Assembly (NCBI RefSeq): GCF_025128095.1
Contig: NZ_JAHLYT010000051.1
Span: forward strand, 1 to 64,000
Direction of reading: 5' to 3'
DNA length: 64,000 bases
Source of the DNA: Synechococcus sp. CS-1328
Lineage (GTDB): Bacteria > Cyanobacteriota > Cyanobacteriia > PCC-6307 > Cyanobiaceae
In this document: piece by piece, positions 1 to 64,000 of the stretch
How positions within the stretch are numbered: position 1 is the stretch's first letter
Layout of the letters: each line of letters starts with the position of its first letter
The notes under the pieces: generated by a model
What the model saw: only the letters and a program-made list of their open reading frames with translations
Told to the model about the DNA's origin: nothing
The model's database searches: none
Program-made: the position numbers and the translations under genes

Positions 1-122
1 AACTGTCCCCCTCCTGGTACGTCGAAGCCCTGAACTACATCAAGGCCAACCACGGCGTCTCCGGCGATCCCGGCGTCATCGCCAACAACTACATCGACTA
101 CGCCATCGCGGCCCTCGTCTGA
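1..122 (+). CDS. cpcA: Phycocyanin alpha subunit, C-terminal end (partial)
   Basis: This is the last 39 codons of a phycobiliprotein alpha chain, open at the left edge. The visible end contains [15 protein letters not shown] and finishes in an [11 protein letters not shown]-type tail, the classic end of C-phycocyanin alpha. The protein carries a phycocyanobilin and forms rods of the phycobilisome antenna on the thylakoid surface. The cpcE and cpcF lyase genes that follow load bilin onto this subunit, which supports phycocyanin over allophycocyanin. A phycoerythrocyanin or R-phycocyanin alpha chain cannot be excluded without the N-terminal part. A strong hairpin follows within 50 bases. Confidence 0.85.
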
Positions 123-170
123 TCCCGCTCCGAGCCTTCGTTCCCTGAGGTTCGTTCGCTCCCTGCTCTC

Positions 171-197
171 AAGCCCCCCTCACGGGGGGCTTTTTTG
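171..197 (+). terminator. Rho-independent terminator after cpcA
   Basis: A GC-rich stem (AGCCCCCC / GGGGGGCT) with a short loop is followed by six T residues and TGTTG. It lies 49 bases after the cpcA stop and before cpcE. It probably sets the high cpcA to low lyase transcript ratio by partial termination, which is inference. Confidence 0.85.
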
Positions 198-267
198 TTG
201 CGCAGGCGCTTCGCCAGGAGGCTGCGGCTGTCAGCATCGGCAGCATCTGAGCAGCAGTCTGCGGGCC

Positions 268-1116
268 ATGAGCGGCAGCGGCGATTCCCAGGCCATCCCA
301 GCGGAGGGCGATCCGATCGACGAGGCGGAAGCGCTGCGGCGCCTCCGGTGCAGCGACGATCCCTCGGCCCAGTACTACGCCGCCTGGTGGCTGGGGCGGG
401 CGCGCAGCAGCCATCCCGACACCGTGCCCCTGCTGCAGTTCGCCCTGCAACAGCGACGCGCCCGTGACCCCGGAGCCGGCGTCGAAGAGAACGCGGTGGC
501 ACGGAACGCCGCCCGGGCCCTGGGCAAGCTCGGACCGGCCGCCACCCCGGCCATCGGCGACCTGCTCGAGACCCTGGACGACCCGGATGATGGACTGCGG
601 GAGGCGGCGGCACGAGCCCTCGGTGACCTCAGGGCCGCCATTGCCGTCGAGCCCTTGCGGCGACGCCTGGCCAGTGGACCAGCGGGGGCCGGCGCCCAGC
701 AGAGCAACAGCCCCCGCTTGGTGGAACCCTGCGAGGCCCTGCTGGAGGCCCTGGGGGACATCGGTGTGGCCAGCGACGAAGTTGTGGCGGTGATCCGTCC
801 CTTCGTGGAGCACGAACGCCCGCTGATCCGCAGCGCGGCCTGCCGCGCCCTGCTGCAGCTCACCGGCGAGGCCCACTGGGGGGAGCAGCTGGTCGTGCTG
901 CTGCAGCATCCCCAGCTGCAGGTGCGGCGCGCCGCCCTGATGGACCTGGGAGCGGCGGGCTGGCGGCCTGCCCTGCAGCCCATTGCCGCCACCCTGGCGG
1001 AGAACAGCCTCAAGCTGATTGCCCTGCGGGGCCTGGTGGAGCAGGGCGACGATGCCGCCACCCAGGTCGATTCTGAGATTGCAGCGGTGCTGGAGGCGAT
1101 GGATGCCCTGCTCTGA
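268..1116 (+). CDS. cpcE: Phycocyanobilin lyase alpha subunit CpcE
   Basis: A 282-residue protein built of HEAT-like (PBS lyase) repeats, with recurring ARALGKLG, ARALGDL and CRALLQL helices. CpcE with CpcF forms a heterodimer that attaches phycocyanobilin to the conserved cysteine of the phycocyanin alpha subunit. The length matches the usual ~270-280 residues. It sits just after cpcA and its terminator, and its stop is 12 bases from cpcF, so the two are co-transcribed. The PecE and RpcE paralogues share this fold, but the adjacent cpcA-like gene favours CpcE. Confidence 0.9.
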   Translation: MSGSGDSQAIPAEGDPIDEAEALRRLRCSDDPSAQYYAAWWLGRARSSHPDTVPLLQFALQQRRARDPGAGVEENAVARNAARALGKLGPAATPAIGDLLETLDDPDDGLREAAARALGDLRAAIAVEPLRRRLASGPAGAGAQQSNSPRLVEPCEALLEALGDIGVASDEVVAVIRPFVEHERPLIRSAACRALLQLTGEAHWGEQLVVLLQHPQLQVRRAALMDLGAAGWRPALQPIAATLAENSLKLIALRGLVEQGDDAATQVDSEIAAVLEAMDALL

Positions 1117-1128
1117 GAGCCTGAACCG

Positions 1129-1812
1129 ATGACGCTTCCCGCTTCAACGACGGGCGAAACCGCCGATCTCCAGCTCACGCAGGAGCTGATCGAGCGGGTG
1201 GAACAGGCCAGCACCGCCCTGGAGTTGCTGCAGGCCACCCAGGCCCTCGCCGCCGCCGCCCACCCTGCCGCTGCCCCCTGCCTGGTGGACGTGCTCGGCT
1301 TCAACAATCCCGGCGCCGCCGTGGCCGCGGTGGATGGCCTGATCGCCCTGGGGAACCAGGCCGTGGAGGCGATCCTGACCAATCTCGATGGCTACAACTA
1401 CGGCGCTCGGGCCTGGGCCGTGCGTGCCCTGGCCGGCATCGGCGACGTGCGGGGCCTGGAGGTGCTCGAAGACGCCCTGGCCCAGGACATCGGACCGAGC
1501 GTGCGCCGTGCTGCCGCCCGGGGGCTCGGTCAGCTGAAGATGCAGGAGCTGGCGGAAGCCCCCCGTGCCGCCCTCGTGCAGCGTTGCCTGGGAGCCCTGG
1601 AGGCGAGCTGCGGCGATGGCGAATGGGTGGTGCGCTACGCCGTGGTGGTGGGCCTGGAATCCCTGGCCGCCGAGCTGAGCCCCACCGCGGAGCTACGGCC
1701 ACGGCTGCGCCAGGCGCTGGAGGGTCTCAGGGAGAGCCACCTTGAGGCCACGGCCGTGGTGCGCCTGCGGGCGGAGCAAGCCATCCACCGCCTGGAGGCG
1801 CAGCATGGCTGA
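1129..1812 (+). CDS. cpcF: Phycocyanobilin lyase beta subunit CpcF
   Basis: A 227-residue HEAT-repeat protein with the signature NYGARAWAVRALAGIGD at about residues 90-106, characteristic of CpcF. It pairs with CpcE to form the bilin lyase/isomerase that chromophorylates phycocyanin alpha. Repeats cover most of the chain (AVAAVDGLIALG, VRRAAARGLGQLK). Its 3' end overlaps the next gene by eight bases, so cpcE, cpcF and the phosphatase gene probably share one transcript. Length is typical for CpcF. Confidence 0.9.
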   Translation: MTLPASTTGETADLQLTQELIERVEQASTALELLQATQALAAAAHPAAAPCLVDVLGFNNPGAAVAAVDGLIALGNQAVEAILTNLDGYNYGARAWAVRALAGIGDVRGLEVLEDALAQDIGPSVRRAAARGLGQLKMQELAEAPRAALVQRCLGALEASCGDGEWVVRYAVVVGLESLAAELSPTAELRPRLRQALEGLRESHLEATAVVRLRAEQAIHRLEAQHG

Positions 1813-2338
1813 ACCGCGTCTGCTGTTCGTCTGCCTCGGCAATATCTGCCGCTCCCCCGCTGCGGAGGGGGTGTTTCTGCATCTGCTGGCCCGCGAGGGC
1901 CTGGAGCAGGCCGTCGTGGTGGATTCGGCCGGCACCGGCGGCTGGCACGTGGGCCGGCAGGCCGACCCCAGGATGCGGGCCGCCGCGGCCCGGCGCGGCA
2001 TTGCTCTGCCAAGCCGGGCCCGCCAGATCGAGCGCGCTGACCTGGACCGCTTCGATCGCATCCTGACGATGGACGAGGACAACCTCAGGGCGGTGAAGAG
2101 TCTGGCCCGCCCAGGACGGAAGGGATCAGAAAGGACAGGCGCAGAGGGAACAGACGGGGATGGGGCAGCCCACGGTGGCGCCCTGATCGAACCGATCACC
2201 AACCACTGCCGCCGCTTCAGGGCGCGGGAGGTGCCGGATCCCTACTACGGCGGCGACGAGGGCTTCGAGCAGGTCCTGGATCTGCTCGAAGATGCCTGCG
2301 GCGGCCTGCTGGAGGAGCTGCGCCGCAGTCTGGAGTGA
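1805..2338 (+). CDS. Low-molecular-weight protein tyrosine phosphatase
   Basis: A 177-residue member of the LMW-PTP family. The P-loop CLGNICRS lies at residues 10-17 and supplies the nucleophile Cys10 and Arg16. The aspartate-containing segment VPDPYYGG near the C-terminus supplies the general acid. The ATG at 1805 was chosen because it starts just before the P-loop strand and overlaps the cpcF stop. A hydrophilic insert rich in Gly, Glu and Thr lies near the middle (about residues 98-125), making it slightly longer than the usual ~155 residues. Its substrate is unknown; coupling to cpcF suggests only shared expression. Confidence 0.88.
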   Translation: MAEPRLLFVCLGNICRSPAAEGVFLHLLAREGLEQAVVVDSAGTGGWHVGRQADPRMRAAAARRGIALPSRARQIERADLDRFDRILTMDEDNLRAVKSLARPGRKGSERTGAEGTDGDGAAHGGALIEPITNHCRRFRAREVPDPYYGGDEGFEQVLDLLEDACGGLLEELRRSLE

Positions 2339-2388
2339 GACAGGCAGCCGGGGCTGCCCATCGCATCAGCAGCCCCGCTGCCCTGCAG
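2339..2388. terminator. Bidirectional terminator between convergent genes
   Basis: A long inverted repeat (GGCAGCCGGGGCTGCC facing GCAGCCCCGCTGCC) fills the gap between the phosphatase stop and the panC-cmk stop, which face each other. There is no strong T-run, so the termination role is inferred from structure and position. Confidence 0.6.
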
Positions 2389-2395
2389 GCGCTGG

Positions 2396-3979
2396 TCAAT
2401 CCTGCAGGGGCACAGCGGGCCAGGCATCCTCTGGCACCCGCTCGCGGAACAGGTCGACGAGCCGCTGAATCACGGCCTCGATCGTCAGACCATCGGTGAC
2501 CAGAGCGACCGCATCCTCGGCCTGCAGCAACGGCGCCACGGCACGGGTGGAGTCGAGATGATCCCGCTCGGCGATCTGCGCTTCCAGCTCCGCCAGGGGC
2601 GGCACCGCGAATCCCCGCTGCTCAAGATCCAGGGCGCGCCGGCGGGCCCGCTCCGCCGGCGTGGCGGTCAGGAACACCTTCAGCTCGGCGTCGGGGAACA
2701 CGGCGGTGCCGATGTCGCGGCCTTCCGCCACCAGGCCTCCCCTGCGGCCCAGCGCCTGCTGCTGGCGTGTGAGTACGTCGCGAACGCAGGGCTGGGCCGC
2801 CACCTGCGACACCAGGGCCGTCACCTCGGGGGCGCGGATCGCCTCGGTCACATCGTGCCCATCGATCGTGACCCGCTGGCTGCCGTCCTCCGCCAGGCTC
2901 AGCTGCAGTTCGAGGGCCTGCAGCTGCGAGGCCAGGCCGGCGAGAGCGGCCGGATCGAGGCCCTGGCGCTGCACCCACCAGGTGAGGGCCCGGTACATCG
3001 CCCCCGTATCGAGGTAGAGCAGGCCCAGCCGCTGGGCGAAGGCACGGGTCACGGTGCTTTTGCCGGCACCGGCGGGGCCATCGATGGCAACGATCGGGGA
3101 GCGGCGCATCAGAAAGGTGTGATCGATCAGGCGACTGGAGCCGCAGCGGGCAGCCACCGCCAGCAGGCCGAGCGGGCCCGCCTGCAGCAGAGGCTGGAGT
3201 CCATGGGGCTCCACCAGCTCCACATACTCCACTGCCAAGCCCGCCGCTTCCAACGGCGCCCGGACAGCCTCCAGCAAAGGAGCGGCCTGCCGCTCACCGC
3301 GGCGATAGAGCTCAGTGGCCCGGGCCAGGGCAGCGGGGAGCGTCGCCGCCTGCTGCCGCTCCGCCGGGCTGAGGTAGCGATTGCGGGAGCTGCAGGCCAG
3401 CCCATCAGGGTCCCGCACGGTGCCGCAGCCCTGCACGGTCAGCGGCAGGGCCAGATCCGCCACCACACGGCGCAGGATCACCAGCTGCTGCCAGTCCTTC
3501 TCCCCCAGCAGGAGCCGATCAGGACGCACCAGCGCCAGCAAGCGAGCCACCACGGTGGCCACCCCCTCAAAGTGAGCGGGGCGCTGGCGACCACAGAGCG
3601 AGGCCTGCAGCAGGGCCGGCGGCTGGATGCGGGTGAGGGCCGCCTCACCACCCGGAACGATCTCGTCCGCATCCGGAGCAAACAGGGCGTCGGTGCCCGC
3701 CGCCGCCGCCAGGTCGGCGTCGGCCGTCAGATCCCGCGGATAGCGCTCGAAATCCTCACCGGCGCCGAACTGCAGCGGGTTGACGAACACACTCACCAGC
3801 ACGGCCGGTGAACTGGAGCCCACCCCCCGAGCCGCCCGACGGATCAATTCCTGATGGCCCCGGTGCAGCGCCCCCATGGTGGGCACGAAGTGGAGTGGGC
3901 GACCCGAGGCGCGGATCTCGGCGCACCAGCGCCTCAGCTCCGTTCGCGACGTGAGCAGGGGAAGGGGCAAGCGGGACAC
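2396..3979 (-). CDS. panC/cmk: Bifunctional pantothenate synthetase / cytidylate kinase
   Basis: A fusion of about 527 residues. The N-terminal half is PanC (pantoate + beta-alanine + ATP to pantothenate), with FVPTMGALHRGHQELI carrying the HxGH motif, a VFVNPLQF segment and a later LLLGEKDWQQL motif. The C-terminal half, from about residue 295, is cytidylate kinase with the P-loop AIDGPAGAGKST and YLDTGAMYRALTWW. This fusion is well known in cyanobacteria. No ATG fits. The GTG at 3979 is the best start because it precedes the PanC strand-helix start and lies just after the rlpA terminator. It is therefore probably transcribed separately or by read-through from rlpA. Confidence 0.92.
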   Translation of the reverse strand: MSRLPLPLLTSRTELRRWCAEIRASGRPLHFVPTMGALHRGHQELIRRAARGVGSSSPAVLVSVFVNPLQFGAGEDFERYPRDLTADADLAAAAGTDALFAPDADEIVPGGEAALTRIQPPALLQASLCGRQRPAHFEGVATVVARLLALVRPDRLLLGEKDWQQLVILRRVVADLALPLTVQGCGTVRDPDGLACSSRNRYLSPAERQQAATLPAALARATELYRRGERQAAPLLEAVRAPLEAAGLAVEYVELVEPHGLQPLLQAGPLGLLAVAARCGSSRLIDHTFLMRRSPIVAIDGPAGAGKSTVTRAFAQRLGLLYLDTGAMYRALTWWVQRQGLDPAALAGLASQLQALELQLSLAEDGSQRVTIDGHDVTEAIRAPEVTALVSQVAAQPCVRDVLTRQQQALGRRGGLVAEGRDIGTAVFPDAELKVFLTATPAERARRRALDLEQRGFAVPPLAELEAQIAERDHLDSTRAVAPLLQAEDAVALVTDGLTIEAVIQRLVDLFRERVPEDAWPAVPLQD

Positions 3980-3991
3980 AGGATCAACAGC

Positions 3992-4022
3992 AAAAGCCCA
4001 TCCGCCAGATTGACGGATGGGC
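3992..4022 (-). terminator. Rho-independent terminator after rlpA
   Basis: On the minus strand a nine-base stem (GCCCATCCG / CGGATGGGC) with a nine-base loop is followed by TTTT. It lies 25 bases past the rlpA stop and ends only about 12 bases before the GTG start of panC-cmk. Confidence 0.8.
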
Positions 4023-4046
4023 CAGGGGGCTGAGGCCGCCAAGGGC

Positions 4047-4670
4047 TCAGCGCAGGACTTCGAGCTTGACCGAAGCAACACCGCTGGCGACGACACCGAG
4101 ATCCCGAGCCGCGCCATGGGCCAGGTCGATCACCCGGTTGCCGTGGAAAGGACCGCGGTCATTGATGCGAACCACAGCGCTGCGGCCATTGCTGAGGTTG
4201 GTGACCCGCACCTTGGTGCCGAAGGGGAGGGTGCGGTGGGCAGCCGTGAGGGTGCCAGGGCGGAACACTTCACCACTGGCGGTGCGGTTGCCGAAGAAGC
4301 CGGGCCCGTACCAGCTGGCCTGGCCGCTGAGCACCTGCGCCACTTCGGGAAGACGGACGGGAGCCGAGGCCAGAGGCACGATCGGAGCCTGCTGCATCAA
4401 CGACGGCCTGGCAGGAGTCGCAGACTCCTCGATCTGGCGAATGGCAACAGCCGGGCTCTGCACAGACGACGACGCCAGCGCGAGATCCGAAGACCCTTTG
4501 ACGGGAGCCACATCGACGGAAAGGCCGTCAAGGGCACCATTCAAAGAGAGAGGAGTGCTTCTGCCGACATCCGCGATGGCGGGGAAGACAGAACCGGCGC
4601 CAGAAATCAGGGCGGTGAGAACACCGAGGGAAAATGTTGCTCGCATAACAGGCGAAACTCGCCGCACCAT
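4047..4670 (-). CDS. rlpA: RlpA-like septal ring lytic transglycosylase (DPBB domain)
   Basis: A 207-residue exported protein. The N-terminus is a signal peptide (hydrophobic FSLGVLTALISGAGSV region ending near AIADV). The C-terminal ~90 residues are a double-psi beta-barrel with GQASWYGPGFFGNRTASGE, LPFGTKVRVTN and VRINDRGPF, matching the RlpA family, which cleaves peptidoglycan glycan strands lacking stem peptides. There is no SPOR domain and no obvious lipobox, so it is probably periplasmic and soluble. ATG codons at 4670 and 4646 are both possible starts. It lies upstream of panC-cmk on the same strand but is separated from it by a terminator. Confidence 0.85.
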   Translation of the reverse strand: MVRRVSPVMRATFSLGVLTALISGAGSVFPAIADVGRSTPLSLNGALDGLSVDVAPVKGSSDLALASSSVQSPAVAIRQIEESATPARPSLMQQAPIVPLASAPVRLPEVAQVLSGQASWYGPGFFGNRTASGEVFRPGTLTAAHRTLPFGTKVRVTNLSNGRSAVVRINDRGPFHGNRVIDLAHGAARDLGVVASGVASVKLEVLR

Positions 4671-5081
4671 GCAACGGTCACCAAGGATTCAGGTGACCAG
4701 TTGACGATGACTTCGAACCTCGATTTTGGAAGAGAAGGAGGAAGAAGCCGTCGGCGGAGTTCCTATCGGGAAATCACAACGAGCCGAACTTAACCGCACT
4801 GCACCAGCAAATTGGTTAGCCATGGACAGGCAACTGCTGATCAGGAACTGTCATCATTCGCCAGATTCTTGACACCTACAGGCTTCCTCGGCCCTTTGCC
4901 AGTCCCGGGCCATCAGCAAGACCAATCGCCTCCATAAGCTGCACTGATCGAAATTTGTGCCGATCTGGGAATCGGCCACCGCCTTCATGGGTAGTTGGGC
5001 GCCTGGAGGGCGGACGCAGGGGGTGGGGAGCGAGAAGCGGCAGGATCGGTGGCAGACGAGCGACGACCGGAGCCCTCCTGG
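4671..5081. other. Divergent intergenic region between rlpA and purM
   Basis: About 410 bases separate the divergent rlpA and purM starts. The stretch is less GC-rich than its surroundings and must hold both promoters. A TTGACA occurs at 4869-4874 reading towards purM, but I see no convincing -10 element at the right distance. No RNA gene or conserved small reading frame is recognisable. Confidence 0.5.
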
Positions 5082-6119
5082 ATGGATTACCGCACGGCTG
5101 GAGTGGATGTGGTGGCGGGGCGAGCCTTCGTTGATCGCATCCGCAGCAGCGTTGAATCCACCCGCCGCCCGGAGGTGGTGGGTGGCCTGGGCGGCTTCGG
5201 CGGGCTCTGCCGCCTGCCCGAGGGCCTCAAGCGCCCGCTGCTCGTGTCAGGAACCGATGGGGTGGGCACCAAGCTGGAGCTGGCCCAGGCCCATGGCCGC
5301 CATCACGCCGTCGGCATCGACCTGGTGGCCATGTGCGTCAACGACGTGATCACCAGCGGCGCCGAACCCCTCTTCTTTCTCGACTACATCGCCACCGGCA
5401 AGCTCAGCCCCGAGGCGATGGCGGCCGTGGTGGAAGGCATCGCCGACGGCTGCCGCCAGAGCGGCTGCGCCTTGCTGGGCGGCGAAACGGCGGAGATGCC
5501 CGGCTTCTACGGCCCCGGCCGCTACGACCTGGCCGGCTTCTGCGTGGCCGTGGTGGAGGAAGACGAGTTGATCGACGGGCGGGCGGTGCAGGCGGGCGAC
5601 CGGATCCTGGCGGTGGCCAGCAGTGGCGTGCACAGCAACGGCTTCAGCCTGGTGCGCCGCATCCTGGAGATCAACCACGTCACCCCGGACACACGGCTGC
5701 CCCAGACCGGAGAGCCCCTGATCGACAGCCTGCTGCAACCCACCCGCCTCTATGGATCCCTGGTGACGGGACTGCGGCAGCGGCGCCTGCCGCTGCACGG
5801 CATGGCCCATATCACCGGTGGAGGCCTGCCGGAGAACCTGCCCCGCTGCCTGCCGAACGGGCTCCATGCCGCCATCGAGGCCGGCAGCTGGGAGCGACCG
5901 GCCCTGTTCCGCTGGCTGCAGCAGAGCGGCGAGGTGCCCGAAGCCGACCTCTGGAACACCTTCAACCTCGGGGTGGGCTTCTGCCTTGTGGTGCCGCAGA
6001 CAGCCAGCGAGGCGGTGCTTGAGGCCTGCCGCGACCTGGGCCACCAGGCCTGGCTGCTCGGAGAGGTGCGGCAAGGCGAGGCGCCAGAGGAGGCTCCACT
6101 GGCCGGTTTGCCGTACTGA
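5082..6119 (+). CDS. purM: Phosphoribosylformylglycinamidine cyclo-ligase
   Basis: AIR synthetase, 345 residues, the usual family length. It converts FGAM to aminoimidazole ribotide with ATP in purine synthesis. Motifs include the N-terminal [28 protein letters not shown] (ATP/substrate loop), [12 protein letters not shown] and [13 protein letters not shown]. The ATG at 5082 was chosen over the upstream in-frame ATG at 4995 because it matches the conserved PurM N-terminus. It appears monocistronic, with rlpA diverging upstream and a weakly characterised gene 133 bases downstream. Confidence 0.96.
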
Positions 6120-6252
6120 ACCCAGCCGCCATTGCGCCGGTGGGGTCATCCGCCCTGCTTAACCTTCCCCAGCGTCCGCTCCTCCGTTCCCGCGGGACAC
6201 GGCAGCGAGGCCTGCGGTCGCTGCGCGCCGAATGTCATTCGTTTTCTGAACC

Positions 6253-6924
6253 ATGTTCGATACCTCCAAACGCATCACCCGGCGACGTAGCTCCGCCGGG
6301 CCCAGGCCTCCGGTCCGTCCACAACGCCCCCGCGAAGGATTCACCGGGCCTCGCAGCGGTGGCCTGCGGCCCACCTTCCTGGCCCTGCGGGATCATGGAA
6401 AGGTCTACGTGGCCGATCTGCCGCGGCTGTCGGATGGCCAGCTGGCCCACGTGTCCAAGGAGGCGCAGGAGGTGCTGGAAAGCCTGCGGCGGCGTCTGGA
6501 GGAACTCGAAAGCCAGGTGTCCCTCAGCGAAGCCGAGCAGGACACCCGCATCCGGGCCTCGACCAAGCGGGACGTGACCGAACGGTTCATCGGCGCCATT
6601 CAGGAGGAGCAGGAACTGCGGCGCAGCAACCCGGCGTTGCGGGCCGCCGCCGGCGAATCCCTGGCCCGCGCCTTCCTGGAAGTGGCACGCCACCGGCTGC
6701 CCGGCGCCACCTTCGACTCCCTGCTGCAGGAGGCATTGGAAGCCTGCGGGCCGGATGGGTCCGAGGAGAGCGAACCGAGCGAAGCGACTGAAACCGGAGG
6801 TTCGCCAGCGCCCCTGCTGCGGCGGCTGGATGGTCCGGTCGTGGTGGCGGCAGCCGAGGAGCGCCCACGCGCCCTGCCGGTGGTCCTCACCCCAGCCCCC
6901 GAACCGGCCGAAGCGATCGGCTGA
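6253..6924 (+). CDS. Conserved-looking hypothetical protein, coiled-coil centre
   Basis: A 223-residue protein I do not recognise. The N-terminus is basic and rich in Arg and Pro (RRRSSAGPRPPVRPQR). The middle (about residues 55-110) is strongly helical and charged with coiled-coil spacing (EVLESLRRRLEELESQVSL). The C-terminal 60 residues are acidic then proline-rich. No signal peptide or membrane segment is visible. Codon use is like its neighbours, and the upstream TTCTGAACC context gives only a weak ribosome site. It ends 12 bases from the convergent aldo/keto reductase. The composition suggests a nucleic-acid or scaffold binding protein, which is a guess. Confidence 0.6.
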   Translation: MFDTSKRITRRRSSAGPRPPVRPQRPREGFTGPRSGGLRPTFLALRDHGKVYVADLPRLSDGQLAHVSKEAQEVLESLRRRLEELESQVSLSEAEQDTRIRASTKRDVTERFIGAIQEEQELRRSNPALRAAAGESLARAFLEVARHRLPGATFDSLLQEALEACGPDGSEESEPSEATETGGSPAPLLRRLDGPVVVAAAEERPRALPVVLTPAPEPAEAIG

Positions 6925-6935
6925 TCCAGATCGGC

Positions 6936-7910
6936 TCAGCCGCTCTGGAAGGGATTGCCAGGCATGCGGACCCGGTTGGCAAGGGCGAGAGCATCCAGCC
7001 TCTGACGCTCCGCCTCGCTCAGCGTCCAGGACAGGGCCGCCGCTGCCGCATCGACCTGCTCCGGTCGCCGCAGCCCAGGAATCGGCATGGCGCCATGGGC
7101 CCGGCACCAATTGAGCGCCACCGCCGCTGGCGTGGCGCTGCGGAAGCCGGCGATCTCCTGCAGGGCCTGCAGCAGCGGTTGGGCCGCCGGCAACAGCCGC
7201 CGCTGCAGGGCGCCCCGGGGTCCCGAGAGCGATGGCGCCACCTCTCCAGGGGACTGGCCGAGCACCCCAAGGGCCAGGGGGCTGTAGGCGATCAGGGCGA
7301 TGCCCAGCTCGCGACAGACCGCCGCCACCCCATCAGCAGCGAGCGGCTCAGGGGCAAGCAGGGAGAGCTGCACCTGCAGGCTGAGGATCGGGATACCGCG
7401 TTCTGCCAGACGGGCCTGCACCTGCCGCAGGCGCCGCGGCCCCATGTTCGACAACCCCAGACCGGCCACCTCTCCTGCGCTCACCAGATCGGCGAGGCCT
7501 TCAAGCAGCGGCGCTTCCTGCCAGGGCGCATACCGGGCCGTGCTCCAGTGCAGCTGGACCCGGTCCAGTTTTCCCTGGAGTCGCCGGCGCGAAGCGGCGA
7601 ATGCCCGGCGGAATCCCCCCCGACCCCAGCGCCAGGGGAAGGGAGCCAGCTTGGTGGCCACGGTGAGGCGCTGCTGTTCCAGGGGCGAGAGGGCCGCGCA
7701 ACAGCGGCCCAGCAGCTCCTCGCTGCGGCCATCGAAGCGGCCCGTGCCGTAGGAATCCGCCGTATCGAAGAACTGCAGGCCCCGGGCCAGGGCTTGCCGG
7801 AAGGTGGCCTCCAGCTGGGGATCCTGGGAGGGCTCGTAGCCCCAGAGGAGCCGGTTACCCCAGGCCCAGGTGCCGACACCGATCCCCGGCTGGGCGGTCT
7901 GCAGCGCCAT
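6936..7910 (-). CDS. Aldo/keto reductase family oxidoreductase
   Basis: A 324-residue (beta/alpha)8-barrel NADPH-dependent reductase. Visible family signatures are GVGTWAWGN at the start, FFDTADSYGTG (catalytic Asp and Tyr), VATKLAPFPWRWG (catalytic Lys), VQLHWS (catalytic His) and a late SEAERQRLDAL segment near the NADP site. The substrate is not predictable. The gene stands alone on the minus strand. Its start at 7910 is an ATG giving a typical N-terminus, and it is separated by about 60 bases from the divergent small Cys-rich protein gene. Confidence 0.92.
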   Translation of the reverse strand: MALQTAQPGIGVGTWAWGNRLLWGYEPSQDPQLEATFRQALARGLQFFDTADSYGTGRFDGRSEELLGRCCAALSPLEQQRLTVATKLAPFPWRWGRGGFRRAFAASRRRLQGKLDRVQLHWSTARYAPWQEAPLLEGLADLVSAGEVAGLGLSNMGPRRLRQVQARLAERGIPILSLQVQLSLLAPEPLAADGVAAVCRELGIALIAYSPLALGVLGQSPGEVAPSLSGPRGALQRRLLPAAQPLLQALQEIAGFRSATPAAVALNWCRAHGAMPIPGLRRPEQVDAAAAALSWTLSEAERQRLDALALANRVRMPGNPFQSG

Positions 7911-7972
7911 CTCCCGAACCCCATGAACGGAAACGCCATGATCGTGTGCCGCTCCCCACTGCCCCCAGCCCG

Positions 7973-8167
7973 ATGTCCTCCCTGCCCGCAGAACCCAGCG
8001 CGGCTCAGGCCAGCGCCACAGCCGGCGCGGCGGTGGCGCTGGCTGCCAAGCCTGCAGACCCAGCCGTGCACCACCAGCCTGATCGTGTGCTTTGTCAGCA
8101 CTGCGGCCGCACTGCCAGCAACGACATCAGCTGCCAGGGCATCTGCGTGGCTGATTCGGGCTACTGA
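7973..8167 (+). CDS. Small cysteine-motif protein (hypothetical)
   Basis: A 64-residue protein. The first 40 residues are Ala/Pro-rich and look disordered. The last 25 hold CQHCGRTASNDISCQGICV, four cysteines in a C-x2-C...C-x3-C arrangement that could bind zinc or an Fe-S centre. The ATG at 7973 precedes the Ala-rich leader; an in-frame ATG at 7946 is possible. I believe similar short proteins occur in marine picocyanobacteria, but this is from memory and no function is known. It is divergent from the aldo/keto reductase. Confidence 0.55.
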   Translation: MSSLPAEPSAAQASATAGAAVALAAKPADPAVHHQPDRVLCQHCGRTASNDISCQGICVADSGY

Positions 8168-8205
8168 GTCTCGGAAAAGCCGCCAACACCGGCAGCGGTG
8201 CCACG

Positions 8206-9090
8206 ATGCCGAGGCGCAGCGTGCCGAATCTGGTGAGAGCGGCGATCGCCATGGCGCTCTGCCTGAGCTTCGGGGCCAGCGGTGTTCTCGTGGCCGATGC
8301 GGCAGCAGGCAAGCCCCCGGAAGACTTCGGTCGCTGGGAAACAGCCGTGCGCGACTGCCAGTGGCAAGCGCTCAGTCTTGAGGTGGCACCAGCCCAACCT
8401 GATGCGCCTGCGCCACAGCGGGCGGCTCGAGTGACCCAACGCGTCGGGGCAGCCCGTCCTGCCAACCGGACGCAAGACGCAAGCGCCGAGCAATTCTTGA
8501 AGAGGCCGCGGCCTCCACACCCCCCTCCGCCCCTGCCAAGCCTGGAGGAGAGCACCGCAAGGGGCCCTGGGGACAGTGACACGCCCTCGGGGACGACCAG
8601 CGAGCCCTCTGCCGCCCCTGCCAAGACACCCGCGAGAGCTGCGGCGGCCCCGCTGAAGGCAGCGGCTCTACCGAAGGCCAACCACGGCAGCAGCGCCCAC
8701 CTGCTGGTGGGGGAACCAGCAGACGGCGCCAAGACGAACCGGGGCTGCCAGAGCCTGCGGCTCGATCAGCTGATGGAAGGACTGCTCAGCATCCAGGTCA
8801 TCGGCAGCGGGCGTGGCTCCCGCTTCGCCAGCGAGCAACTGATCTTCGTGGGATTCCTTGAGCCAGGTAGCGCCTCCCTGCAGTGCCAGGAAGGTCGGTG
8901 CAGCCCCCAATGGCCCCTGCTGGTGAAGGTGAGCACGGTCGCCAGCCGCAGCTACGACGAGCAGGGGTTGATCACCAGGCTGCCCAGCAGCCGCCTGGCC
9001 CGGGGGGAGTGCCGCCTCGATCGACACCACTTCCTCTGCGAAGCCCATGACGGGGACGGTGGGCTCTGGCGCGTTGAGGGCAACCACTGA
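8206..9090 (+). CDS. Exported hypothetical protein with proline-rich linker
   Basis: A 294-residue protein with a probable signal peptide (basic start, then AAIAMALCLSFGASGVLVADA). A long low-complexity region rich in Pro, Ala and Ser covers about residues 60-165 (for example HPPPPLPSLEE). A compact C-terminal domain (about residues 175-294) follows, starting GCQSLRLDQLMEGLL. It has four cysteines that could pair (in LQCQEGRCSPQ, GECRLD and FLCEAH). This looks like an exported or periplasmic domain on a flexible tether. No family is recognised. Confidence 0.6.
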   Translation: MPRRSVPNLVRAAIAMALCLSFGASGVLVADAAAGKPPEDFGRWETAVRDCQWQALSLEVAPAQPDAPAPQRAARVTQRVGAARPANRTQDASAEQFLKRPRPPHPPPPLPSLEESTARGPGDSDTPSGTTSEPSAAPAKTPARAAAAPLKAAALPKANHGSSAHLLVGEPADGAKTNRGCQSLRLDQLMEGLLSIQVIGSGRGSRFASEQLIFVGFLEPGSASLQCQEGRCSPQWPLLVKVSTVASRSYDEQGLITRLPSSRLARGECRLDRHHFLCEAHDGDGGLWRVEGNH

Positions 9091-9204
9091 GTGCGACCCC
9101 TGAGTGCGACCACCGAGGGCGTTCACCGAGTGCCCCGCAAAGGGTTGCAACAACCACTGGCGGGCCTACAGATTTCCTTTAGGATTGGCCCATCGGAGGA
9201 CGTC

Positions 9205-9288
9205 ATGCTCCACACCACATCGCTGCTTGCCCTGGTGGGCGCCGTCGGATTCGCACTGCTCTCGGTGGTGTTCGGCATCTTCACCTGA
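9205..9288 (+). CDS. Candidate 27-residue membrane microprotein
   Basis: A short open frame beginning MLHTTSLLALVG and ending VVFGIFT, consisting almost entirely of one transmembrane helix. A good Shine-Dalgarno (GGAGGA) lies four bases from the ATG, and the frame stops cleanly before the convergent tRNA-Cys. Many tiny single-helix proteins in cyanobacteria are subunits of photosystems, cytochrome b6f or NDH-1, but this sequence does not match the Psb, Psa or Pet small subunits I can recall. Coding status is inferred from the ribosome site and the clean helix only. Confidence 0.45.
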   Translation: MLHTTSLLALVGAVGFALLSVVFGIFT

Positions 9289-9371
9289 GCGCAGGCTCGC
9301 GGCCACACGGCCCAGAAGCTGGAGATCGAGCTCAGCACCAGCATGAACTCCGGATGGAGTTCGGATCATCA

Positions 9372-9442
9372 AGGCGGCACCCAGATTCGAACTGGGGGTA
9401 AAGGATTTGCAATCCTCTGCCTTACCACTTGGCCATGCCGCC
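9372..9442 (-). tRNA. tRNA-Cys (anticodon GCA)
   Basis: On the minus strand the sequence folds as a 71-nucleotide cloverleaf. It has acceptor GGCGGCA paired with TGCCGCC, anticodon loop TTGCAAA with anticodon GCA, a T-arm containing GTTCGAATC, and discriminator U73, as expected for tRNA-Cys. CCA is not encoded. Confidence 0.95.
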
Positions 9443-9486
9443 GACCGGGGAGCAAACTCCCTGCAGCGGATCGTATCAGCCATGGC

Positions 9487-10737
9487 ATGCCCTCCCGTCT
9501 GCTGGTCCTGAGCAACGGCCACGGCGAGGATCTGATCGCCCTGCGCATCCTTGAGGCCCTGCGGGAGCAGCAACCGGACTGCCAGCTGACGGTGATGGCC
9601 TTGGTGGGCCTTGGCCAGACCTACGCGGCGGCCGAAGCCGCCGGCTGGCTGCAGGTGGTGGGCCCCCGCCGCTCCCTGCCCAGTGGTGGCTTCAGCAACC
9701 AGAGCCTGCGGGGCCTGCTGCGTGACCTGCGGGCCGGCCTGCCCCTCCTCTCCCTACGGCAGTGGCGCTGGGTGCGGCGCTGGGGACAGGCCGGCCATCC
9801 GGTGCTGGCGGTGGGGGATCTGCTGCCCCTGCTGCTGGCCTGGAGCGGCGGCGGCCCCTACGGCTTCGTGGGCACCCCCAAGAGCGACGCCACCTGGGCC
9901 ACGCCGCCGCCACCGGGCTGGGGCCGGCCCGGCCTCGACGACCGCTATCACCGCTGCAAGGGCAGTGAATGGGATCCGTGGGAATGGGCGCTGATGCGCG
10001 CCGCTCCCTGTCGTCTGGTGGCCGTGCGCGACCGGCTCACGGCCCGCGGCCTGCGGCGCCACGGCGTCGCCGCCCTCGCCCCGGGCAACCCGATGATGGA
10101 TGGCTTCCAGGCCGAGGCCGCGCCCATCGGCCTGCGCCACGGTCGGCGACTGTTGCTGCTGCCCGGCAGCCGCCTGCCGGAAGCGCTCGGCAATCTGGAG
10201 CGTCTGCTCGAAGCCGCGCTGCAGGTGCGGGTCAACGGCCCGCTCCACCTGCTGCTGGCCTGCGGCAACCAGCCCACCAGCGCGGAGCTGGCCCCGCTGC
10301 TGCGCCGGGCTGGCTTCAGCAGCGCCTGCCTGAGCGCGGAGCAGGACGCGATCGGAGCGCGGGACCGCTGGCGGGCGGGCAGCATCGACCTGCTGGTGGG
10401 TCCAGGCTGCTTCGGCCGCTGGGCGGCCTGGTGCGAGCTGGGGCTCGCCACCGCCGGAACCGCCACCGAGCAGCTGGTGGGGCTGGGGGTGCCGGCCCTC
10501 TCACTGCCGGGCCCCGGGCCGCAGTTCAAGCCGGGGTTCGCCCGCCGCCAGTCCCGCCTGCTGGGTGGGGCGGTGCTGCCCTGCCACACACCTGCCGAAC
10601 TGGCCCGCACGGCGACGCGCTGGCTGGACGAGCCGGAGCTGAGGCGGCGGCTGGGAACCATCGGCCGCCGCCGCATGGGCCCCGCCGGCGGTAGCCAGCG
10701 ATTGGCGGAGCTGATCAGGCAGCACCTGCTGGCGTAA
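9487..10737 (+). CDS. Lipid-A-disaccharide synthase-related protein
   Basis: A 416-residue glycosyltransferase-like protein of the LpxB-related family common in cyanobacteria. The N-terminus RLLVLSNGHGEDLIALRIL is the Rossmann start typical of this family, followed by GDLLPLLLAW, GNPMMDGF, LLLLPGSRLPEAL and a C-terminal GTATEQLVGLGVPALSLPG donor-site region. Cyanobacteria of this group lack a complete canonical lipid A pathway, so the substrate is unknown and probably another glycolipid. The ATG at 9487 starts just before the conserved strand; the frame is open upstream across the tRNA-Cys, which rules out earlier starts. Confidence 0.8.
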   Translation: MPSRLLVLSNGHGEDLIALRILEALREQQPDCQLTVMALVGLGQTYAAAEAAGWLQVVGPRRSLPSGGFSNQSLRGLLRDLRAGLPLLSLRQWRWVRRWGQAGHPVLAVGDLLPLLLAWSGGGPYGFVGTPKSDATWATPPPPGWGRPGLDDRYHRCKGSEWDPWEWALMRAAPCRLVAVRDRLTARGLRRHGVAALAPGNPMMDGFQAEAAPIGLRHGRRLLLLPGSRLPEALGNLERLLEAALQVRVNGPLHLLLACGNQPTSAELAPLLRRAGFSSACLSAEQDAIGARDRWRAGSIDLLVGPGCFGRWAAWCELGLATAGTATEQLVGLGVPALSLPGPGPQFKPGFARRQSRLLGGAVLPCHTPAELARTATRWLDEPELRRRLGTIGRRRMGPAGGSQRLAELIRQHLLA

Positions 10738-10797
10738 GCACCGGCCCTGGCAGTCCGCCGCTGCGGCGGATGATGAGCGGAGCCTCAGACCCTGCCC

Positions 10798-11055
10798 ATG
10801 GTTGCCATTCCCGACCGCACCTACAACGCCGCCTGCGGCCGGCTGGCCAGCCGGTTGGGGGTGAGCCTCGCTTCCGCCCGCCGCAAGGTGGACGTGCGGG
10901 CCAGCCAGGAAGCCCTGCGGGACGTGGCCTCCAAGGTGGCGCTGGCCGAACGGATGCTGGAGGAGGTGATCGCCAGCGGAGTCGACAACGAGGCTCTGCT
11001 CTCCTCGGTGCTGGGGGCGGTGAGCAGCGAGGAGTATTTCCTCGATGAGGACTGA
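10798..11055 (+). CDS. Small conserved-looking hypothetical protein
   Basis: An 85-residue predicted all-helical protein with no membrane segment. It starts MVAIPDRTYNAACGRLA and ends in the acidic tail SSEEYFLDED. The region SLASARRKVDVRASQ is basic, and the following helices are Ala/Leu-rich. I do not recognise a domain. It lies 60 bases after the LpxB-related gene on the same strand, so it may be co-transcribed. Codon use and third-position GC resemble the neighbours, which supports its being real. Confidence 0.6.
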   Translation: MVAIPDRTYNAACGRLASRLGVSLASARRKVDVRASQEALRDVASKVALAERMLEEVIASGVDNEALLSSVLGAVSSEEYFLDED

Positions 11056-11136
11056 ACCGGGACGTGCACTGCCTGCAAAGACAACTGTCTGAGATCAGGC
11101 TGAGATCAGGCCGGCACTGGGCGCGGAACTGGCGGC

Positions 11137-11802
11137 TCAGCGGTTGCCGCCGCTGGAGTGCTCGAACAGGAGCGGAAAGCGGTGGCGATCCAGCTCGGCG
11201 AACACCGGCAGACAACCAAAGCAACGCAGCGCCAGATCCCAGCGGTCTTCCCGCTTCAGCATGGTCTCAAGCTGATCGCGGGCAGGCAGCAGATAGCGCA
11301 CATCCCCGGCGGCATAGGCCAGCTGGGCCTCGCTGAGGTCTTCGACCCGGCCCCAGTCAGAACTCTGGGCCTGCTTGTCGAGCTCCACCCCCACGAGCTC
11401 CTGCACCACATCCTTGAGACCGTGCCTGGGGCTGTAGGTGCGGCCCAGGCGACTGGCCACCTTGGTGCAGAAGATCGGATCCACCGCGATGTCGAGATTC
11501 TCGGCCAGGGCCGCCACATCGAAGCGGGCGAAGTGGAACACCTTTTCGATCGCCGGGTTCTCCATCAGGGCCTGGAGCCGCGGCGCCGCGTCCTGGCCGC
11601 GGGCCAGGCGAATGCAGCAGACGTTGTCGTGGTCGTCGCAGATCTGCACCAGGCAGAGCCGGTCGCGGCCGTGGATCAGCCCCATCGCCTCCGTATCCAC
11701 CGCCAGGGCCCGGGCTCCGGCGTAGAGCGCCTGCCACTCGGCATCGAGATCCCCGTCAAACACGGCGAAACGGGCGGGGGCGGAACCGGGGGCCGGGGCC
11801 AT
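11137..11802 (-). CDS. RNase D-like 3'-5' exonuclease
   Basis: A 221-residue DEDDy-type exonuclease. Motif I is AVDTEAMG (Asp36, Glu38), motif II is FHFARFDVAAL, and motif III is YAAGDVRYLL with the catalytic Tyr and Asp. It covers only the catalytic domain and lacks the HRDC domains of E. coli RNase D, as is common in cyanobacteria. It probably trims 3' ends of structured RNAs such as tRNA precursors. It is a single leftward gene between two rightward ones. Confidence 0.9.
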   Translation of the reverse strand: MAPAPGSAPARFAVFDGDLDAEWQALYAGARALAVDTEAMGLIHGRDRLCLVQICDDHDNVCCIRLARGQDAAPRLQALMENPAIEKVFHFARFDVAALAENLDIAVDPIFCTKVASRLGRTYSPRHGLKDVVQELVGVELDKQAQSSDWGRVEDLSEAQLAYAAGDVRYLLPARDQLETMLKREDRWDLALRCFGCLPVFAELDRHRFPLLFEHSSGGNR

Positions 11803-11949
11803 GGCAGCGACAGGCAGGTCCCACCATCGTGATGGAGCGCCCGCTCAGGCAGGCCGGTCAAGAGCGGCGGGATCCATGGACTCCCCATTCCGTCCACAAT
11901 GGGGATCCTTCACACCGCGTCCGCCCGGCGGCACGCTGCTTGCCCCGCC

Positions 11950-12501
11950 ATGCCCACCCTGGGTTCCACCTTCCTGCTCACCCTGCTGCTGGCCATCGGG
12001 CTGGTGTTCTTCCTGCGGGCTGCCAGCAAAGACCGCACCACCGTGGTGGAGGTGCATTCGCCGCGGCCACCGGTGGAGGTGCTGCAGGGCCTGAGTGACT
12101 GGCTCACGGCGCGGGGCTGGCAATCGGCAGGCGGCGATCCGGATCTCCGTCTGCTGCGCTTCCAGGGACAGGTGGGCTCCAGCACCGCCCTGGCGCTGCT
12201 GCTCTCGCTGCTCGGAGGCATCGGCGCCGCCTGCCTCGGCCTGGTGCTGCGCCAGTTGCTGCCCGCCCTGGGCTGGTGGCCGCTGTTGCTGGCCCTGCTC
12301 GGTCCGGCGGCGGGGTTGCTCTACCGGCGCCGCGCCGAGCGGGCCGAAAGCGTCGAGTTGCGCCTGATCAACGACGAGTCGGCCAGCGGCAGCACCCTGC
12401 GCCTGCGCGCCCACCGGGACGAACTGATCGCCCTGGAAGTGGAGCTGGGTTCGCAGCTGGAGCTGGCCAGCGACGGCGCCCTGCTCAGTTCGCCGATCTG
12501 A
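11950..12501 (+). CDS. CCB2/CCB4-like cofactor assembly protein (probable)
   Basis: A 183-residue membrane protein. One N-terminal helix (FLLTLLLAIGLVFFLRA) is followed by a soluble segment with KDRTTVVEV and GLSDWLTARGWQ. Two central membrane helices (ALALLLSLLGGIGAACLG and WWPLLLALLGPAAGLLY) and a C-terminal soluble domain complete it. This layout matches the cyanobacterial family annotated as cofactor assembly of complex C subunit B (CCB2/CCB4), which helps attach heme c' to cytochrome b6 in the thylakoid. The assignment rests on topology and recalled family features, not on catalytic motifs. The ATG at 11950 gives a short cytoplasmic lead before helix 1. Confidence 0.55.
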   Translation: MPTLGSTFLLTLLLAIGLVFFLRAASKDRTTVVEVHSPRPPVEVLQGLSDWLTARGWQSAGGDPDLRLLRFQGQVGSSTALALLLSLLGGIGAACLGLVLRQLLPALGWWPLLLALLGPAAGLLYRRRAERAESVELRLINDESASGSTLRLRAHRDELIALEVELGSQLELASDGALLSSPI

Positions 12502-12620
12502 TCGATCCGAACATCCTCCCGAAGCAAGCAATCCAAAACACAGCACCACCGTCACCTGCCTGATTGCAGCGGTTCCATCCCCGCAACCATCACGGTTTCC
12601 CTTCTCCCCCTTTACCCCCC

Positions 12621-13439
12621 ATGCGGGTTCTGCGTCTGTCTCTGCTCACGGCCCTGCTGCTGGCGCCGCTGCTGAGCGCGGCCGGGGCCCGCACCCCCCT
12701 TATGCCAGGCAGCGACCCCCTGACGGGCCCGCGCTCCAGGCTGGCCAAGGACTGGCTGGGGATTCGCCCCGTGACACCCTCCATCCCGATCCTGGTGATG
12801 GCAGGCCATGCCGATTCGCAAGCGATGAATGGCTCGGGCACCAGCGGCGCCGCCGTGGATCTGGGAGGTGCCGCACCGATGGATCCCAGCATGCGGGACG
12901 AGCTCTACTGGAACCTGCTGACCGCCAGGGCGGTGGTGGAGCTGGGCCGCCAGAGCGGCCTCAACATCGTCTTCTATGAGCCGCCGGCCCGCACGATCGC
13001 CGAGGCGGACGATCCGCGCACCAACTGGAGCGTGGGGCGGAACCATGTGGCCCAGGGCGGCTATGCCCTGGAGATCCACTACGACGCCTACGGCCCCGAT
13101 GGCGTGGGCTCCGGCCTGATCCCACCCCTGACCCCCTGGAGCCGCTCACGCCTGGATGAAAGCCTGGCGGCGGCCTTCGGGCCCTATCCCCTCGGCTACC
13201 GAGGCGGCCTGGGAGCACCGCGCCGCGGCATCGCCATCCTCGAAATCGGCAAGTTGGAAGGCCCGCTGGAAGACAGCCTGCGGGATCCGCAGCGCCGCCA
13301 GGCCACGATCGAGGCGATCGCCGGCCGGGTGGTGGAGGCCCTCAGAGCCGGGGTGACGAGCCCCTTCAGCCCACCGCCTGATGGGGTTGGCAGCGCTCCA
13401 CGAGGGTCGAGTCCTCGAGCCAGTTCTGCGGCCTGGTGA
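12621..13439 (+). CDS. Exported N-acetylmuramoyl-L-alanine amidase-like protein
   Basis: A 272-residue protein with a signal peptide ([20 protein letters not shown]). The body shows an Amidase_3-like order of motifs: [10 protein letters not shown] (first zinc His), a helix with [32 protein letters not shown] (second zinc His) and [10 protein letters not shown] (possible catalytic Glu). That order fits a zinc-dependent peptidoglycan amidase, but spacing and several residues differ from characterised enzymes, so activity is uncertain. The ATG at 12621 starts the signal peptide. The last 25 codons run 74 bases into the convergent hemF 3' end and look like non-conserved tail. Confidence 0.6.
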
Positions 13440-14478
13440 ACACCTCGGTGAGCAGCGCCTCGCGGCTGCCCGCCTCGGGCGTGTAGCCGTATTCCCAGCG
13501 CACCAGCGGCGGCAGCGACATCAGGATCGATTCGGTGCGGCCATTGGTCTGCAGGCCGAAGATCGTGCCCCGGTCGAAGACCAGATTGAATTCCACGTAG
13601 CGGCCGCGGCGGTAGAGCTGGAAGTCGCGCTCCCTTTCGCCGTAGGGGGTGTCCTGGCGTTTCTCGGCGATCGGCACATAACTGGGCAGGAAGGCGTTGC
13701 CACAGGCGCTCGCCAGGGAAAACAGCTGCTCCCAGGTCTGGGGCAGCGGACCGATCGCCGTGGCGGCCGCCGCCGCCAGACCGCCTGGATCCTGGCCCTT
13801 GTAGAGCATGCCGCCGGGATCCTGATAGTCGTAGAAGATGCCGCCGACGCCGCGGGTCTCAGCCCGGTGGCGCAGGAAGAAATACTCGTCGCACCAGGGC
13901 TTGAACACCGTGTAGTAGGCCGGATTCACCGAATCGCAGGCGGTCTTGAGCGTCTGGTGGAAATGCTGGGCATCCTCCAGGAACGGGTAATACGGGGTGA
14001 GGTCGGCACCGCCGCCGAACCACCACACCGGCCCCGCCTCGAAGTAGCGGTAGTTGAGGTGAACCGTGGGGATGTAGGGATTGCGCGGATGCAGCACCAT
14101 CGAGGTGCCGGTCGCGAACCAACGCTGGCCCGCCGCCTCAGGACGCTGGCTGAGGATCGAAGGCGGCAGCTGGTCTCCCTCCACCTCGGAGAAGTTGACG
14201 CCCCCCTGCTCGAACACCCGACCGTTCTTCATCACCCGCGAACGGCCGCCGCCGCCCTCGGGCCGCTCCCAGCTCTCTTCCTGAAAGCGGCCCTCGCCAT
14301 CGAGCTGCTCCAGGCCGGCGCAGATCGAATCCTGCAGACCCATCAGCAGGGCCTTGGCACGGGCACGGGAGTCGGCGGGGGGCATCTCCATGAAGGCGGG
14401 CACCGCTGGGGCTGGGAAGGTGGCTTCACCATTCCAGCCCGCCGGGTCCCCAGACAAGGCTTCGAGAGCGTCTGTCAC
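13366..14478 (-). CDS. hemF: Oxygen-dependent coproporphyrinogen III oxidase
   Basis: Aerobic HemF converts coproporphyrinogen III to protoporphyrinogen IX for heme and chlorophyll synthesis. Highly conserved segments are visible: [50 protein letters not shown] and [19 protein letters not shown] at 14478 gives 370 residues, and an ATG at 14391 gives 341, closer to the usual ~340. I list the longer form because nothing blocks it, but the first 29 residues are poorly supported. The 3' end overlaps the convergent amidase-like gene. Confidence 0.95.
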
Positions 14479-14583
14479 GGGTTCGTGTGCTGTTTCACCA
14501 GGGGCATCGCAAGCGCGACGGACCCGGCCTGACAGCGGCCGCCAGCGCTCTCCTTAGGATCCAGCCACCAGTGACCCGCCGGC

Positions 14584-15669
14584 ATGGCCACCCCTGACCA
14601 GGCGCACGCCGCCCTCCAAGCCCTTCAGGATGCCGGCAGCGGCCGCGGCCTGATTGAGCTGGAGTGGATCCAGCAGGTGCGGCTGCAGGAGCGGCGAGCC
14701 GTGTTCCGGCTGGCGCTGCCGGGCTACGCCAACAGTCAGCGGGAGCGGATCGTGGCCGAGGCCCGTGCCGCCCTGCTCGCCCTCGATGGCATCGACGACG
14801 TGCAGATCGAACTGGCCCAGCCGGTGCAGCAGGGGTCCCCGATCGGCGGCGCCGGCCATGGGCCGGGCCAGCTGCCGGAGCGGCAGGCCATCCCCGGTGT
14901 GCGCCAGGTGATCGCCGTAAGCAGCGGCAAGGGCGGTGTGGGCAAGAGCACCGTGGCCGTGAACCTGGCCTGCGCCCTGGCCCGCCGCGGCCTGCGGGTG
15001 GGCCTGCTGGATGCGGACATCTACGGCCCCAACGCCCCCACCATGCTCGGCGTGGCCGACCGCACCCCCGAGGTGCGCGGCAGTGGCGACAGCCAGATCC
15101 TGGTGCCGATCGAGAGCTGTGGCATCGCCATGGTGTCGATGGGCCTGCTGATCCAGGACAACCAGCCGGTGATCTGGCGGGGGCCGATGCTCAACGGCAT
15201 CATCCGCCAGTTCCTCTATCAGGCCGACTGGGGCGAACGGGACGTGCTGGTGGTGGACCTGCCCCCCGGCACCGGCGATGCCCAGCTGAGCCTGGCCCAG
15301 GCCGTACCGATGGCCGGGGTGGTGATTGTCACCACACCCCAGCAGGTGTCGCTGCAGGATGCCCGCCGCGGCCTGGCGATGTTCCTGCAGATGGGCGTGA
15401 CCGTGCTCGGCGTGGTGGAGAACATGAGCGCCTTCATCCCCCCCGATGCGCCTGACAAGCACTACGCCCTGTTCGGCAGCGGCGGCGGCCAGCGCCTGGC
15501 CGATGAAGCCGGTGTTCCCCTGCTGGCGGAACTGCCCCTGGAGATGAGCGTGCGCGAGGGCGGTGACAGCGGCCTGCCGGTGGTGATCAGCGCCCCGGAA
15601 TCGGTGACGGCCCAAGCCTTCGGTGCCCTGGCCGAGCGGATGATGGCACTCACTCCGGCGGCGGCCTGA
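14584..15669 (+). CDS. mrp: Mrp/ApbC-family Fe-S cluster carrier ATPase
   Basis: A 361-residue protein: an N-terminal DUF59/MIP18-like domain (about residues 1-90), then a P-loop ATPase with the deviant Walker A IAVSSGKGGVGKSTVAVNLA and LLDADIYGPNAPTML. VVDLPPGTGDAQLSLAQ is the family signature of Mrp proteins that carry and transfer [4Fe-4S] clusters. The usual CxxC near the C-terminus of other Mrp proteins is not apparent here, as in several cyanobacterial members. It is three bases from rodA and probably co-transcribed with it. Confidence 0.9.
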   Translation: MATPDQAHAALQALQDAGSGRGLIELEWIQQVRLQERRAVFRLALPGYANSQRERIVAEARAALLALDGIDDVQIELAQPVQQGSPIGGAGHGPGQLPERQAIPGVRQVIAVSSGKGGVGKSTVAVNLACALARRGLRVGLLDADIYGPNAPTMLGVADRTPEVRGSGDSQILVPIESCGIAMVSMGLLIQDNQPVIWRGPMLNGIIRQFLYQADWGERDVLVVDLPPGTGDAQLSLAQAVPMAGVVIVTTPQQVSLQDARRGLAMFLQMGVTVLGVVENMSAFIPPDAPDKHYALFGSGGGQRLADEAGVPLLAELPLEMSVREGGDSGLPVVISAPESVTAQAFGALAERMMALTPAAA

Positions 15670-15672
15670 TCC

Positions 15673-16965
15673 ATGGCCAGCGCCCTGGCCCGCTCCAGCG
15701 CGGCGGGCCGCCGCGGCCTGTTCTCGAAGCGACGGGCCTGGCGCCGTCGCCCGCTGCAGGACGTGGACCTGATCCTCTGGGGCATTCCCCTGGCGATGAC
15801 CCTGGTGTCGGGCATTCTGATCGCCAGCACCCAGCGCCAGGCCCCCTACGCCGAGTGGTATCAGCACTGGATCACCGCGGCGGTGGGGATGGTGCTGGCC
15901 CTGCTGCTGGCCCGGGTGCCGCTGAAGCGGCTGCAGACCCTGCAGTGGCCGATCTACGGCCTGACCGTGGCCAGCCTGGTCGCCGTGCGCGTGATCGGCA
16001 CCTCGGCCATGGGGGCCCAGAGCTGGATCAACATCGGTGGCTTCTACGTGCAGCCCTCCGAATTCGCCAAGCTGGCGGCGATCCTGCTGCTGGCCGGCGT
16101 GCTGTCGCGCTACCCGGTCGAGCGACCGGTTGATCTGCTGCGCCCGGCGATGGTGATCGGACTGCCCTGGATCCTGGTGTTCATCCAGCCGGATCTGGGC
16201 ACCTCCCTGGTCTTCGGCGCCGTGCTGCTCACCATGCTGTTCTGGGCCGGCATGCCCCTGGCCTGGGTGCTGCTGCTGCTATCACCCCTGTTCACCGCCA
16301 TCCTCTCGGGCACCCTGCCCTGGGCCCTGGCCGGCTGGATCCCGCTGATGGGAGTGATCGCCTGGCGCTCCCTGCCCTGGAAGCGGCTGGCCCTCTCGGT
16401 GGTGCTGGCGGTGCAGGGGCTGTTTGCCGTGGCCACCCCATGGCTGTGGAGCCACGGCCTCAAGCCTCACCAGCGGGATCGTCTGGTGATGTTCCTCGAC
16501 CCCTCCAAGGACCCCCTGGGCGGCGGCTATCACCTGCTGCAGAGCAAGGTGGGCATCGGCTCCGGCGGGCTCTGGGGCACCGGATTGATGCAGGGCAACC
16601 TCACCAAGCTGCGCTTCATCCCGGAACAACACACCGATTTCATCTTCAGCGCCCTGGGAGAGGAGACCGGCTTCCTGGGCACCATGCTTGTGGTCGGCGG
16701 CTTTGCCCTGCTGATGTGGCGGTTGCTGCAGATCGCCGGCAAAGCCACCAGTGATTTCGAATCCCTGGTGGTGGTGGGGGTTGGGGCGATGCTGATGTTC
16801 CAGGTGGTGGTGAACATCAACATGACCATCGGCCTCGGACCGATCACCGGCATTCCCCTGCCGTGGCTGAGTTACGGGCGATTCGCGATGTTGGTGAATT
16901 TCATCGCCCTCGGCCTGTGCGCCTCGGTGAACCGCCAGACCCGTGCCAGCCGCGGGCGCTGGTGA
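15673..16965 (+). CDS. rodA: Rod shape-determining SEDS glycosyltransferase RodA
   Basis: A 430-residue multi-pass membrane protein of the SEDS family (about 10-11 helices). Family signatures include GAQSWINIGGFYVQPSEFAKLA, FIQPDLGTSLV, DPLGGGYHLLQSKVGIGSGG, PEQHTDFIFSALGEE and PITGIPLPWLSYG. RodA polymerises lipid II into glycan strands during cell elongation with a class B PBP. The basic N-terminal 25 residues form a cytoplasmic tail. It sits directly after mrp, and its stop overlaps the start of the kinase-like gene, so the three genes form an operon. Confidence 0.93.
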   Translation: MASALARSSAAGRRGLFSKRRAWRRRPLQDVDLILWGIPLAMTLVSGILIASTQRQAPYAEWYQHWITAAVGMVLALLLARVPLKRLQTLQWPIYGLTVASLVAVRVIGTSAMGAQSWINIGGFYVQPSEFAKLAAILLLAGVLSRYPVERPVDLLRPAMVIGLPWILVFIQPDLGTSLVFGAVLLTMLFWAGMPLAWVLLLLSPLFTAILSGTLPWALAGWIPLMGVIAWRSLPWKRLALSVVLAVQGLFAVATPWLWSHGLKPHQRDRLVMFLDPSKDPLGGGYHLLQSKVGIGSGGLWGTGLMQGNLTKLRFIPEQHTDFIFSALGEETGFLGTMLVVGGFALLMWRLLQIAGKATSDFESLVVVGVGAMLMFQVVVNINMTIGLGPITGIPLPWLSYGRFAMLVNFIALGLCASVNRQTRASRGRW

Positions 16966-18338
16966 TGCAGCACGGCTCCACGACGCTGGCGGCATTGCGC
17001 CAGAGCCTGGCCGCCGCCGTACCGGCAGGCCGCAGCGACGAGGACGGCGTGCGCCGCCAGTGGTGGGCGGCCCTGGCCACCCTGCAGGAGGATTTCCTGC
17101 TGCCGCAGCCCCCCTTGCGGGGCCTCTGGCTGGCGGCACCCCTGCCCGCCCTCTACGAACCGGAGCTGCTGCAGCACCTCAAGGGCTGGGTGTGGGCACC
17201 GGAGAGCCTCGAGCGGTTGCAGGGCCCCGTCGCTCCCCTGCTGCCAGGCGCCGCCGGGTCAAGGGGCACACCAGCGCCTGGACAACTTCCCGGGTTCGAG
17301 CGGCTGCAGCTCAGCGAGGACGACGGCAGCGATCCCCTGCTGCTGCTGATCACCCCACGCCTGCAGGTGGCCCTCTGCCTAGATGGCCCCCCCCGGGAGC
17401 GGCGACTGGTGGCCCGCTTCGATCCAGCCGGCCTCTCGGCCGCCCTGACCCTGCTGGATCGGCGCCTGCAGCAGCAGCGCCCCAGCGCCGCCGCCGACCT
17501 GCGCAGCTCCCTGCAGGAGCTGGGCCCCCTGGCCAATGCCGAGGATGTCGCCCTGCGCTTCTGGCCGAGGCTGGCGGAGCGGCTGGGGACGATCGCCCCC
17601 AGCCTCACCCTGCAGCCGCTGGTGCATGGCGGCAACCGAGCCGAGACCCCACGGGCGGTGAGCAGCGAACTGGCCCTGCTGGAGGCGCTCACCCATGAGG
17701 TGCGGACCCCCCTGGCCACAATCCGGACCCTGATCCGCTCGCTGCTGCGCCGCAGCGATCTCTCAGCCGTGGTGCGCGAGCGCCTCGAACAGATCGACGG
17801 CGAATGCAACGAGCAGATCGATCGCTTCGGCCTGATCTTTCACGCCGCCGAGCTGCAACGCCAGCCCGAGAGCGACGAGAGCGGCCATGGCGAACGGGAA
17901 CGGCTGGCCCGCACCGATCTGAGTGCCCTGCTGCGCCAGCTGGAACCGCTGTGGCAGCGCCAGCTGGAACGGCGCGGCCTGCAGTTCGAGCTGCGGCTGG
18001 CCGATGAGCTGCCACCGGTGCTGAGCGATCCGAGCCGGCTGGAAACGATGCTGGGCGGCCTGGTGGACCGCTTCAGCCGCGGCCTCAGCGGCGGCAGCCG
18101 GGTGCGGCTCAGCCTCCAGCCTGCCGGCAATCGGCTCAAGTTGCAGATCTGCAGCGAAGGGGCCCGGCCGCAGCGCCCCGAAGACGGTCGACGGGTGGGA
18201 CCCGTGCTGAGCTGGGACCCCGAAACCGGCAGCCTGCAGCTCAGCCGGCAGGCCACCCAGCGGCTGTTCCATCGGCTGGGCGGACGGCTGGCGGAGCGCT
18301 CCGGCAGCGATATCACCGTCTTCTTCCCCGTGTGCTGA
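16965..18338 (+). CDS. Histidine kinase-like protein with degenerate ATPase domain
   Basis: A 457-residue soluble protein. The central region carries an H-box ALTHEVRTPLATIRTL with His244 as the likely phospho-acceptor, followed by a dimerisation helix pair. The N-terminal ~230 residues are a sensor-like domain without membrane segments. The C-terminal third resembles HATPase_c in order, but the N-box asparagines and the DxGxG loop are not recognisable; LETMLGGLVDRFSRG stands where the N-box should be. It may therefore be a scaffold or phosphatase rather than an autokinase. The start overlaps the rodA stop by one base (TGATG), implying translational coupling. Confidence 0.75.
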   Translation: MQHGSTTLAALRQSLAAAVPAGRSDEDGVRRQWWAALATLQEDFLLPQPPLRGLWLAAPLPALYEPELLQHLKGWVWAPESLERLQGPVAPLLPGAAGSRGTPAPGQLPGFERLQLSEDDGSDPLLLLITPRLQVALCLDGPPRERRLVARFDPAGLSAALTLLDRRLQQQRPSAAADLRSSLQELGPLANAEDVALRFWPRLAERLGTIAPSLTLQPLVHGGNRAETPRAVSSELALLEALTHEVRTPLATIRTLIRSLLRRSDLSAVVRERLEQIDGECNEQIDRFGLIFHAAELQRQPESDESGHGERERLARTDLSALLRQLEPLWQRQLERRGLQFELRLADELPPVLSDPSRLETMLGGLVDRFSRGLSGGSRVRLSLQPAGNRLKLQICSEGARPQRPEDGRRVGPVLSWDPETGSLQLSRQATQRLFHRLGGRLAERSGSDITVFFPVC

Positions 18339-18478
18339 ACGGGCGGGTCTCGGGCGCCCTGGCGATCGGACGGTTTGTTGACGGGTGTGAAGACTGCCGA
18401 GAGGGTGGCGGAACCACGAAAATCACGGTGCTAGTTTCCGCCTGAAACGGTCTGCCGACTCCCCATCCAGGAACAGCT

Positions 18479-18910
18479 ATGACAGCAACGGCGCTGAGCG
18501 GTCAACTCCCGAAGTACATCGGCAGCACCGGCGGCCTCCTGAACTCCGCCGAGACCGAAGAGAAATACGCGATCACCTGGACCAGCAGCAAGGCCCAGGC
18601 CTTTGAGCTGCCCACCGGTGGTGCGGCTGAAATGAACGAAGGCGAAAACGTGATGTATTTCGCCCGCAAGGAGCAGTGCCTGGCCCTGGGCACCCAACTG
18701 CGCACCAAGTTCAAGCCCAGAATCGAGGATTACAAGATCTACCGCATCTATCCCGGCGGTGACACCGAATATCTGCACCCCAAAGATGGTGTCTTCCCCG
18801 AGAAAGTGAATGAGGGGCGCTCGATGGTGGGTCACACCCCCCGTCGCATCGGCGACAACCCCAATCCCTCGGCTCTCAAGTTCAGCGGCAAGAACACCTT
18901 CGACGCTTGA
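18479..18910 (+). CDS. psaD: Photosystem I reaction centre subunit II
   Basis: PsaD, 143 residues, the stromal-side subunit that docks ferredoxin and stabilises PsaC. Diagnostic segments are [67 protein letters not shown] and [15 protein letters not shown]. It has its own terminator and a 140-base upstream gap that must hold its promoter. A TTGACG occurs near 18376, but no clear -10 follows at standard spacing. Confidence 0.98.
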
Positions 18911-18933
18911 GCCGTTCTGGCCAAGACCTATAA

Positions 18934-18961
18934 CAGCGGGGCTAGGCGCCCCGTTTTTTTT
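18934..18961 (+). terminator. Rho-independent terminator after psaD
   Basis: A perfect GCGGGGC / GCCCCGT-type hairpin with a short TAGGC loop is followed by eight T residues, 24 bases after the psaD stop. It ends the psaD message; trpE begins 18 bases later. Confidence 0.92.
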
Positions 18962-18978
18962 GCCCGCCTGCCGCTGCA

Positions 18979-20595
18979 ATGGTCCCTTCCGAGCGCCCCA
19001 GCCAGCGCACCACCGGTCTCGACGGGGATGTCCTGGACGGAGGATGGTTCGATGAGGCCTTCCACGCCCAGGTGGCGGCAGGCCTCAGCTTCCTGCCGCT
19101 GTGGAAACGCTGGCCCGCCGACCTGGAGACGCCCCTGACCACCTGGCTGAAGGTGGGCCAGGCCAGCCGCCATGGCGTGCTGCTGGAGTCGGTTGAGGGG
19201 GGCGAACGCCTGGGGCGCTGGAGCTTTGTGGTGAGCGATCCGCTCTGGACACTGACGGTGCGCGGCGAGGAGGGGGAACGCTGCTGGCGCGACGGTCGCC
19301 GCGAAAGCCTGCACGGCAATCCCTTCGCGCAGCTGCGCCAGGCCCTGGAGCCGGTCCGCCCGGCACCGGTGCCGGGCCTGCCGCCGGTGGGGCAACTGTT
19401 CGGCTTCTGGGGCTATGAGCTGATCCACTGGATCGAACCCACCGTCCCGATCCATGCCACCGACCCCCTGGGGCCACCGGATGGCTGCTGGATGCTGGCC
19501 GACAGCCTGCTGGTGTTCGACCAGGTGAAACGCCAGATCACGGCGGTGTCCTACGCCGATCTCAGCGGCGGCGCAGATCCGGCCCATGCCTGGCAGGAAG
19601 CGTTCGAACGGATCGAGGCTCTGGAGGCCCGCATGCAGGCTCCCCTGCCCTCCGGCCTGACGCCCCTGGCCTGGAACGACCGCGCCGAACTGGCCGAACC
19701 ACCCAGCAGCAACCGCAGCCAGGCCGACTTTGAAGATGCCGTGCGTCAGGCCCGCGCCCACATCGCCGCCGGCGACGTCTTTCAGCTGGTGCTGAGCCAA
19801 CGCCTCGAAAGCCACGTGGCCCGGGACCCGTTTGACCTCTACCGCAGCCTGCGGATGGTCAACCCTTCGCCGTATATGGCCTTCTTCAATTTCGGCGGCT
19901 GGTACCTGATCGGCTCCAGTCCTGAAGTGATGGTGAAGGCGGAACCCTCCACCGATGGCAGCGGCGCCATCAAGGCCTCCCTGCGGCCGATTGCCGGCAC
20001 CCGTCCCCGCGGTGGCGACGAATCCGAGGACCGGGCCCTGGAGGCTGAGCTGCTGGCCGATCCGAAGGAGCGGGCCGAGCACGTGATGCTGGTGGACCTG
20101 GGCCGCAACGATCTGGGCCGGGTCTGCAGGCCAGGCACGGTGAAGGTCACCGATCTGATGGTGATCGAGCGCTATTCCCACGTGATGCACATCGTCAGTC
20201 AGGTGGAGGGTCTGCTGGCGGCGGATCGAGACGTCTGGGATCTGCTGATGGCCTCCTTCCCGGCAGGCACCGTCAGCGGCGCCCCCAAGATCCGGGCCAT
20301 GCAGCTGATCCATGCGCTGGAGCCCAGCGCCCGCGGGCCCTACTCGGGGGTGTACGGGGCGGTGGATCTGGCAGGGGCCCTGAACACAGCCATCACGATC
20401 CGCACGATGGTGGTGCTGCCCGCCGATGACGGCGGCTGGCGGGTGCAGGTACAGGCCGGCGCCGGACTGGTCGCCGATTCCCAGCCCACCGCCGAATACC
20501 AGGAAACCCTGAACAAGGCGCGCGGCATGCTCAAGGCCCTGGCCTGCGTGCAGGCTCCAACGCGGCACACCTCCGGCAGCGAGGTCCGGGCATGA
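18979..20595 (+). CDS. trpE: Anthranilate synthase component I
   Basis: A 538-residue chorismate-utilising enzyme for tryptophan synthesis. The C-terminal catalytic domain shows SLRPIAGTRPRGGDESED, MLVDLGRNDLGRVC, ERYSHVMHIVSQVEG and PAGTVSGAPKIRAMQLI. The N-terminal domain carries LLESVEGGERLGRWSF, the tryptophan-feedback region. ATG 18979 lies 18 bases after the psaD terminator, so its promoter may overlap psaD. It overlaps gshA by four bases (ATGA), starting a coupled run of four genes. Confidence 0.96.
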   Translation: MVPSERPSQRTTGLDGDVLDGGWFDEAFHAQVAAGLSFLPLWKRWPADLETPLTTWLKVGQASRHGVLLESVEGGERLGRWSFVVSDPLWTLTVRGEEGERCWRDGRRESLHGNPFAQLRQALEPVRPAPVPGLPPVGQLFGFWGYELIHWIEPTVPIHATDPLGPPDGCWMLADSLLVFDQVKRQITAVSYADLSGGADPAHAWQEAFERIEALEARMQAPLPSGLTPLAWNDRAELAEPPSSNRSQADFEDAVRQARAHIAAGDVFQLVLSQRLESHVARDPFDLYRSLRMVNPSPYMAFFNFGGWYLIGSSPEVMVKAEPSTDGSGAIKASLRPIAGTRPRGGDESEDRALEAELLADPKERAEHVMLVDLGRNDLGRVCRPGTVKVTDLMVIERYSHVMHIVSQVEGLLAADRDVWDLLMASFPAGTVSGAPKIRAMQLIHALEPSARGPYSGVYGAVDLAGALNTAITIRTMVVLPADDGGWRVQVQAGAGLVADSQPTAEYQETLNKARGMLKALACVQAPTRHTSGSEVRA

Positions 20596-21749
20596 GCTGT
20601 CCTCTGCTGCCGAAGGGATTTGAGGTGGAACTGTTCACCGGCCGGGCCGACGGCACAGTGGTGGGCTGCTCCGCCGAAGTGGCCCGCCAGTTCCCCGATT
20701 TCGTGACCGAGCCGGATCGGCGCAACCTCGAATACACCACCCCGCCGGAAGCCAGTTACCAGCGCCAGCTGGAGCTGCTGCTGGAACCGCGGCAACGGCT
20801 GCGGCCCTGGCTGCAGCAGCGGCAGCTCACCCTGCTGCCGGGCAGCACCCTGAGCCTGGGGGACAGCCGTCACTTCGAGCGATCGGATCCAGACAACCCC
20901 TATCACGGCTATATCGAGTCCACCTACGGCACCCTGGTGGTCACCGCCAGCGTGCACATCAACCTGGGCCTCACCGACATGCCGGCCCTGTTCGCTGGGC
21001 TGCGGCTGCTGCGCTGTGAGGCGGCCCTGCTGCTGGCCCTGAGCACCAGCTCCCCCTTTCTCGATGGCGCGGTGACGGGCGCCCACTCGCAGCGCTGGCT
21101 GCAATTCCCGCTCACCCCTGCGCAGGTGCCGCTGTTTCGCGATCACGCTCACTACGTGGAGTGGATGGCGGAACAGCTGGCGGCTGGATCGATGCAGAAC
21201 GTGCGCCACCTCTGGACCTCGGTGCGGCCCAACGGGGACGCCAGGCCCCACAAGCTCAACCGGATCGAGATCCGCATCTGCGATCTGATCACCGATCCGC
21301 TGCTGCTGCTGGCGGTGACCGCCTTCGCCGAACTGCGCCTGCACCAGCTGCTGGCAGACCCGGCAGCCCTCGATCCCCTGCGGGCCAGTCCCCTGGACTC
21401 CCAGGACCTGGCCCAGCTGGCCGATGCCAATGATCAATCCGCCGCCCGCTCCAGCCTGTTGGCCCCTCTGACCCACTGGCGCTCGGGCCGCACGATCATC
21501 GCTGCCGACTGGATCCGCGAGAGCCTCGAGACGATGGCCCCGCTGGCGAGCGAACTCGGTCTCACCAGCGTGCTGGCCCCGGTGCAGCAGGTGATCGACC
21601 AGGGCAATCAGGCGATGCGCTGGCTGGAGTGGCAGCGATCCGGCGCCACCATTGCAGAGATCATCGCCAGCGAGGCGCAGGTGATGGAACAGCAGGAGGT
21701 CTTGGGCGCGGAGCCCAACGAGACAGACACCAAACCCCCTTTGGGATGA
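20592..21749 (+). CDS. gshA: Glutamate-cysteine ligase, cyanobacterial type
   Basis: A 385-residue enzyme catalysing the first step of glutathione synthesis (glutamate + cysteine + ATP). The sequence [17 protein letters not shown]..., the strands [17 protein letters not shown] and [12 protein letters not shown], and [19 protein letters not shown] are characteristic of the cyanobacterial gshA family, which is shorter than the E. coli enzyme. Start and stop both overlap neighbours by the ATGA arrangement (20592-20595 with trpE, 21746-21749 with ppc), indicating translational coupling. Confidence 0.92.
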
Positions 21750-24700
21750 TCATGACCCGTACCGCCATGCCGTTCATCCCGATGCGGGAGTCGCTTGTCA
21801 CCACCACCGAGCCCAAGCCTCTGGTGAGCCAGCTGCTCGGCGAACGACTGGAGCTGGTGGAGGACCTGTGGGAAACGGTGCTGCGCAGCGAATGTCCACC
21901 GGAGCAGGCGGATCGGCTGCTGCAGCTGAAACAGCTCAGCGCCACCGATCCACTCGAGGGCGGCGCCACGATCCTGCCCAACGCCGCCTCCACCGACGCG
22001 ATCGTGCAGCTGATCCGCGGCATGGATCTTTCTGAAGCCATCGCGGCAGCCAGAGCCTTCTCGCTCTACTTCCAGCTGGTGAACATCCTTGAGCAGCACA
22101 TCGAGGAAGACAGTTATCTCGAGAGCCTCAAGCTGCAGCCTGAACCGCCGAGCACCGATCCGTTTCTGCCGCCCCTGGCCAGCCAGACCGAACCGGCCAC
22201 CTTCCGGGAGCTGTTCCAACGCCTGCGCAACCTCAACGTGCCGCCGGCCCAGATCGAGAACCTGCTGCGGGAGCTGGATATTCGCCTGGTGTTCACGGCC
22301 CACCCCACCGAGATCGTGCGCCACACCGTGCGCCACAAGCAGCGGAAGGTCGCGGCGTTGATCCAGCAACTGCAGCGCAGCAGCCTGGCCAACATCGAAG
22401 ACGACGAGCGCATCCGCCTGCAGCTGGAAGAAGAGATCCGGCTGTGGTGGCGTACCGACGAACTGCACCAGTTCAAACCCTCGGTTCTCGATGAGGTGGA
22501 TTACGCCCTGCATTACTTCCAGCAGGTGCTGTTCGATGCCATGCCCCAGCTGCGCCAGCGGCTGCGGACGGCCCTGAGCGGCAGCTACCCCGACGTGCTC
22601 TCGCCCCGCGATGCCTTCTGCAGCTTCGGCTCCTGGGTGGGCTCCGATCGGGACGGCAATCCTTCGGTGACTCCCGAGATCACCTGGCGCACAGCCTGTT
22701 ATCAGCGTCAGCTGATGTTGGAGCGCTACATCCACTCCGTGGGCAAGCTGCGCGATCAGCTGAGCATCTCGATGCAGTGGAGCCAGGTGAGCCCAGCCCT
22801 GCTGGAATCCCTGGAAATGGATCGGCTGCGTTTCCCGGAGATCTATGAGGAGCGGGCGGCACGCTACCGGCTGGAGCCCTACCGCCTGAAGCTGAGCTAC
22901 ACCCTGGAGCGGCTCCAGCTCACCCGTCAGCGCAACCAGCAGCTGGTGGATGCCGGCTGGGAATCCCCCTGCGACGGCCACTCGGGCCTGCCGTCGGCCT
23001 TTGTCGGGGATGGCGGCGGGGTCGGCAACCTCGCCTCCCCTCCGCCACCGGAACTGCACTACGGCTCGGTCGACGAATTCCGGGCCGACCTCGAACTGGT
23101 GCGCGACAGCCTCGAGAGCACCGGACTGGGTTGCGAAGCCCTGGAGAGCCTGCTCAGCCAGGTGCACATCTTCGCCTTCTGCCTTGCCAGCCTGGACATC
23201 CGCCAGGAGAGCACCCGCCACAGCGATGCGCTCGACGAGGTGAGCCGCTATCTGCAGCTGCCGGTGACCTACGGCGAGATGGATGAGGAGCAGCGGGTGA
23301 GCTGGCTGCTGACCGAACTCAAGACCCGCCGGCCGCTGGTGTCGCCGGCGGTGCGCTGGAGTGATGCCACCCACGAGACCCTGGCGGTCTTCCGGATGCT
23401 GCAGCGGCTGCAGCAGGAATTCGGCGCCCGCATCTGCCGCACCTATGTGATCTCGATGAGCCACACGGTGTCGGATCTGCTGGAGGTGCTGCTGCTGGCC
23501 AAGGAAGCGGGCCTGGTGGATCCGCTGGCGCCCCTGTCGTCGCTGCTGGTGGTTCCCCTGTTCGAAACGGTGGAAGACCTGCAACGGGCTCCGGCCGTGA
23601 TGGAGCGGCTGTTCTGCGAACCCTTCTACCGGGCCCTGATCGCCTCGGGGGAAGAGGGCGGCCCACCACTGCAGGAAGTGATGCTGGGCTATTCCGACAG
23701 CAACAAGGATTCCGGTTTTCTGTCCAGCAACTGGGAAATCCACAAGGCCCAGATTGCCCTGGAACAGCTGGCCAGCCAGCACGGCGTGGCCCTGCGCCTG
23801 TTCCACGGCCGCGGTGGGTCGGTGGGTCGCGGTGGCGGTCCGGCCTACCAGGCGATCCTGGCCCAGCCCAGCGGCACCTTGAAGGGCCGGATCAAGATCA
23901 CCGAACAGGGGGAAGTGCTCGCCTCCAAGTACTCACTGCCGGAGCTGGCCCTCTACAACCTCGAAACCATGACCACGGCTGTGCTTCAGAACAGCCTGAT
24001 CAGTGCTCCGGTGGACGACACCCCCAGCTGGAATGAGCTGATGGCGCGGCTCGCCGCCCGCTCCCGTGATCACTACCGCGCCCTGGTTCACGACAACCCT
24101 GATCTGGTGGCCTTCTTCCAGCAGGTCACCCCGATCGAGGAGATCAGCAAATTGCAGATCTCCAGCCGGCCGGCCCGGCGCAAGAGCGGCGCCAAGGACC
24201 TCTCCAGCCTGCGGGCCATTCCCTGGGTGTTCGGCTGGACCCAGAGTCGCTTCCTGCTGCCCAGCTGGTTCGGCGTGGGCGCAGCCCTGGAGGAGGAGTT
24301 GCATCGGGATCCCGGCCAGCTGGAGCTGCTGCGACTGCTGCACCAGCGCTGGCCGTTCTTCCGCATGCTGATCTCCAAGGTGGAGATGACCCTCTCCAAG
24401 GTGGACATCGATCTCGCCCACCACTACGTGCAGGCGCTGGGTCGGGAGGAGAACCGCGACGCCTTCGAGCGCATCTTCCAGACGATCGCCGCCGAGTTCC
24501 AGCGCACCCGTGATCTGGTGCTGCGCATCTCCGGGCAGGAGCGCCTGCTCGACAGCGATCCGGCCCTGCAGCTGTCGGTGGATCTGCGCAACCGCACGAT
24601 CGTGCCGCTCGGTTACCTGCAGGTGGCCCTGCTGCGCCGCTTGCGGGATCAGAACCGTCAACCGCCGATGAGCGAAGCCTTGGCCGCCGGCCAGGACGGG

Positions 24701-24784
24701 CGCACCTACAGCCGCAGCGAGCTGCTGCGCGGCGCCCTACTCACGATCAACGGCATTGCCGCCGGCATGCGCAACACCGGTTGA
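21746..24784 (+). CDS. ppc: Phosphoenolpyruvate carboxylase
   Basis: A 1012-residue PEPC, which adds bicarbonate to PEP to make oxaloacetate for anaplerosis. Conserved catalytic segments: [67 protein letters not shown] and the C-terminal [11 protein letters not shown]. An ATG at 21746 overlaps the gshA stop; a second ATG at 21752 is also possible. A Gly-rich stretch near residues 410-435 (around [16 protein letters not shown]) looks like a family-variable insert. Its stop overlaps the TTG start of the next gene. Confidence 0.97.
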
Positions 24785-25275
24785 CCGTGCTGGACTCCCT
24801 GTTGATCCCGTTCCGCAGTCAACCCGCCGCACCCCAGCTTCGGGAGGGCTACCGCCTGCTGCAGGATCCGATCCCCTCGCCGGAGGAACTGAACCGGTTG
24901 ATGGACGTCTGCGGCGAGCAGCCGCGAGCCAGCCAACGCTGGCTGCAGGCGATCGAACGCAGCGCCTGGCACCTGGCTGTGCGCGGACCCGACGGACTGT
25001 TGGTGGGGTTTGTGCGCTCCACCAGTGATCAGGCCCTCAATGCCAACCTCTGGGATCTGCTCGCCGATCCCCAGGACCCCGACCCGACCGAGATCCTGGC
25101 GGCGCTGCTGCATGGGGCCCTGACGCGGCTGCGGCGGGAACTGGGCGGCTGCAGCGTGTCATTGTCCGCCCCTCCTGAGGCAATCCTGCCGCTGGAAGCC
25201 CTGGGGTTTCTGGTCGATCCAGGCGGGATCCGCGCCATGGGCCTGTCGCTGGGATCCCCCGGGGCGAACCTCTGA
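24781..25275 (+). CDS. GNAT-like N-acetyltransferase (probable)
   Basis: A 164-residue protein whose fold pattern ([21 protein letters not shown], then LWDLLADPQ and a long helix [15 protein letters not shown]) resembles the acetyl-CoA-binding core of GNAT enzymes. The usual R/QxxGxG/A acetyl-CoA loop is not recognisable. The start is TTG at 24781, overlapping the ppc stop by four bases, with GTG at 24787 as an alternative. It ends the trpE-gshA-ppc run. Substrate unknown. Confidence 0.65.
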
Positions 25276-25345
25276 GCGGCAGACCGGATCAGCAGCAGCC
25301 CGGATGAGCGCCAGGCCGGAACCGGCAGGGCGAGGGGCCTGCCAT

Positions 25346-25378
25346 AAAAAAACCCTGCCGTTCGGATCGGCAGGGCTG
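25346..25378 (-). terminator. Rho-independent terminator downstream of tRNA-Arg
   Basis: Read on the minus strand, the stem CCCTGCCG / CGGCAGGG with a seven-base loop is followed by seven T residues. It lies about 20-50 bases beyond the 3' end of the leftward tRNA-Arg and terminates its precursor. Confidence 0.85.
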
Positions 25379-25397
25379 AGTTCGGCAAGGCTGGCCA

Positions 25398-25471
25398 CGA
25401 GCATGGAGGGACTCGAACCCCCGACCCTCAGAACCGGAATCTGATGCTCTATCCAACTGAGCTACATGCCC
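25398..25471 (-). tRNA. tRNA-Arg (anticodon CCG)
   Basis: A 74-nucleotide cloverleaf on the minus strand. The acceptor GGGCATG pairs with CATGCTC (one G-U), the D-arm carries TAGCTCAGTTGGATAGAGCA, the anticodon loop is TTCCGGT with anticodon CCG, the T-arm carries GGGTTCGAGTC, and the discriminator is G. It reads CGG arginine codons, abundant in this GC-rich genome. Confidence 0.95.
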
Positions 25472-25512
25472 TTGCGCCGAGGCCTTTGTGTCGAGCCGAA
25501 GATGACGGCCGA

Positions 25513-25548
25513 ACCAGAGCTGACCCTGAAACCAGAGCTGACCCTGAA
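25513..25548. repeat. Perfect 18-bp tandem duplication
   Basis: ACCAGAGCTGACCCTGAA occurs twice in direct succession between tRNA-Arg and recF. The duplication is exact, so it is probably recent. No role is evident; it lies upstream of both divergent genes. Confidence 0.85.
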
Positions 25549-25626
25549 ACAACAGCGTCCGAAGCAGGTTGGGCTGCGGATGTGCCTCTCGACAGGGCTA
25601 CCTTAACCGCACGCCGCACCTGAGCC

Positions 25627-26778
25627 ATCCGGCTGCATCGTCTGGAGCTGCGCCAGTTCCGCAACATCGAGCATCTCCGGCTGGAGTTACGCGAGCCGCG
25701 CCTGCTGGTGGTGGGGCCCAACGGCGAAGGCAAGTCCAACCTGCTGGAGGCGGTGGAGCTGCTCTGCAGCCTTCGCTCCCACCGCAGCGGCAGCGACCGT
25801 GACCTGATCCGCCATGGCCAGAGCCACAGCCAGCTGCAGGCGGTCTGCACCGACGGCGACCAGTTGCAGCTGGAGCTACGACTGCGGGGGGGGCGGATCG
25901 CCAGTCGCAACGGCAAGGTGCTGGAGCGGCAGCTGGACCTGCCAGGGCGGTTGCGCTGCGTCACCTTCAGCGCCCTCGACCTTGACCTGGTGCGGGGGGA
26001 GCCTGCCCTGCGGCGCCAATGGCTCGATCGGGTGGTGCTGCAGCTTGAGCCCGTCTACGGCGACCTGCTCAGCCGTTACGGCCGCCTGTTGCGGCAACGC
26101 AGCCAACTGTTGCGCCGCGGCGGCCCCGAAACCCAGCGGGAGGCCCTGCTGGATGCCTTCGATCTGCAGATGGCGGCGATCGGCACCCGGCTGCACCGGC
26201 GGCGCTGGCGAGCCCTGCGGCGGCTCGAACCCCTGGCGGCGGCCTGGCAGGAGCGTCTCAGTGGCGGCCGGGACCAGCTGCGGCTCGATTACCGAAGCGG
26301 CACGCTGCTGGAGGGGGAGGACGCCGAGGCCCCCTGGCGGGAGGCGATGGCGGCCCAGCTGCAGCAGCAACGCAGCGAGGAGCTGCGGCTGGGCCAATGC
26401 CTGGTGGGTCCGCAGCGGGATGAAATTGCTCTGCTGCTGGGGGAGCAACTGGCGCGGCGGTACGGCTCAGCCGGCCAGCAGCGCACCCTGGTGCTGGCCC
26501 TGAAGTTGGCGGAACTGGCCTTGGTGGAAGAGGTGGTGGGCGCGCCACCCCTGCTGTTGCTCGACGACGTGCTGGCCGAGCTCGATCCGCAGCGCCAGCG
26601 CCTGCTGCTGGAGGCAGTGGGGGACGGCCACCAATGCCTGGTCAGCGCCACCCACGTGGACGGCTTCGGCGAGGGCTGGCGGCAGGCCGCCCAGCTGGTG
26701 CGCATGCGCGGCGGCACCCTGGGGCCTGAACCGGACGCGCTGGCGGCGGACAGGCTGGAGGCTGAATCCAGACCCTGA
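25627..26778 (+). CDS. recF: DNA replication and repair protein RecF
   Basis: A 383-residue SMC-like ATPase that loads RecA at gaps. It has Walker A GPNGEGKS (residues 30-37), signature region [12 protein letters not shown], and Walker [17 protein letters not shown] followed by SATHVDGF. Coding similarity starts at [20 protein letters not shown], which aligns with the conserved RecF N-terminus. The codon at the expected start is ATC, and a stop (TGA, 25621-25623) lies six bases upstream in the same frame. The first conventional start codon is GTG at 25708, which would remove the first strand and cut just before Walker A. I therefore place the start at ATC 25627 by inference; CTG at 25633 is another option. 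Confidence 0.88.
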
Positions 26779-26864
26779 TCGGCGCGACAGAGGCTGGATT
26801 GCGTCACTTCCTGCACCAGTCAAGGACTTTGGGGCGTATGGTGAACCCTGTTTGTCTGGATTCA

Positions 26865-27356
26865 ATGAACCAGAGCCTGCCCTGCCTCCACCCCAACCCG
26901 GGATGGACTGGTGCTCACTCCACCACCCCCACCACCCTGCAGAGCGTGAGTGGGCCCAGTACCACCGATACGGTGGGTAAACACTGCATCCTTGAGCTCT
27001 ACGACTGCACGTCTGCCAAGCTCAACGACGAAGCCTTTCTCAGGACCGCCATCACCACAGCAGCGAAACGTGCTGGCGCCACCCTGCTCAATCTGATCAC
27101 CCATCATTTCGATCCCCAGGGGGTCACAGGGCTTGCCCTGTTGGCCGAATCGCACATCTCGATTCACACCTGGCCCGAATCCGGGTACGCGGCCGTGGAT
27201 GTGTTCACCTGCGGTGACCACACCATGCCAGAGCTGGCCTGTGCGGTGCTCTGCGAGGAGCTGGAGGCCCGAACGCACAAGCTCACCAGCTTTCGCCGCG
27301 AAACACCGGAGTGCATCGCCGGGGCAGATCGGGATCCGATCCTGGCGGCCGCCTGA
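26865..27356 (+). CDS. speD: S-adenosylmethionine decarboxylase proenzyme
   Basis: A 163-residue prokaryotic AdoMetDC that supplies the aminopropyl donor for spermidine. The processing site is [14 protein letters not shown]: by family precedent, cleavage after Glu95 turns Ser96 into the pyruvoyl cofactor. Other conserved pieces are [11 protein letters not shown] and [12 protein letters not shown], the latter with the catalytic Cys. About 35 poorly structured residues precede the conserved core, longer than in many bacteria. The ATG at 26865 is preferred over in-frame upstream ATGs at 26799 and 26838. A terminator follows. Confidence 0.95.
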
Positions 27357-27446
27357 CCCCTGCACCCCACTGCTGACTCAGCGTTTGGACTGGATCAGCA
27401 TTTGGATCTCAAGGCGCCAGCCCAATCGGCGCACAGTGAGAGCTGG

Positions 27447-27471
27447 AAGCACCCTGATGGGTGCTTTTTTT
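27447..27471 (+). terminator. Rho-independent terminator after speD
   Basis: The stem AAGCACCC / GGGTGCTT with a TGAT loop runs into seven T residues, about 90 bases after the speD stop. Confidence 0.85.
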
Positions 27472-27584
27472 ATGGTCTCCGATCGGCTGGATGCCGCAGT
27501 GCGTGTCAAGTCAGCAGGCACGACCCACTCAACACAGTCCCTGCCAGTTCAGCCGTCAGGGCCAACGCAGCCATCCCCACAGGC

Positions 27585-28490
27585 TCAGGGGTGATGGCCA
27601 GCCCGGCCGTCATGGGCGGTTCTTGACGCCGTGATCGAGCCGCGGTTGAGCTTGCCGCTCACCAAGCCTTCCAGGTCCAGGCTCACCGCCGTGAAGCCCA
27701 GGCCCAGCAAAACCTCCACCAGCTCCTGGCGGAAACCAGCGGAACTGCCGTCATCGGCCAGCCGCAGCATCAGCTCCGGCAGTTGGGCGGCGGGCAGCTC
27801 GATCCGCGCCGTTTCACCCTGGCTGCGCACCCGCAGATCCCGCAGCCCCCGCTGACGCAACCAGGCCTCGGCCGCGGCCACCCGCTGCAGCCGCGTGGTC
27901 GTGATCGGCTCGCCGTAGGGAAACCGCGACGCCAGACAGGGCTGGGCCGGCTTGTCCCACCATGGGAACCCAAGCGCGCGCGAGATGCGACGCACCGCCT
28001 GCTTGTCGAGGCCAAGATCGGCCAGGGGAGAACTCACCCCGTGCTCACGGGCCGCGTCGATGCCGGGGCGATGGTCGCCGAGGTCGTCGAGGTTCACACC
28101 ATCGAGCACGGGCGCCCCGCCGGCAGCGGCGGCCAACGGCGCCAGCAGGCTGTGCAGTTCGCGTTTGCAGGCGTAGCAACGCCGCTCCGGATTGCCGCTG
28201 TAAGCAGGGTCATTCAGCTCGGCGGTGGGAATCTCCCGATGCCGCAGGCCCAGCCAGGCCGCCTGCAGCCGGGCCTCCTCGCGCAGATGGGGCGCCAAAG
28301 CCGGCGAGACCCCGGTGATCGCCAGGGCACCCTCGCCCAGTTGCTCCGCGGCGATCGCCGCCACCAGGGTGCTGTCCACCCCGCCGGAATACGCCACCAC
28401 CACCGACCCGAATCCGGCCAGGTGCTGACGCAGCCGTTCCAGGCCTCGCTCCAGAGGCTCCGGCAGATGCTCGATCCGGGGATGGGTCAT
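27585..28490 (-). CDS. larE: LarE-like ATP-dependent sacrificial sulfur transferase
   Basis: A 301-residue PP-loop ATP pyrophosphatase. The PP-loop SGGVDS is at residues 35-40. The segments NPERRCYACKRELHSLL and QPCLASRFPYGEPIT are hallmarks of LarE; the second includes the cysteine that donates its sulfur to the pincer cofactor in Lactobacillus LarE. No larA, larB or larC lies within this window. Cyanobacterial members may therefore serve another sulfur-insertion reaction, which is inference. It diverges from the corrinoid adenosyltransferase gene with 64 bases between starts. Confidence 0.88.
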   Translation of the reverse strand: MTHPRIEHLPEPLERGLERLRQHLAGFGSVVVAYSGGVDSTLVAAIAAEQLGEGALAITGVSPALAPHLREEARLQAAWLGLRHREIPTAELNDPAYSGNPERRCYACKRELHSLLAPLAAAAGGAPVLDGVNLDDLGDHRPGIDAAREHGVSSPLADLGLDKQAVRRISRALGFPWWDKPAQPCLASRFPYGEPITTTRLQRVAAAEAWLRQRGLRDLRVRSQGETARIELPAAQLPELMLRLADDGSSAGFRQELVEVLLGLGFTAVSLDLEGLVSGKLNRGSITASRTAHDGRAGHHP

Positions 28491-28554
28491 GGCGGCAATC
28501 CTGGCAAGCGCAGGGGCGGTCCGTCGTTAGCATCGATCTGCCGCCGCCCCTGCG

Positions 28555-29745
28555 ATGTCTCCCCCCGCCAGCAGTACCCAGACGCCGCAACGGGGCACCG
28601 GCCGCGGCATCGGCATCCGCACGGCGGCCGGCAGTGATGAACGCGCCCATGGCCAGCTGCACGTCTACGACGGTGACGGCAAAGGCAAGAGCCAGGCGGC
28701 CTTGGGCGTGGTGCTGCGCACGATCGGGCTGGGCATCTGTGAACAGAAGCGCACCCGGGTGTTGCTGCTCCGTTTTCTCAAGGGTCCGGGTCGGGCCTAC
28801 GACGAAGATTCCGCCATCGAGGCGCTTCAGCAGGGCTTTCCCCATCTGATCGACCAGGTGCGCACCGGCCGCGGCGACTTCTTCACGGCCGAGGAAGCAA
28901 CCCGCTTCGATCGCCAGGAAGCGCAACGAGGCTGGGACATCGCCAAAGGGGCGATTGCCAGCAACCTCTATTCCGTGGTGGTGCTGGACGAACTCAATCC
29001 GGTACTGGACCTGGGCCTGCTCGACACCGACGAGGTGGTGCGGACCCTGTCGGCCAAACCGGCTGGGATGGAGGTGATCGCCACGGGCCGGGGAGCACCC
29101 GGCGCCCTAGTGCAGCTGGCTGACCTCCATTCCGAGATGCGCGCCCATCGACGCCCCGATGACGCCGATGGGGAGCCGGGCCAGGCCCAGGGCCTCGAGG
29201 GCATCGAGATCTACACCGGCGAGGGCAAGGGCAAATCCACCAGTGCCCTGGGCAAGGCCCTGCAGGCGATCGGCCGGGGCATCAGCCAGGACAAGAGCCA
29301 CCGGGTGCTGATCCTGCAGTGGCTCAAGGGGGGCAGCGGCTATACCGAAGATGCGGCGATCGCGGCGCTGCGCGAGAGCTATCCCCACCTGGTGGATCAT
29401 CTGCGTTCCGGCCGTGACGCGATCGTCTGGCGGGGCCAGCAGCAGCCGATCGACTATGTGGAGGCCGAGAGAGCCTGGGAGATCGCCCGCGCCGCCATCG
29501 CCAGTGGGCTCTACAAAACCGTGATCCTCGACGAGATCAATCCCACCGTGGACCTGGAGTTGCTGCCGGTGGAGCCGATCGTGCAGGCCCTGCTGCGCAA
29601 GCCGGCCGAAACCGAGGTGATCCTCACGGGCCGCTGCAAGAACCTGCCGGCCTACTTCGCCCTGGCCAGCGTCCACTCCGAAATGGTGTGCCACAAGCAC
29701 TACGCCGAACGCGGCGTCGACCTCAAGCGCGGCGTGGATTACTGA
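28555..29745 (+). CDS. Tandem-domain corrinoid adenosyltransferase (CobA/CobO/BtuR-like)
   Basis: A 396-residue protein made of two homologous P-loop domains. Domain 1 starts at LHVYDGDGKGKSQAALGV and domain 2 at IEIYTGEGKGKSTSALGK. Each repeats FLKG/WLKG, a PHLxDxxRxGR segment, RGWDIAKGAIASNLY / RAWEIARAAIASGLY and VVLDELNP / VILDEINP. CobA-type enzymes adenosylate Co(I) corrinoids to make coenzyme B12 forms. Both halves keep Walker A and Walker B, so either could be active. Single-domain family members have ~180-200 residues, so this is a duplication-fusion. Confidence 0.88.
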   Translation: MSPPASSTQTPQRGTGRGIGIRTAAGSDERAHGQLHVYDGDGKGKSQAALGVVLRTIGLGICEQKRTRVLLLRFLKGPGRAYDEDSAIEALQQGFPHLIDQVRTGRGDFFTAEEATRFDRQEAQRGWDIAKGAIASNLYSVVVLDELNPVLDLGLLDTDEVVRTLSAKPAGMEVIATGRGAPGALVQLADLHSEMRAHRRPDDADGEPGQAQGLEGIEIYTGEGKGKSTSALGKALQAIGRGISQDKSHRVLILQWLKGGSGYTEDAAIAALRESYPHLVDHLRSGRDAIVWRGQQQPIDYVEAERAWEIARAAIASGLYKTVILDEINPTVDLELLPVEPIVQALLRKPAETEVILTGRCKNLPAYFALASVHSEMVCHKHYAERGVDLKRGVDY

Positions 29746-30452
29746 TCGTCTGGCGGCAGCTGATCCCGTTCCCCAAGGCCCTTGCGCTCCTGCCACTCCT
29801 CCTCCAGTTCCGCCGCTTCGTAGGCGATGAAGCGTCCGAGCAGCAGGCCCACCAGCAACGACACGTAGAGGGTGCTGGAGAGACTCAGCAGGATGGCGAA
29901 GCGCTCGCCCACCGGGTTGCCGGGCAGCACATCGCCATAACCGAGCCCGGCCACCGTCACAAAGCTGTAATAGAGCAACCGATCGGTAAGGGCCTCATGG
30001 GTGCTCACCGACCCCAGGGAGAAGGTGCCGGGCAGCACCACCTCCAGGGCCGTGGCCACCATGCCGCCGGTGAGGCCCAAGTGGACGTAGCCGCCGGCGG
30101 CACCGGCCAGCACGGGCAGGTTGACCCGCGGCACCCGGGCCAGGAGCTGCACCAGCCGCACGGAGGTGGTGATGAAGAACACGGAGATCAGCAGCAGCAC
30201 TCCAGCCCGCAGATGGCCATTCGGCCACCCCTGGAAGAGAGCAGGCACCCACACGAGCACGGCGGTGAGCAGGGCCAGCCCCTGGTAGATCCGGCCGTAG
30301 ATCCGAGCCCGCCAGGAGGGCTGCAGCACCGGCAGGGTCCGCAGCGACTGCAGGGCCAGCAGGTCGAAGACCACCGGCGCCACCAACGGTTGCGGCATGG
30401 GGCCGGCACTGCTGGCCATCGGCATCAGCAGCACCGGCAGCAGGGCCGCCAC
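29739..30452 (-). CDS. Potassium channel-family membrane protein
   Basis: About 237 residues with roughly four to six hydrophobic segments and a K+ pore signature VTVAGLGYGDVLPGNP followed by a C-terminal helix and acidic tail (EAAELEEEWQERKG). This fits a voltage-gated-like or two-helix ion channel of the cyanobacterial inner membrane. The first conventional start is the GTG at 30452. The frame stays open further upstream and encodes a charged, plausible helix (REREQQEAQ-like composition), so translation may begin earlier at a non-standard codon. Its 3' end overlaps the corrinoid adenosyltransferase 3' end by seven bases. Confidence 0.8.
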   Translation of the reverse strand: MAALLPVLLMPMASSAGPMPQPLVAPVVFDLLALQSLRTLPVLQPSWRARIYGRIYQGLALLTAVLVWVPALFQGWPNGHLRAGVLLLISVFFITTSVRLVQLLARVPRVNLPVLAGAAGGYVHLGLTGGMVATALEVVLPGTFSLGSVSTHEALTDRLLYYSFVTVAGLGYGDVLPGNPVGERFAILLSLSSTLYVSLLVGLLLGRFIAYEAAELEEEWQERKGLGERDQLPPDDQ

Positions 30453-30571
30453 CAGGAAGGGCAGGTACTGGCGTTCCTGGGCGATCAGGCGACGATCGAG
30501 CCGATGCTGCGCCTCCTGCTGGCGCTCCCGTGCCCGCCGGCGCTCCTGAGGATCCCCCCCCGGAGCTGTCG

Positions 30572-31744
30572 TCAGTAACGGGGCACCGATGGATCCACCT
30601 CCTGGCTCCAGGCGTCGATGCCACCGGACACGTTGGTGCCCTCAATCCCATGACGGCCCAGGGCAATCAGGGCCTTGGCACTGCGACCGCCGAGTTTGCA
30701 GTGCACATAAAGCCTCTTGCCCTGGGCCAGCCGGCGCACATCGTCAATCGCTTCGCCACTTTCAATCCGATCGAGCGGCACCAGCAGGGCACCGGGAATC
30801 ACGGCAATGTCGGCTTCAGGGGGATTGCGCACATCGACCAGCAGGATGTCTTCCAGCTCGCCGTCGATGATCGTCTTGAGCTCGGCCACGGTGATGCTGG
30901 GCACACTGCCCGCCTCCTCCTGGCCGGGAGCGGTGCCACCCACGCCGCAGAACTCCTGGTAATCAATCAGTTCGTTGATCACCGGCCGCTCCGGGTTGGG
31001 CCGCAGCTTCAGCTCGCGGAACTTCATGCCCAGGGCATCGAATAGCAGCAGGCGGCCGCTGAGGGTGGTGCCGATGCCGGTGATGATCTTCACCGCCTCG
31101 GTGGCCTGGATCACGCCGATGATGCCGGGCAGCACGCCCACCACGCCGCCCTCGGCGCAGGAGGGCACCATCCCCGGCGGAGGCGGTTCGGGGAACAGAT
31201 CGCGGTAATTGGGGCTTTCGGCATCGAGGTTGAACACCGTGGCCTGGCCTTCGAAGCGGAAGATCGAGCCGTAGACGTTGGGTTTGCCCAGCAGCACGCA
31301 GGCGTCGTTGACGAGATAGCGGGTGGGGAAGTTGTCGGTGCCGTCGCAGACGATGTCGTACGGGCGGATGATCGCCAGAGCGTTCTCACTGGTCAGGGCG
31401 GTCTCGTAGAGATCCACCTGGCAGTGGGGGTTGATCTCCAGAATCCGGGCCTTGGCCGATTCGATCTTGGGCTTGCCCACCCAGCTGGTGCCGTGGATCA
31501 CCTGACGCTGGAGGTTGGAGTGATCAACCACGTCGAAATCGACGATGCCGATCCGGCCCACGCCCGCAGCGGCCAGATAAAGGAGCAGCGGCGAACCCAG
31601 GCCGCCGGTGCCCACGCACAGCACCGAGGAGGCCTTGAGACGCTTCTGCCCCTCCATGCCCACCTCGGGCAGGATCAGATGGCGGGCGAAGCGGGCCACC
31701 TCGTCGGGGCTCAGCTGCACCCCGGTGGTGTCGGGAGGAAGCAT
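30572..31744 (-). CDS. moeB: MoeB/ThiF-type E1-like adenylyltransferase with rhodanese domain
   Basis: A 390-residue protein. The E1-like domain (about residues 12-260) has the ATP-binding GTGGLGSPLLLYLAAAGVG, IVDFDVVDHSNLQRQ and CDGTDNFPTRYLVND. A cysteine follows in MVPSCAEGGVVGVLPG. A C-terminal rhodanese domain (about 285-390) carries VHCKLGGRSAKAL with the persulfide-forming cysteine. Such proteins activate the C-terminal glycine of a sulfur carrier (MoaD or ThiS) and thiocarboxylate it. The start at 31744 is the ATG that places MLPPDTTG just before the conserved region. It follows the JAMM peptidase gene by 17 bases on the same strand. Confidence 0.92.
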   Translation of the reverse strand: MLPPDTTGVQLSPDEVARFARHLILPEVGMEGQKRLKASSVLCVGTGGLGSPLLLYLAAAGVGRIGIVDFDVVDHSNLQRQVIHGTSWVGKPKIESAKARILEINPHCQVDLYETALTSENALAIIRPYDIVCDGTDNFPTRYLVNDACVLLGKPNVYGSIFRFEGQATVFNLDAESPNYRDLFPEPPPPGMVPSCAEGGVVGVLPGIIGVIQATEAVKIITGIGTTLSGRLLLFDALGMKFRELKLRPNPERPVINELIDYQEFCGVGGTAPGQEEAGSVPSITVAELKTIIDGELEDILLVDVRNPPEADIAVIPGALLVPLDRIESGEAIDDVRRLAQGKRLYVHCKLGGRSAKALIALGRHGIEGTNVSGGIDAWSQEVDPSVPRY

Positions 31745-31761
31745 CGGAGAAGCGCGACCGG

Positions 31762-32253
31762 TCAATCCACCATTGTCCACGCCAGCGGCAACGGCTGGCT
31801 GCCCTCCTCGTCCAGCCACCAGCAGCGCAGGGCCCAGCCCGTGCGGGGCAGGTCCCCATGGACACTGCCGCGAGGGTCGCCATCGCCGCCAGGAGGGCCT
31901 GCGATCACCAGCAGGGCGGGGGGGAAAGTGAGCTGCCGGTCGGTGGCCGAGGGCAGGGGCGCACTGGTGGGATGGCTGTGGGCCGCCCCCAGAACCGTCA
32001 GTGCACGGGCCCGCCCCCACTTCTGGGCCAGCAGCTGCTCACGCGGATCGATCGCGAAGCGGCGGGTCCGCTCCCCCATCGGCTGCCACCCATTCAGACA
32101 GGGCCAGATCCGCTCCACCTGCCAGTGGGTCTCCCGGCGGCAACCCAGCAGCAGGGCACAGCCTTCCGCAGGGCTGGCGGCGGCCAGCAGGGCATCCAGG
32201 CAGGTCAGCCCCCGCCGACGGAAGCCGATCCGCGCTGGCCAAATGGAGCTCAC
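31762..32253 (-). CDS. JAMM/Mov34 (M67) family metallopeptidase
   Basis: A protein of about 163 residues with an intact JAMM zinc site: the catalytic Glu in PAEGCALLLG and the signature AHSHPTSAPLPSATDR (HxHP...SxxD). Bacterial members cleave ubiquitin-like or sulfur-carrier proteins or release cysteine from thiocarboxylate carriers. The gene directly precedes moeB-rhodanese, suggesting joint work on a carrier protein. I prefer the GTG at 32253, which starts just before the first strand; the ATG at 32301 would overlap the divergent CAAD start codon. Confidence 0.85.
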   Translation of the reverse strand: MSSIWPARIGFRRRGLTCLDALLAAASPAEGCALLLGCRRETHWQVERIWPCLNGWQPMGERTRRFAIDPREQLLAQKWGRARALTVLGAAHSHPTSAPLPSATDRQLTFPPALLVIAGPPGGDGDPRGSVHGDLPRTGWALRCWWLDEEGSQPLPLAWTMVD

Positions 32254-32299
32254 ACCGATACCTTGGCCCTCGATCGTTTCAAATTGTGCGGCTCCATTC

Positions 32300-32719
32300 A
32301 TGAGCGATACCACCACCTTGAATGAGCCCGACCTGAAGGAAGCCGGCAGCGACGCAAGTGAGGCCAGCGCCTCGACCAGCCCGTTCGGCAGCACCGGTGT
32401 GGGCGACGCTGCTGTGAATTTCGCCGAGCGCTACGGCGACATTCTGACCAAGGTGAACTCCACCCTTGACCAGGTGGACTGGTCGCTGATGGGTCGGATC
32501 GCCAAGGGCACCGGTGTGTTCCTGGCCGTGATCGTGGCTCAGATCCTGATCAAGGGGGTGCTGGACACCATCAACCTTCTACCGGTGGTTCCTGGGCTAC
32601 TGGAACTGCTTGGCCTTGTCGTGGTGGGCCAGTGGAGCTGGCAGAACCTCACCACCAGCGAGAAGCGCAACGCCGTGCTGGCCCAGATCCAGGGCCTCCG
32701 CAAGGAATATCTGGGCTGA
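32300..32719 (+). CDS. CAAD-domain (CURT1-like) thylakoid membrane protein
   Basis: A 139-residue protein. An acidic, Ser/Ala-rich N-terminus is followed by an amphipathic segment VNFAERYGDILTKVN, two membrane helices (VFLAVIVAQILIKGVLDTI and VPGLLELLGLVVVGQWSW) and a C-terminal amphipathic tail NLTTSEKRNAVLAQIQGL. This arrangement matches the cyanobacterial CAAD/CURT1 family, which bends thylakoid membranes at their margins. It is transcribed divergently from the JAMM peptidase gene across about 46 bases if that gene starts at GTG 32253. Confidence 0.88.
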   Translation: MSDTTTLNEPDLKEAGSDASEASASTSPFGSTGVGDAAVNFAERYGDILTKVNSTLDQVDWSLMGRIAKGTGVFLAVIVAQILIKGVLDTINLLPVVPGLLELLGLVVVGQWSWQNLTTSEKRNAVLAQIQGLRKEYLG

Positions 32720-32731
32720 AGCCCAGGCCGC

Positions 32732-33919
32732 TCAGGCCAGGGTTGCCGGATCCCGCAGGGTGGGGACCACCCTGCCCTGCCAGGCCCGCTGCAGCCAAAG
32801 GAGCATCGGCAGGCTCACCAGGCAGAGCAGCAGGGCCTTCTGGGGGGAGGGTTCTCCCATCCCCAGCACCACCCCGCTGAGGCTTGGCCCCAGCGACAGG
32901 GGCAGCGTCATCAACAGGATCACGCCGAGGTTGGCCACCTGCCGCCCGCCGGCGGTGGGCCAGAGGCTGATCAGCTGACCCGGAGCGAACGTGATCGGCA
33001 GACCGATCCAGCCCACCAGGGCCACCGCCAGCAGGGTGGCGGGTCCCTCCACCGTGCTCACCCCACCGAGCAGTCCACAGCAGAGCAGCACCGGCAGCCA
33101 GAGCCCCAGCAGGGCCGAGAGCGGCGCCGGAAGACGCCGCGCCAGTCCCAGGGAAAAGATCCCAACAGCGGCGTAGGGGATCGTGAACACCAGGCTCAGC
33201 AACAGGTAGCGACTCTCACTGCCGGCAGCCCGCGACAGCCACACCAGCAGCACGGCGTAGAGCGCCTGGGGCATCACGATCAGCACCGCATCCACCCAGG
33301 CCAGCTGGCGCCGCGGCCGCTCCAGGGGCAGTTCAGCCAGGGGCGTGGCCTGCACCCGGGCAGACTCGGGCAACCCCGGCGGAATCAACAGGGCCGCCAC
33401 GGCCGAGAGCACTGCCAGGGCCGCGAACAGAACGTCGGCGCCGCCGAAGAGCAGCATCAGGCCGATGCCCACGAAGGGCAGACCCACGAGCATCAGGCGG
33501 ATCAGCACGATGTTGAGGCTGAACAACCGCACCCGTTCCGTTTCGGATACGGGGATCTGGCCGAGGTTGAACTGCCCCAGGGGAATGATGGCGCCATAGA
33601 TCACACCGATCAGGCCGCGGATCCAGAGGGCATGCCAACCGAATTGCGTGAAAGCCAGGATCGTGTTCAGCGCAGCCAGGGCAAGGAAGCCAAGCCGCAA
33701 CAATCCACGGATGGAGCGGCCCTGCAGCAGCAGCGGCGCCAGAATCAGGCTGAGAGTGGACGAGAGAACAGTGACATTGAGGAACTCGTCGTAAAGAAAC
33801 ATCCGCTGCATCACGTGCAGCATCTCCACTTTCCCCACCAGGGGAAGAATCGCGTTGGCATTCACGCAGACCGTGACGGCCGCCGCCAGCACGGCCGGTC
33901 GATTGCTGCTGCGGGCCAT
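32732..33919 (-). CDS. MFS-like multi-spanning membrane transporter
   Basis: A 395-residue protein with about 12 hydrophobic segments separated by short loops, split by a longer cytoplasmic loop (SARVQATPLAELPLERPRRQ) near the middle, as in major facilitator superfamily carriers. No substrate signature is evident. The ATG at 33919 is preferred because GGAG lies nine bases upstream; a GTG at 33997 would add 26 residues of weak composition. It converges with the CAAD gene, with 12 bases between stops. Confidence 0.72.
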   Translation of the reverse strand: MARSSNRPAVLAAAVTVCVNANAILPLVGKVEMLHVMQRMFLYDEFLNVTVLSSTLSLILAPLLLQGRSIRGLLRLGFLALAALNTILAFTQFGWHALWIRGLIGVIYGAIIPLGQFNLGQIPVSETERVRLFSLNIVLIRLMLVGLPFVGIGLMLLFGGADVLFAALAVLSAVAALLIPPGLPESARVQATPLAELPLERPRRQLAWVDAVLIVMPQALYAVLLVWLSRAAGSESRYLLLSLVFTIPYAAVGIFSLGLARRLPAPLSALLGLWLPVLLCCGLLGGVSTVEGPATLLAVALVGWIGLPITFAPGQLISLWPTAGGRQVANLGVILLMTLPLSLGPSLSGVVLGMGEPSPQKALLLCLVSLPMLLWLQRAWQGRVVPTLRDPATLA

Positions 33920-34031
33920 CACGGCGTTCTCCGGCGGAGCCCCCATGCTGGGCTGCGCCGCCACCGGGAGAAAGGAATTGACACGCAGAGGCGACACGGT
34001 TAATGAGGAGCCCTCCCTTCAGCGCTCCGCC

Positions 34032-34730
34032 ATGGCCCCCGACACCGAGCCGGCCGCCGTGCCGTCTGCCGAGCCATCTGGATTGCCGTCTGCCGCGTTG
34101 AGGCAGCAGCCCATCGGCGACCTGGGCGGTTTCATCAACTATCTCCGCTGTCCCGGCAACGCCGACGACAACGCCGCCATCAGCCGCTTCTTCTCGGAGC
34201 TGGGAACCCACGAGCAGATGCTGGAGCGCATCCTGGCGGACCCCGCCACCGCCGCCCTGGTGGAGCAGCGCTATCAGCCGCCCGGGGTGACCCTCGAAGA
34301 CCTGGAGGGCCTGCCGCTGGGCACCCTGGGCCGCACCTATGCGGACTTCATCGACAGCCACCACTTCAATCCGCATTTCTTCCACCGCGAGGGGGTGGAC
34401 GACGCCATGGCGTATGTGATCAATCGCCTGCGCGATACGCACGACATCTGGCATGTACTGCTCGGCTTCGATGCCAGCGAAGCCGGTGAATCGGGCATGA
34501 ATGCCTTCACCTTCACCCAGACGGGCAACCCCTCCACCTGCCTGCTGATGGCTGCCAAGCTGATCCGCTCCATCCCGCAGGCCGCCGGTGATCGTGAGCA
34601 CGTGATCCAGCAGATTGTGCGGGGTTTCACCCTGGGAATGGAAGCGCCCCCCTTCCTGGCGGAGCCCTGGGAGGAACACTGGCGCACGCCCCTGGAGGAG
34701 TTGCGCCGGCGGTTCAGCCTTCCGGACTGA
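34032..34730 (+). CDS. Coq4-family protein
   Basis: A 232-residue protein of the COQ4 family. It contains the zinc-like motif HDIWHVLLGFDASEAGE (His137, Asp138, His141, Glu153), the HDxxH-x11-E arrangement of the family. Flanking conserved parts are LGRTYADFIDSHHFNP and FTLGMEAPPFLAEPW. In eukaryotes COQ4 supports ubiquinone biosynthesis at the C1 position. Cyanobacteria make plastoquinone instead, so the role here is open. The ATG at 34032 gives a disordered 25-residue lead. The last 17 bases overlap the convergent FAH-family gene. Confidence 0.85.
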   Translation: MAPDTEPAAVPSAEPSGLPSAALRQQPIGDLGGFINYLRCPGNADDNAAISRFFSELGTHEQMLERILADPATAALVEQRYQPPGVTLEDLEGLPLGTLGRTYADFIDSHHFNPHFFHREGVDDAMAYVINRLRDTHDIWHVLLGFDASEAGESGMNAFTFTQTGNPSTCLLMAAKLIRSIPQAAGDREHVIQQIVRGFTLGMEAPPFLAEPWEEHWRTPLEELRRRFSLPD

Positions 34731-35370
34731 CGGTCCGCACGGGGTTCTCCAGCCGCCCGAGGCCCTCGATCTCCGTGTCCAGCTGATCTCCAGCGGCCAG
34801 GAAGCGGGGGGGCTGCCGCTGGAAGCCCATGCCGGGGAAGCTGCCGCAGAACACCAGATCGCCGGGCAGCAGGCGGGTGAAACGGCTCAGCTGCTGCACC
34901 ACCGCTGCCGGGGGGTGGAGATAGTCCCGCAGCCAGGCGTCCTGCACCAGCTCACCGTTGAGCCAGCAGCGCACCCGGCGCTCCAGGTTGAAATCCGGCG
35001 GGTCCGGCGCCAGGGCATGGGGCGCGAAGCCCGGGAACGACTTGCCCTTCAGCCACTGGCCGCCGCCCAGGGTCTGCCACCAGCGATCGGTGATGTCGTT
35101 CCCGACCCCCCAGTGGGAGATCACGGCACGGGCCTGCTCCGGATCCCGCAGCTGGAAGGCGGGGCGGCCGATGCGCAGCACCAGCTCGGCTTCCCAGTCC
35201 ACCTGCCGGTGCACCGGCAGCAGCGGGATGGGGTCGCGGGGGCCGCTGAGGGCCGAATCGGCCTTGCTGGCCACCAGGAGGGAGTCGGCCTCGCCAGGGG
35301 CCTCGGCGCGCCCCCCGGCGGAAGCCGGCCGCAGGGCGGGGTGGTTGCGGCCCAGGCAGAAGATCGTCAT
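34714..35370 (-). CDS. Fumarylacetoacetate hydrolase-family protein
   Basis: A 218-residue protein with the FAH fold. Signatures are DWEAELVLRIGR (metal-binding Glu), GNDITDRWWQTLGGG, GKSFPGFAPHALAP and LLPGDLVFCGSFPGMGF. Such enzymes hydrolyse or decarboxylate 2-oxoacids and acylpyruvates. The N-terminal segment is short (MTIFCLGRNHPA), so this is the compact single-domain type found in many bacteria. The exact substrate is unknown. It diverges from the PSD-like gene by 64 bases. Confidence 0.88.
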   Translation of the reverse strand: MTIFCLGRNHPALRPASAGGRAEAPGEADSLLVASKADSALSGPRDPIPLLPVHRQVDWEAELVLRIGRPAFQLRDPEQARAVISHWGVGNDITDRWWQTLGGGQWLKGKSFPGFAPHALAPDPPDFNLERRVRCWLNGELVQDAWLRDYLHPPAAVVQQLSRFTRLLPGDLVFCGSFPGMGFQRQPPRFLAAGDQLDTEIEGLGRLENPVRTVSPEG

Positions 35371-35434
35371 GGCGATGGTAGGGCCGCGGCCGCGGCTGTC
35401 TGGCTATGGTCATCCTCAGCGTTCTGCTGCTGCC

Positions 35435-36655
35435 ATGGGACGACCCGCACGGAGCAGCCGCAGATCAGCTGCAAAGGCTGCGCTACTTGCAAATGCTGCG
35501 CTGCTGGCAAGTCTGCTGCTGAGTGCCGCCGGGCTGCCCCTGCTGGGCACGATCACAACGGGGCCCGCCGTGGCGGCCACTCCATTGTCAGCGCTGCGAC
35601 CGGCGCCGACGGGGAATCAGCGGCACCAGCCGGTGGTGGGGCGCCTGATCGCGCTGCTGCAGGCCCATCCCGAGCTCCGCACCCTGGTGGAGCATTCGCT
35701 GCGGCGGACGGGGCGTTTTGAGGAGCCCCTGCTGCCCTCCTACCTGGCCTTCCTGGACCGGATGATCACGGAGATCCCCAACAACCGCGATCTGCTGCCC
35801 AACAATCTCGACTTCTACTTCGTGATTGCCAGCTCCCCCGATCAGACGTTGCGGCGGGATCCCCTCTTCCAGGCCTGGGTGCGCGACTACGTCCACACCC
35901 TCGGGAGCTTCTTCAACACGGTGGAATCAGCGCAACTGCTCGACAGCTTTCGCGCCAACCCCCTCTACCGGGTGGAGGACTATGCCGAGAACCCCAGCGG
36001 CTGGCTGACCTTCAACCAGTTCTTCGCCCGCTCGGTCCGCCCCGGCAAGCGTCCGATTGCAGCCCCGCTCGACCCCCGGGTGGTGGTGGCGCCCGCCGAC
36101 AGCACCTTCCTGGGGGCCTGGCCGATCCAGGACGACTCGCGCATCACCCTCAAGGGTCTGGAGTGGAACGTGAGCGACCTGCTGCAGGGCAGCCCCTACC
36201 GGGACCGCTTCCGTGGCGGGGTGTTCACGCACAGTTACCTCAGCCCGTTCAACTACCACCGCTTCCACACCCCGGTGGCCGGCGTGGTGCGGGAGGTCCG
36301 CACCGTGATGGGGGCCCTGCACCTGGATGTGGTGCGTCAGGCGGACGGCAGCCTCGGTGTGATCAACAACGACCTCGGCTTCGTCTTCAACCAGGAGCGG
36401 GGAATTGTGGTTCTGGAGTCGCCCCTGGGGCTGGTGGCGGTGATCCCGGTGGGCATGGGGGTGGTGTCGTCGGTGAACTTCACGGCCCAGGCGGGGGCCC
36501 GACTGGTCAAGGGGGAGGAGCTGGGCTACTTCGCCTTCGGCGGCTCCGATGTGGTGATGCTCTTCGAAGCACGGGCCGCCGTGGGCTTCCAGCTCCGCCC
36601 AGGGGAGCAGGTGCTGCAGGGCAGCCCCGTCGCCATGTCGCCCTTCAGGCCCTGA
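35435..36655 (+). CDS. Exported phosphatidylserine decarboxylase-like protein
   Basis: A 406-residue protein with a basic start, then a signal sequence or anchor (AKAALLANAALLASLLLSAAGLPLL). The C-terminal half carries PSD-family segments: PSGWLTFNQFFARSVRPGKRP, VVAPADSTFLG, FTHSYLSPFNYHRFHTPVAG and GYFAFGGSDVVMLFE. Family enzymes self-cleave before a serine to form a pyruvoyl cofactor; Ser371 in GGSD is the likely site. The Ala-rich N-terminus suggests an exported paralogue rather than the housekeeping membrane enzyme. Its own promoter lies in the 64-base gap with the divergent FAH gene. Confidence 0.82.
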   Translation: MGRPARSSRRSAAKAALLANAALLASLLLSAAGLPLLGTITTGPAVAATPLSALRPAPTGNQRHQPVVGRLIALLQAHPELRTLVEHSLRRTGRFEEPLLPSYLAFLDRMITEIPNNRDLLPNNLDFYFVIASSPDQTLRRDPLFQAWVRDYVHTLGSFFNTVESAQLLDSFRANPLYRVEDYAENPSGWLTFNQFFARSVRPGKRPIAAPLDPRVVVAPADSTFLGAWPIQDDSRITLKGLEWNVSDLLQGSPYRDRFRGGVFTHSYLSPFNYHRFHTPVAGVVREVRTVMGALHLDVVRQADGSLGVINNDLGFVFNQERGIVVLESPLGLVAVIPVGMGVVSSVNFTAQAGARLVKGEELGYFAFGGSDVVMLFEARAAVGFQLRPGEQVLQGSPVAMSPFRP

Positions 36656-36688
36656 TCGCCAGGACCTCCCCCCGGCCAACTGCGACCT

Positions 36689-37654
36689 TCAGGTGGCGGC
36701 GCCCCTGTCCCCGTGGTGCCGCAGCAGGCCCTCCAGGCTCGCCTGAGCCTGTTGCCGGTAGGAGCCACCGAAGAGATTGGCGTGGTTGAGCAGGTGGTAA
36801 AGGTTGTAGAGCTCCACCCGCTCCCTGTGGCCAGGGGCGAGGGGCCACTCGGCCTCGTAGCCAGCAAAGAAGGCCGGTGGGAAACCACCGAAGAGGCGGG
36901 CCATCGCCAGATCCACCTCCCGATCGCCGCGATACACGGCAGGATCGAAGATTGCACCCCGGCCGTCGTCGAGCAGGGCGGCATTGCCGCCCCAGAGGTC
37001 GCCGTGCACCAGCACGGGCTCCGGCTGGTGCCCCTCCAGCCACTGGGGCAGACGCTCCAGCAGGGTGGCCGCCTGGCGCAGTGGCGCGCCGCCGCGTGCG
37101 GCCCACTCCAGCTGGGGAAGCAGGCGACGGTCGCGGAAGAACTCCACCCAGCTGTCGCACCAGCCATTGACCTGGGGAGCGGCACCGATCCAATTGTCCT
37201 GCGGCCAGCCATGCCGGCCATCGGCGCCCTCCAGGCTGCGCCGGTGCAAGATCGCCAGGGAACGGCCCAGCTGCTGCCAACCCCGCTGCCGCCGTGCTGC
37301 AGCGTCGCCACGCTGGCTGACTGAGCTGTTGGCGGTCGCCTGGTTGCCGCCCGACTGGCCGAACAGCAGCCAATCGGTCACCAGCAGGGCAGCCTCTGCC
37401 ACCAGCCCCACAAACACGGGCTGGGGCAGCGCCAGCTCAGGGGGTGCCGAGGCAGCCAGGGCGCGCAATCCGTCGGCATCGGCCTGCAGCAGCGGCAGAT
37501 CGGCTGGCTTCAGAGTCTTGGCGAACAGGCTGCGGTCAGCGGAAAACCGCAGGCGCCAGGCACGGCCCGTGCAGCCTCCGCCGACCGGCTCCACCGAGGC
37601 CGGCACCTCACCGCAGTGATCCCGGGCCCAGAGACCCAGCTGGGACGGGAGCAT
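36689..37654 (-). CDS. Fructosamine kinase-family protein
   Basis: A 321-residue APH-like kinase. Key motifs are PVLVHGDLWGGNAALLDD (catalytic loop with Asp and Asn) and IFDPAVYRGDREVDLAM (metal-binding DPA), both diagnostic of the fructosamine/ketosamine-3-kinase group that phosphorylates glycated amines for repair. LFAKTLKPADLPLLQ supplies the ATP-binding Lys. The ATG at 37654 was chosen because it begins the conserved part; a frame upstream is open but reads into the divergent desaturase gene. It converges with the PSD-like gene. Confidence 0.88.
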   Translation of the reverse strand: MLPSQLGLWARDHCGEVPASVEPVGGGCTGRAWRLRFSADRSLFAKTLKPADLPLLQADADGLRALAASAPPELALPQPVFVGLVAEAALLVTDWLLFGQSGGNQATANSSVSQRGDAAARRQRGWQQLGRSLAILHRRSLEGADGRHGWPQDNWIGAAPQVNGWCDSWVEFFRDRRLLPQLEWAARGGAPLRQAATLLERLPQWLEGHQPEPVLVHGDLWGGNAALLDDGRGAIFDPAVYRGDREVDLAMARLFGGFPPAFFAGYEAEWPLAPGHRERVELYNLYHLLNHANLFGGSYRQQAQASLEGLLRHHGDRGAAT

Positions 37655-37693
37655 GGCTCGCACCGGCCAAGGGAACGCTGCCAGCATGCCGCG

Positions 37694-39238
37694 ATGACGG
37701 AGGCGCACGGCACGCAGTCGCAGGGCACGGGAACTGACGGCACCGATGCACACGGCACGGTGGTGGTGCTGGGCGCCGGAATCGCCGGCATCACGGCGGC
37801 GGCCCTGCTTGCCCGCGCCGGCCTCGACGTGGATCTGCTCGAGGCCCACCACCAGAGCGGCGGCTGCGCCGGCACCTTCCGGCGCGGTCCCTATGTCTTT
37901 GATGTGGGCGCCACCCAGGTGGCCGGCCTGGAAGTGGGTGGCATTCACGCGCGGCTGTTCGCCCATCTGCACCAGACCCCGCCGGCGGCCACACCCCTGG
38001 ATCCGGCCTGTGTGGTGGATCTCCTCGACGGCCTTCCACCGGTGCAGCTCTGGCGCGATCCGCTGCGCTGGCAAGCGGAACGGCAGCGCCAGTTCCCCGG
38101 CAGCGAACGGTTCTGGCAGCTCTGCGCCTGGCTGCATCGCACCAACTGGGCCTTCGCGCTGCGCGATCCGGTGCTACCACCGCGCTCGCTCTGGGATCTG
38201 GGCCAGCTCTGCGGCGCCCTGCGGCCAGCCACCTTGATCAGTGCCCTGGCCACGGGCGCCACGGTGGCCGATCTGCTGCCCCTCTGCGGCTGCGGCCACG
38301 ACCCGCGCCTGCGGCGCTACCTCGACCTGCAACTGAAGCTCTACTCCCAGGAGCCCGCCGATCGCACCGCCGCCCTCTACGGCGCCACCGCCCTGGCCGT
38401 GGCGCAGGAGCCGCAGGGGCTCTGGCACCTCGAGGGTTCGATGCAGGAGCTCAGCCGGGCGCTGGAGGAGAGCCTGGCCCGCTGGGGCGGCCGCCTGCGA
38501 CTGCGGCACCGGGTCCACCAGCTGGAGCGCCGCGATGGCGGCTGGATCGTGCGGGGAGACAAAGGCGGCAACACCCCCTTTGCCCTGGCCTGTGAGGCGG
38601 TGGTCTGCACCCTGCCCCCCCAGTGCCTGAGCGAGCTGCTGGGCGAGGCGCTGCCAGCGGGCTACCGGCAGCGCCTGCAGCATCTGCACGAACCCTCCGG
38701 CGCCCTGGTGCTCTATGGAGCCGTGCCGCGCTCCGTGCTGCCGCCCCACACCCCCAGCCATCTCCAGCTCGACTGGCCAGCCCCGGGCCCACTGTTCGTG
38801 TCGGTGAGCCAGGAGGGCGATGGACGGGCGCCCCAGGGCCAGGCCACCGTGATCGCCAGCGTGTTCACGCCGGCCCACCCCTGGTTCGGCCTGGACGAGA
38901 CCGAGTACCAGGCGCGCAAAGCCCAGGCCGGCACCGCCATGGCGGCCGGCCTGGAGCAGCTGCTCGGGATCGGATCAACCGACTGGCTGCACCGGGAACT
39001 GGCCACACCCCGCGGCTTCGCCGGCTGGACCGGACGGCCCTGGGGCTATGTGGGGGGGCTGGGCCAGCACCCCAGCCGCTTCGGGCCCTTCGGGCTGGCC
39101 AGCCGCACACCATTGCCGGGGTTCTGGCTCGGCGGCGATTCCATCCATCCCGGCGAGGGCACCGCCGGCGTGAGCCTCTCCTCGCTGATGCTCTGCCGCC
39201 AGCTGCTGGCGGAGCGCCGCCAGCCCCTGCGGATCTGA
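37694..39238 (+). CDS. crtD: Carotenoid desaturase, CrtD-like
   Basis: A 514-residue FAD-dependent desaturase/isomerase-type enzyme. The N-terminal Rossmann motif is VVLGAGIAGITAAALLARAGLDV, and the C-terminal FAD/substrate segment is PLPGFWLGGDSIHPGEGTAGVSLSSL. Middle signatures such as GGCAGTFRRGPYVFDVGATQV place it in the CrtI/CrtD/PDS superfamily, closest to cyanobacterial C-3',4' desaturase CrtD of myxoxanthophyll-type carotenoid synthesis. A different desaturase or isomerase (for example CrtH) is possible. It starts with a hydrophilic Thr/Gly-rich lead. TyrA runs convergently 10 bases after it. Confidence 0.75.
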   Translation: MTEAHGTQSQGTGTDGTDAHGTVVVLGAGIAGITAAALLARAGLDVDLLEAHHQSGGCAGTFRRGPYVFDVGATQVAGLEVGGIHARLFAHLHQTPPAATPLDPACVVDLLDGLPPVQLWRDPLRWQAERQRQFPGSERFWQLCAWLHRTNWAFALRDPVLPPRSLWDLGQLCGALRPATLISALATGATVADLLPLCGCGHDPRLRRYLDLQLKLYSQEPADRTAALYGATALAVAQEPQGLWHLEGSMQELSRALEESLARWGGRLRLRHRVHQLERRDGGWIVRGDKGGNTPFALACEAVVCTLPPQCLSELLGEALPAGYRQRLQHLHEPSGALVLYGAVPRSVLPPHTPSHLQLDWPAPGPLFVSVSQEGDGRAPQGQATVIASVFTPAHPWFGLDETEYQARKAQAGTAMAAGLEQLLGIGSTDWLHRELATPRGFAGWTGRPWGYVGGLGQHPSRFGPFGLASRTPLPGFWLGGDSIHPGEGTAGVSLSSLMLCRQLLAERRQPLRI

Positions 39239-39248
39239 ACCGAATGGG

Positions 39249-40211
39249 TCAGAGGAACTGGGGGCGCAAGTCGCGGCAGGCGGTCAGCACCTGCTGCAGT
39301 TCCGTCCAGTCTTCCCGGCGCACCAGCTGCTCGAGCTGATCAAGGCTGTGGCGGTAGCTGGCCAGAGCCTGCAGCACCGCCTCCCGGTTGCCGCGGGCCA
39401 TCAGAGTGCCCAGCTCGGGGTTGCCGCCCCCCACCCGGGTGGTGTCGGCGAAGCCACTGGACGCCAGGGTCCGCACCAGGCTCGGCAGCGAACTGCTCTG
39501 GGAGGTCTGGCTCTGGGACGGCTGGCTCGATGCAGGCTGGCCCTCGCCGGCGCTGCCCCGGTCAGCGGTCTGGAGCAGCGCCGCACTCACCAGCACCGGC
39601 AGATGGGAGATCAGGGCCACCGCGGCGTCGTGGGCCGTGGCCTCGCAGCACACCCAGCGGGCCCCGAGGGTCGCGGCCAGGTCAGCCACCAGGGCGAGCG
39701 CCTCGGGGTCGGTGTCGTCAGCGGGGGTGACCACCCAGGGACGGGCGACGAACAGGTCGCGCACGCCGGCCTCCACACCGGCTTCGGCGGTGCCGGCCAT
39801 GGGATGGCTGGGCACGAAGCGACGCGCCTGCCGCTCCCGGCCCAGCCGCCGCAACGCCGCCGACCACACCGGCAGCAACGGCCCCTTGACCGAGCCCACA
39901 TCGGTCAGCACTGCCCCCCCCTCAGGCAGGGCCTCCAGCAGGGCTGGCGGCGGCGCCAGCAGCTGATCCAGGGGCAACGCCAGCACCACCAGATCGCAGC
40001 CTGCCAAGACCGAGGGATCGGTGCTCACCACCGAAGCCAGCCCACGGTCACGGGCCCTGGTGGCGGTGGCCTCACGGCGCACCAGGGCCCGCACCTCGGC
40101 TCCGGCCGTTTGCAGGTCGAGGCCGAGCGATCCGCCGATCAACCCCAGACCCACCACACCCACCGGGCCATGGCGCCAGGCAGGCCGGGGCTCGGCGGGG
40201 TTGGTCATCAT
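39249..40211 (-). CDS. tyrA: Arogenate/prephenate dehydrogenase
   Basis: A 320-residue enzyme of tyrosine (and thus tocopherol/plastoquinone) synthesis. The dinucleotide motif is VGVVGLGLIGGSLGLDL. Conserved catalytic parts are TDVGSVKG, RFVPSHPMAGTAEAGVEAG and the NADP-domain TATHD-like EATAHDAAVALISHLPVLVSAAL. Cyanobacterial TyrA usually prefers arogenate and NADP+. A Ser/Gln-rich insertion (SQPSQSQTSQSSS) lies near residues 232-245. Two adjacent ATGs (40211, 40208) can start it. It diverges from the DinG-like gene. Confidence 0.92.
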   Translation of the reverse strand: MMTNPAEPRPAWRHGPVGVVGLGLIGGSLGLDLQTAGAEVRALVRREATATRARDRGLASVVSTDPSVLAGCDLVVLALPLDQLLAPPPALLEALPEGGAVLTDVGSVKGPLLPVWSAALRRLGRERQARRFVPSHPMAGTAEAGVEAGVRDLFVARPWVVTPADDTDPEALALVADLAATLGARWVCCEATAHDAAVALISHLPVLVSAALLQTADRGSAGEGQPASSQPSQSQTSQSSSLPSLVRTLASSGFADTTRVGGGNPELGTLMARGNREAVLQALASYRHSLDQLEQLVRREDWTELQQVLTACRDLRPQFL

Positions 40212-40250
40212 CGCTGCAGCCGGGTCGGACCAGCTTCCTACGATTCGCCC

Positions 40251-41723
40251 ATGCTGGAAGCCCTGGCCCATCAACAGCTGAAAGCCCTGCTGCGCCAGGA
40301 GGGAGCAGCCGAGTGGCCGCATCACCTCAGCCTCAGCCGGCTCGTGGCCCGCAGCCTGCGGCGAAGCGACCACACCCTGATCCGGCTCACCCCCGGCACC
40401 GGCCCCGACTGGTGGATCAGCCTGCTGGTGCCGCTGGCCCTCAGCGACGCCCCCCTGGCTCTGGTGCTGAGCCAGGACTTACGCCAGCGCCTGCTGCAGG
40501 TGGAATGGCCGCGGCTGCGGGCCGTGAATCTCGCCCTCCCCCTCTGGGAAGGATCTGGCCCCTGCCCGCCCCATCGGATCTGGCTGCTGGACCACGGCGA
40601 GCTGATGGAGGCCTGGCGGAACGGCCAGCTGGAGCAGCGCCAGCTGGTGATCCCGGAGGCCGAAACCCTGGAGCCGCAGCTGCGCCGTTCCCTGGCGGTG
40701 CGGATCACGGCCGACGGCTGGAACCGGTTGCTGCGCAGCCAGCCTGCGGCCGAAACCAGCCTGATGGCCCTGCACGACCGCTTGAGCCGGCGGGTTCTGG
40801 AACCGCCGCGCCGGCCCAGCGGCCTGGTGGCCATCGCCGCGGAGGAGGAGGCGCCGCTGCGCCAGCTGCTCGCCCTGCTCGGCCCCCTGCCGCCCCCCTG
40901 GGACCAGTGGCTGGAGCAGGGGGGTGATGGCTGGAGCAGCTGGGCTGAGGTGGACATGCGGCTGTTGCAGTGGACCCTGCACCGCCAGCCCCTGCAGCCC
41001 CTCCACGCCCTGGGTGGCCTGCTCAGGGGCCGGGGGGCGGTACTGCTGGGTCAGTTGGCCGGTTCTGTTCCGGCCGGCCGGAGCAGTCAGGCGAACGCCG
41101 CAGCCCCCGGGTCCGCCCTCGGCCTCACGCCCCAGGTGGTGGTCGATCTGGGGGATCCTCCCCTGGCCGATCCGCTGCCCCTGTTCGCCCCCCTGCGCCA
41201 ACCGCTGCCCAATAGCCCCGTCTTCCCTCAGCATCTGCTGGAGCAGAGCCGCCGCCTGGTGCTGGGGCAAGGGCGGCTGAGTGTGATCCTCTGCGACGAC
41301 GACGGCCTGCGGCTCGGCCTGGCCAGTGCGATGGCGGCGGAGTTCGGCCGCCGGGTGGAACACGAATCCACCACTCCCGATGCGAATGGGGTTCTCTGCG
41401 CCCGCTGGAGCTGGTGGCTGGAGCAGCAGGAGCGGCTGCCGCTGCCGGGTCAGATCCTGGCGGCCACCTTGCCGATCGCCAGCCTGGAGGATCCCCTCAC
41501 CGCCGCCCGGGTCACCGCCCTGCGTCAGCAGGGGCTCGACTGGTTCCGGGAGCTGCTGCTGCCCGAGGCCGTGAACCGGCTGCAACGGTCCGTGGCAGGC
41601 CTGCGCCGCGGCGGCGGGCGCCTGGCTGTGCTGGACGGACGGTTGCGCAGCCGCAGCTGGGGCGCCACGGTGCTGCGGGCCCTGGAACCCTGGGTGAGCC
41701 TGAGCCGTCTGCTGCCCAACTAG
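40251..41723 (+). CDS. DinG-like helicase-family protein with eroded ATPase motifs
   Basis: A 490-residue protein. Its C-terminal region resembles the DinG/XPD end: QGLDWFRELLLPEAVNRL and GGGRLAVLDGRLRSRSWG match the helicase motif V/VI part. The upstream motifs are degraded. The Walker A site reads TPGTGPDW (residues 47-54) where GTGKT is expected, and the DEAH box reads VIPEAETL (133-140). The Fe-S cysteines of XPD/DinG are not visible. It may have lost ATPase activity and act as a nucleic-acid binding scaffold. It reads away from tyrA with 39 bases between starts. Confidence 0.7.
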   Translation: MLEALAHQQLKALLRQEGAAEWPHHLSLSRLVARSLRRSDHTLIRLTPGTGPDWWISLLVPLALSDAPLALVLSQDLRQRLLQVEWPRLRAVNLALPLWEGSGPCPPHRIWLLDHGELMEAWRNGQLEQRQLVIPEAETLEPQLRRSLAVRITADGWNRLLRSQPAAETSLMALHDRLSRRVLEPPRRPSGLVAIAAEEEAPLRQLLALLGPLPPPWDQWLEQGGDGWSSWAEVDMRLLQWTLHRQPLQPLHALGGLLRGRGAVLLGQLAGSVPAGRSSQANAAAPGSALGLTPQVVVDLGDPPLADPLPLFAPLRQPLPNSPVFPQHLLEQSRRLVLGQGRLSVILCDDDGLRLGLASAMAAEFGRRVEHESTTPDANGVLCARWSWWLEQQERLPLPGQILAATLPIASLEDPLTAARVTALRQQGLDWFRELLLPEAVNRLQRSVAGLRRGGGRLAVLDGRLRSRSWGATVLRALEPWVSLSRLLPN

Positions 41724-41752
41724 CGTTGCCAGCAGTTGCCACTGCTGCGCGG

Positions 41753-41998
41753 ATGGGGGAAGCCAAGCGTCGTTCCACCCAGGGGCTGCCACCGCGGGGT
41801 CCCAAGCCAGCCGCAGGCAGCGGCACGAGCCCGGAGCGTGTCGCGCCGTGGCTGCCTTTGAGCAAGGATCAGGCCAACCGGTTCGTGGCGATCACCACCC
41901 GTGGGGCCTGGTACGGCATCGGCGCGCTGGCGCTGCTCTGGGTCACGGTGCGCTTCATCGGCCCCGCCGCCGGCTGGTGGACCCTGTCGGACGGCTGA
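41753..41998 (+). CDS. DUF2839-family small membrane protein
   Basis: An 81-residue protein beginning MGEAKRRSTQGLPPRGP, the hallmark of the cyanobacterial DUF2839 family, with one transmembrane helix near the C-terminus (YGIGALALLWVTVRFIG). The basic N-terminus is cytoplasmic. Function unknown. It lies 29 bases after the DinG-like gene on the same strand and may be co-transcribed with it. Confidence 0.85.
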   Translation: MGEAKRRSTQGLPPRGPKPAAGSGTSPERVAPWLPLSKDQANRFVAITTRGAWYGIGALALLWVTVRFIGPAAGWWTLSDG

Positions 41999-42144
41999 AT
42001 CCTGCGCGGCCGGAGCAGCGCCCAGCAGGCAGGCCCAATCCGGCCAGCAGGTGCAATTGCCAGCAGACGCTGATCAAAACCGATGGCGCCCGCGAAAAAC
42101 TGAAGAAAACATTAGGATTGCGCCACCGACCCCGCTGGCCCGTC

Positions 42145-42543
42145 ATGTTCCCGCGTCTGGCTGAGCAATACCGAACCCTCGTCCACGACCTGGTGATGAG
42201 CCTTCAGGCTCTTGCCCGCAGCCTCCAGCAGCAAGGCTGTGTAGCCACCTGCTACGTGTGCGGTGATGGCCGGGATAATCATGGAGCTTCCTTCGTGGCC
42301 GACCTGGGCGACAACCACACGGTGCGATTTCTCGTGTCTGATTTCGGCATCACCTGGGTCGAATCCCGCGACGGGCACGAACTGGTGAAGCTGGAAGGTG
42401 CCGAAGCCATCCAGGAGCTGCAGCGGGTCACCCAGATCCTCCAGAAGCCTGAGCCCGCTCCGATTCACTCCGTTCTGAAGCCCAGCGGTCCTCGCCATCG
42501 CGGCTCGCTGGCGACCAGCGAGCCGATCGAAACGGCTGTCTGA
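42145..42543 (+). CDS. DUF1815-family protein
   Basis: A 132-residue protein of the cyanobacterial DUF1815 family. Matching segments: RLAEQYRTLVHDLVMSLQALA, CVATCYVCGD, LGDNHTVRFLVSDFGITW and ELVKLEGAEAIQEL. The central part is predicted alpha/beta, and the C-terminal 30 residues are basic and disordered. Function unknown; no catalytic motif. The last six codons are part of a direct repeat that continues past the stop. It converges with recA. Confidence 0.88.
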   Translation: MFPRLAEQYRTLVHDLVMSLQALARSLQQQGCVATCYVCGDGRDNHGASFVADLGDNHTVRFLVSDFGITWVESRDGHELVKLEGAEAIQELQRVTQILQKPEPAPIHSVLKPSGPRHRGSLATSEPIETAV

Positions 42544-42615
42544 ATCGCAACGGCTGTCTGAATCGAACAGCCGTCGCCAGCCTTGCTCTCAAGCCTTTCC
42601 CAAGGCAAGGCTGGC
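42531..42615. repeat. Direct repeat and two hairpins between DUF1815 gene and recA
   Basis: AACGGCTGTCTGAATCG occurs at 42531-42547 and 42549-42565, the first copy containing the DUF1815 stop. The second copy then pairs as ACGGCTGT / ACAGCCGT (42550-42574), and a further 11-bp stem (GCCAGCCTTGC / GCAAGGCTGGC) spans 42576-42615. Since both genes end here, these may be terminators without T-runs. Confidence 0.6.
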
Positions 42616-42640
42616 CAGATGACCCGAGAGCACCGGCGCG

Positions 42641-43891
42641 TCAGCCGCCGGTGGCAGCAGCGGCGGTGCTGCGCGAGGAGGATCGGGCTCCAGCAGTGGC
42701 ACTCGCAGGAGACGCTGCCGCTGAAGGAGCGTTCAGCTCAAGCGGTGCAGCGCCAAGATCCTCGACCAGGGCGCGGGCCGGATCATCGGACAGGTCAGCG
42801 CCCAGCTTGGCTGCCGCCGCCAGGGGCCGCAGCGAGTTGGCGGTCACCTCCGATCCTTCCGTGAGCTTCTGGCGGGTAATCGCCTCGATCCGCTCCTTCT
42901 GCTCGGGGTTCTGCTCCAGCCAGATGATGGTGTTATCACGGCCCTGGCCGATGTTGTCGCCTTCGTAGCTGTACCAGGAACCCTTGCGGGTCACGACCCC
43001 GATTTCCTCGGCCAGATCCAGCAGGCAACCGAGGGTGCTGATGCCCCGGCCGAACAGGATGTCGAACTCAGCGATGCGGAAGGGTGGAGCCACCTTGTTC
43101 TTGGCCACCTTCACCTTGGCGCGAATGCCGTATTCCTCCGTGCCGCGCTTGAGCGTCTGGATCCGGCGGATGTCAAGCCGCACCGAGGCGTAGAACTTCA
43201 GCGCATTCCCACCGGTGGTGGTTTCGGGATTGCCGTAGGTGACGCCGATCTTTTGCCGCAGCTGGTTGAGGAAGATCACCGTGCAGCCCGACTTGCCGAT
43301 GTTGCCGGTGATCTTGCGCATCGCCTGGCTCATCAGGCGGGCCTGGCTGCCCACTGCCAGATCACCCATCTCTCCCTCAATCTCGGCCCGGGGCGTCAAC
43401 GCCGCCACCGAATCGATCACGACGATGTCGACGGCGGCGGAGCGAACCAGCTGGTCGACGATCTCCAGGGCCATCTCACCGGTATCCGGCTGGGAGACCA
43501 GCAGGTTCTCGATATCCACTCCGAGGGCCGCGGCGTAGACAGGGTCGAGCGCATGCTCGGCATCAACGAAGGCCGCGACGCCACCGCGGCGTTGCACCTC
43601 GGCGATCGCATGGAGCGTGAGGGTGGTCTTGCCGGAACTTTCAGGGCCATAGACCTCCACCACCCGGCCCTTGGGATAGCCGCCCCCCAGAGCCAGATCC
43701 AGGGTCAGGGCGCCGGTGGAGACGGTTTCCACCCGCATGCGGGAGGCGTCGCCCAGTCGCATGATCGAGCCCTTGCCGAAGTTGCGCTCGATCTGGTTCA
43801 GCACGAGTCCCAGCGCCTTGTCACGATCGCTGGGGGAGCGGGCCTCGAGGCTGCGGGAGGTGGCGGACACGGCCTTGGAGTCAGGGGTCAT
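42641..43891 (-). CDS. recA: Recombinase A
   Basis: RecA, 416 residues. Walker A is [10 protein letters not shown], followed by [40 protein letters not shown], the L2 region [22 protein letters not shown] and [12 protein letters not shown]. The C-terminus is an Ala/Ser-rich tail (about 45 residues) longer than in E. coli and lacking its acidic end. RecA drives homologous recombination and activates SOS. A 475-base leader with repeats lies upstream, and a LexA-like palindrome sits at its far end. ATG 43891 gives the usual start region. Confidence 0.98.
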
Positions 43892-44366
43892 GGAAGAAGC
43901 GGCGAGAACGGGCCGGTGCGATCGGAACGGAGAAGGGGGCGCCGCACAGCGTGCGACAGAGAGGGCGGCAACGCCAGGAGCAGGGTCAGCGCCGGGGCAA
44001 GGTGACCATCAGAGAGCGTGGCGGACACAGAACAGTGACGCAGGTAGACAGTGACGCAGACAGAGACGATGACAGCGGCAGACGCTGCGGCCGTGACAGA
44101 AGCAACGCCAGTGGCAGAGCCAGGGGCCGGGGCAGAGCCAGGACGGCAGAGCCGGTGCCACAACATCAGTGCCACCTGAAACGGCCGACGTATCACGGCC
44201 GATGCGTCAGCAAGACCGGGAGCGCTGCACCCACTACGCAACGCCGACCACTGGCGCCAAGGCGCCACCGCGACGCTTGCACCACCGCGCCATTGCGCCG
44301 TTTGCACCACCGCGCCATTGCGCCGTTTGCACCACTGCGCCAGCACGCCCAACCCGAGCCTCCAAC
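43892..44366. other. Long recA leader with repeats
   Basis: No convincing gene is present in this 475-base stretch. It is low in complexity: ACAGTGACGCAG occurs at 44032-44043 and 44048-44059, GGCAGAGCC recurs three times near 44111-44152, and a 25-bp tandem repeat lies at 44277-44345. It probably holds the recA promoter or an unusually long 5' leader. Confidence 0.6.
44277..44345. repeat. 25-bp tandem repeat, about 2.7 copies
   Basis: The unit begins TTGCACCACCGCGCCATTGC and ends GCCGT. Copies are 44277-44301, 44302-44326 (perfect) and a diverging partial copy from 44327. The lack of spacers excludes a CRISPR. It could be a binding array or a replication-slippage product. Confidence 0.8.
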
Positions 44367-45152
44367 TTAGTACGGGCGTACTGTAGCGAATCCGGGCCAG
44401 CGTGCCAGCGGTGCGGCGAAGGACTCCGGGGTCAGCAGGTCGATGCCCTCAGGCAGTGCGCAGGCGTCTGCGGGGCCGAGATAGCCCCAGCTCACCAACA
44501 GGCAGACCACCGCCTCAAGACCGGGCGTGGCTCGCACCTGTTCCAGGGTTGGACGCCGATCCTCCAGGAATCCGATCGAGGCCGCCTCAGCCCTCAGCCG
44601 CAGCAGCACATCCGGCTTGCTGCCCTGTTCATGGCCGTAGACGGCGCGGGGCTCGAGAGCGGCGGCGGCCAGCAGCTCGGCGGCAAACGCCCCGCCCTTG
44701 GTGGTGAGCACGGCCCAGTCAGCCCCCTCCAACGCCAGCCGGCGCAACCGCTCCGGCACCCCGGGGTAGAAACGGTGCAGAGCCAGCCAGGCCTGCCGAT
44801 CGTTGGCAATCGCCTCGCTGCGGACCTGTTCGAGCGCCTGCTGCAGTTGCGGCGCCCTCCAGCCTCGCCGCTCAAGGGTCGGCGCCAGAGACGCGGCATA
44901 GTCCAGCAGCAAAGCTGCCAGATCCAGGTTCGGACGGCCGAGCTCGGCGGCCATCAGCACCATCTCCCAGCCCTTGTGGATCAGGGGCCGCAGCTGCAGA
45001 AAGCCGGCAGGGGCCTGCTCAGGAAGACAGAGAGAAGGATCCAGCCGCAGGGCGGCCCGGCGGGATGACCACCAATACTCGGCCATGCCATCCACGAGCA
45101 CGCCGTCGAAATCGAAGACGAGTAACGGGGTCGGGGAAGGCGAAATCGCCAC
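44367..45152 (-). CDS. HAD-superfamily hydrolase
   Basis: A 261-residue phosphatase-like protein. Motif I is LLVFDFDGVLVDG, motif II is WAVLTTKG, the Lys is in GSKPDVLLRL, and motif IV is GFLEDRRPTLEQV. An alpha-helical cap lies between motifs I and II (about residues 20-130). Substrate unknown. The start is GTG at 45152. The stop codon and last codons contain an AGTAC...GTACT palindrome that may be a LexA site for recA downstream. tRNA-Gln lies 15 bases upstream on the same strand. Confidence 0.85.
   Translation of the reverse strand: MAISPSPTPLLVFDFDGVLVDGMAEYWWSSRRAALRLDPSLCLPEQAPAGFLQLRPLIHKGWEMVLMAAELGRPNLDLAALLLDYAASLAPTLERRGWRAPQLQQALEQVRSEAIANDRQAWLALHRFYPGVPERLRRLALEGADWAVLTTKGGAFAAELLAAAALEPRAVYGHEQGSKPDVLLRLRAEAASIGFLEDRRPTLEQVRATPGLEAVVCLLVSWGYLGPADACALPEGIDLLTPESFAAPLARWPGFATVRPY
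44369..44382. promoter_or_regulatory. Candidate LexA (SOS) box
   Basis: AGTACGGGCGTACT is a palindrome with the cyanobacterial LexA consensus arms (RGTAC...GTWCB) and one mismatch in the spacer position. It overlaps the HAD gene stop and lies about 478 bases upstream of the recA start in the direction of recA transcription. SOS regulation of recA by this box is inference; the distance is long. Confidence 0.5.
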
Positions 45153-45167
45153 AACAGACTGAAAAAA

Positions 45168-45239
45168 CTGGGCCGCTAGGATTCGAACCTAGGAATGGCG
45201 GGACCAAAACCCGCTGCCTTACCACTTGGCGACGGCCCA
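45168..45239 (-). tRNA. tRNA-Gln (anticodon TTG)
   Basis: A 72-nucleotide cloverleaf on the minus strand. The acceptor TGGGCCG pairs with CGGCCCA (a weak U-A first pair typical of tRNA-Gln), the anticodon loop is TTTTGGT with anticodon TTG, the T-arm carries GGTTCGAATCC, and the discriminator is G. A run of six T follows the 3' end. Confidence 0.95.
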
Positions 45240-45390
45240 AAGCGCTCGAGCGAGGCAGTTCGGGAGCAGGGGCTCCGAAGCGGCGATCGTCGGTCGGCTC
45301 CGGCCTTGAGCCGGTGCTCAGATAGTTACCCACAGCGCCCGGTCCTTCGTCAATCTCCCGGCAGCAGCACCGGGCCAGGCCGCACTCCGA

Positions 45391-47136
45391 TCAGGCCGGG
45401 AACACCCGCAACCGCTGCTCCAGGCCGCGGCCGAACACAGCACTGCGCAGGCGATAGCGACCCACCAGCTCGGCCTGCATCTGCCGCACCGTCTCGCTGC
45501 GGGGCAACAGCTCCACGGGGCGGCCATGGGGAAGCACCACCTGCTCCACCGCCAGGCGGCATTCCTCCAGGGCCGCCAGGGCATCGTCGTGAGCGGCACT
45601 GCCGTACCCCAGCCTCGATCGTGGGCCCTCCACCTCTCCGACGGACGCGTGAACCGGGCCGCGCCGGTGGCGCTCGAGCAGGCGCTCGACACCACGCTGC
45701 ACCTGGGCGAGCGTGTCGGACTTGATCACCAGGATCGGCAGCCCCAGCCGCTGGGCCTCACGGCGACCCTCCGGATCGCGGCCGAGCTGCTGACGCACGC
45801 TCAGCACCACATCGGCCTGCTCGGGACCATCCACCAGCTGCAGCGTCCAGCGGCGGCTGCGCTGCAATTGCTCCAGCAGGTGGCGGCTGATGCCAATCGG
45901 CAGCAGCCGCAACGGGTCCTGCACCTGTGCCACCGACTGCGGGTCCAGCTCCGGGTCCAGCTCCAATTCCGAGTCCGGGTCAGCCAATTCGGCGTGGTTC
46001 GGCGAGACGGCCGCAGAGCGGCGATGAAAAACCGGTTGGTGGGGGTCGGGAAGCGGAACCGGGGCCAGGGCCGCAGCCTTGGGACGATGGGGCGCCGCTG
46101 CTCCCCGGGCTGGCGAGGGGGCTGACTCCTGCCAGTGCACCTGACCATCACTGCCCAGCTCACGAATCTGGGGGCGGGCGCTCTGGCCCCGCAGCATCAG
46201 ATCCACCGTGCCGGCCACATCCCGGTGGATCAGCCAGCGGTTGCGGCTGTGCATCTCCACCGCCAGGGGGAAGGTGGGTTCAGCCGCCCGCTCCAGCACC
46301 GTCTTCTGGCTACGGCGGCGGCGGGCCTCCTCATCGCCGAGTGTCACCGACTGGATTCCCCCGACCAGATCGGAGAGGGTGGGATTCTTGATCAGGTTGG
46401 CCAGCGCGTTGCCGTGGGCCGTGGCCACGAGCATCACGCCCCGTTCAGCGATCGTGCGGGCGGCCTGGGCCTCGAGTTCGGTGCCGATCTCATCGATCAC
46501 GATGACCTCCGGCATGTGATTTTCCACCGCCTCGATCATCACCTGGTGCTGCAGTTCCGGCCGGGTCACCTGCATGCGCCGCGCCCGACCAATGGCGGGA
46601 TGAGGGATGTCGCCGTCACCGGCGATCTCGTTGCTGGTGTCGATCACCACCACCCGCTTGGCCAGCTCATCGGCCAGCACCCGGGCAATCTCCCGCAGGG
46701 CAGTGGTCTTGCCCACGCCGGGCCGGCCCATCAACAACAACGACTCTCCGGAATCGAGCAGATCCCGCACCATCGCCACTGTGCCGAACACGGCGCGGCC
46801 CACCCGGCAGGTGAGCCCCACCACATCGCCACTGCGGTTGCGGATGGCGCTGATGCGGTGCAGGGTGCGCTCGATGCCGGCCCGGTTGTCGCCACCGAAG
46901 GGGCCGAGCTGGTCCAGCACGGCCGCCAGATCGCCGCGGCTGATCGCTCGACTGCCCAGGTCGATCGCCCGGCCGGGATAGCGGGCCTCCGGCACCCGAC
47001 CCAGATCGAGCACCACTTCCAGGAGCTGCTCATGGCCATCGATCGCCAGCAGGGATTCCTGGACCACCGGCGGCAGCACCTCCAGCAACCGGTCGAGATC
47101 GTCGGTGGTGCGCCGGAACAGGGTCGGATCGGCCAC
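45391..47136 (-). CDS. ycf45: Ycf45-like AAA ATPase with R3H domain
   Basis: A 581-residue protein. The N-terminal half is a SpoIIIAA-like AAA ATPase with Walker [18 protein letters not shown], Walker [14 protein letters not shown] and [11 protein letters not shown]. The C-terminal part ends in an R3H-type single-strand nucleic acid binding domain (about residues 515-575). The two parts are joined by a low-complexity Pro/Glu-rich linker ([12 protein letters not shown]). This is the conserved cyanobacterial/plastid Ycf45 family, function unknown. The start is GTG at 47136; the first ~50 residues are typical of the family. Confidence 0.88.
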
Positions 47137-47232
47137 AGGGGCAAGAAGGCCGGCTGGTAGGGACGGACGGCAGACCTCGATGCCCGTTCTAGCCAGCGGT
47201 TCCGGCCCGACGCCCGCCGGCGGAGCTGAGGA

Positions 47233-48387
47233 TCAAGGGGCTGGGGGCAACCAGGGACGCACCAGCGCGTCGGCAAGCGTCAGGGCCTGTGGCCAGAGAT
47301 CACCCTCCCCCAGCAGCGGCCGCTGCCGGCTCGCCGCCTCCAGCAGCAGGGGTTGCAGCAGACGGCGAGCCACACTGCCGAAGGCCACACCGGCGGCCCC
47401 AGCCCGGCGGCGACCCAGACGCCGGCCCAGGGCTTCCAGCCGCGGCAGGGTGCTGCCATTCGTGCCGCCGGCCAGCTGCAACGGCCCGGGAGGAGCCAGG
47501 GGGGTCAGGTCTTCGAGCAGGCGCACGGCGGCATGGGCGGTGCCATCGCCCACATCCCCGCTCATCGGTCGGCCATCCAGCTGCCAGAGCGGCCGAAAAC
47601 CGCAGGCCCGCAGCGCCGCATGGCGCTGCCAGAGTTCAGCCGCCAATGGCTCGGGCCCAAGCGGCACAGGAGGTGGTGACTCCCCCGCTCCCCCTGTCCC
47701 GCTGAACACGCCTGCGCCCCGCTCCAGGCCACAGCTCACCGCCAGGCGCCGCAAGGGCACACCGCTGCGGTGCACTTCGGCGAGACGCTTCCGAAACGCC
47801 TCGCCGCGGCCGGCCTGGGTGTGAATCTCCACGGCATCGGGCTGCAGCTGGGCGAGCAAAGCGGGCACCAAGGCACCCTCCACTATTTGAGCCCTCTCCT
47901 CGATCCGATCCAGGGGACAGGCCGGCAGGCAGCGACCGCAGCCATAACAGCGGCTGGCGATGACGCCGCCGGAGGAGCCGATGGCGAGGGCGGGACAGAC
48001 GCGTTCGCAGGGCCGCGGGCAGTCCGCAGGACAGCGAGCGGGATCGAACCAGGCCTTGCGGAAATGGGGATCGTCCCCATCACTGAGGCTCACCATCAGC
48101 CAGGGCTGCGCGGCACCGCGCTCGCGGGCCCAGGCGATGCCGCGCCGTGCGGCCGACACCACGGCGGCATCCGCCGCCAGATCCAGGCAATGCACACCGG
48201 CGAGGGTGTAGATGCCGGCCAGATCCTCAAGGGCGCCGAGATCCTGGTTGCTGGCACCGCCGATCCACTTGACCCAGTACCCACCGGCCAGGGCGCGATC
48301 AGGATGCGCCAGGGGATCCAGCCCTCTGAAGTGGTGCTGCGAGGGCAACGCAGACCTCTCCCACACCGGAGCCAGCCGCACCCTCAT
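47233..48387 (-). CDS. ldpA: LdpA, iron-sulfur circadian input protein
   Basis: A 384-residue protein. It holds two Fe-S motifs: CPADCPRPCERVC (Cys119, 123, 127, 131) and CYGCGRCLPAC (Cys147, 150, 153, 157). It opens with WVKWIGGASNQDLGALED and AGVHCLDLAADAAVV, typical of LdpA, which in Synechococcus elongatus couples redox state to circadian period through Kai clock proteins. The C-terminal 200 residues resemble a TIM-barrel-like dihydropteroate fold region. The end is Leu-rich. It follows ndhN on the same strand with 24 bases between. Confidence 0.85.
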   Translation of the reverse strand: MRVRLAPVWERSALPSQHHFRGLDPLAHPDRALAGGYWVKWIGGASNQDLGALEDLAGIYTLAGVHCLDLAADAAVVSAARRGIAWARERGAAQPWLMVSLSDGDDPHFRKAWFDPARCPADCPRPCERVCPALAIGSSGGVIASRCYGCGRCLPACPLDRIEERAQIVEGALVPALLAQLQPDAVEIHTQAGRGEAFRKRLAEVHRSGVPLRRLAVSCGLERGAGVFSGTGGAGESPPPVPLGPEPLAAELWQRHAALRACGFRPLWQLDGRPMSGDVGDGTAHAAVRLLEDLTPLAPPGPLQLAGGTNGSTLPRLEALGRRLGRRRAGAAGVAFGSVARRLLQPLLLEAASRQRPLLGEGDLWPQALTLADALVRPWLPPAP

Positions 48388-48411
48388 CCCCGCAGGGAAG
48401 ACGGACGAGGC

Positions 48412-48873
48412 TCAGCCATCCGCCAGCTCGGCCAGGGGTTGCCAGCGCAACGATCTGGAACCGCCCATCTCGACCACGACCTTGAAACGCGGCTCGCGCC
48501 GGCTGAGCGCCACCAGGGAGGCCAGTTCGGCCTTGGAGAGCACCGCCCCCTCCAGCAACCAGAGCAGGATGGGCGCCTCGCCTTCCAGCAGGCTTCCCAG
48601 CTGGGGCATCACCCGCTGCACCTCGCCAACCGCCGCGCCGCGGCCAACGCACTGGTGACCGAGATGGGGCGGGCGCACGCCATGCAGCTGGAAGAGGTAA
48701 GCCTCCGGATCCCCGAGACCACGGGCCGTGGTGAGCTGAGCCCGGTAGCCGGCGGCCCGCAGACGCCGCAGCAAGCGGGTCTCGGAGCCACCTTCCAGGG
48801 GCACGAACAAGGCCAGGGCGCCGGCCTTCTCCAGGTCCTGTCGGAAACCGCGGCCGGTGAGCAGCAGGGGCAT
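48412..48873 (-). CDS. ndhN: NAD(P)H-quinone oxidoreductase subunit N
   Basis: NdhN, 153 residues, a peripheral subunit specific to the photosynthetic NDH-1 complex of cyanobacteria and chloroplasts. It begins [20 protein letters not shown] and contains [21 protein letters not shown] and [14 protein letters not shown], typical of the family. The ATG at 48873 is well placed. It diverges from the ribosomal protein cluster across a 444-base gap, and ldpA follows downstream. Confidence 0.92.
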
Positions 48874-49317
48874 CGGAGCGGGAAGAACGGTGGCAGGTAC
48901 CAGTCTGACAGCCCTGGAGACAACCGACAGCAGACCCGGAAGGCTGCGCCAGATCCGCGCAGATCTCAGCATGGGCCAAACCACCTCAATGCTACATTGA
49001 TTTCTTGTGCTGCAGATCTGTGCCCGTCCGCTAGCCGGGCCTCCAGAGCTCCGCACAAAGCTCACCCGTGGAGGTGGGCTTCCCGGCCAGTGCGGCTCAA
49101 GCAGCGATCCTCGCTGTGCGATCCGCCGGGAAACTGCTGACAGGAGCGGCTCTCTTCGGAGCCGGACCACTCCCGCCGCAAGTCCCAGCCCGCTGATTCG
49201 TTTCGCTAGCCCCGGCCTCCGGCCGTTTCTGCGACATCCCGAATTCAGCTTCACCGCTTCGCCGGTGCCTTGCGGCACGGGGGCTGCTGTGGTTCCGCTG
49301 GCGTCGTTCCCCTCCCT
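48874..49317. other. Divergent region and leader of the ribosomal protein cluster
   Basis: This 444-base gap holds the promoters of ndhN (leftward) and the rplC-led cluster (rightward). An AT-richer patch near 48990-49008 (TGCTACATTGATTTC) could be promoter. Downstream, several GC-rich inverted segments (for example around 49029-49052 and 49155-49178) could fold in the rplC leader. No open frame or known ribosomal-protein leader motif is recognised. Confidence 0.5.
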
Positions 49318-49965
49318 ATGTCCATCGGCATTCTTGGGAAGAAACTGGGCATGTCCCAGTTCTTCGACGAAGAGGGCAGATCCATTCCGGTCACCGTGAT
49401 CGAGGCTGGTCCCTGCCGTATCACCCAACTCAAAAGCGACGGCACCGACGGTTACACCGCCGTGCAGGTCGGTTTCGGCGAGATTCGCGAGAAGCTCGTC
49501 AACAAGCCCGCCAAGGGCCACCAGATCAAATCCGGTGACCAACCCGTTCGCCACCTGCGCGAATACCGCGTCGACAACCTCGACGGTCTTGAGTTGGGCA
49601 ACCCCATCACCGTCTCCGATTTCGAGGCGGGCCAGAAGGTCGATGTGAGTGGCGACACCATGGGTCGCGGCTTCTCCGGCTATCAGAAGCGCCACGGCTT
49701 CAGCCGCGGCCCCATGAGCCACGGTTCCAAGAACCACCGCGAACCCGGCTCCACCGGTGCCGGCACCACGCCGGGCCGTGTCTACCCCGGCAAGCGCATG
49801 GCAGGCCGCTACGGCGGCAAACAGATCACCACACGTGGCCTCACCATCCTCAAGGTGGATGCCGAGCGCAACCTGCTGGTGGTCAAGGGTTCGGTGCCCG
49901 GCAAGCCCGGCGCCCTGCTCAACATCCGCCCGGCCAAACGGGTGGGCGCCAAGGCCGCGACCTGA
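49318..49965 (+). CDS. rplC: 50S ribosomal protein L3
   Basis: L3, 215 residues, first gene of the cluster. Diagnostic parts are [17 protein letters not shown] and [20 protein letters not shown] and the loop [23 protein letters not shown]. The ATG at 49318 gives [12 protein letters not shown]; the upstream ATG at 49270 is rejected. L3 organises the peptidyl-transferase region of 23S rRNA. Gap to rplD is 11 bases with GAGGAG as ribosome site. Confidence 0.97.
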
Positions 49966-49976
49966 GGAGGAGAACC

Positions 49977-50612
49977 ATGGCTGAATGTGTTGTTCGCGAT
50001 TGGCAGGGCAAGGAAGCCGGCAAGGCTTCACTTGAGCTCAAAGTCGCCAAGGAAACGTCCGCCGCCGACCTGGTGCATCGCGCCGTCGTGCGGCAACTGG
50101 CCCATGCCCGTCAGGGCACGGCCAGCACCCTGACCCGGGCCGAAGTGGCCGGTGGTGGCCGCAAGCCCTACAAGCAGAAGGGCACCGGCCGCGCCCGTCA
50201 GGGTTCGATCCGTACGCCCCTCCGCCCCGGCGGTGGTGTGGTGTTCGGCCCCAAGCCGCGCAGCTACAACCTGGCGATGAACCGCAAGGAACGTCGCCTC
50301 GCCCTGCGCACCGCGCTGATGAGCCGTCTCGATGACCTCATCGTGGTGAAGGGCTTCGGCGCCGAGCTTGAGGCCCCCAAGACCCGTGAGGTCACCGCCG
50401 CCCTGAGCCGTCTCGGCATCGAGGCCGGCCAGAAGGTGCTGCTGGTGCTGGACGGAGCCAACGAGGCGGTGCGCCTGTCGGTGCGCAACCTCGAAAAAGT
50501 GAAGCTGATCGCCGCTGATCAGCTCAACGTGTTCGATCTGCTCAATGCCAAGAAATTGGTGGTGGGTGAGGAAGCACTCGAGAAGATTCAGGAGGTCTAC
50601 GGCGATGGCTGA
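49977..50612 (+). CDS. rplD: 50S ribosomal protein L4
   Basis: L4, 211 residues, with the exit-tunnel loop [23 protein letters not shown] strong ribosome site (AGGAGGAG) precedes ATG 49977. In many bacteria L4 regulates its own operon by binding the leader. It overlaps rplW by eight bases. Confidence 0.97.
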
Positions 50613-50907
50613 ACGATTTGCAGGCCGGCTCGCGGATGTGATCCGCCGGCCGCTGATCACCGAAAAGGCCACCCGGGCCCTCGAGCTGAACCAGTACACC
50701 TTTGAGGTGGATCACCGCGCCGCCAAGCCCGACATCAAGGCGGCGGTCGAATCCCTGTTCGACGTCAAGGTGGTGGGTGTGAGCACGATGAATCCCCCAC
50801 GCCGCACCCGGCGGGTGGGCCGATTCGCCGGCAAGCGCGCCCAGGTGAAGAAAGCGGTGGTGCGCCTGGCCGAAGGCAATGCCATCCAGCTGTTCCCTGA
50901 GTCTTGA
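50605..50907 (+). CDS. rplW: 50S ribosomal protein L23
   Basis: L23, 100 residues, at the exit-tunnel rim where SRP and trigger factor dock. It has [17 protein letters not shown] and [17 protein letters not shown]. The ATG at 50605 overlaps the rplD stop by eight bases. Confidence 0.97.
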
Positions 50908-50922
50908 GGGGTCTGAAACACC

Positions 50923-51786
50923 ATGGCAATCCGTAATTACCGTCCCACCTCCCCCGGCACCCGCACCCGTGTCGCGACCGACTTCGCTGAAGTCACCGGT
51001 CGCGGCCGTGAGCGGGGCCTGGTGGTGGCCAAGCACCGCCGCAAGGGCCGCAACAACCGCGGTGTGATCACCTGCCGCCACCGTGGTGGTGGCCACAAGC
51101 GCCTCTATCGCCTCGTCGACTTCCGCCGCAACAAGTACGGCGTGGTGGCAAAGGTGGCGGCGATCCACTACGACCCCCACCGCAACGCCCGTCTGGCGCT
51201 GCTCTTCTACACCGATGGTGAGAAGCGCTACATCCTGGCGCCGGCCGGCATCCAGATCGGTCAGCATGTGGTCTCCGGACCCGAGTCTCCGATCGAGACC
51301 GGCAACGCCCTGCCCCTGTCGTCCATCCCGCTCGGCTCGAACGTCCACAACGTCGAGTTGTACGCCGGTCGTGGCGGCCAGATGGTGCGCACCGCCGGTG
51401 CCAGCGCCCAGGTGGTGGCCAAGGAAGGCGACTATGTCGCCCTGAAGCTGCCGTCCACCGAAGTGCGTCTGGTGCGGCGTGAGTGCTACGCCACCCTCGG
51501 CGAGGTCGGCAACTCCGAGATGCGCAACACCAGCCTCGGCAAGGCCGGCCGCAAGCGCTGGCTCGGTCGTCGTCCTGAGGTGCGTGGCTCGGTCATGAAC
51601 CCCTGCGACCACCCCCACGGTGGTGGTGAGGGCCGTGCCCCGATCGGCCGCTCCGGCCCTGTCACCCCCTGGGGCAAACCGGCCCTGGGCCTCAAAACCC
51701 GTAAGCGGAACAAACCCAGCAATCGGTTTGTGCTCCGGAAACGTCGCCGCACCTCCAAGCGGAGCCGTGGCGGACGCGATTCCTGA
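50923..51786 (+). CDS. rplB: 50S ribosomal protein L2
   Basis: L2, 287 residues, standard length, a core protein near the peptidyl-transferase centre. Conserved regions: [32 protein letters not shown] and the histidine-rich [17 protein letters not shown]. It ends in the basic KKRRRTSKR-type tail. 15 bases after rplW. Confidence 0.98.
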
Positions 51787-51821
51787 TGTAACCCACCGCT
51801 TTGCTCTCCGCTTAAACCGCT

Positions 51822-52097
51822 ATGGGACGTTCACTCAAGAAAGGTCCGTTCATTGCCGACAGCCTTCTGCGGAAGGTCGAAAAGCAGAACGCCGCCGACG
51901 ACAAGTCCGTGATCAAGACCTGGTCACGGGCTTCCACCATCCTGCCGATGATGATCGGCCACACCATTGCCGTGCACAACGGCAAGAGCCATGTGCCGGT
52001 CTACGTGACCGAGCAGATGGTTGGTCACAAGCTGGGGGAATTCGCCCCCACCCGCACCTTCCGGGGCCATATCAAGGACAAGAAAGGAGGTCGCTGA
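51822..52097 (+). CDS. rpsS: 30S ribosomal protein S19
   Basis: S19, 91 residues, in the head of the small subunit with S13. It starts [20 protein letters not shown] and contains [19 protein letters not shown] and [13 protein letters not shown]. 35 bases after rplB. Confidence 0.98.
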
Positions 52098-52101
52098 CGC
52101 C

Positions 52102-52461
52102 ATGGCCAACATCAACCCCAACAGCCCAGCCCTGGCGCACGGCCGCTACATCCGCGGTTCCGTCTCCAAGGTCCGCCGGGTGCTCGATCAGATCCGCGGC
52201 CGCACCTATCGCGAGGCGCTGATCATGCTCGAGTTCATGCCTTACCGCTCCACCGGCCCGATCACCAAGGTGCTGCGTTCAGCGGTGGCGAATGCCGAGC
52301 ACAATCTCGGTCTCGATCCAGCCACCCTGGTGGTCTGCCAGGCCAGCGCCGACATGGGTCCCTCCATGAAGCGCTTCCGGCCCCGCGCCCAGGGTCGCGC
52401 CTACGCGATCAAGAAACAGACCTGCCACATCAGCATTGCTGTGGCTGCTCCCACCACCTGA
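52102..52461 (+). CDS. rplV: 50S ribosomal protein L22
   Basis: L22, 119 residues. It contains [37 protein letters not shown] and the tunnel hairpin [17 protein letters not shown]. The ATG at 52102 was chosen just before [17 protein letters not shown]. It begins four bases after the rpsS stop. Confidence 0.97.
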
Positions 52462-52480
52462 CCCCCGAGGACACCGAACG

Positions 52481-53209
52481 ATGGGACACAAGATCCATCC
52501 AACCGGACTGCGCCTGGGGATCACCCAGGAGCACCGGTCCCGCTGGTACGCCCCCAGTCGTACCTATCCCACCCTCCTGCAGGAGGACGACCGCATTCGC
52601 AAGTTCATCCACAAGAAATACGGCTCTGCCGGCATCAGCGACGTGCTGATCTCGCGCAAGGCCGACCAACTCGAAGTGGAACTCAAGACCGCACGCCCCG
52701 GTGTGCTGGTTGGCCGCCAGGGAAGCGGTATCGAGGATCTGCGCAGCGGCATCCAGAAAACCCTCGGAGATACGAGCCGTCAGGTCCGTATCAACGTGGT
52801 CGAAGTCGAGCGGGTCGATGCCGACGCCTTTCTGCTGGCGGAATACATCGCCCAGCAGCTGGAGAAGCGTGTCGCGTTCCGCCGTGTGATGCGCATGGCC
52901 GTCCAGCGCGCCCAGCGCGCCGGCGTTCTGGGCCTGAAGATCCAGGTGAGCGGACGCCTCAACGGCGCCGAGATCGCCCGGACGGAATGGACCCGTGAAG
53001 GTCGTGTACCCCTGCACACCCTCCGCGCCGACATCGACTACGCCACCAAGGTGGCCACCACCACCTACGGCGTACTTGGCATCAAGGTGTGGGTGTTCAA
53101 GGGTGAAGTGCTTCCGGGCCAGCAAGAGAAGCTCCCCGTGGGGGCAGCCCCGAAGCGCCGGGCCAGCCGTCGGCCCCAACAGTTCGAAGACCGTTCGAAC
53201 CAAGAGTGA
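52481..53209 (+). CDS. rpsC: 30S ribosomal protein S3
   Basis: S3, 242 residues, at the mRNA entry channel. It has [20 protein letters not shown], a KH domain ([17 protein letters not shown]) and a C-terminal domain with [13 protein letters not shown]. The tail is basic and Pro/Arg-rich. The ATG at 52481 matches the usual N-terminus. Confidence 0.97.
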
Positions 53210-53225
53210 TCAGGAGGCCTGAACC

Positions 53226-53687
53226 ATGCTGAGTCCACGACGCGTCAAATTCCGCAAACAGCAGCGGGGCCGCATGCGCGGCACTGCCACCCGCGGCAAC
53301 ACCATCGCTTTCGGGCAATTCGCCCTGCAGGCCCAGGAATGTGGCTGGATCACCTCCCGCCAGATCGAGGCCAGCCGCCGAGCGATGACCCGCTATGTCA
53401 AGCGGGGCGGCAAGATCTGGATCCGGATCTTCCCTGACAAACCGGTCACCATGCGCCCCGCTGAAACCCGGATGGGTTCCGGTAAAGGCAACCCGGAATT
53501 CTGGGTGGCGGTGATCAAACCCGGCCGCATTCTCTTTGAGATGGGTGGCCCCGAGATCACCGAAGCCATTGCCCGTGAGGCAATGCGTCTGGCGCAGTAC
53601 AAACTGCCCGTCAAAACCAAGTTCCTGAGCCTGGCCGATCAGGAATCCGCAGACCAAGACCAGGCCGCCATCGCAGTGGAGTCCTGA
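53226..53687 (+). CDS. rplP: 50S ribosomal protein L16
   Basis: L16, 153 residues, near the A-site tRNA. It has the start [19 protein letters not shown] and [20 protein letters not shown]. The 15-residue C-terminal extension ([14 protein letters not shown]) is longer and more acidic than in E. coli. Confidence 0.97.
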
Positions 53688-53689
53688 CC

Positions 53690-53899
53690 ATGGCCCTTCC
53701 CGACATCGCCGAGGTGCGCAAGCTCACCGAGGGCGAGATCACCGAACAGATCGACGCCACCCGGCGTTCCCTGTTTGATCTGCGTTTCCAGCAGGCCACC
53801 CGCCGCCTGGAACATCCGCACCGCTTCAAGGAAGCCCGCATCAAGCTGGCCCACCTGCTCACGGTGCAGAGCGAGCGTCAACGCTCCAGCGCCTCCTGA
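53690..53899 (+). CDS. rpmC: 50S ribosomal protein L29
   Basis: L29, 69 residues, on the tunnel exit side. It starts [20 protein letters not shown] and holds [20 protein letters not shown]. It is two bases after rplP and ends in a short Ser/Ala tail. Confidence 0.95.
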
Positions 53900-53916
53900 T
53901 TTCCTCCCCCATTCCC

Positions 53917-54186
53917 ATGGCACTCAAGGAACGGGTCGGCACCGTCGTCAGCGACAAGATGGACAAAACGGTGGTGGTCGCGGTGGAAAACCGCTTCCCC
54001 CATCCCATCTATCAAAAGACGGTCAGCCGCACCACCCGCTACAAAGCTCACGACGAAGGCAACGCCTGCCGCGTCGGCGATCGGGTCCGCATCACCGAAA
54101 CCCGCCCTCTCAGCCGCACCAAGCGCTGGATGGTGGCCGAGGTCCTGTCCAACACCGGTGCCGCCCCGGCCTCCGGCAGCAACTGA
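53917..54186 (+). CDS. rpsQ: 30S ribosomal protein S17
   Basis: S17, 89 residues, an early-assembling 16S rRNA binder. It has [20 protein letters not shown] and [17 protein letters not shown]. The last ten residues form a flexible Ala/Ser tail. 17 bases after rpmC. Confidence 0.97.
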
Positions 54187-54199
54187 GCAGGACACCCCA

Positions 54200-54565
54200 A
54201 TGATTCAACAGGAAACTTTCCTCAACGTCGCTGACAACAGCGGCGCCAAGCGCATCCAGTGCATCCGTGTGCTGGGCACCAACCGTCGCTACGCCCACGT
54301 GGGCGATGTGATCGTGGCCGCCGTCAAGGACGCCATGCCCAACATGGGCGTCAAGAAGTCGGATGTGGTCAAGGCGGTGGTGGTTCGCACCCGCGCCACC
54401 CTGCGCCGCGACACCGGCAACGCCATTCGCTTCGACGACAATGCCGCCGTGATCCTGGGGACTGACAACAATCCCAAGGGAACCCGCGTGTTTGGTCCCG
54501 TGGCCCGCGAACTGCGGGAGCGGAACTTCACCAAGATCGTGTCCCTCGCTCCGGAGGTGATCTGA
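54200..54565 (+). CDS. rplN: 50S ribosomal protein L14
   Basis: L14, 121 residues. It starts [20 protein letters not shown] and contains [19 protein letters not shown] and [20 protein letters not shown]. It contacts 16S helix 14 at a subunit bridge. The ATG at 54200 fits; one base separates it from rplX. Confidence 0.98.
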
Positions 54566-54566
54566 G

Positions 54567-54923
54567 ATGGCCACTGCCACCCCCAAAGTCAAGCCCCAGA
54601 CGCGCATCAAGATGCGCATCAAGAAGGGCGACACCGTGCAGGTGATCTCCGGCAAGGACAAGGGCAAGACCGGCGAGGTGCTGCGCACCCTGCCGATCGA
54701 AAACCGCGTCATCGTGCAGGGCATCAACCTCCGCACCCGCCACGTCAAGCCCACCCAGGAGGGCGAGACCGGCCGCATCGTCACGGAGGAAGCCTCGCTG
54801 CATGCCTCCAACGTGATGGTCTATTCCACCGACAAGAAGGTGGCGAGCCGCATCGAGATCGTGGTGCAGCCCGACGGCACCAAACAGCGCCGCCTTAAGA
54901 AGACCGGCGAAGTTCTCGACTGA
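54567..54923 (+). CDS. rplX: 50S ribosomal protein L24
   Basis: L24, 118 residues, with the KOW motif [20 protein letters not shown] and [20 protein letters not shown]. The N-terminal 10 residues are an extension beyond E. coli. A 132-base gap with no evident gene follows before rplE. Confidence 0.96.
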
Positions 54924-55055
54924 ACCGCGCCGCCTGCAGCCACGGCCTCACCCCTGGCTGAGAGCCTTTACAGCCAACGCTCCACACTCCACTCCATCTC
55001 CCCGATCCCTTCCGCCTTCTGACCCCGACCAGAAGTGCATTCCCCTCCCCCCGTC

Positions 55056-55595
55056 ATGTCACTCAAACAGCGCTACCGGGAGACGATCCAGCCCAAGCTG
55101 CTCAAGGATCTGAACCTGTCCAACATTCACGAAGTCCCCAAGGTGGTGAAAGTCACCGTCAACCGGGGCCTCGGTGAAGCCGCCCAGAACGCCAAGGCCC
55201 TGGAGGCCTCGATCGCCGAGCTGGCCACGATCACCGGTCAGAAGGTGGTGGTGACCCGCGCCAAGAAAGCCATCGCCGGCTTCAAGATCCGTCAGGGCAT
55301 GCCGATCGGCGTGGCCGTCACCCTTCGGGGTGAGCGCATGTATGCCTTCCTGGAGCGCCTGTTGAACCTGGCCCTTCCCCGGATTCGCGACTTCCGCGGC
55401 GTCAGCCCCAAGAGTTTCGACGGCCGGGGGAATTACACCCTGGGGATCCGGGAACAGATCATCTTCCCCGAAATTTCCTACGACAAGATCGACGCCATCC
55501 GGGGCATGGACGTCACGATCGTGACTACCGCCCGTAACGACGAAGAGGGCCGGGCCCTCCTCCGCGAGATGGGGATGCCGTTCCGTAGCAACTGA
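55056..55595 (+). CDS. rplE: 50S ribosomal protein L5
   Basis: L5, 179 residues, binding 5S rRNA. It contains [40 protein letters not shown] and [18 protein letters not shown]. An in-frame ATG at 55035 is rejected because it gives an unusual lead. Confidence 0.97.
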
Positions 55596-55615
55596 GCCCT
55601 CTTCCGGACACGACC

Positions 55616-56017
55616 ATGGCCAATCACGACCCGATTTCCGACATGCTCACCCGCATCCGCAATGCGAGTGAGAAGCGTCACCAAAGCACCAAGATTCCCG
55701 CCTCCCGCATGGCCCGCAGCATCGCCAAGGTGCTGCAGCAGGAGGGTTTCATCGCCGAGATCTCCGAAGCCGGTGAAGGCGTTGAGAACCATCTCGTGCT
55801 CGAACTCAAGTACAGCGGTAAGCACCGCCAGCCCACGATCCGCTCCGTGCAGCGGGTGAGCAAGCCCGGCCTGCGCATCTACAAGAACACCCGCCAGCTT
55901 CCCAAGGTGCTGGGCGGCCTGGGTGTGGCGATCATCTCCACCTCCAAGGGTGTGATGAGCGACCGTGACGCCCGCAAGCAGGGCGTCGGCGGCGAAGTGC
56001 TCTGCTACGTCTACTGA
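55616..56017 (+). CDS. rpsH: 30S ribosomal protein S8
   Basis: S8, 133 residues. It has [20 protein letters not shown] and a C-terminal [20 protein letters not shown] signature. In E. coli S8 represses the spc operon by binding the L5 mRNA region; whether this holds here is unknown. Confidence 0.97.
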
Positions 56018-56033
56018 CCCGGGAGTTCGATTC

Positions 56034-56573
56034 ATGTCACGTATTGGTAAAGCGCCCATCTCCGTTCCCGACAAAGTCTCCGTGAGCCTTCAGGGGCTCA
56101 CCGTGACCGTGAAGGGTCCCAAGGGAGAACTGAGCCGCACCCTGCCGGATGGCGTCACCATCGCCCAGGACGGCAACACCCTTGTGGTGAGCCCCGTCAG
56201 CGAGAGCCGCCGCTCCCGCGAGCGCCATGGCCTCAGCCGCACCCTTGTCGCCAACATGGTGGAAGGGGTCAGCCAGGGCTTCACCCGCAAGCTCGAGATC
56301 ATCGGCGTCGGCTACCGCGCCGCCCTCCAGGGCAAGAAGCTGGTGGTGAGCGCCGGCTACAGCCACCAAGTGGAGATGGTGCCCCCCGACGGCATCAGCT
56401 TCACCGTGGAGAACAACACCACGGTGCTGGTCTCCGGTGCTGACAAGGAAGTGGTGGGCAACGAAGCCGCCAAGGTGCGCGCCATTCGTCCGCCGGAGCC
56501 CTACAAGGGCAAAGGCATCAAGTATGAGGGCGAGCGCATCCTGCGCAAAGCCGGTAAGACCGGCAAGAAATGA
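56034..56573 (+). CDS. rplF: 50S ribosomal protein L6
   Basis: L6, 179 residues. It starts [20 protein letters not shown] and includes [20 protein letters not shown] and the C-terminal [20 protein letters not shown]. 16 bases after rpsH. Confidence 0.98.
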
Positions 56574-56605
56574 GGTCTGCCTGAGCGTCGTTACCCCGTA
56601 CTTCC

Positions 56606-56971
56606 ATGTCCACCGTCTCCCGCAAACAGCAGACCCAGAAGCGCCATCGCCGTCTGCGTCGCAATCTCACTGGCACCGCCGAGCGTCCGCGCCTGGCCGT
56701 GTTCCGCTCCAACAATCACATCTACGCCCAGGTCATCGACGACTCCGCCCAGAACACCCTCTGTGCGGCTTCGACCCTCGATAAAGACCTGCGAACCAGC
56801 ATCACGGCCGCCGGCACCTGCGAGGCTTCCGTCGTCGTCGGTCAGCTGGTCGCCAAGCGTGCCCTCGCCCAGGGCATCCAGCAGGTGGTCTTCGATCGCG
56901 GCGGCAACCTGTACCACGGCCGGGTCAAGGCCCTGGCTGACGCCGCCCGGGAAGCGGGCCTTCAGTTCTGA
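56606..56971 (+). CDS. rplR: 50S ribosomal protein L18
   Basis: L18, 121 residues, a 5S rRNA binder. It has [29 protein letters not shown] and [20 protein letters not shown]. The basic N-terminus is cyanobacterial in length. 14 bases before rpsE. Confidence 0.97.
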
Positions 56972-56985
56972 TCCCTGCTCTCACC

Positions 56986-57651
56986 ATGACCGAAACCAAC
57001 GATCAAGTTCAATCCAACGCCATCCCGGGCGCTGCTGATGTTCCCGCCGCGGCCGAAGGCCAGCAGCAGGAACAGCGCCGCGGCGGCGGCGGCGGCGGCG
57101 GCCGCAGTGACAACCGGGGCGACCGCAAGGGCGGCCGGGGTCGCGACAACCGTCGTGGCCAGGAGCGTGACTCCGAATGGCAGGAGCGCGTCGTTCAGAT
57201 CCGCCGGGTCTCCAAGACCGTCAAGGGCGGCAAGAAGATGAGCTTCCGGGCCATCGTCGTGGTCGGCAACGAGCGCGGCCAGGTGGGCGTGGGTGTCGGC
57301 AAGGCCGGCGACGTGATCGGTGCCGTGCGCAAGGGCGTTGCCGATGGCAAGAAGCACCTGGTCAAGGTGCCTCTCACCCGCCACAATTCAATTCCCACCC
57401 TCAGCAACGGCCGCGATGGCGCCGCCAGCGTGCTGATCCGCCCCGCCGCTCCCGGTACCGGGGTGATCGCGGGCGGCTCGATCCGCACGGTGCTGGAGCT
57501 CGCCGGCATCAAGAATGTGCTGGCCAAGCGCCTGGGCTCCAAGACGCCGCTCAACAACGCCCGTGCCGCCATGGTGGCCCTGCAAGCGCTGCGCACCCAC
57601 AAGGAGACCGCCAAGGAGCGGGGCATCTCCCTCGAGCAGATCTACTCCTGA
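56986..57651 (+). CDS. rpsE: 30S ribosomal protein S5 with Gly/Arg-rich N-terminal extension
   Basis: S5, 221 residues against ~166 in E. coli. The core starts near residue 63 ([20 protein letters not shown]) and includes [20 protein letters not shown] and [20 protein letters not shown]. The first ~60 residues are Gln/Ala-rich then Gly/Arg/Asp-rich, including seven consecutive glycines and RGG-like pieces. S5 shapes the decoding and mRNA-entry region; the extension is probably disordered. Confidence 0.96.
57082..57102 (+). repeat. GGC trinucleotide repeat inside rpsE
   Basis: Seven consecutive GGC codons encode the Gly run of the S5 extension. Such a run is prone to slippage in whole codons, so its length may vary between strains without a frame change. 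Confidence 0.9.
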
Positions 57652-57659
57652 GGCCACCC

Positions 57660-58112
57660 ATGTCGCTCAATCTCCAGTCTCTCAAGCCCCAGGCCGGCTC
57701 CCGCCGTCGCAAGCTCCGCAAGGGCCGCGGTATCGCCGCTGGCCAGGGCGCCAGCTGCGGCTTCGGCATGCGTGGTCAGAAGTCGCGCTCGGGTCGTCCG
57801 ACCCGCCCCGGCTTCGAGGGCGGTCAGATGCCCCTGTACCGCAGGGTGCCGAAGCTGAAGCACTTCCCGCTGGTGAACCCCAAGTTCTTCACCGTGGTGA
57901 ATGTGTCCCGCCTCGCTGATCTCGCGGCCGGCAGCGTCGTGACGCTCGACTCCCTTGAGGAGGCGGGCATTGTGACCAGCCCCAAACATCCCCTCAAGAT
58001 CCTGGGCAACGGCGAGCTCTCCGTGCAGCTCACCGTCCACGCCGCCGGCTTCACCGCCAGTGCCCGCCAGAAGATCGAGGCCGCCGGCGGCAGTTGCGAG
58101 CTGGTCGACTGA
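57660..58112 (+). CDS. rplO: 50S ribosomal protein L15
   Basis: L15, 150 residues. It starts [20 protein letters not shown] and contains [20 protein letters not shown] and [19 protein letters not shown]. It begins eight bases after rpsE. A hairpin with T-rich tail separates it from secY. Confidence 0.97.
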
Positions 58113-58141
58113 CCAGCCGCATCCGCAACCTTTAGGGTCAG

Positions 58142-58186
58142 AGCCGTCTGTCAGTGCCTTACGGCCCGACAGACGGCTTTTGTTTT
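58142..58186 (+). terminator. Hairpin with T-rich tail between rplO and secY
   Basis: An 11-bp perfect stem (AGCCGTCTGTC / GACAGACGGCT) around a 15-base loop is followed by TTTGTTTT, 30 bases after rplO. It looks like an intrinsic terminator or attenuator inside an otherwise continuous cluster, so it may lower secY expression relative to ribosomal genes. Confidence 0.7.
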
Positions 58187-58249
58187 GTCCGGCCAACGCC
58201 AGGGTTTCCCTCACGCCCTGGTCCTTCACCCCCTTTCCCCTTCCTCGCC

Positions 58250-59569
58250 ATGCTCGTCAGCCGGGGCCGCAACCCCAGTGCCGGAGAAATCCTCAGCCAG
58301 TTGGTGCAGGCCAAAGGTCTGCGGGACCGGGTGCTGATCACCCTGGGCCTGCTGTTGCTCGTGCGTCTCGGGATCTACATCCCCGTACCGGGCATCGACC
58401 GGGTCGCCTTCCAGGAGTTCCTGCAGCGGGGCGGACAGCTGATCGGCTTTCTGGACATCTTCACCGGCGGCGGTCTCTCCACCCTGGGGGTTTTCGCCCT
58501 CGGGATCCTCCCCTTCATCAACGCTTCGATCATCCTGCAGTTGCTGACCGCAGCCCTGCCGCAGCTGGAGGATCTCCAGAAGAACGAAGGTGAGGCCGGG
58601 CGCCGCAAGATCGCCCAGATCACCCGTTACGTGGCGCTGGGCTGGGGCATTCTCCAGAGCACGGTCTTTGCCCTGATCCTGCGGCAATACGCCCTGCCCG
58701 GGATCAGCGAACCGGTGTTCGTGATCCAGACCTCCCTGGCGCTGGTGACGGGCTCGATGGTGGTGATGTGGATCAGCGAGGTGATCACCGAGCGTGGCAT
58801 CGGCCAGGGGGCCTCGCTGGTGATCTTCGTGAACATCGTCGCCACCCTGCCGCGGGCGCTCGGATCAACGATCGAACTGGCTCAGAGCGGCGACCGCTCC
58901 ACCGTGGGCGGCATCGTCGTGCTGGTGCTGGTGTTTCTGGTCACGATCGTGGGCATCATCTTCGTGCAGGAAGGAAGCCGTCGCATCCCGATCGTGAGCG
59001 CCAAACGCCAGGTCGGCGGAGCGAATCTGCTGGCCGCCCGCCAGAGCTATCTGCCGCTCAAGCTCAATGCCGGTGGCGTGATGCCGATCATCTTCGCCTC
59101 TGCCGTGGTCTTTCTGCCGCTGACGATCGCCAACGTGACCCGCAATGCCTGGCTGATCCGCATCGCCGGCTATCTCAACCCCAACAGCAGCACCCCCTGG
59201 CTGTATGCCCTGCTGTTTTTCGCCCTGATCTGCGGCTTTTCCTTCTTCTACGCCTCGCTCACGGTCAATCCGATCGACATCGCCAGCAACCTCAAGCGCA
59301 GCGGCGTGGCGATTCCCGGCGTGCGCCCCGGCTCAGCCACGGCCCTGTATCTCAGTGGTGTTCAGAATCGACTCACCCTGTTGGGCGGCCTCTTCCTTGG
59401 CGCCGTGGCAATCATTCCCTCGGCCGTGGAAGGTGCCACCCAGGTGCGGACCTTCCAGGGGCTTGGTGCCACCTCGCTGCTGATCCTGGTGGGCGTGGCG
59501 ATCGACACAGCCAAACAGGTGCAGACCTACGTGATCTCCCAGCGCTACGAAGGTCTGGTGCGGCAGTAG
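58250..59569 (+). CDS. secY: Preprotein translocase subunit SecY
   Basis: SecY, 439 residues with ten membrane helices, the channel of the Sec translocase in plasma and thylakoid membranes. Signatures: RLGIYIPVPGIDRVAFQEFL, GQLIGFLDIFTGGGLS, ALGILPFINASIILQLLT and the late GGVMPIIFASAVVFLP. The ATG at 58250 matches the family start; an earlier in-frame ATG at 58154 lies inside the preceding hairpin region. It is followed by adk, as in many bacteria. Confidence 0.97.
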   Translation: MLVSRGRNPSAGEILSQLVQAKGLRDRVLITLGLLLLVRLGIYIPVPGIDRVAFQEFLQRGGQLIGFLDIFTGGGLSTLGVFALGILPFINASIILQLLTAALPQLEDLQKNEGEAGRRKIAQITRYVALGWGILQSTVFALILRQYALPGISEPVFVIQTSLALVTGSMVVMWISEVITERGIGQGASLVIFVNIVATLPRALGSTIELAQSGDRSTVGGIVVLVLVFLVTIVGIIFVQEGSRRIPIVSAKRQVGGANLLAARQSYLPLKLNAGGVMPIIFASAVVFLPLTIANVTRNAWLIRIAGYLNPNSSTPWLYALLFFALICGFSFFYASLTVNPIDIASNLKRSGVAIPGVRPGSATALYLSGVQNRLTLLGGLFLGAVAIIPSAVEGATQVRTFQGLGATSLLILVGVAIDTAKQVQTYVISQRYEGLVRQ

Positions 59570-59615
59570 CTGCGTCCGGCCGACCTGGCCTCTCCCTTGT
59601 GTGTTCCGTTCCGCC

Positions 59616-60164
59616 ATGAAGCAACGTCTCCTCTTCCTCGGTCCTCCCGGTGTCGGCAAAGGCACCCAGGCGCAGCAACTGGCAGCGCGCCGCAAGCTGC
59701 TGCATCTCTCCACCGGCGACCTGCTGCGCAGCGAAGTGGCGGCGGGCAGTGATCTGGGCCGGGAGGCGGAAGCGGTGATGGCCCGGGGCGAGCTGGTCAG
59801 CGATGCCCTGGTGCTGGCCATCGTGCGCAACCGTCTGGAGAACCACGCGGCCGGCTGGCTGCTGGATGGCTTCCCCCGCAACACGGCGCAGGCAGCGGCG
59901 CTCGGTGAGCTGCTCGAGGAACTGCAGCAGCAGATTGAACTGGTGGTGCTGATGGAGCTCGATGACGACCTGCTGCTGCAGCGGCTGCTCTCCCGTGGCC
60001 GCACCGACGACAACGAGACGGTGATCCGCCATCGACTCGAGGTGTATCAAGCCCAGACAGCCCCGCTGATCGCCCATTACCGCAACCTGGGGCTGCTGGA
60101 GTCCGTGGAGGCCTCGGGAACGGTGGAGCAGATCGCTGAGCGGATCGAAGCCCTGGTGGGTTGA
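59616..60164 (+). CDS. adk: Adenylate kinase
   Basis: Short-type adenylate kinase, 182 residues, interconverting AMP, ADP and ATP. It has the P-loop [49 protein letters not shown] and [18 protein letters not shown]. The short lid lacks the zinc cysteines. The ATG at 59616 was chosen over 59601. Confidence 0.96.
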
Positions 60165-60211
60165 CCCTTGTGATAGGGTGCTCGTTTGCAAAATCGGAGA
60201 GCCCACCGCCC

Positions 60212-60325
60212 ATGAAGGTGCGTGCCTCAGTCAAGAAAATGTGCGAGAAGTGCCGGGTGATCCGCCGCCACGGCCGGGTGATGGTGATCTGCACCAATCC
60301 CAAGCACAAGCAGCGCCAGGGTTGA
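60212..60325 (+). CDS. rpmJ: 50S ribosomal protein L36
   Basis: L36, 37 residues: [20 protein letters not shown] then a C-terminal [13 protein letters not shown]. The zinc ligands are Cys11, Cys14, Cys27 and His32. It is short enough to be missed by length filters. 47 bases after adk. Confidence 0.95.
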
Positions 60326-60459
60326 GCCATCCGGCTCCTCCCTCATCCACAAGCTCTGCGGATCCGCCCCTGCGCTGATCCATCCTTTCCTCCCCGACCC
60401 GACCGTGGCCGTGCTCACTGCACCCCATCGGGTCCTTTGCCCATTCGAACGTTTCATCT

Positions 60460-60825
60460 GTGGCTCGGATTGCCGGTGTCGATATCCCTCGCGACAAGAG
60501 GGTCGAGATTGCTCTCACCTACGTCTATGGGGTCGGGCTGACGCGGGCCCAGCAGATCCTGGCCAAGACCGGCGTTGACCCTGACACCCGTGTCAAGGAC
60601 CTCAGCGACGCCGATGTTCAGAAGCTGCGGGGCGCCGCCGAGGGTTACACCCTCGAAGGTGACCTGCGCCGCCAGGAGGGCATGGCCCTCAAGCGGCTGC
60701 AGGACATCGGCTGCCTGCGGGGTCGTCGCCATCGGGCCGGCCTGCCGGTGCGCGGCCAGCGCACCCGCACCAACGCCCGCACCCGCCGCGGTGCCCGTAA
60801 AACCGTGGCCGGCAAGAAGAAGTAA
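60460..60825 (+). CDS. rpsM: 30S ribosomal protein S13
   Basis: S13, 121 residues, in the head of the small subunit. The start is GTG at 60460, giving an N-terminal [20 protein letters not shown]. It includes [20 protein letters not shown] 134-base gap precedes it and a 201-base gap follows, larger than elsewhere in this cluster. Confidence 0.96.
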
Positions 60826-61026
60826 GACGCGACACCGCGTCTGCGGCTCCGCTCCCTTCTCCTCCATCTCCCCACCCTGCCGCCCATCGCCGCTGCTGCT
60901 TCGGCCGCAACGGCAACCCGAATCGCTCCAGCCAGGTCGCCTGGCGACTGCATCGGTTCGTCGGGCGTCACCAGGGTGTTCCGTTCAGTCCCCCGATCAC
61001 CTCCCTGTATCCGCAGGGCCTCTGCC

Positions 61027-61419
61027 ATGGCGAAGCCAGCCAAGAAATCCGGCGCCAAGAAAACAAAGCGCAACGTCCCCAACGGTGTCGCGCACATTCA
61101 AAGCACCTTCAACAACACGATCGTCTCGATCACGGACACCGCCGGTGAAGTGATCTCCTGGTCATCCGCCGGCGCCAGTGGCTTCAAGGGCGCCCGTAAA
61201 GGCACGCCGTTCGCCGCCCAGACCGCCGCTGAAGCCGCCGCACGCCGCGCCCTCGAGCAGGGCATGCGCCAGATCGAAGTGCTGGTGCGTGGCCCCGGCT
61301 CCGGCCGTGAAACCGCGATCCGCGCCCTGCAGGTGGCCGGTCTGGAAATCACCCTGATCCGCGACGTGACCCCCCTGCCCCACAACGGTTGCCGTCGTTC
61401 CAAGCGCCGCCGCGTCTGA
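61027..61419 (+). CDS. rpsK: 30S ribosomal protein S11
   Basis: S11, 130 residues, on the platform near the mRNA exit. It contains [40 protein letters not shown] and [18 protein letters not shown]. The ATG at 61027 gives the normal basic start [15 protein letters not shown]. Confidence 0.97.
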
Positions 61420-61475
61420 CCCGTCGTTAGCCCAGCCGCTCGCGGCGTTCGTTCCCACTCCCGACCCTTCAGACC

Positions 61476-62414
61476 GTGCTCCACTACCAGATCGATCGGA
61501 TCGAGCATCAGATCGCTGACGACCGTTCCCAGACGGGGGTGTTCCTGATCGGCCCGTTGGATCGGGGTCAGGCCACCACCCTCGGGAACGCCCTGCGCCG
61601 CGTCCTGATCGGCAGCCTTGAGGGCAGTGCCATCACTGCCGTGCGGATCGCCTCCGTCAACCACGAATACGCCACGGTTCCGGGCGTCCGCGAAGACGTT
61701 CTCGACATTCTGCTCAATTGCAAGGAGATCCCGATCAGCAGCCGCAGCCGCGAGCTCGAGATCGGTCGGCTTGTCATGAATGGCCCCGCCATCGTGACCG
61801 CCTCCGACCTGCAGTTCTCCTCCCAGGTGCAGGTGATCGACGGCCAGCGTCCGATTGCCACCGTGGCCGAGGGCCACAGCCTTGAGATGGAAGTCCATGT
61901 CGAGCGCGGCGTCGGCTACCGGCCCGTCGATCGCCACAGCGAAGACACCAGCGCCATCGATCTGCTCCAGATCGATGCCGTCTTCATGCCCGTCAAGCGC
62001 GTCAACTACACGGTCGATGAGACCGCCGTGGGCGAAGGCGGTTCTGCCCGCGAGCGGCTCCGCATCGAGATCGAGACCAATGGCAGCATCACGCCGGATG
62101 ACGCCATGGCCCAGGCTGCCAACCAGCTGATCGCCCTGTTCCAGCCACTGGCCAGCCTCACCATGGCTGAGGAACCCGGTCCGGAGATCGAGCCTTCAGC
62201 CGAAGCCCAGATTCCGCTCGAGGAACTCAACCTCTCCGTGCGGGCCTACAACTGCCTCAAGCGGGCCCAGGTCAACTCCGTGTCCGACCTGATGGGCTTC
62301 AGCTATGAGGATCTGCTGGAGATCAAGAACTTCGGCTCCAAGTCTGCCGATGAAGTGATCGAAGCCCTGGAGCGCATCGGCATCTCCCTGCCCCAGAGCC
62401 GCACCACCGCCTGA
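61476..62414 (+). CDS. rpoA: RNA polymerase subunit alpha
   Basis: RpoA, 312 residues. The N-terminal dimerisation domain has [20 protein letters not shown], and the C-terminal domain has [20 protein letters not shown]. The start is GTG at 61476. It lies between rpsK and rplQ as in most bacteria. Confidence 0.98.
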
Positions 62415-62460
62415 GCCGCGGCACCCCACCCCGTTCCGTCCCTGTTCGAGCTTTTCCGTC

Positions 62461-62811
62461 ATGAGACACCAGTGCCGAGTGCCCATGCTGGGCCGTCCCG
62501 CAGACCAGCGCAAGGCGCTGCTCCGCGGCCTCACCACCCAACTGATTCGCGAAGGTCGCGTCACCACCACCAAGGCCCGTGCCAAGGCCCTGCGTGACGA
62601 AGCCGAGCGCATGATCACCCTGGCCAAGGACGGCACCCTGGCGGCCCGCCGTCGGGCGATCGGCTACATCTACGACAAGCAACTCGTCCACGCCCTGTTC
62701 GACAAGGCCCAGGACCGCTACGGCGATCGCAACGGCGGCTACACCCGCATCATCCGGACGGTGCCGCGCCGCGGCGACAACGCCGAGATGGCGATCATCG
62801 AACTGGTCTGA
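62461..62811 (+). CDS. rplQ: 50S ribosomal protein L17
   Basis: L17, 116 residues, last gene of the cluster. It starts [20 protein letters not shown] and contains [19 protein letters not shown] and the end [14 protein letters not shown] terminator follows 53 bases later. Confidence 0.97.
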
Positions 62812-62863
62812 GCCTGGCGGTGGTGCCGGCACGCGCCCACGCCAACGCTGCGCTGCCCCTTGG

Positions 62864-62896
62864 CCGCGGACGCCTCAAGGCCTCCGCGGTTTTTTT
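62864..62896 (+). terminator. Rho-independent terminator of the ribosomal cluster
   Basis: A long GC-rich stem (CCGCGGA...CCT / AGG..TCCGCGG) followed by seven T residues, 53 bases after rplQ. It ends the ribosomal-rpoA message. Confidence 0.88.
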
Positions 62897-62926
62897 ATGG
62901 CCTGATTCTGTCCAGCGGAGCCGCTG

Positions 62927-63889
62927 ATGACCGGCTTGACGTCGAGCGCACCACCCAGTGCTTCCGCCAGCGCTCCGGAACAGGCGGTTGGCGGATCCGC
63001 AGTCCGCGAATCCGCCAACCGCGAAGCCGCCAAAGGCGAAGTCATGGGCCTCGAACGTCGCCGCCGCATCGCCCTCTGCCTGCAATACGACGGAGCGGCC
63101 TTCTGCGGCTGGCAACGCCAGCCGCGACAGCCCAGCGTGCAGCAAGCCCTGGAGGAGGCCATCTCCAGCCTGGATCCACCCAGCCAGGATCAACAGCGAC
63201 CGGTACGAACCATGGCCGCGGGCCGGACCGACAGCGGCGTCCACGCCGCCGGCCAGGTGGCGCACTTCGAGACCAGCGGCCCCATCCCGGCGCAGCGCTG
63301 GCCCAAGGCCCTCAATGGACGCCTGCCCGCCTCCATCCGTGTGGTGGCCGCCGCCGAGGTGCCGCTGACCTGGCATGCCTGTTTCAGCGCCACCTACCGC
63401 CGCTACCGCTACACAATCCATAACGGGCGCACCCCCAACCTCTTCCTTTCCCCCTGGACCTGGCACCGCTACCAGCAGCGGCTGGACGAGCAGGCCATGG
63501 CCGACGCCCTGGCGGGCATGCTCGGCGAACACGACTTCTCCGCCTTCCAGCGGGCCGGCAGCAGCCGCCCCCATGCCCGCACAACCCTGCAGGAGGTGGC
63601 GGTGGACCGGCAGGGAGACCTGGTGGTAGTGGAGATGCAGGCCAGTGGCTTTCTTTACGGCATGGTGCGCCTGGTGATGGGGCAGCTGGTGGCCGTGGGC
63701 GAGGGGCAACTGAGCCTGGCCGACTTCTCACAACGCTGGCGCGTGCAGGCTCGCGATCAGGTGAAGGAGGCGGCGCCTCCCCAGGGACTCTGCCTGCTGC
63801 GGGTGGGCTATCCGCAGGAGGTCTTTCAAAGGAGGGCCTGGTACGATGGCCAACCGCGGTTCGTGTTGGCGATCCCAGATTCGCCCTGA
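62927..63889 (+). CDS. truA: tRNA pseudouridine(38-40) synthase
   Basis: TruA, 320 residues from ATG 62927 (good GGAG site) or 281 from ATG 63044. Core: [19 protein letters not shown], the catalytic [19 protein letters not shown] (Asp nucleophile), and [19 protein letters not shown]. It modifies U38-U40 in tRNA anticodon stems. The first ~40 residues are not conserved in family length terms and contain a 13-bp DNA inverted repeat. Confidence 0.95.
62984..63022. repeat. 13-bp perfect inverted repeat in the truA 5' region
   Basis: GCGGTTGGCGGAT (62984-62996) is matched by ATCCGCCAACCGC (63010-63022) with a 13-base loop. It could form a stable hairpin in the truA mRNA before the alternative ATG at 63044. 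Confidence 0.8.
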
Positions 63890-63947
63890 ACCCGCTTGCT
63901 TCAGCCCCTGCGGAGCGGTCCTTCGGACCCACCGCCGATCGAGCTGA

Positions 63948-64000
63948 TCATCCGGGATCGGGGAGCATCAGCAGGTGATCGATCCAGCCCCGCACTCTCT
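63948..64000 (-). CDS. Possible C-terminal end of a leftward gene (partial)
   Basis: On the minus strand a frame open to the right edge ends in RVRGWIDHLLMLPDPG and a stop at 63948-63950. The composition looks coding, but 17 codons are too few to identify a family. It converges with truA. Confidence 0.3.
   Translation of the reverse strand, partial: RVRGWIDHLLMLPDPG

Follow-up and report, generated by a model that had tools for sequence, protein, structure and literature searches.

Within the window, a 64,000-nucleotide stretch of Synechococcus sp. CS-1328 (Cyanobiaceae), an open reading frame runs uninterrupted from an ATG start to a TAG stop and encodes an ATPase-dead relative of DinG of the short type, sDinG. 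The frame is intact over all 490 codons, as originally predicted. Table 1 collects the features of the protein and its neighbors. Beyond tyrA lies a gene of the FAD-dependent amine oxidase family, which we read as CrtD-like and which occupies the same place in 54 of 63 Cyanobiaceae loci.

Table 1. The sDinG reading frame, its segments and neighboring genes (window coordinates).
Feature	Coordinates	Strand	Basis
ATPase-dead DinG relative (sDinG type), 490 aa	40251..41723	+	Frame, homology, distribution
TPGTGPDW, residues 47-54, Walker A (motif I) position	40389..40412	+	Alignment to intact DinGs
VIPEAETL, residues 133-140, DEAH (motif II) position	40647..40670	+	Alignment to intact DinGs
LPIASLEDP, retained; counterpart to P motif 614-AFPPID-619 of E. 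coli DinG	41469..41495	+	6fwr alignment; P408 in 110/110
DWFRELLLP; invariant F432 opposite E. coli F638 (deoxyribose stacking)	41538..41564	+	6fwr alignment; W431, F432, P438 in 110/110
LDGRLRSRSWG, conserved end of HD2 domain	41631..41663	+	D462, R464, R468, G471 in 110/110
tyrA (prephenate/arogenate dehydrogenase), divergent neighbor, likely start 40208	39249..40208	-	Pfam PDH_N/PDH_C; frame
DUF2839 gene, 29 bp downstream of the sDinG frame	41753..41998	+	PF10999, E 9.3e-29
DUF1815 gene, candidate partner, start inferred	42145..42543	+	PF08844, E 2.9e-45; inside ORF 41848-42543
FAD-dependent amine-oxidase-family gene	37616..39238

Homology to DinG and loss of the ATPase site

Scores for single sequences are weak. 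The window protein earns 13.6 bits against Pfam model Helicase_C_2, below the cut-off of 25.3, and its matches to the NCBIfam models for YoaA (E 5.6e-10) and DinG (E 5.2e-9), both over residues 402-481, fall far below the curated cut-offs. A single-sequence search of the PDB returned no relevant match. Such scores would favor a reading in which true homology to DinG is lacking and the C-terminal match is convergent. Two orthologs, L083 (28.7 bits) and L134 (33.4 bits), exceed the Helicase_C_2 cut-off. A profile built from 39 sDinG relatives matches a profile of five intact DinGs, from genomes of the same phylum outside Cyanobacteriia, over 469 columns (E 5.7e-40; probability 100%); the alignment passes over the Fe-S segment of DinG in one large gap. 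Searched against the PDB, the sDinG profile has E. coli DinG (6fwr, E 1.8e-7) as its sole significant match; two ribosomal protein matches (E 0.18 and 0.31) were taken as chance. Because the profile match is full-length, placing the protein in the DinG/XPD helicase superfamily, the similarity first noticed in the C-terminal region is real rather than accidental. A search of viral contigs for sDinG relatives found none.

Motifs were compared in an alignment of 110 sDinG relatives and 11 intact DinGs, which left out incomplete rows (420 residues or fewer), L042, L054, L056 and the duplicate loci L058, L078 and L079. The intact DinGs read GTGxGKS, DE[AM]H, SAT, FWEGV and QGxGRL[IV]. The original prediction had TPGTGPDW replacing the GTGKT loop and VIPEAETL replacing the DEAH box, and these do align with the P-loop and the DEAH of the intact proteins. 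A P-loop of the form [AG]xxxxGK[ST] appears nowhere in the sequence of any of the 110 relatives. Motif II as DExH is absent from all 110, of which six retain the H of DEAH. The erosion goes further than was first noticed, with the residues of motifs III, V and VI replaced in the relatives as well. The cluster-binding cysteines reported as missing are missing throughout: three columns near the Fe-S site, holding Cys in 11, 11 and 6 of the 11 intact DinGs, are gaps in 110, 110 and 109 of the 110 relatives. The marks of an active DinG helicase, namely Walker A GxGKT/S, the DEAH box, the Fe-S cysteines and QxxGRxIR in motif VI, are all lacking.

In all five rows that we take to be Gloeobacterales, the degenerate copy has D-[GRC]-A-H at motif II (DGAH, DCAH or DRAH). 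Judged from its sequence, this motif is a remnant of DEAH whose catalytic glutamate is gone. Together with the full-length profile match, this intermediate leaves convergence hardly credible. The same genomes also hold a second, intact DinG (L140-L143, L145). A Helicase_C_2 match of at least 99 bits occurs in 6 of 146 class genomes, five of them Gloeobacterales-like and the sixth G466, and several weaker matches lie in long frames. In those six an intact DinG (L140-L145) stands beside the dead copy; such a protein did not show up in most of the other class genomes. For Synechococcus sp. CS-1328 itself, the genome, in an assembly 94% complete, yielded nothing for Helicase_C_2 at E 0.001, and hence no sign of a second DinG.

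A hidden or alternative nucleotide site, making sDinG a nucleotide-regulated protein, is quite unlikely. Motif II reads IDEAD in two of the 110 rows (L098, L099), yet these have no P-loop. The structure predictions are too poor to use, with pLDDT 33.6 from the single sequence and 41.1 from a two-row alignment of the window protein with L001, which leaves such a site some room. Against it stand the lack of a P-loop in all 110 rows, the replaced arginine positions of motif VI, and an extra helix that seemingly fills the ATP site in a Nostoc model, as described in Cheng 2025 (PMC11981726). Our alignment has extra columns where that sDinG has its helix, between beta1 and alpha3, although our structure models there are of low confidence.

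Distribution, descent and selection

Members of the sDinG family are found in 261 of 289 Cyanobacteriia genomes and in 186 of 201 from Cyanobiaceae (128 of the 130 good ones). All 20 absentees among those listed, of 28, belong to a single family, f26, presumably Pseudanabaenaceae, and f26 contributes none of the genomes that have sDinG. At six f26 loci, no remnant of sDinG was found beside DUF2839 at E 10. Two Cyanobiaceae assemblies, G187 and G040 (L042/L056), show an in-frame stop in sDinG, through error or decay.

A quick tree of 71 rows, 60 sDinG and 11 intact DinG, splits the two sets with support 100. Gloeobacterales are basal among the sDinG sequences, their own grouping having support 67; family f10 joins Cyanobiaceae at 98, and Cyanobiaceae form one group at 99. 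The tree contains 24 rows of unusual composition and one very long branch (2.82 per site), that of genus g18, and its topology agrees with vertical inheritance that began ahead of the diversification of the class. In g18 (L045-L051, family f1), sDinG is extremely diverged, with about 25% identity to the window protein; the g18 genomes among those listed do not have DUF1815.

Omega (NG86) falls between 0.06 and 0.34 in all 68 close pairs, drawn from 12 hand-picked groups of close relatives with divergent pairs left out, and indicates purifying selection; the range for g18 is 0.17-0.34. Between the window and its nearest relative, omega is 0.167 for sDinG, 0.180 for DUF1815, 0.234 for tyrA and 0.491 for DUF2839 (81 codons). 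The expectation of a gene maintained to make a non-ATPase protein is thereby upheld, with purifying selection acting where the canonical ATPase site is absent.

The idea that the gene is a decaying pseudogene or a relaxed remnant of DinG could appeal to the long g18 branch, the two in-frame stops and the absence from f26. It is largely refuted, however, by an open frame of near-constant length (466-551 residues in 110 rows) across the sampled families and by omega well below 1, g18 included. We rejected it on the omega values and regard it as very improbable.

The erosion predates the sampled members of Cyanobacteriia and is not local to this genome. We are highly confident that sDinG is an ancient, mostly single-copy and mainly vertically inherited pseudohelicase of oxygenic cyanobacteria, which had already shed its nucleotide site, its Fe-S segment and motifs III, V and VI by the time the sampled Cyanobacteriia split from one another, and on which purifying selection has acted ever since. 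A dead helicase is present in nearly every sampled cyanobacterium, small picocyanobacterial genomes included, and its near-universal retention means that it must have a useful role.

The retained HD2 segment and a possible link to DUF1815

Passages of PMC6300356 assign the handling of ssDNA on HD2 of E. coli DinG to the P motif and F638. The alignment to 6fwr sets PIASLE (408-413) opposite the P motif and F432 opposite F638, and the residues P408, W431, F432 and P438 are identical in every relative. Residues 403-440 have a mean conservation of 0.68, the highest of the segments measured, compared to 0.51 overall and 0.45 for the P-loop region. R468 is likewise found in all 110, with K at that position in 10 of the 11 intact DinGs. 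A point against binding is that D430 stands opposite Y636 of E. coli, the residue that intercalates between bases, though D is also found there in 8 of the 11 intact DinGs.

With the ATP machinery gone and the nucleic-acid-facing segment kept, ATP-independent binding or presentation is the preferred reading. The protein would work independently of ATP. Its second motor domain, with the P motif, the F638 equivalent and the conserved LDxRxxxR region all retained, would probably hold ssDNA or RNA statically, and the bound nucleic acid, or a surface of sDinG itself, would be offered to a partner protein, for which DUF1815 is the best candidate. We put this role forward tentatively, at slightly short of an even chance. 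That family f26 manages without the gene counts against it.

The main competitor is a pure protein-protein scaffold that binds no nucleic acid, in which HD2 conservation merely keeps the fold; that conservation may indeed be structural rather than for binding. Two stretches away from the DNA site show family-specific conservation of 0.67 each, WPHHLTxxRLVARxLRL at the former Q-motif helix and LAAEFGSRV around residues 362-369. In addition, Cheng 2025 (PMC11981726) describes an MD1 lacking conserved DNA-binding residues, with DNA modeled only partially. The segment spanning the P motif and DWF, however, is the best conserved of those measured, and we consider the scaffold possible but rather unlikely. 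For the whole explanation, an ancient pseudohelicase with an ATP-free binding role, we judge the case evenly balanced.

The gene neighborhood was counted in 63 Cyanobiaceae loci and 47 others, within the limits set by flank length. DUF2839 lies downstream and co-directional in 63 and 16 of these, respectively, and DUF1815 likewise in 41 and 13. The adjacency to tyrA, part of the original description of a repurposed helicase scaffold, is constant within Cyanobiaceae, where all 63 loci have tyrA upstream and divergent, but it was found at only 6 of the 47 elsewhere. That description has partial support.

DUF1815 is described as cyanobacteria-specific in a passage of PMC5580265. It was found in 233 of the 289 class genomes. 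A cross-table compiled by hand gives 233 genomes with both sDinG and DUF1815, 28 with sDinG alone (24 of them Cyanobiaceae), 28 with neither and none with DUF1815 alone. In a further comparison of 20 genomes, DUF1815 is absent from all 12 of f26 and present in the other eight. This nested distribution is suggestive of a link between DUF1815 and sDinG, although the shared absence may reflect one single loss event. DUF2839 was rejected as a co-lost partner, since all 20 genomes tested have it, the 12 from f26 included; a passage of PMC3597751 places it in a cluster with PsaL in marine metagenomes.

A more specific proposal pairs sDinG with DUF1815 in a complex peculiar to cyanobacteria, one that would hold on to single-stranded nucleic acid with no need of ATP. 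The dead helicase would have been fixed before the living oxygenic cyanobacteria radiated and kept in place of a DinG apparently missing from most later lineages. We think this unlikely as a whole. Given the HD2 segment that is retained, the DUF1815 link and a family without both, the role can be put to the test in Synechococcus elongatus and other model strains; G472, which we take to be that species, appears to carry sDinG.

Comparison with known systems

The short-type DinG has been reported before, under the name sDinG. Section 3.9 of the review Cheng 2025 (PMC11981726) describes a short cyanobacterial protein without the Fe-S domain and without ATP-binding residues, and lists it only for Nostocales, Chroococcidiopsidales and Pleurocapsales. 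The window protein agrees in being short, in lacking both the Fe-S domain and the conserved ATP-binding residues, and in having extra residues between the P-loop strand and helix. Its length and alignment are compatible with the compact Arch domain, MD1 and MD2 of sDinG, within the low confidence of the models. In the tree it falls in one clade with rows L088 and L089 of a family, f7, that is presumably Nostocaceae; sDinG of Nostoc PCC 7120 was compared by its published description. Among literature matches listed for "sding," only PMC11981726 concerns DinG by its title, and the literature searched gave no function for sDinG. The window protein therefore belongs to a kind already in print, with a wider range, which extends over almost all of the class with picocyanobacteria and Gloeobacterales among its members, and with a candidate partner. 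New here are the near-universal range, the fossil DEAH motif, the retained ssDNA-facing segment and the DUF1815 link.

With E. coli DinG (PDB 6fwr/6fws) and YoaA, sDinG shares the domain order, the P motif of HD2 and the PN and LDxR segments, but it is without the P-loop, DEAH, the residues of motifs III, V and VI, and the Fe-S segment. The intact DinG of Gloeobacterales is homologous over its length and encoded in the same genomes as the dead copy, but it has intact motifs and represents a separate gene and clade. RecC likewise retains a helicase fold without ATPase activity to handle DNA; unlike sDinG, it comes from the SF1 lineage and is part of a motor complex.
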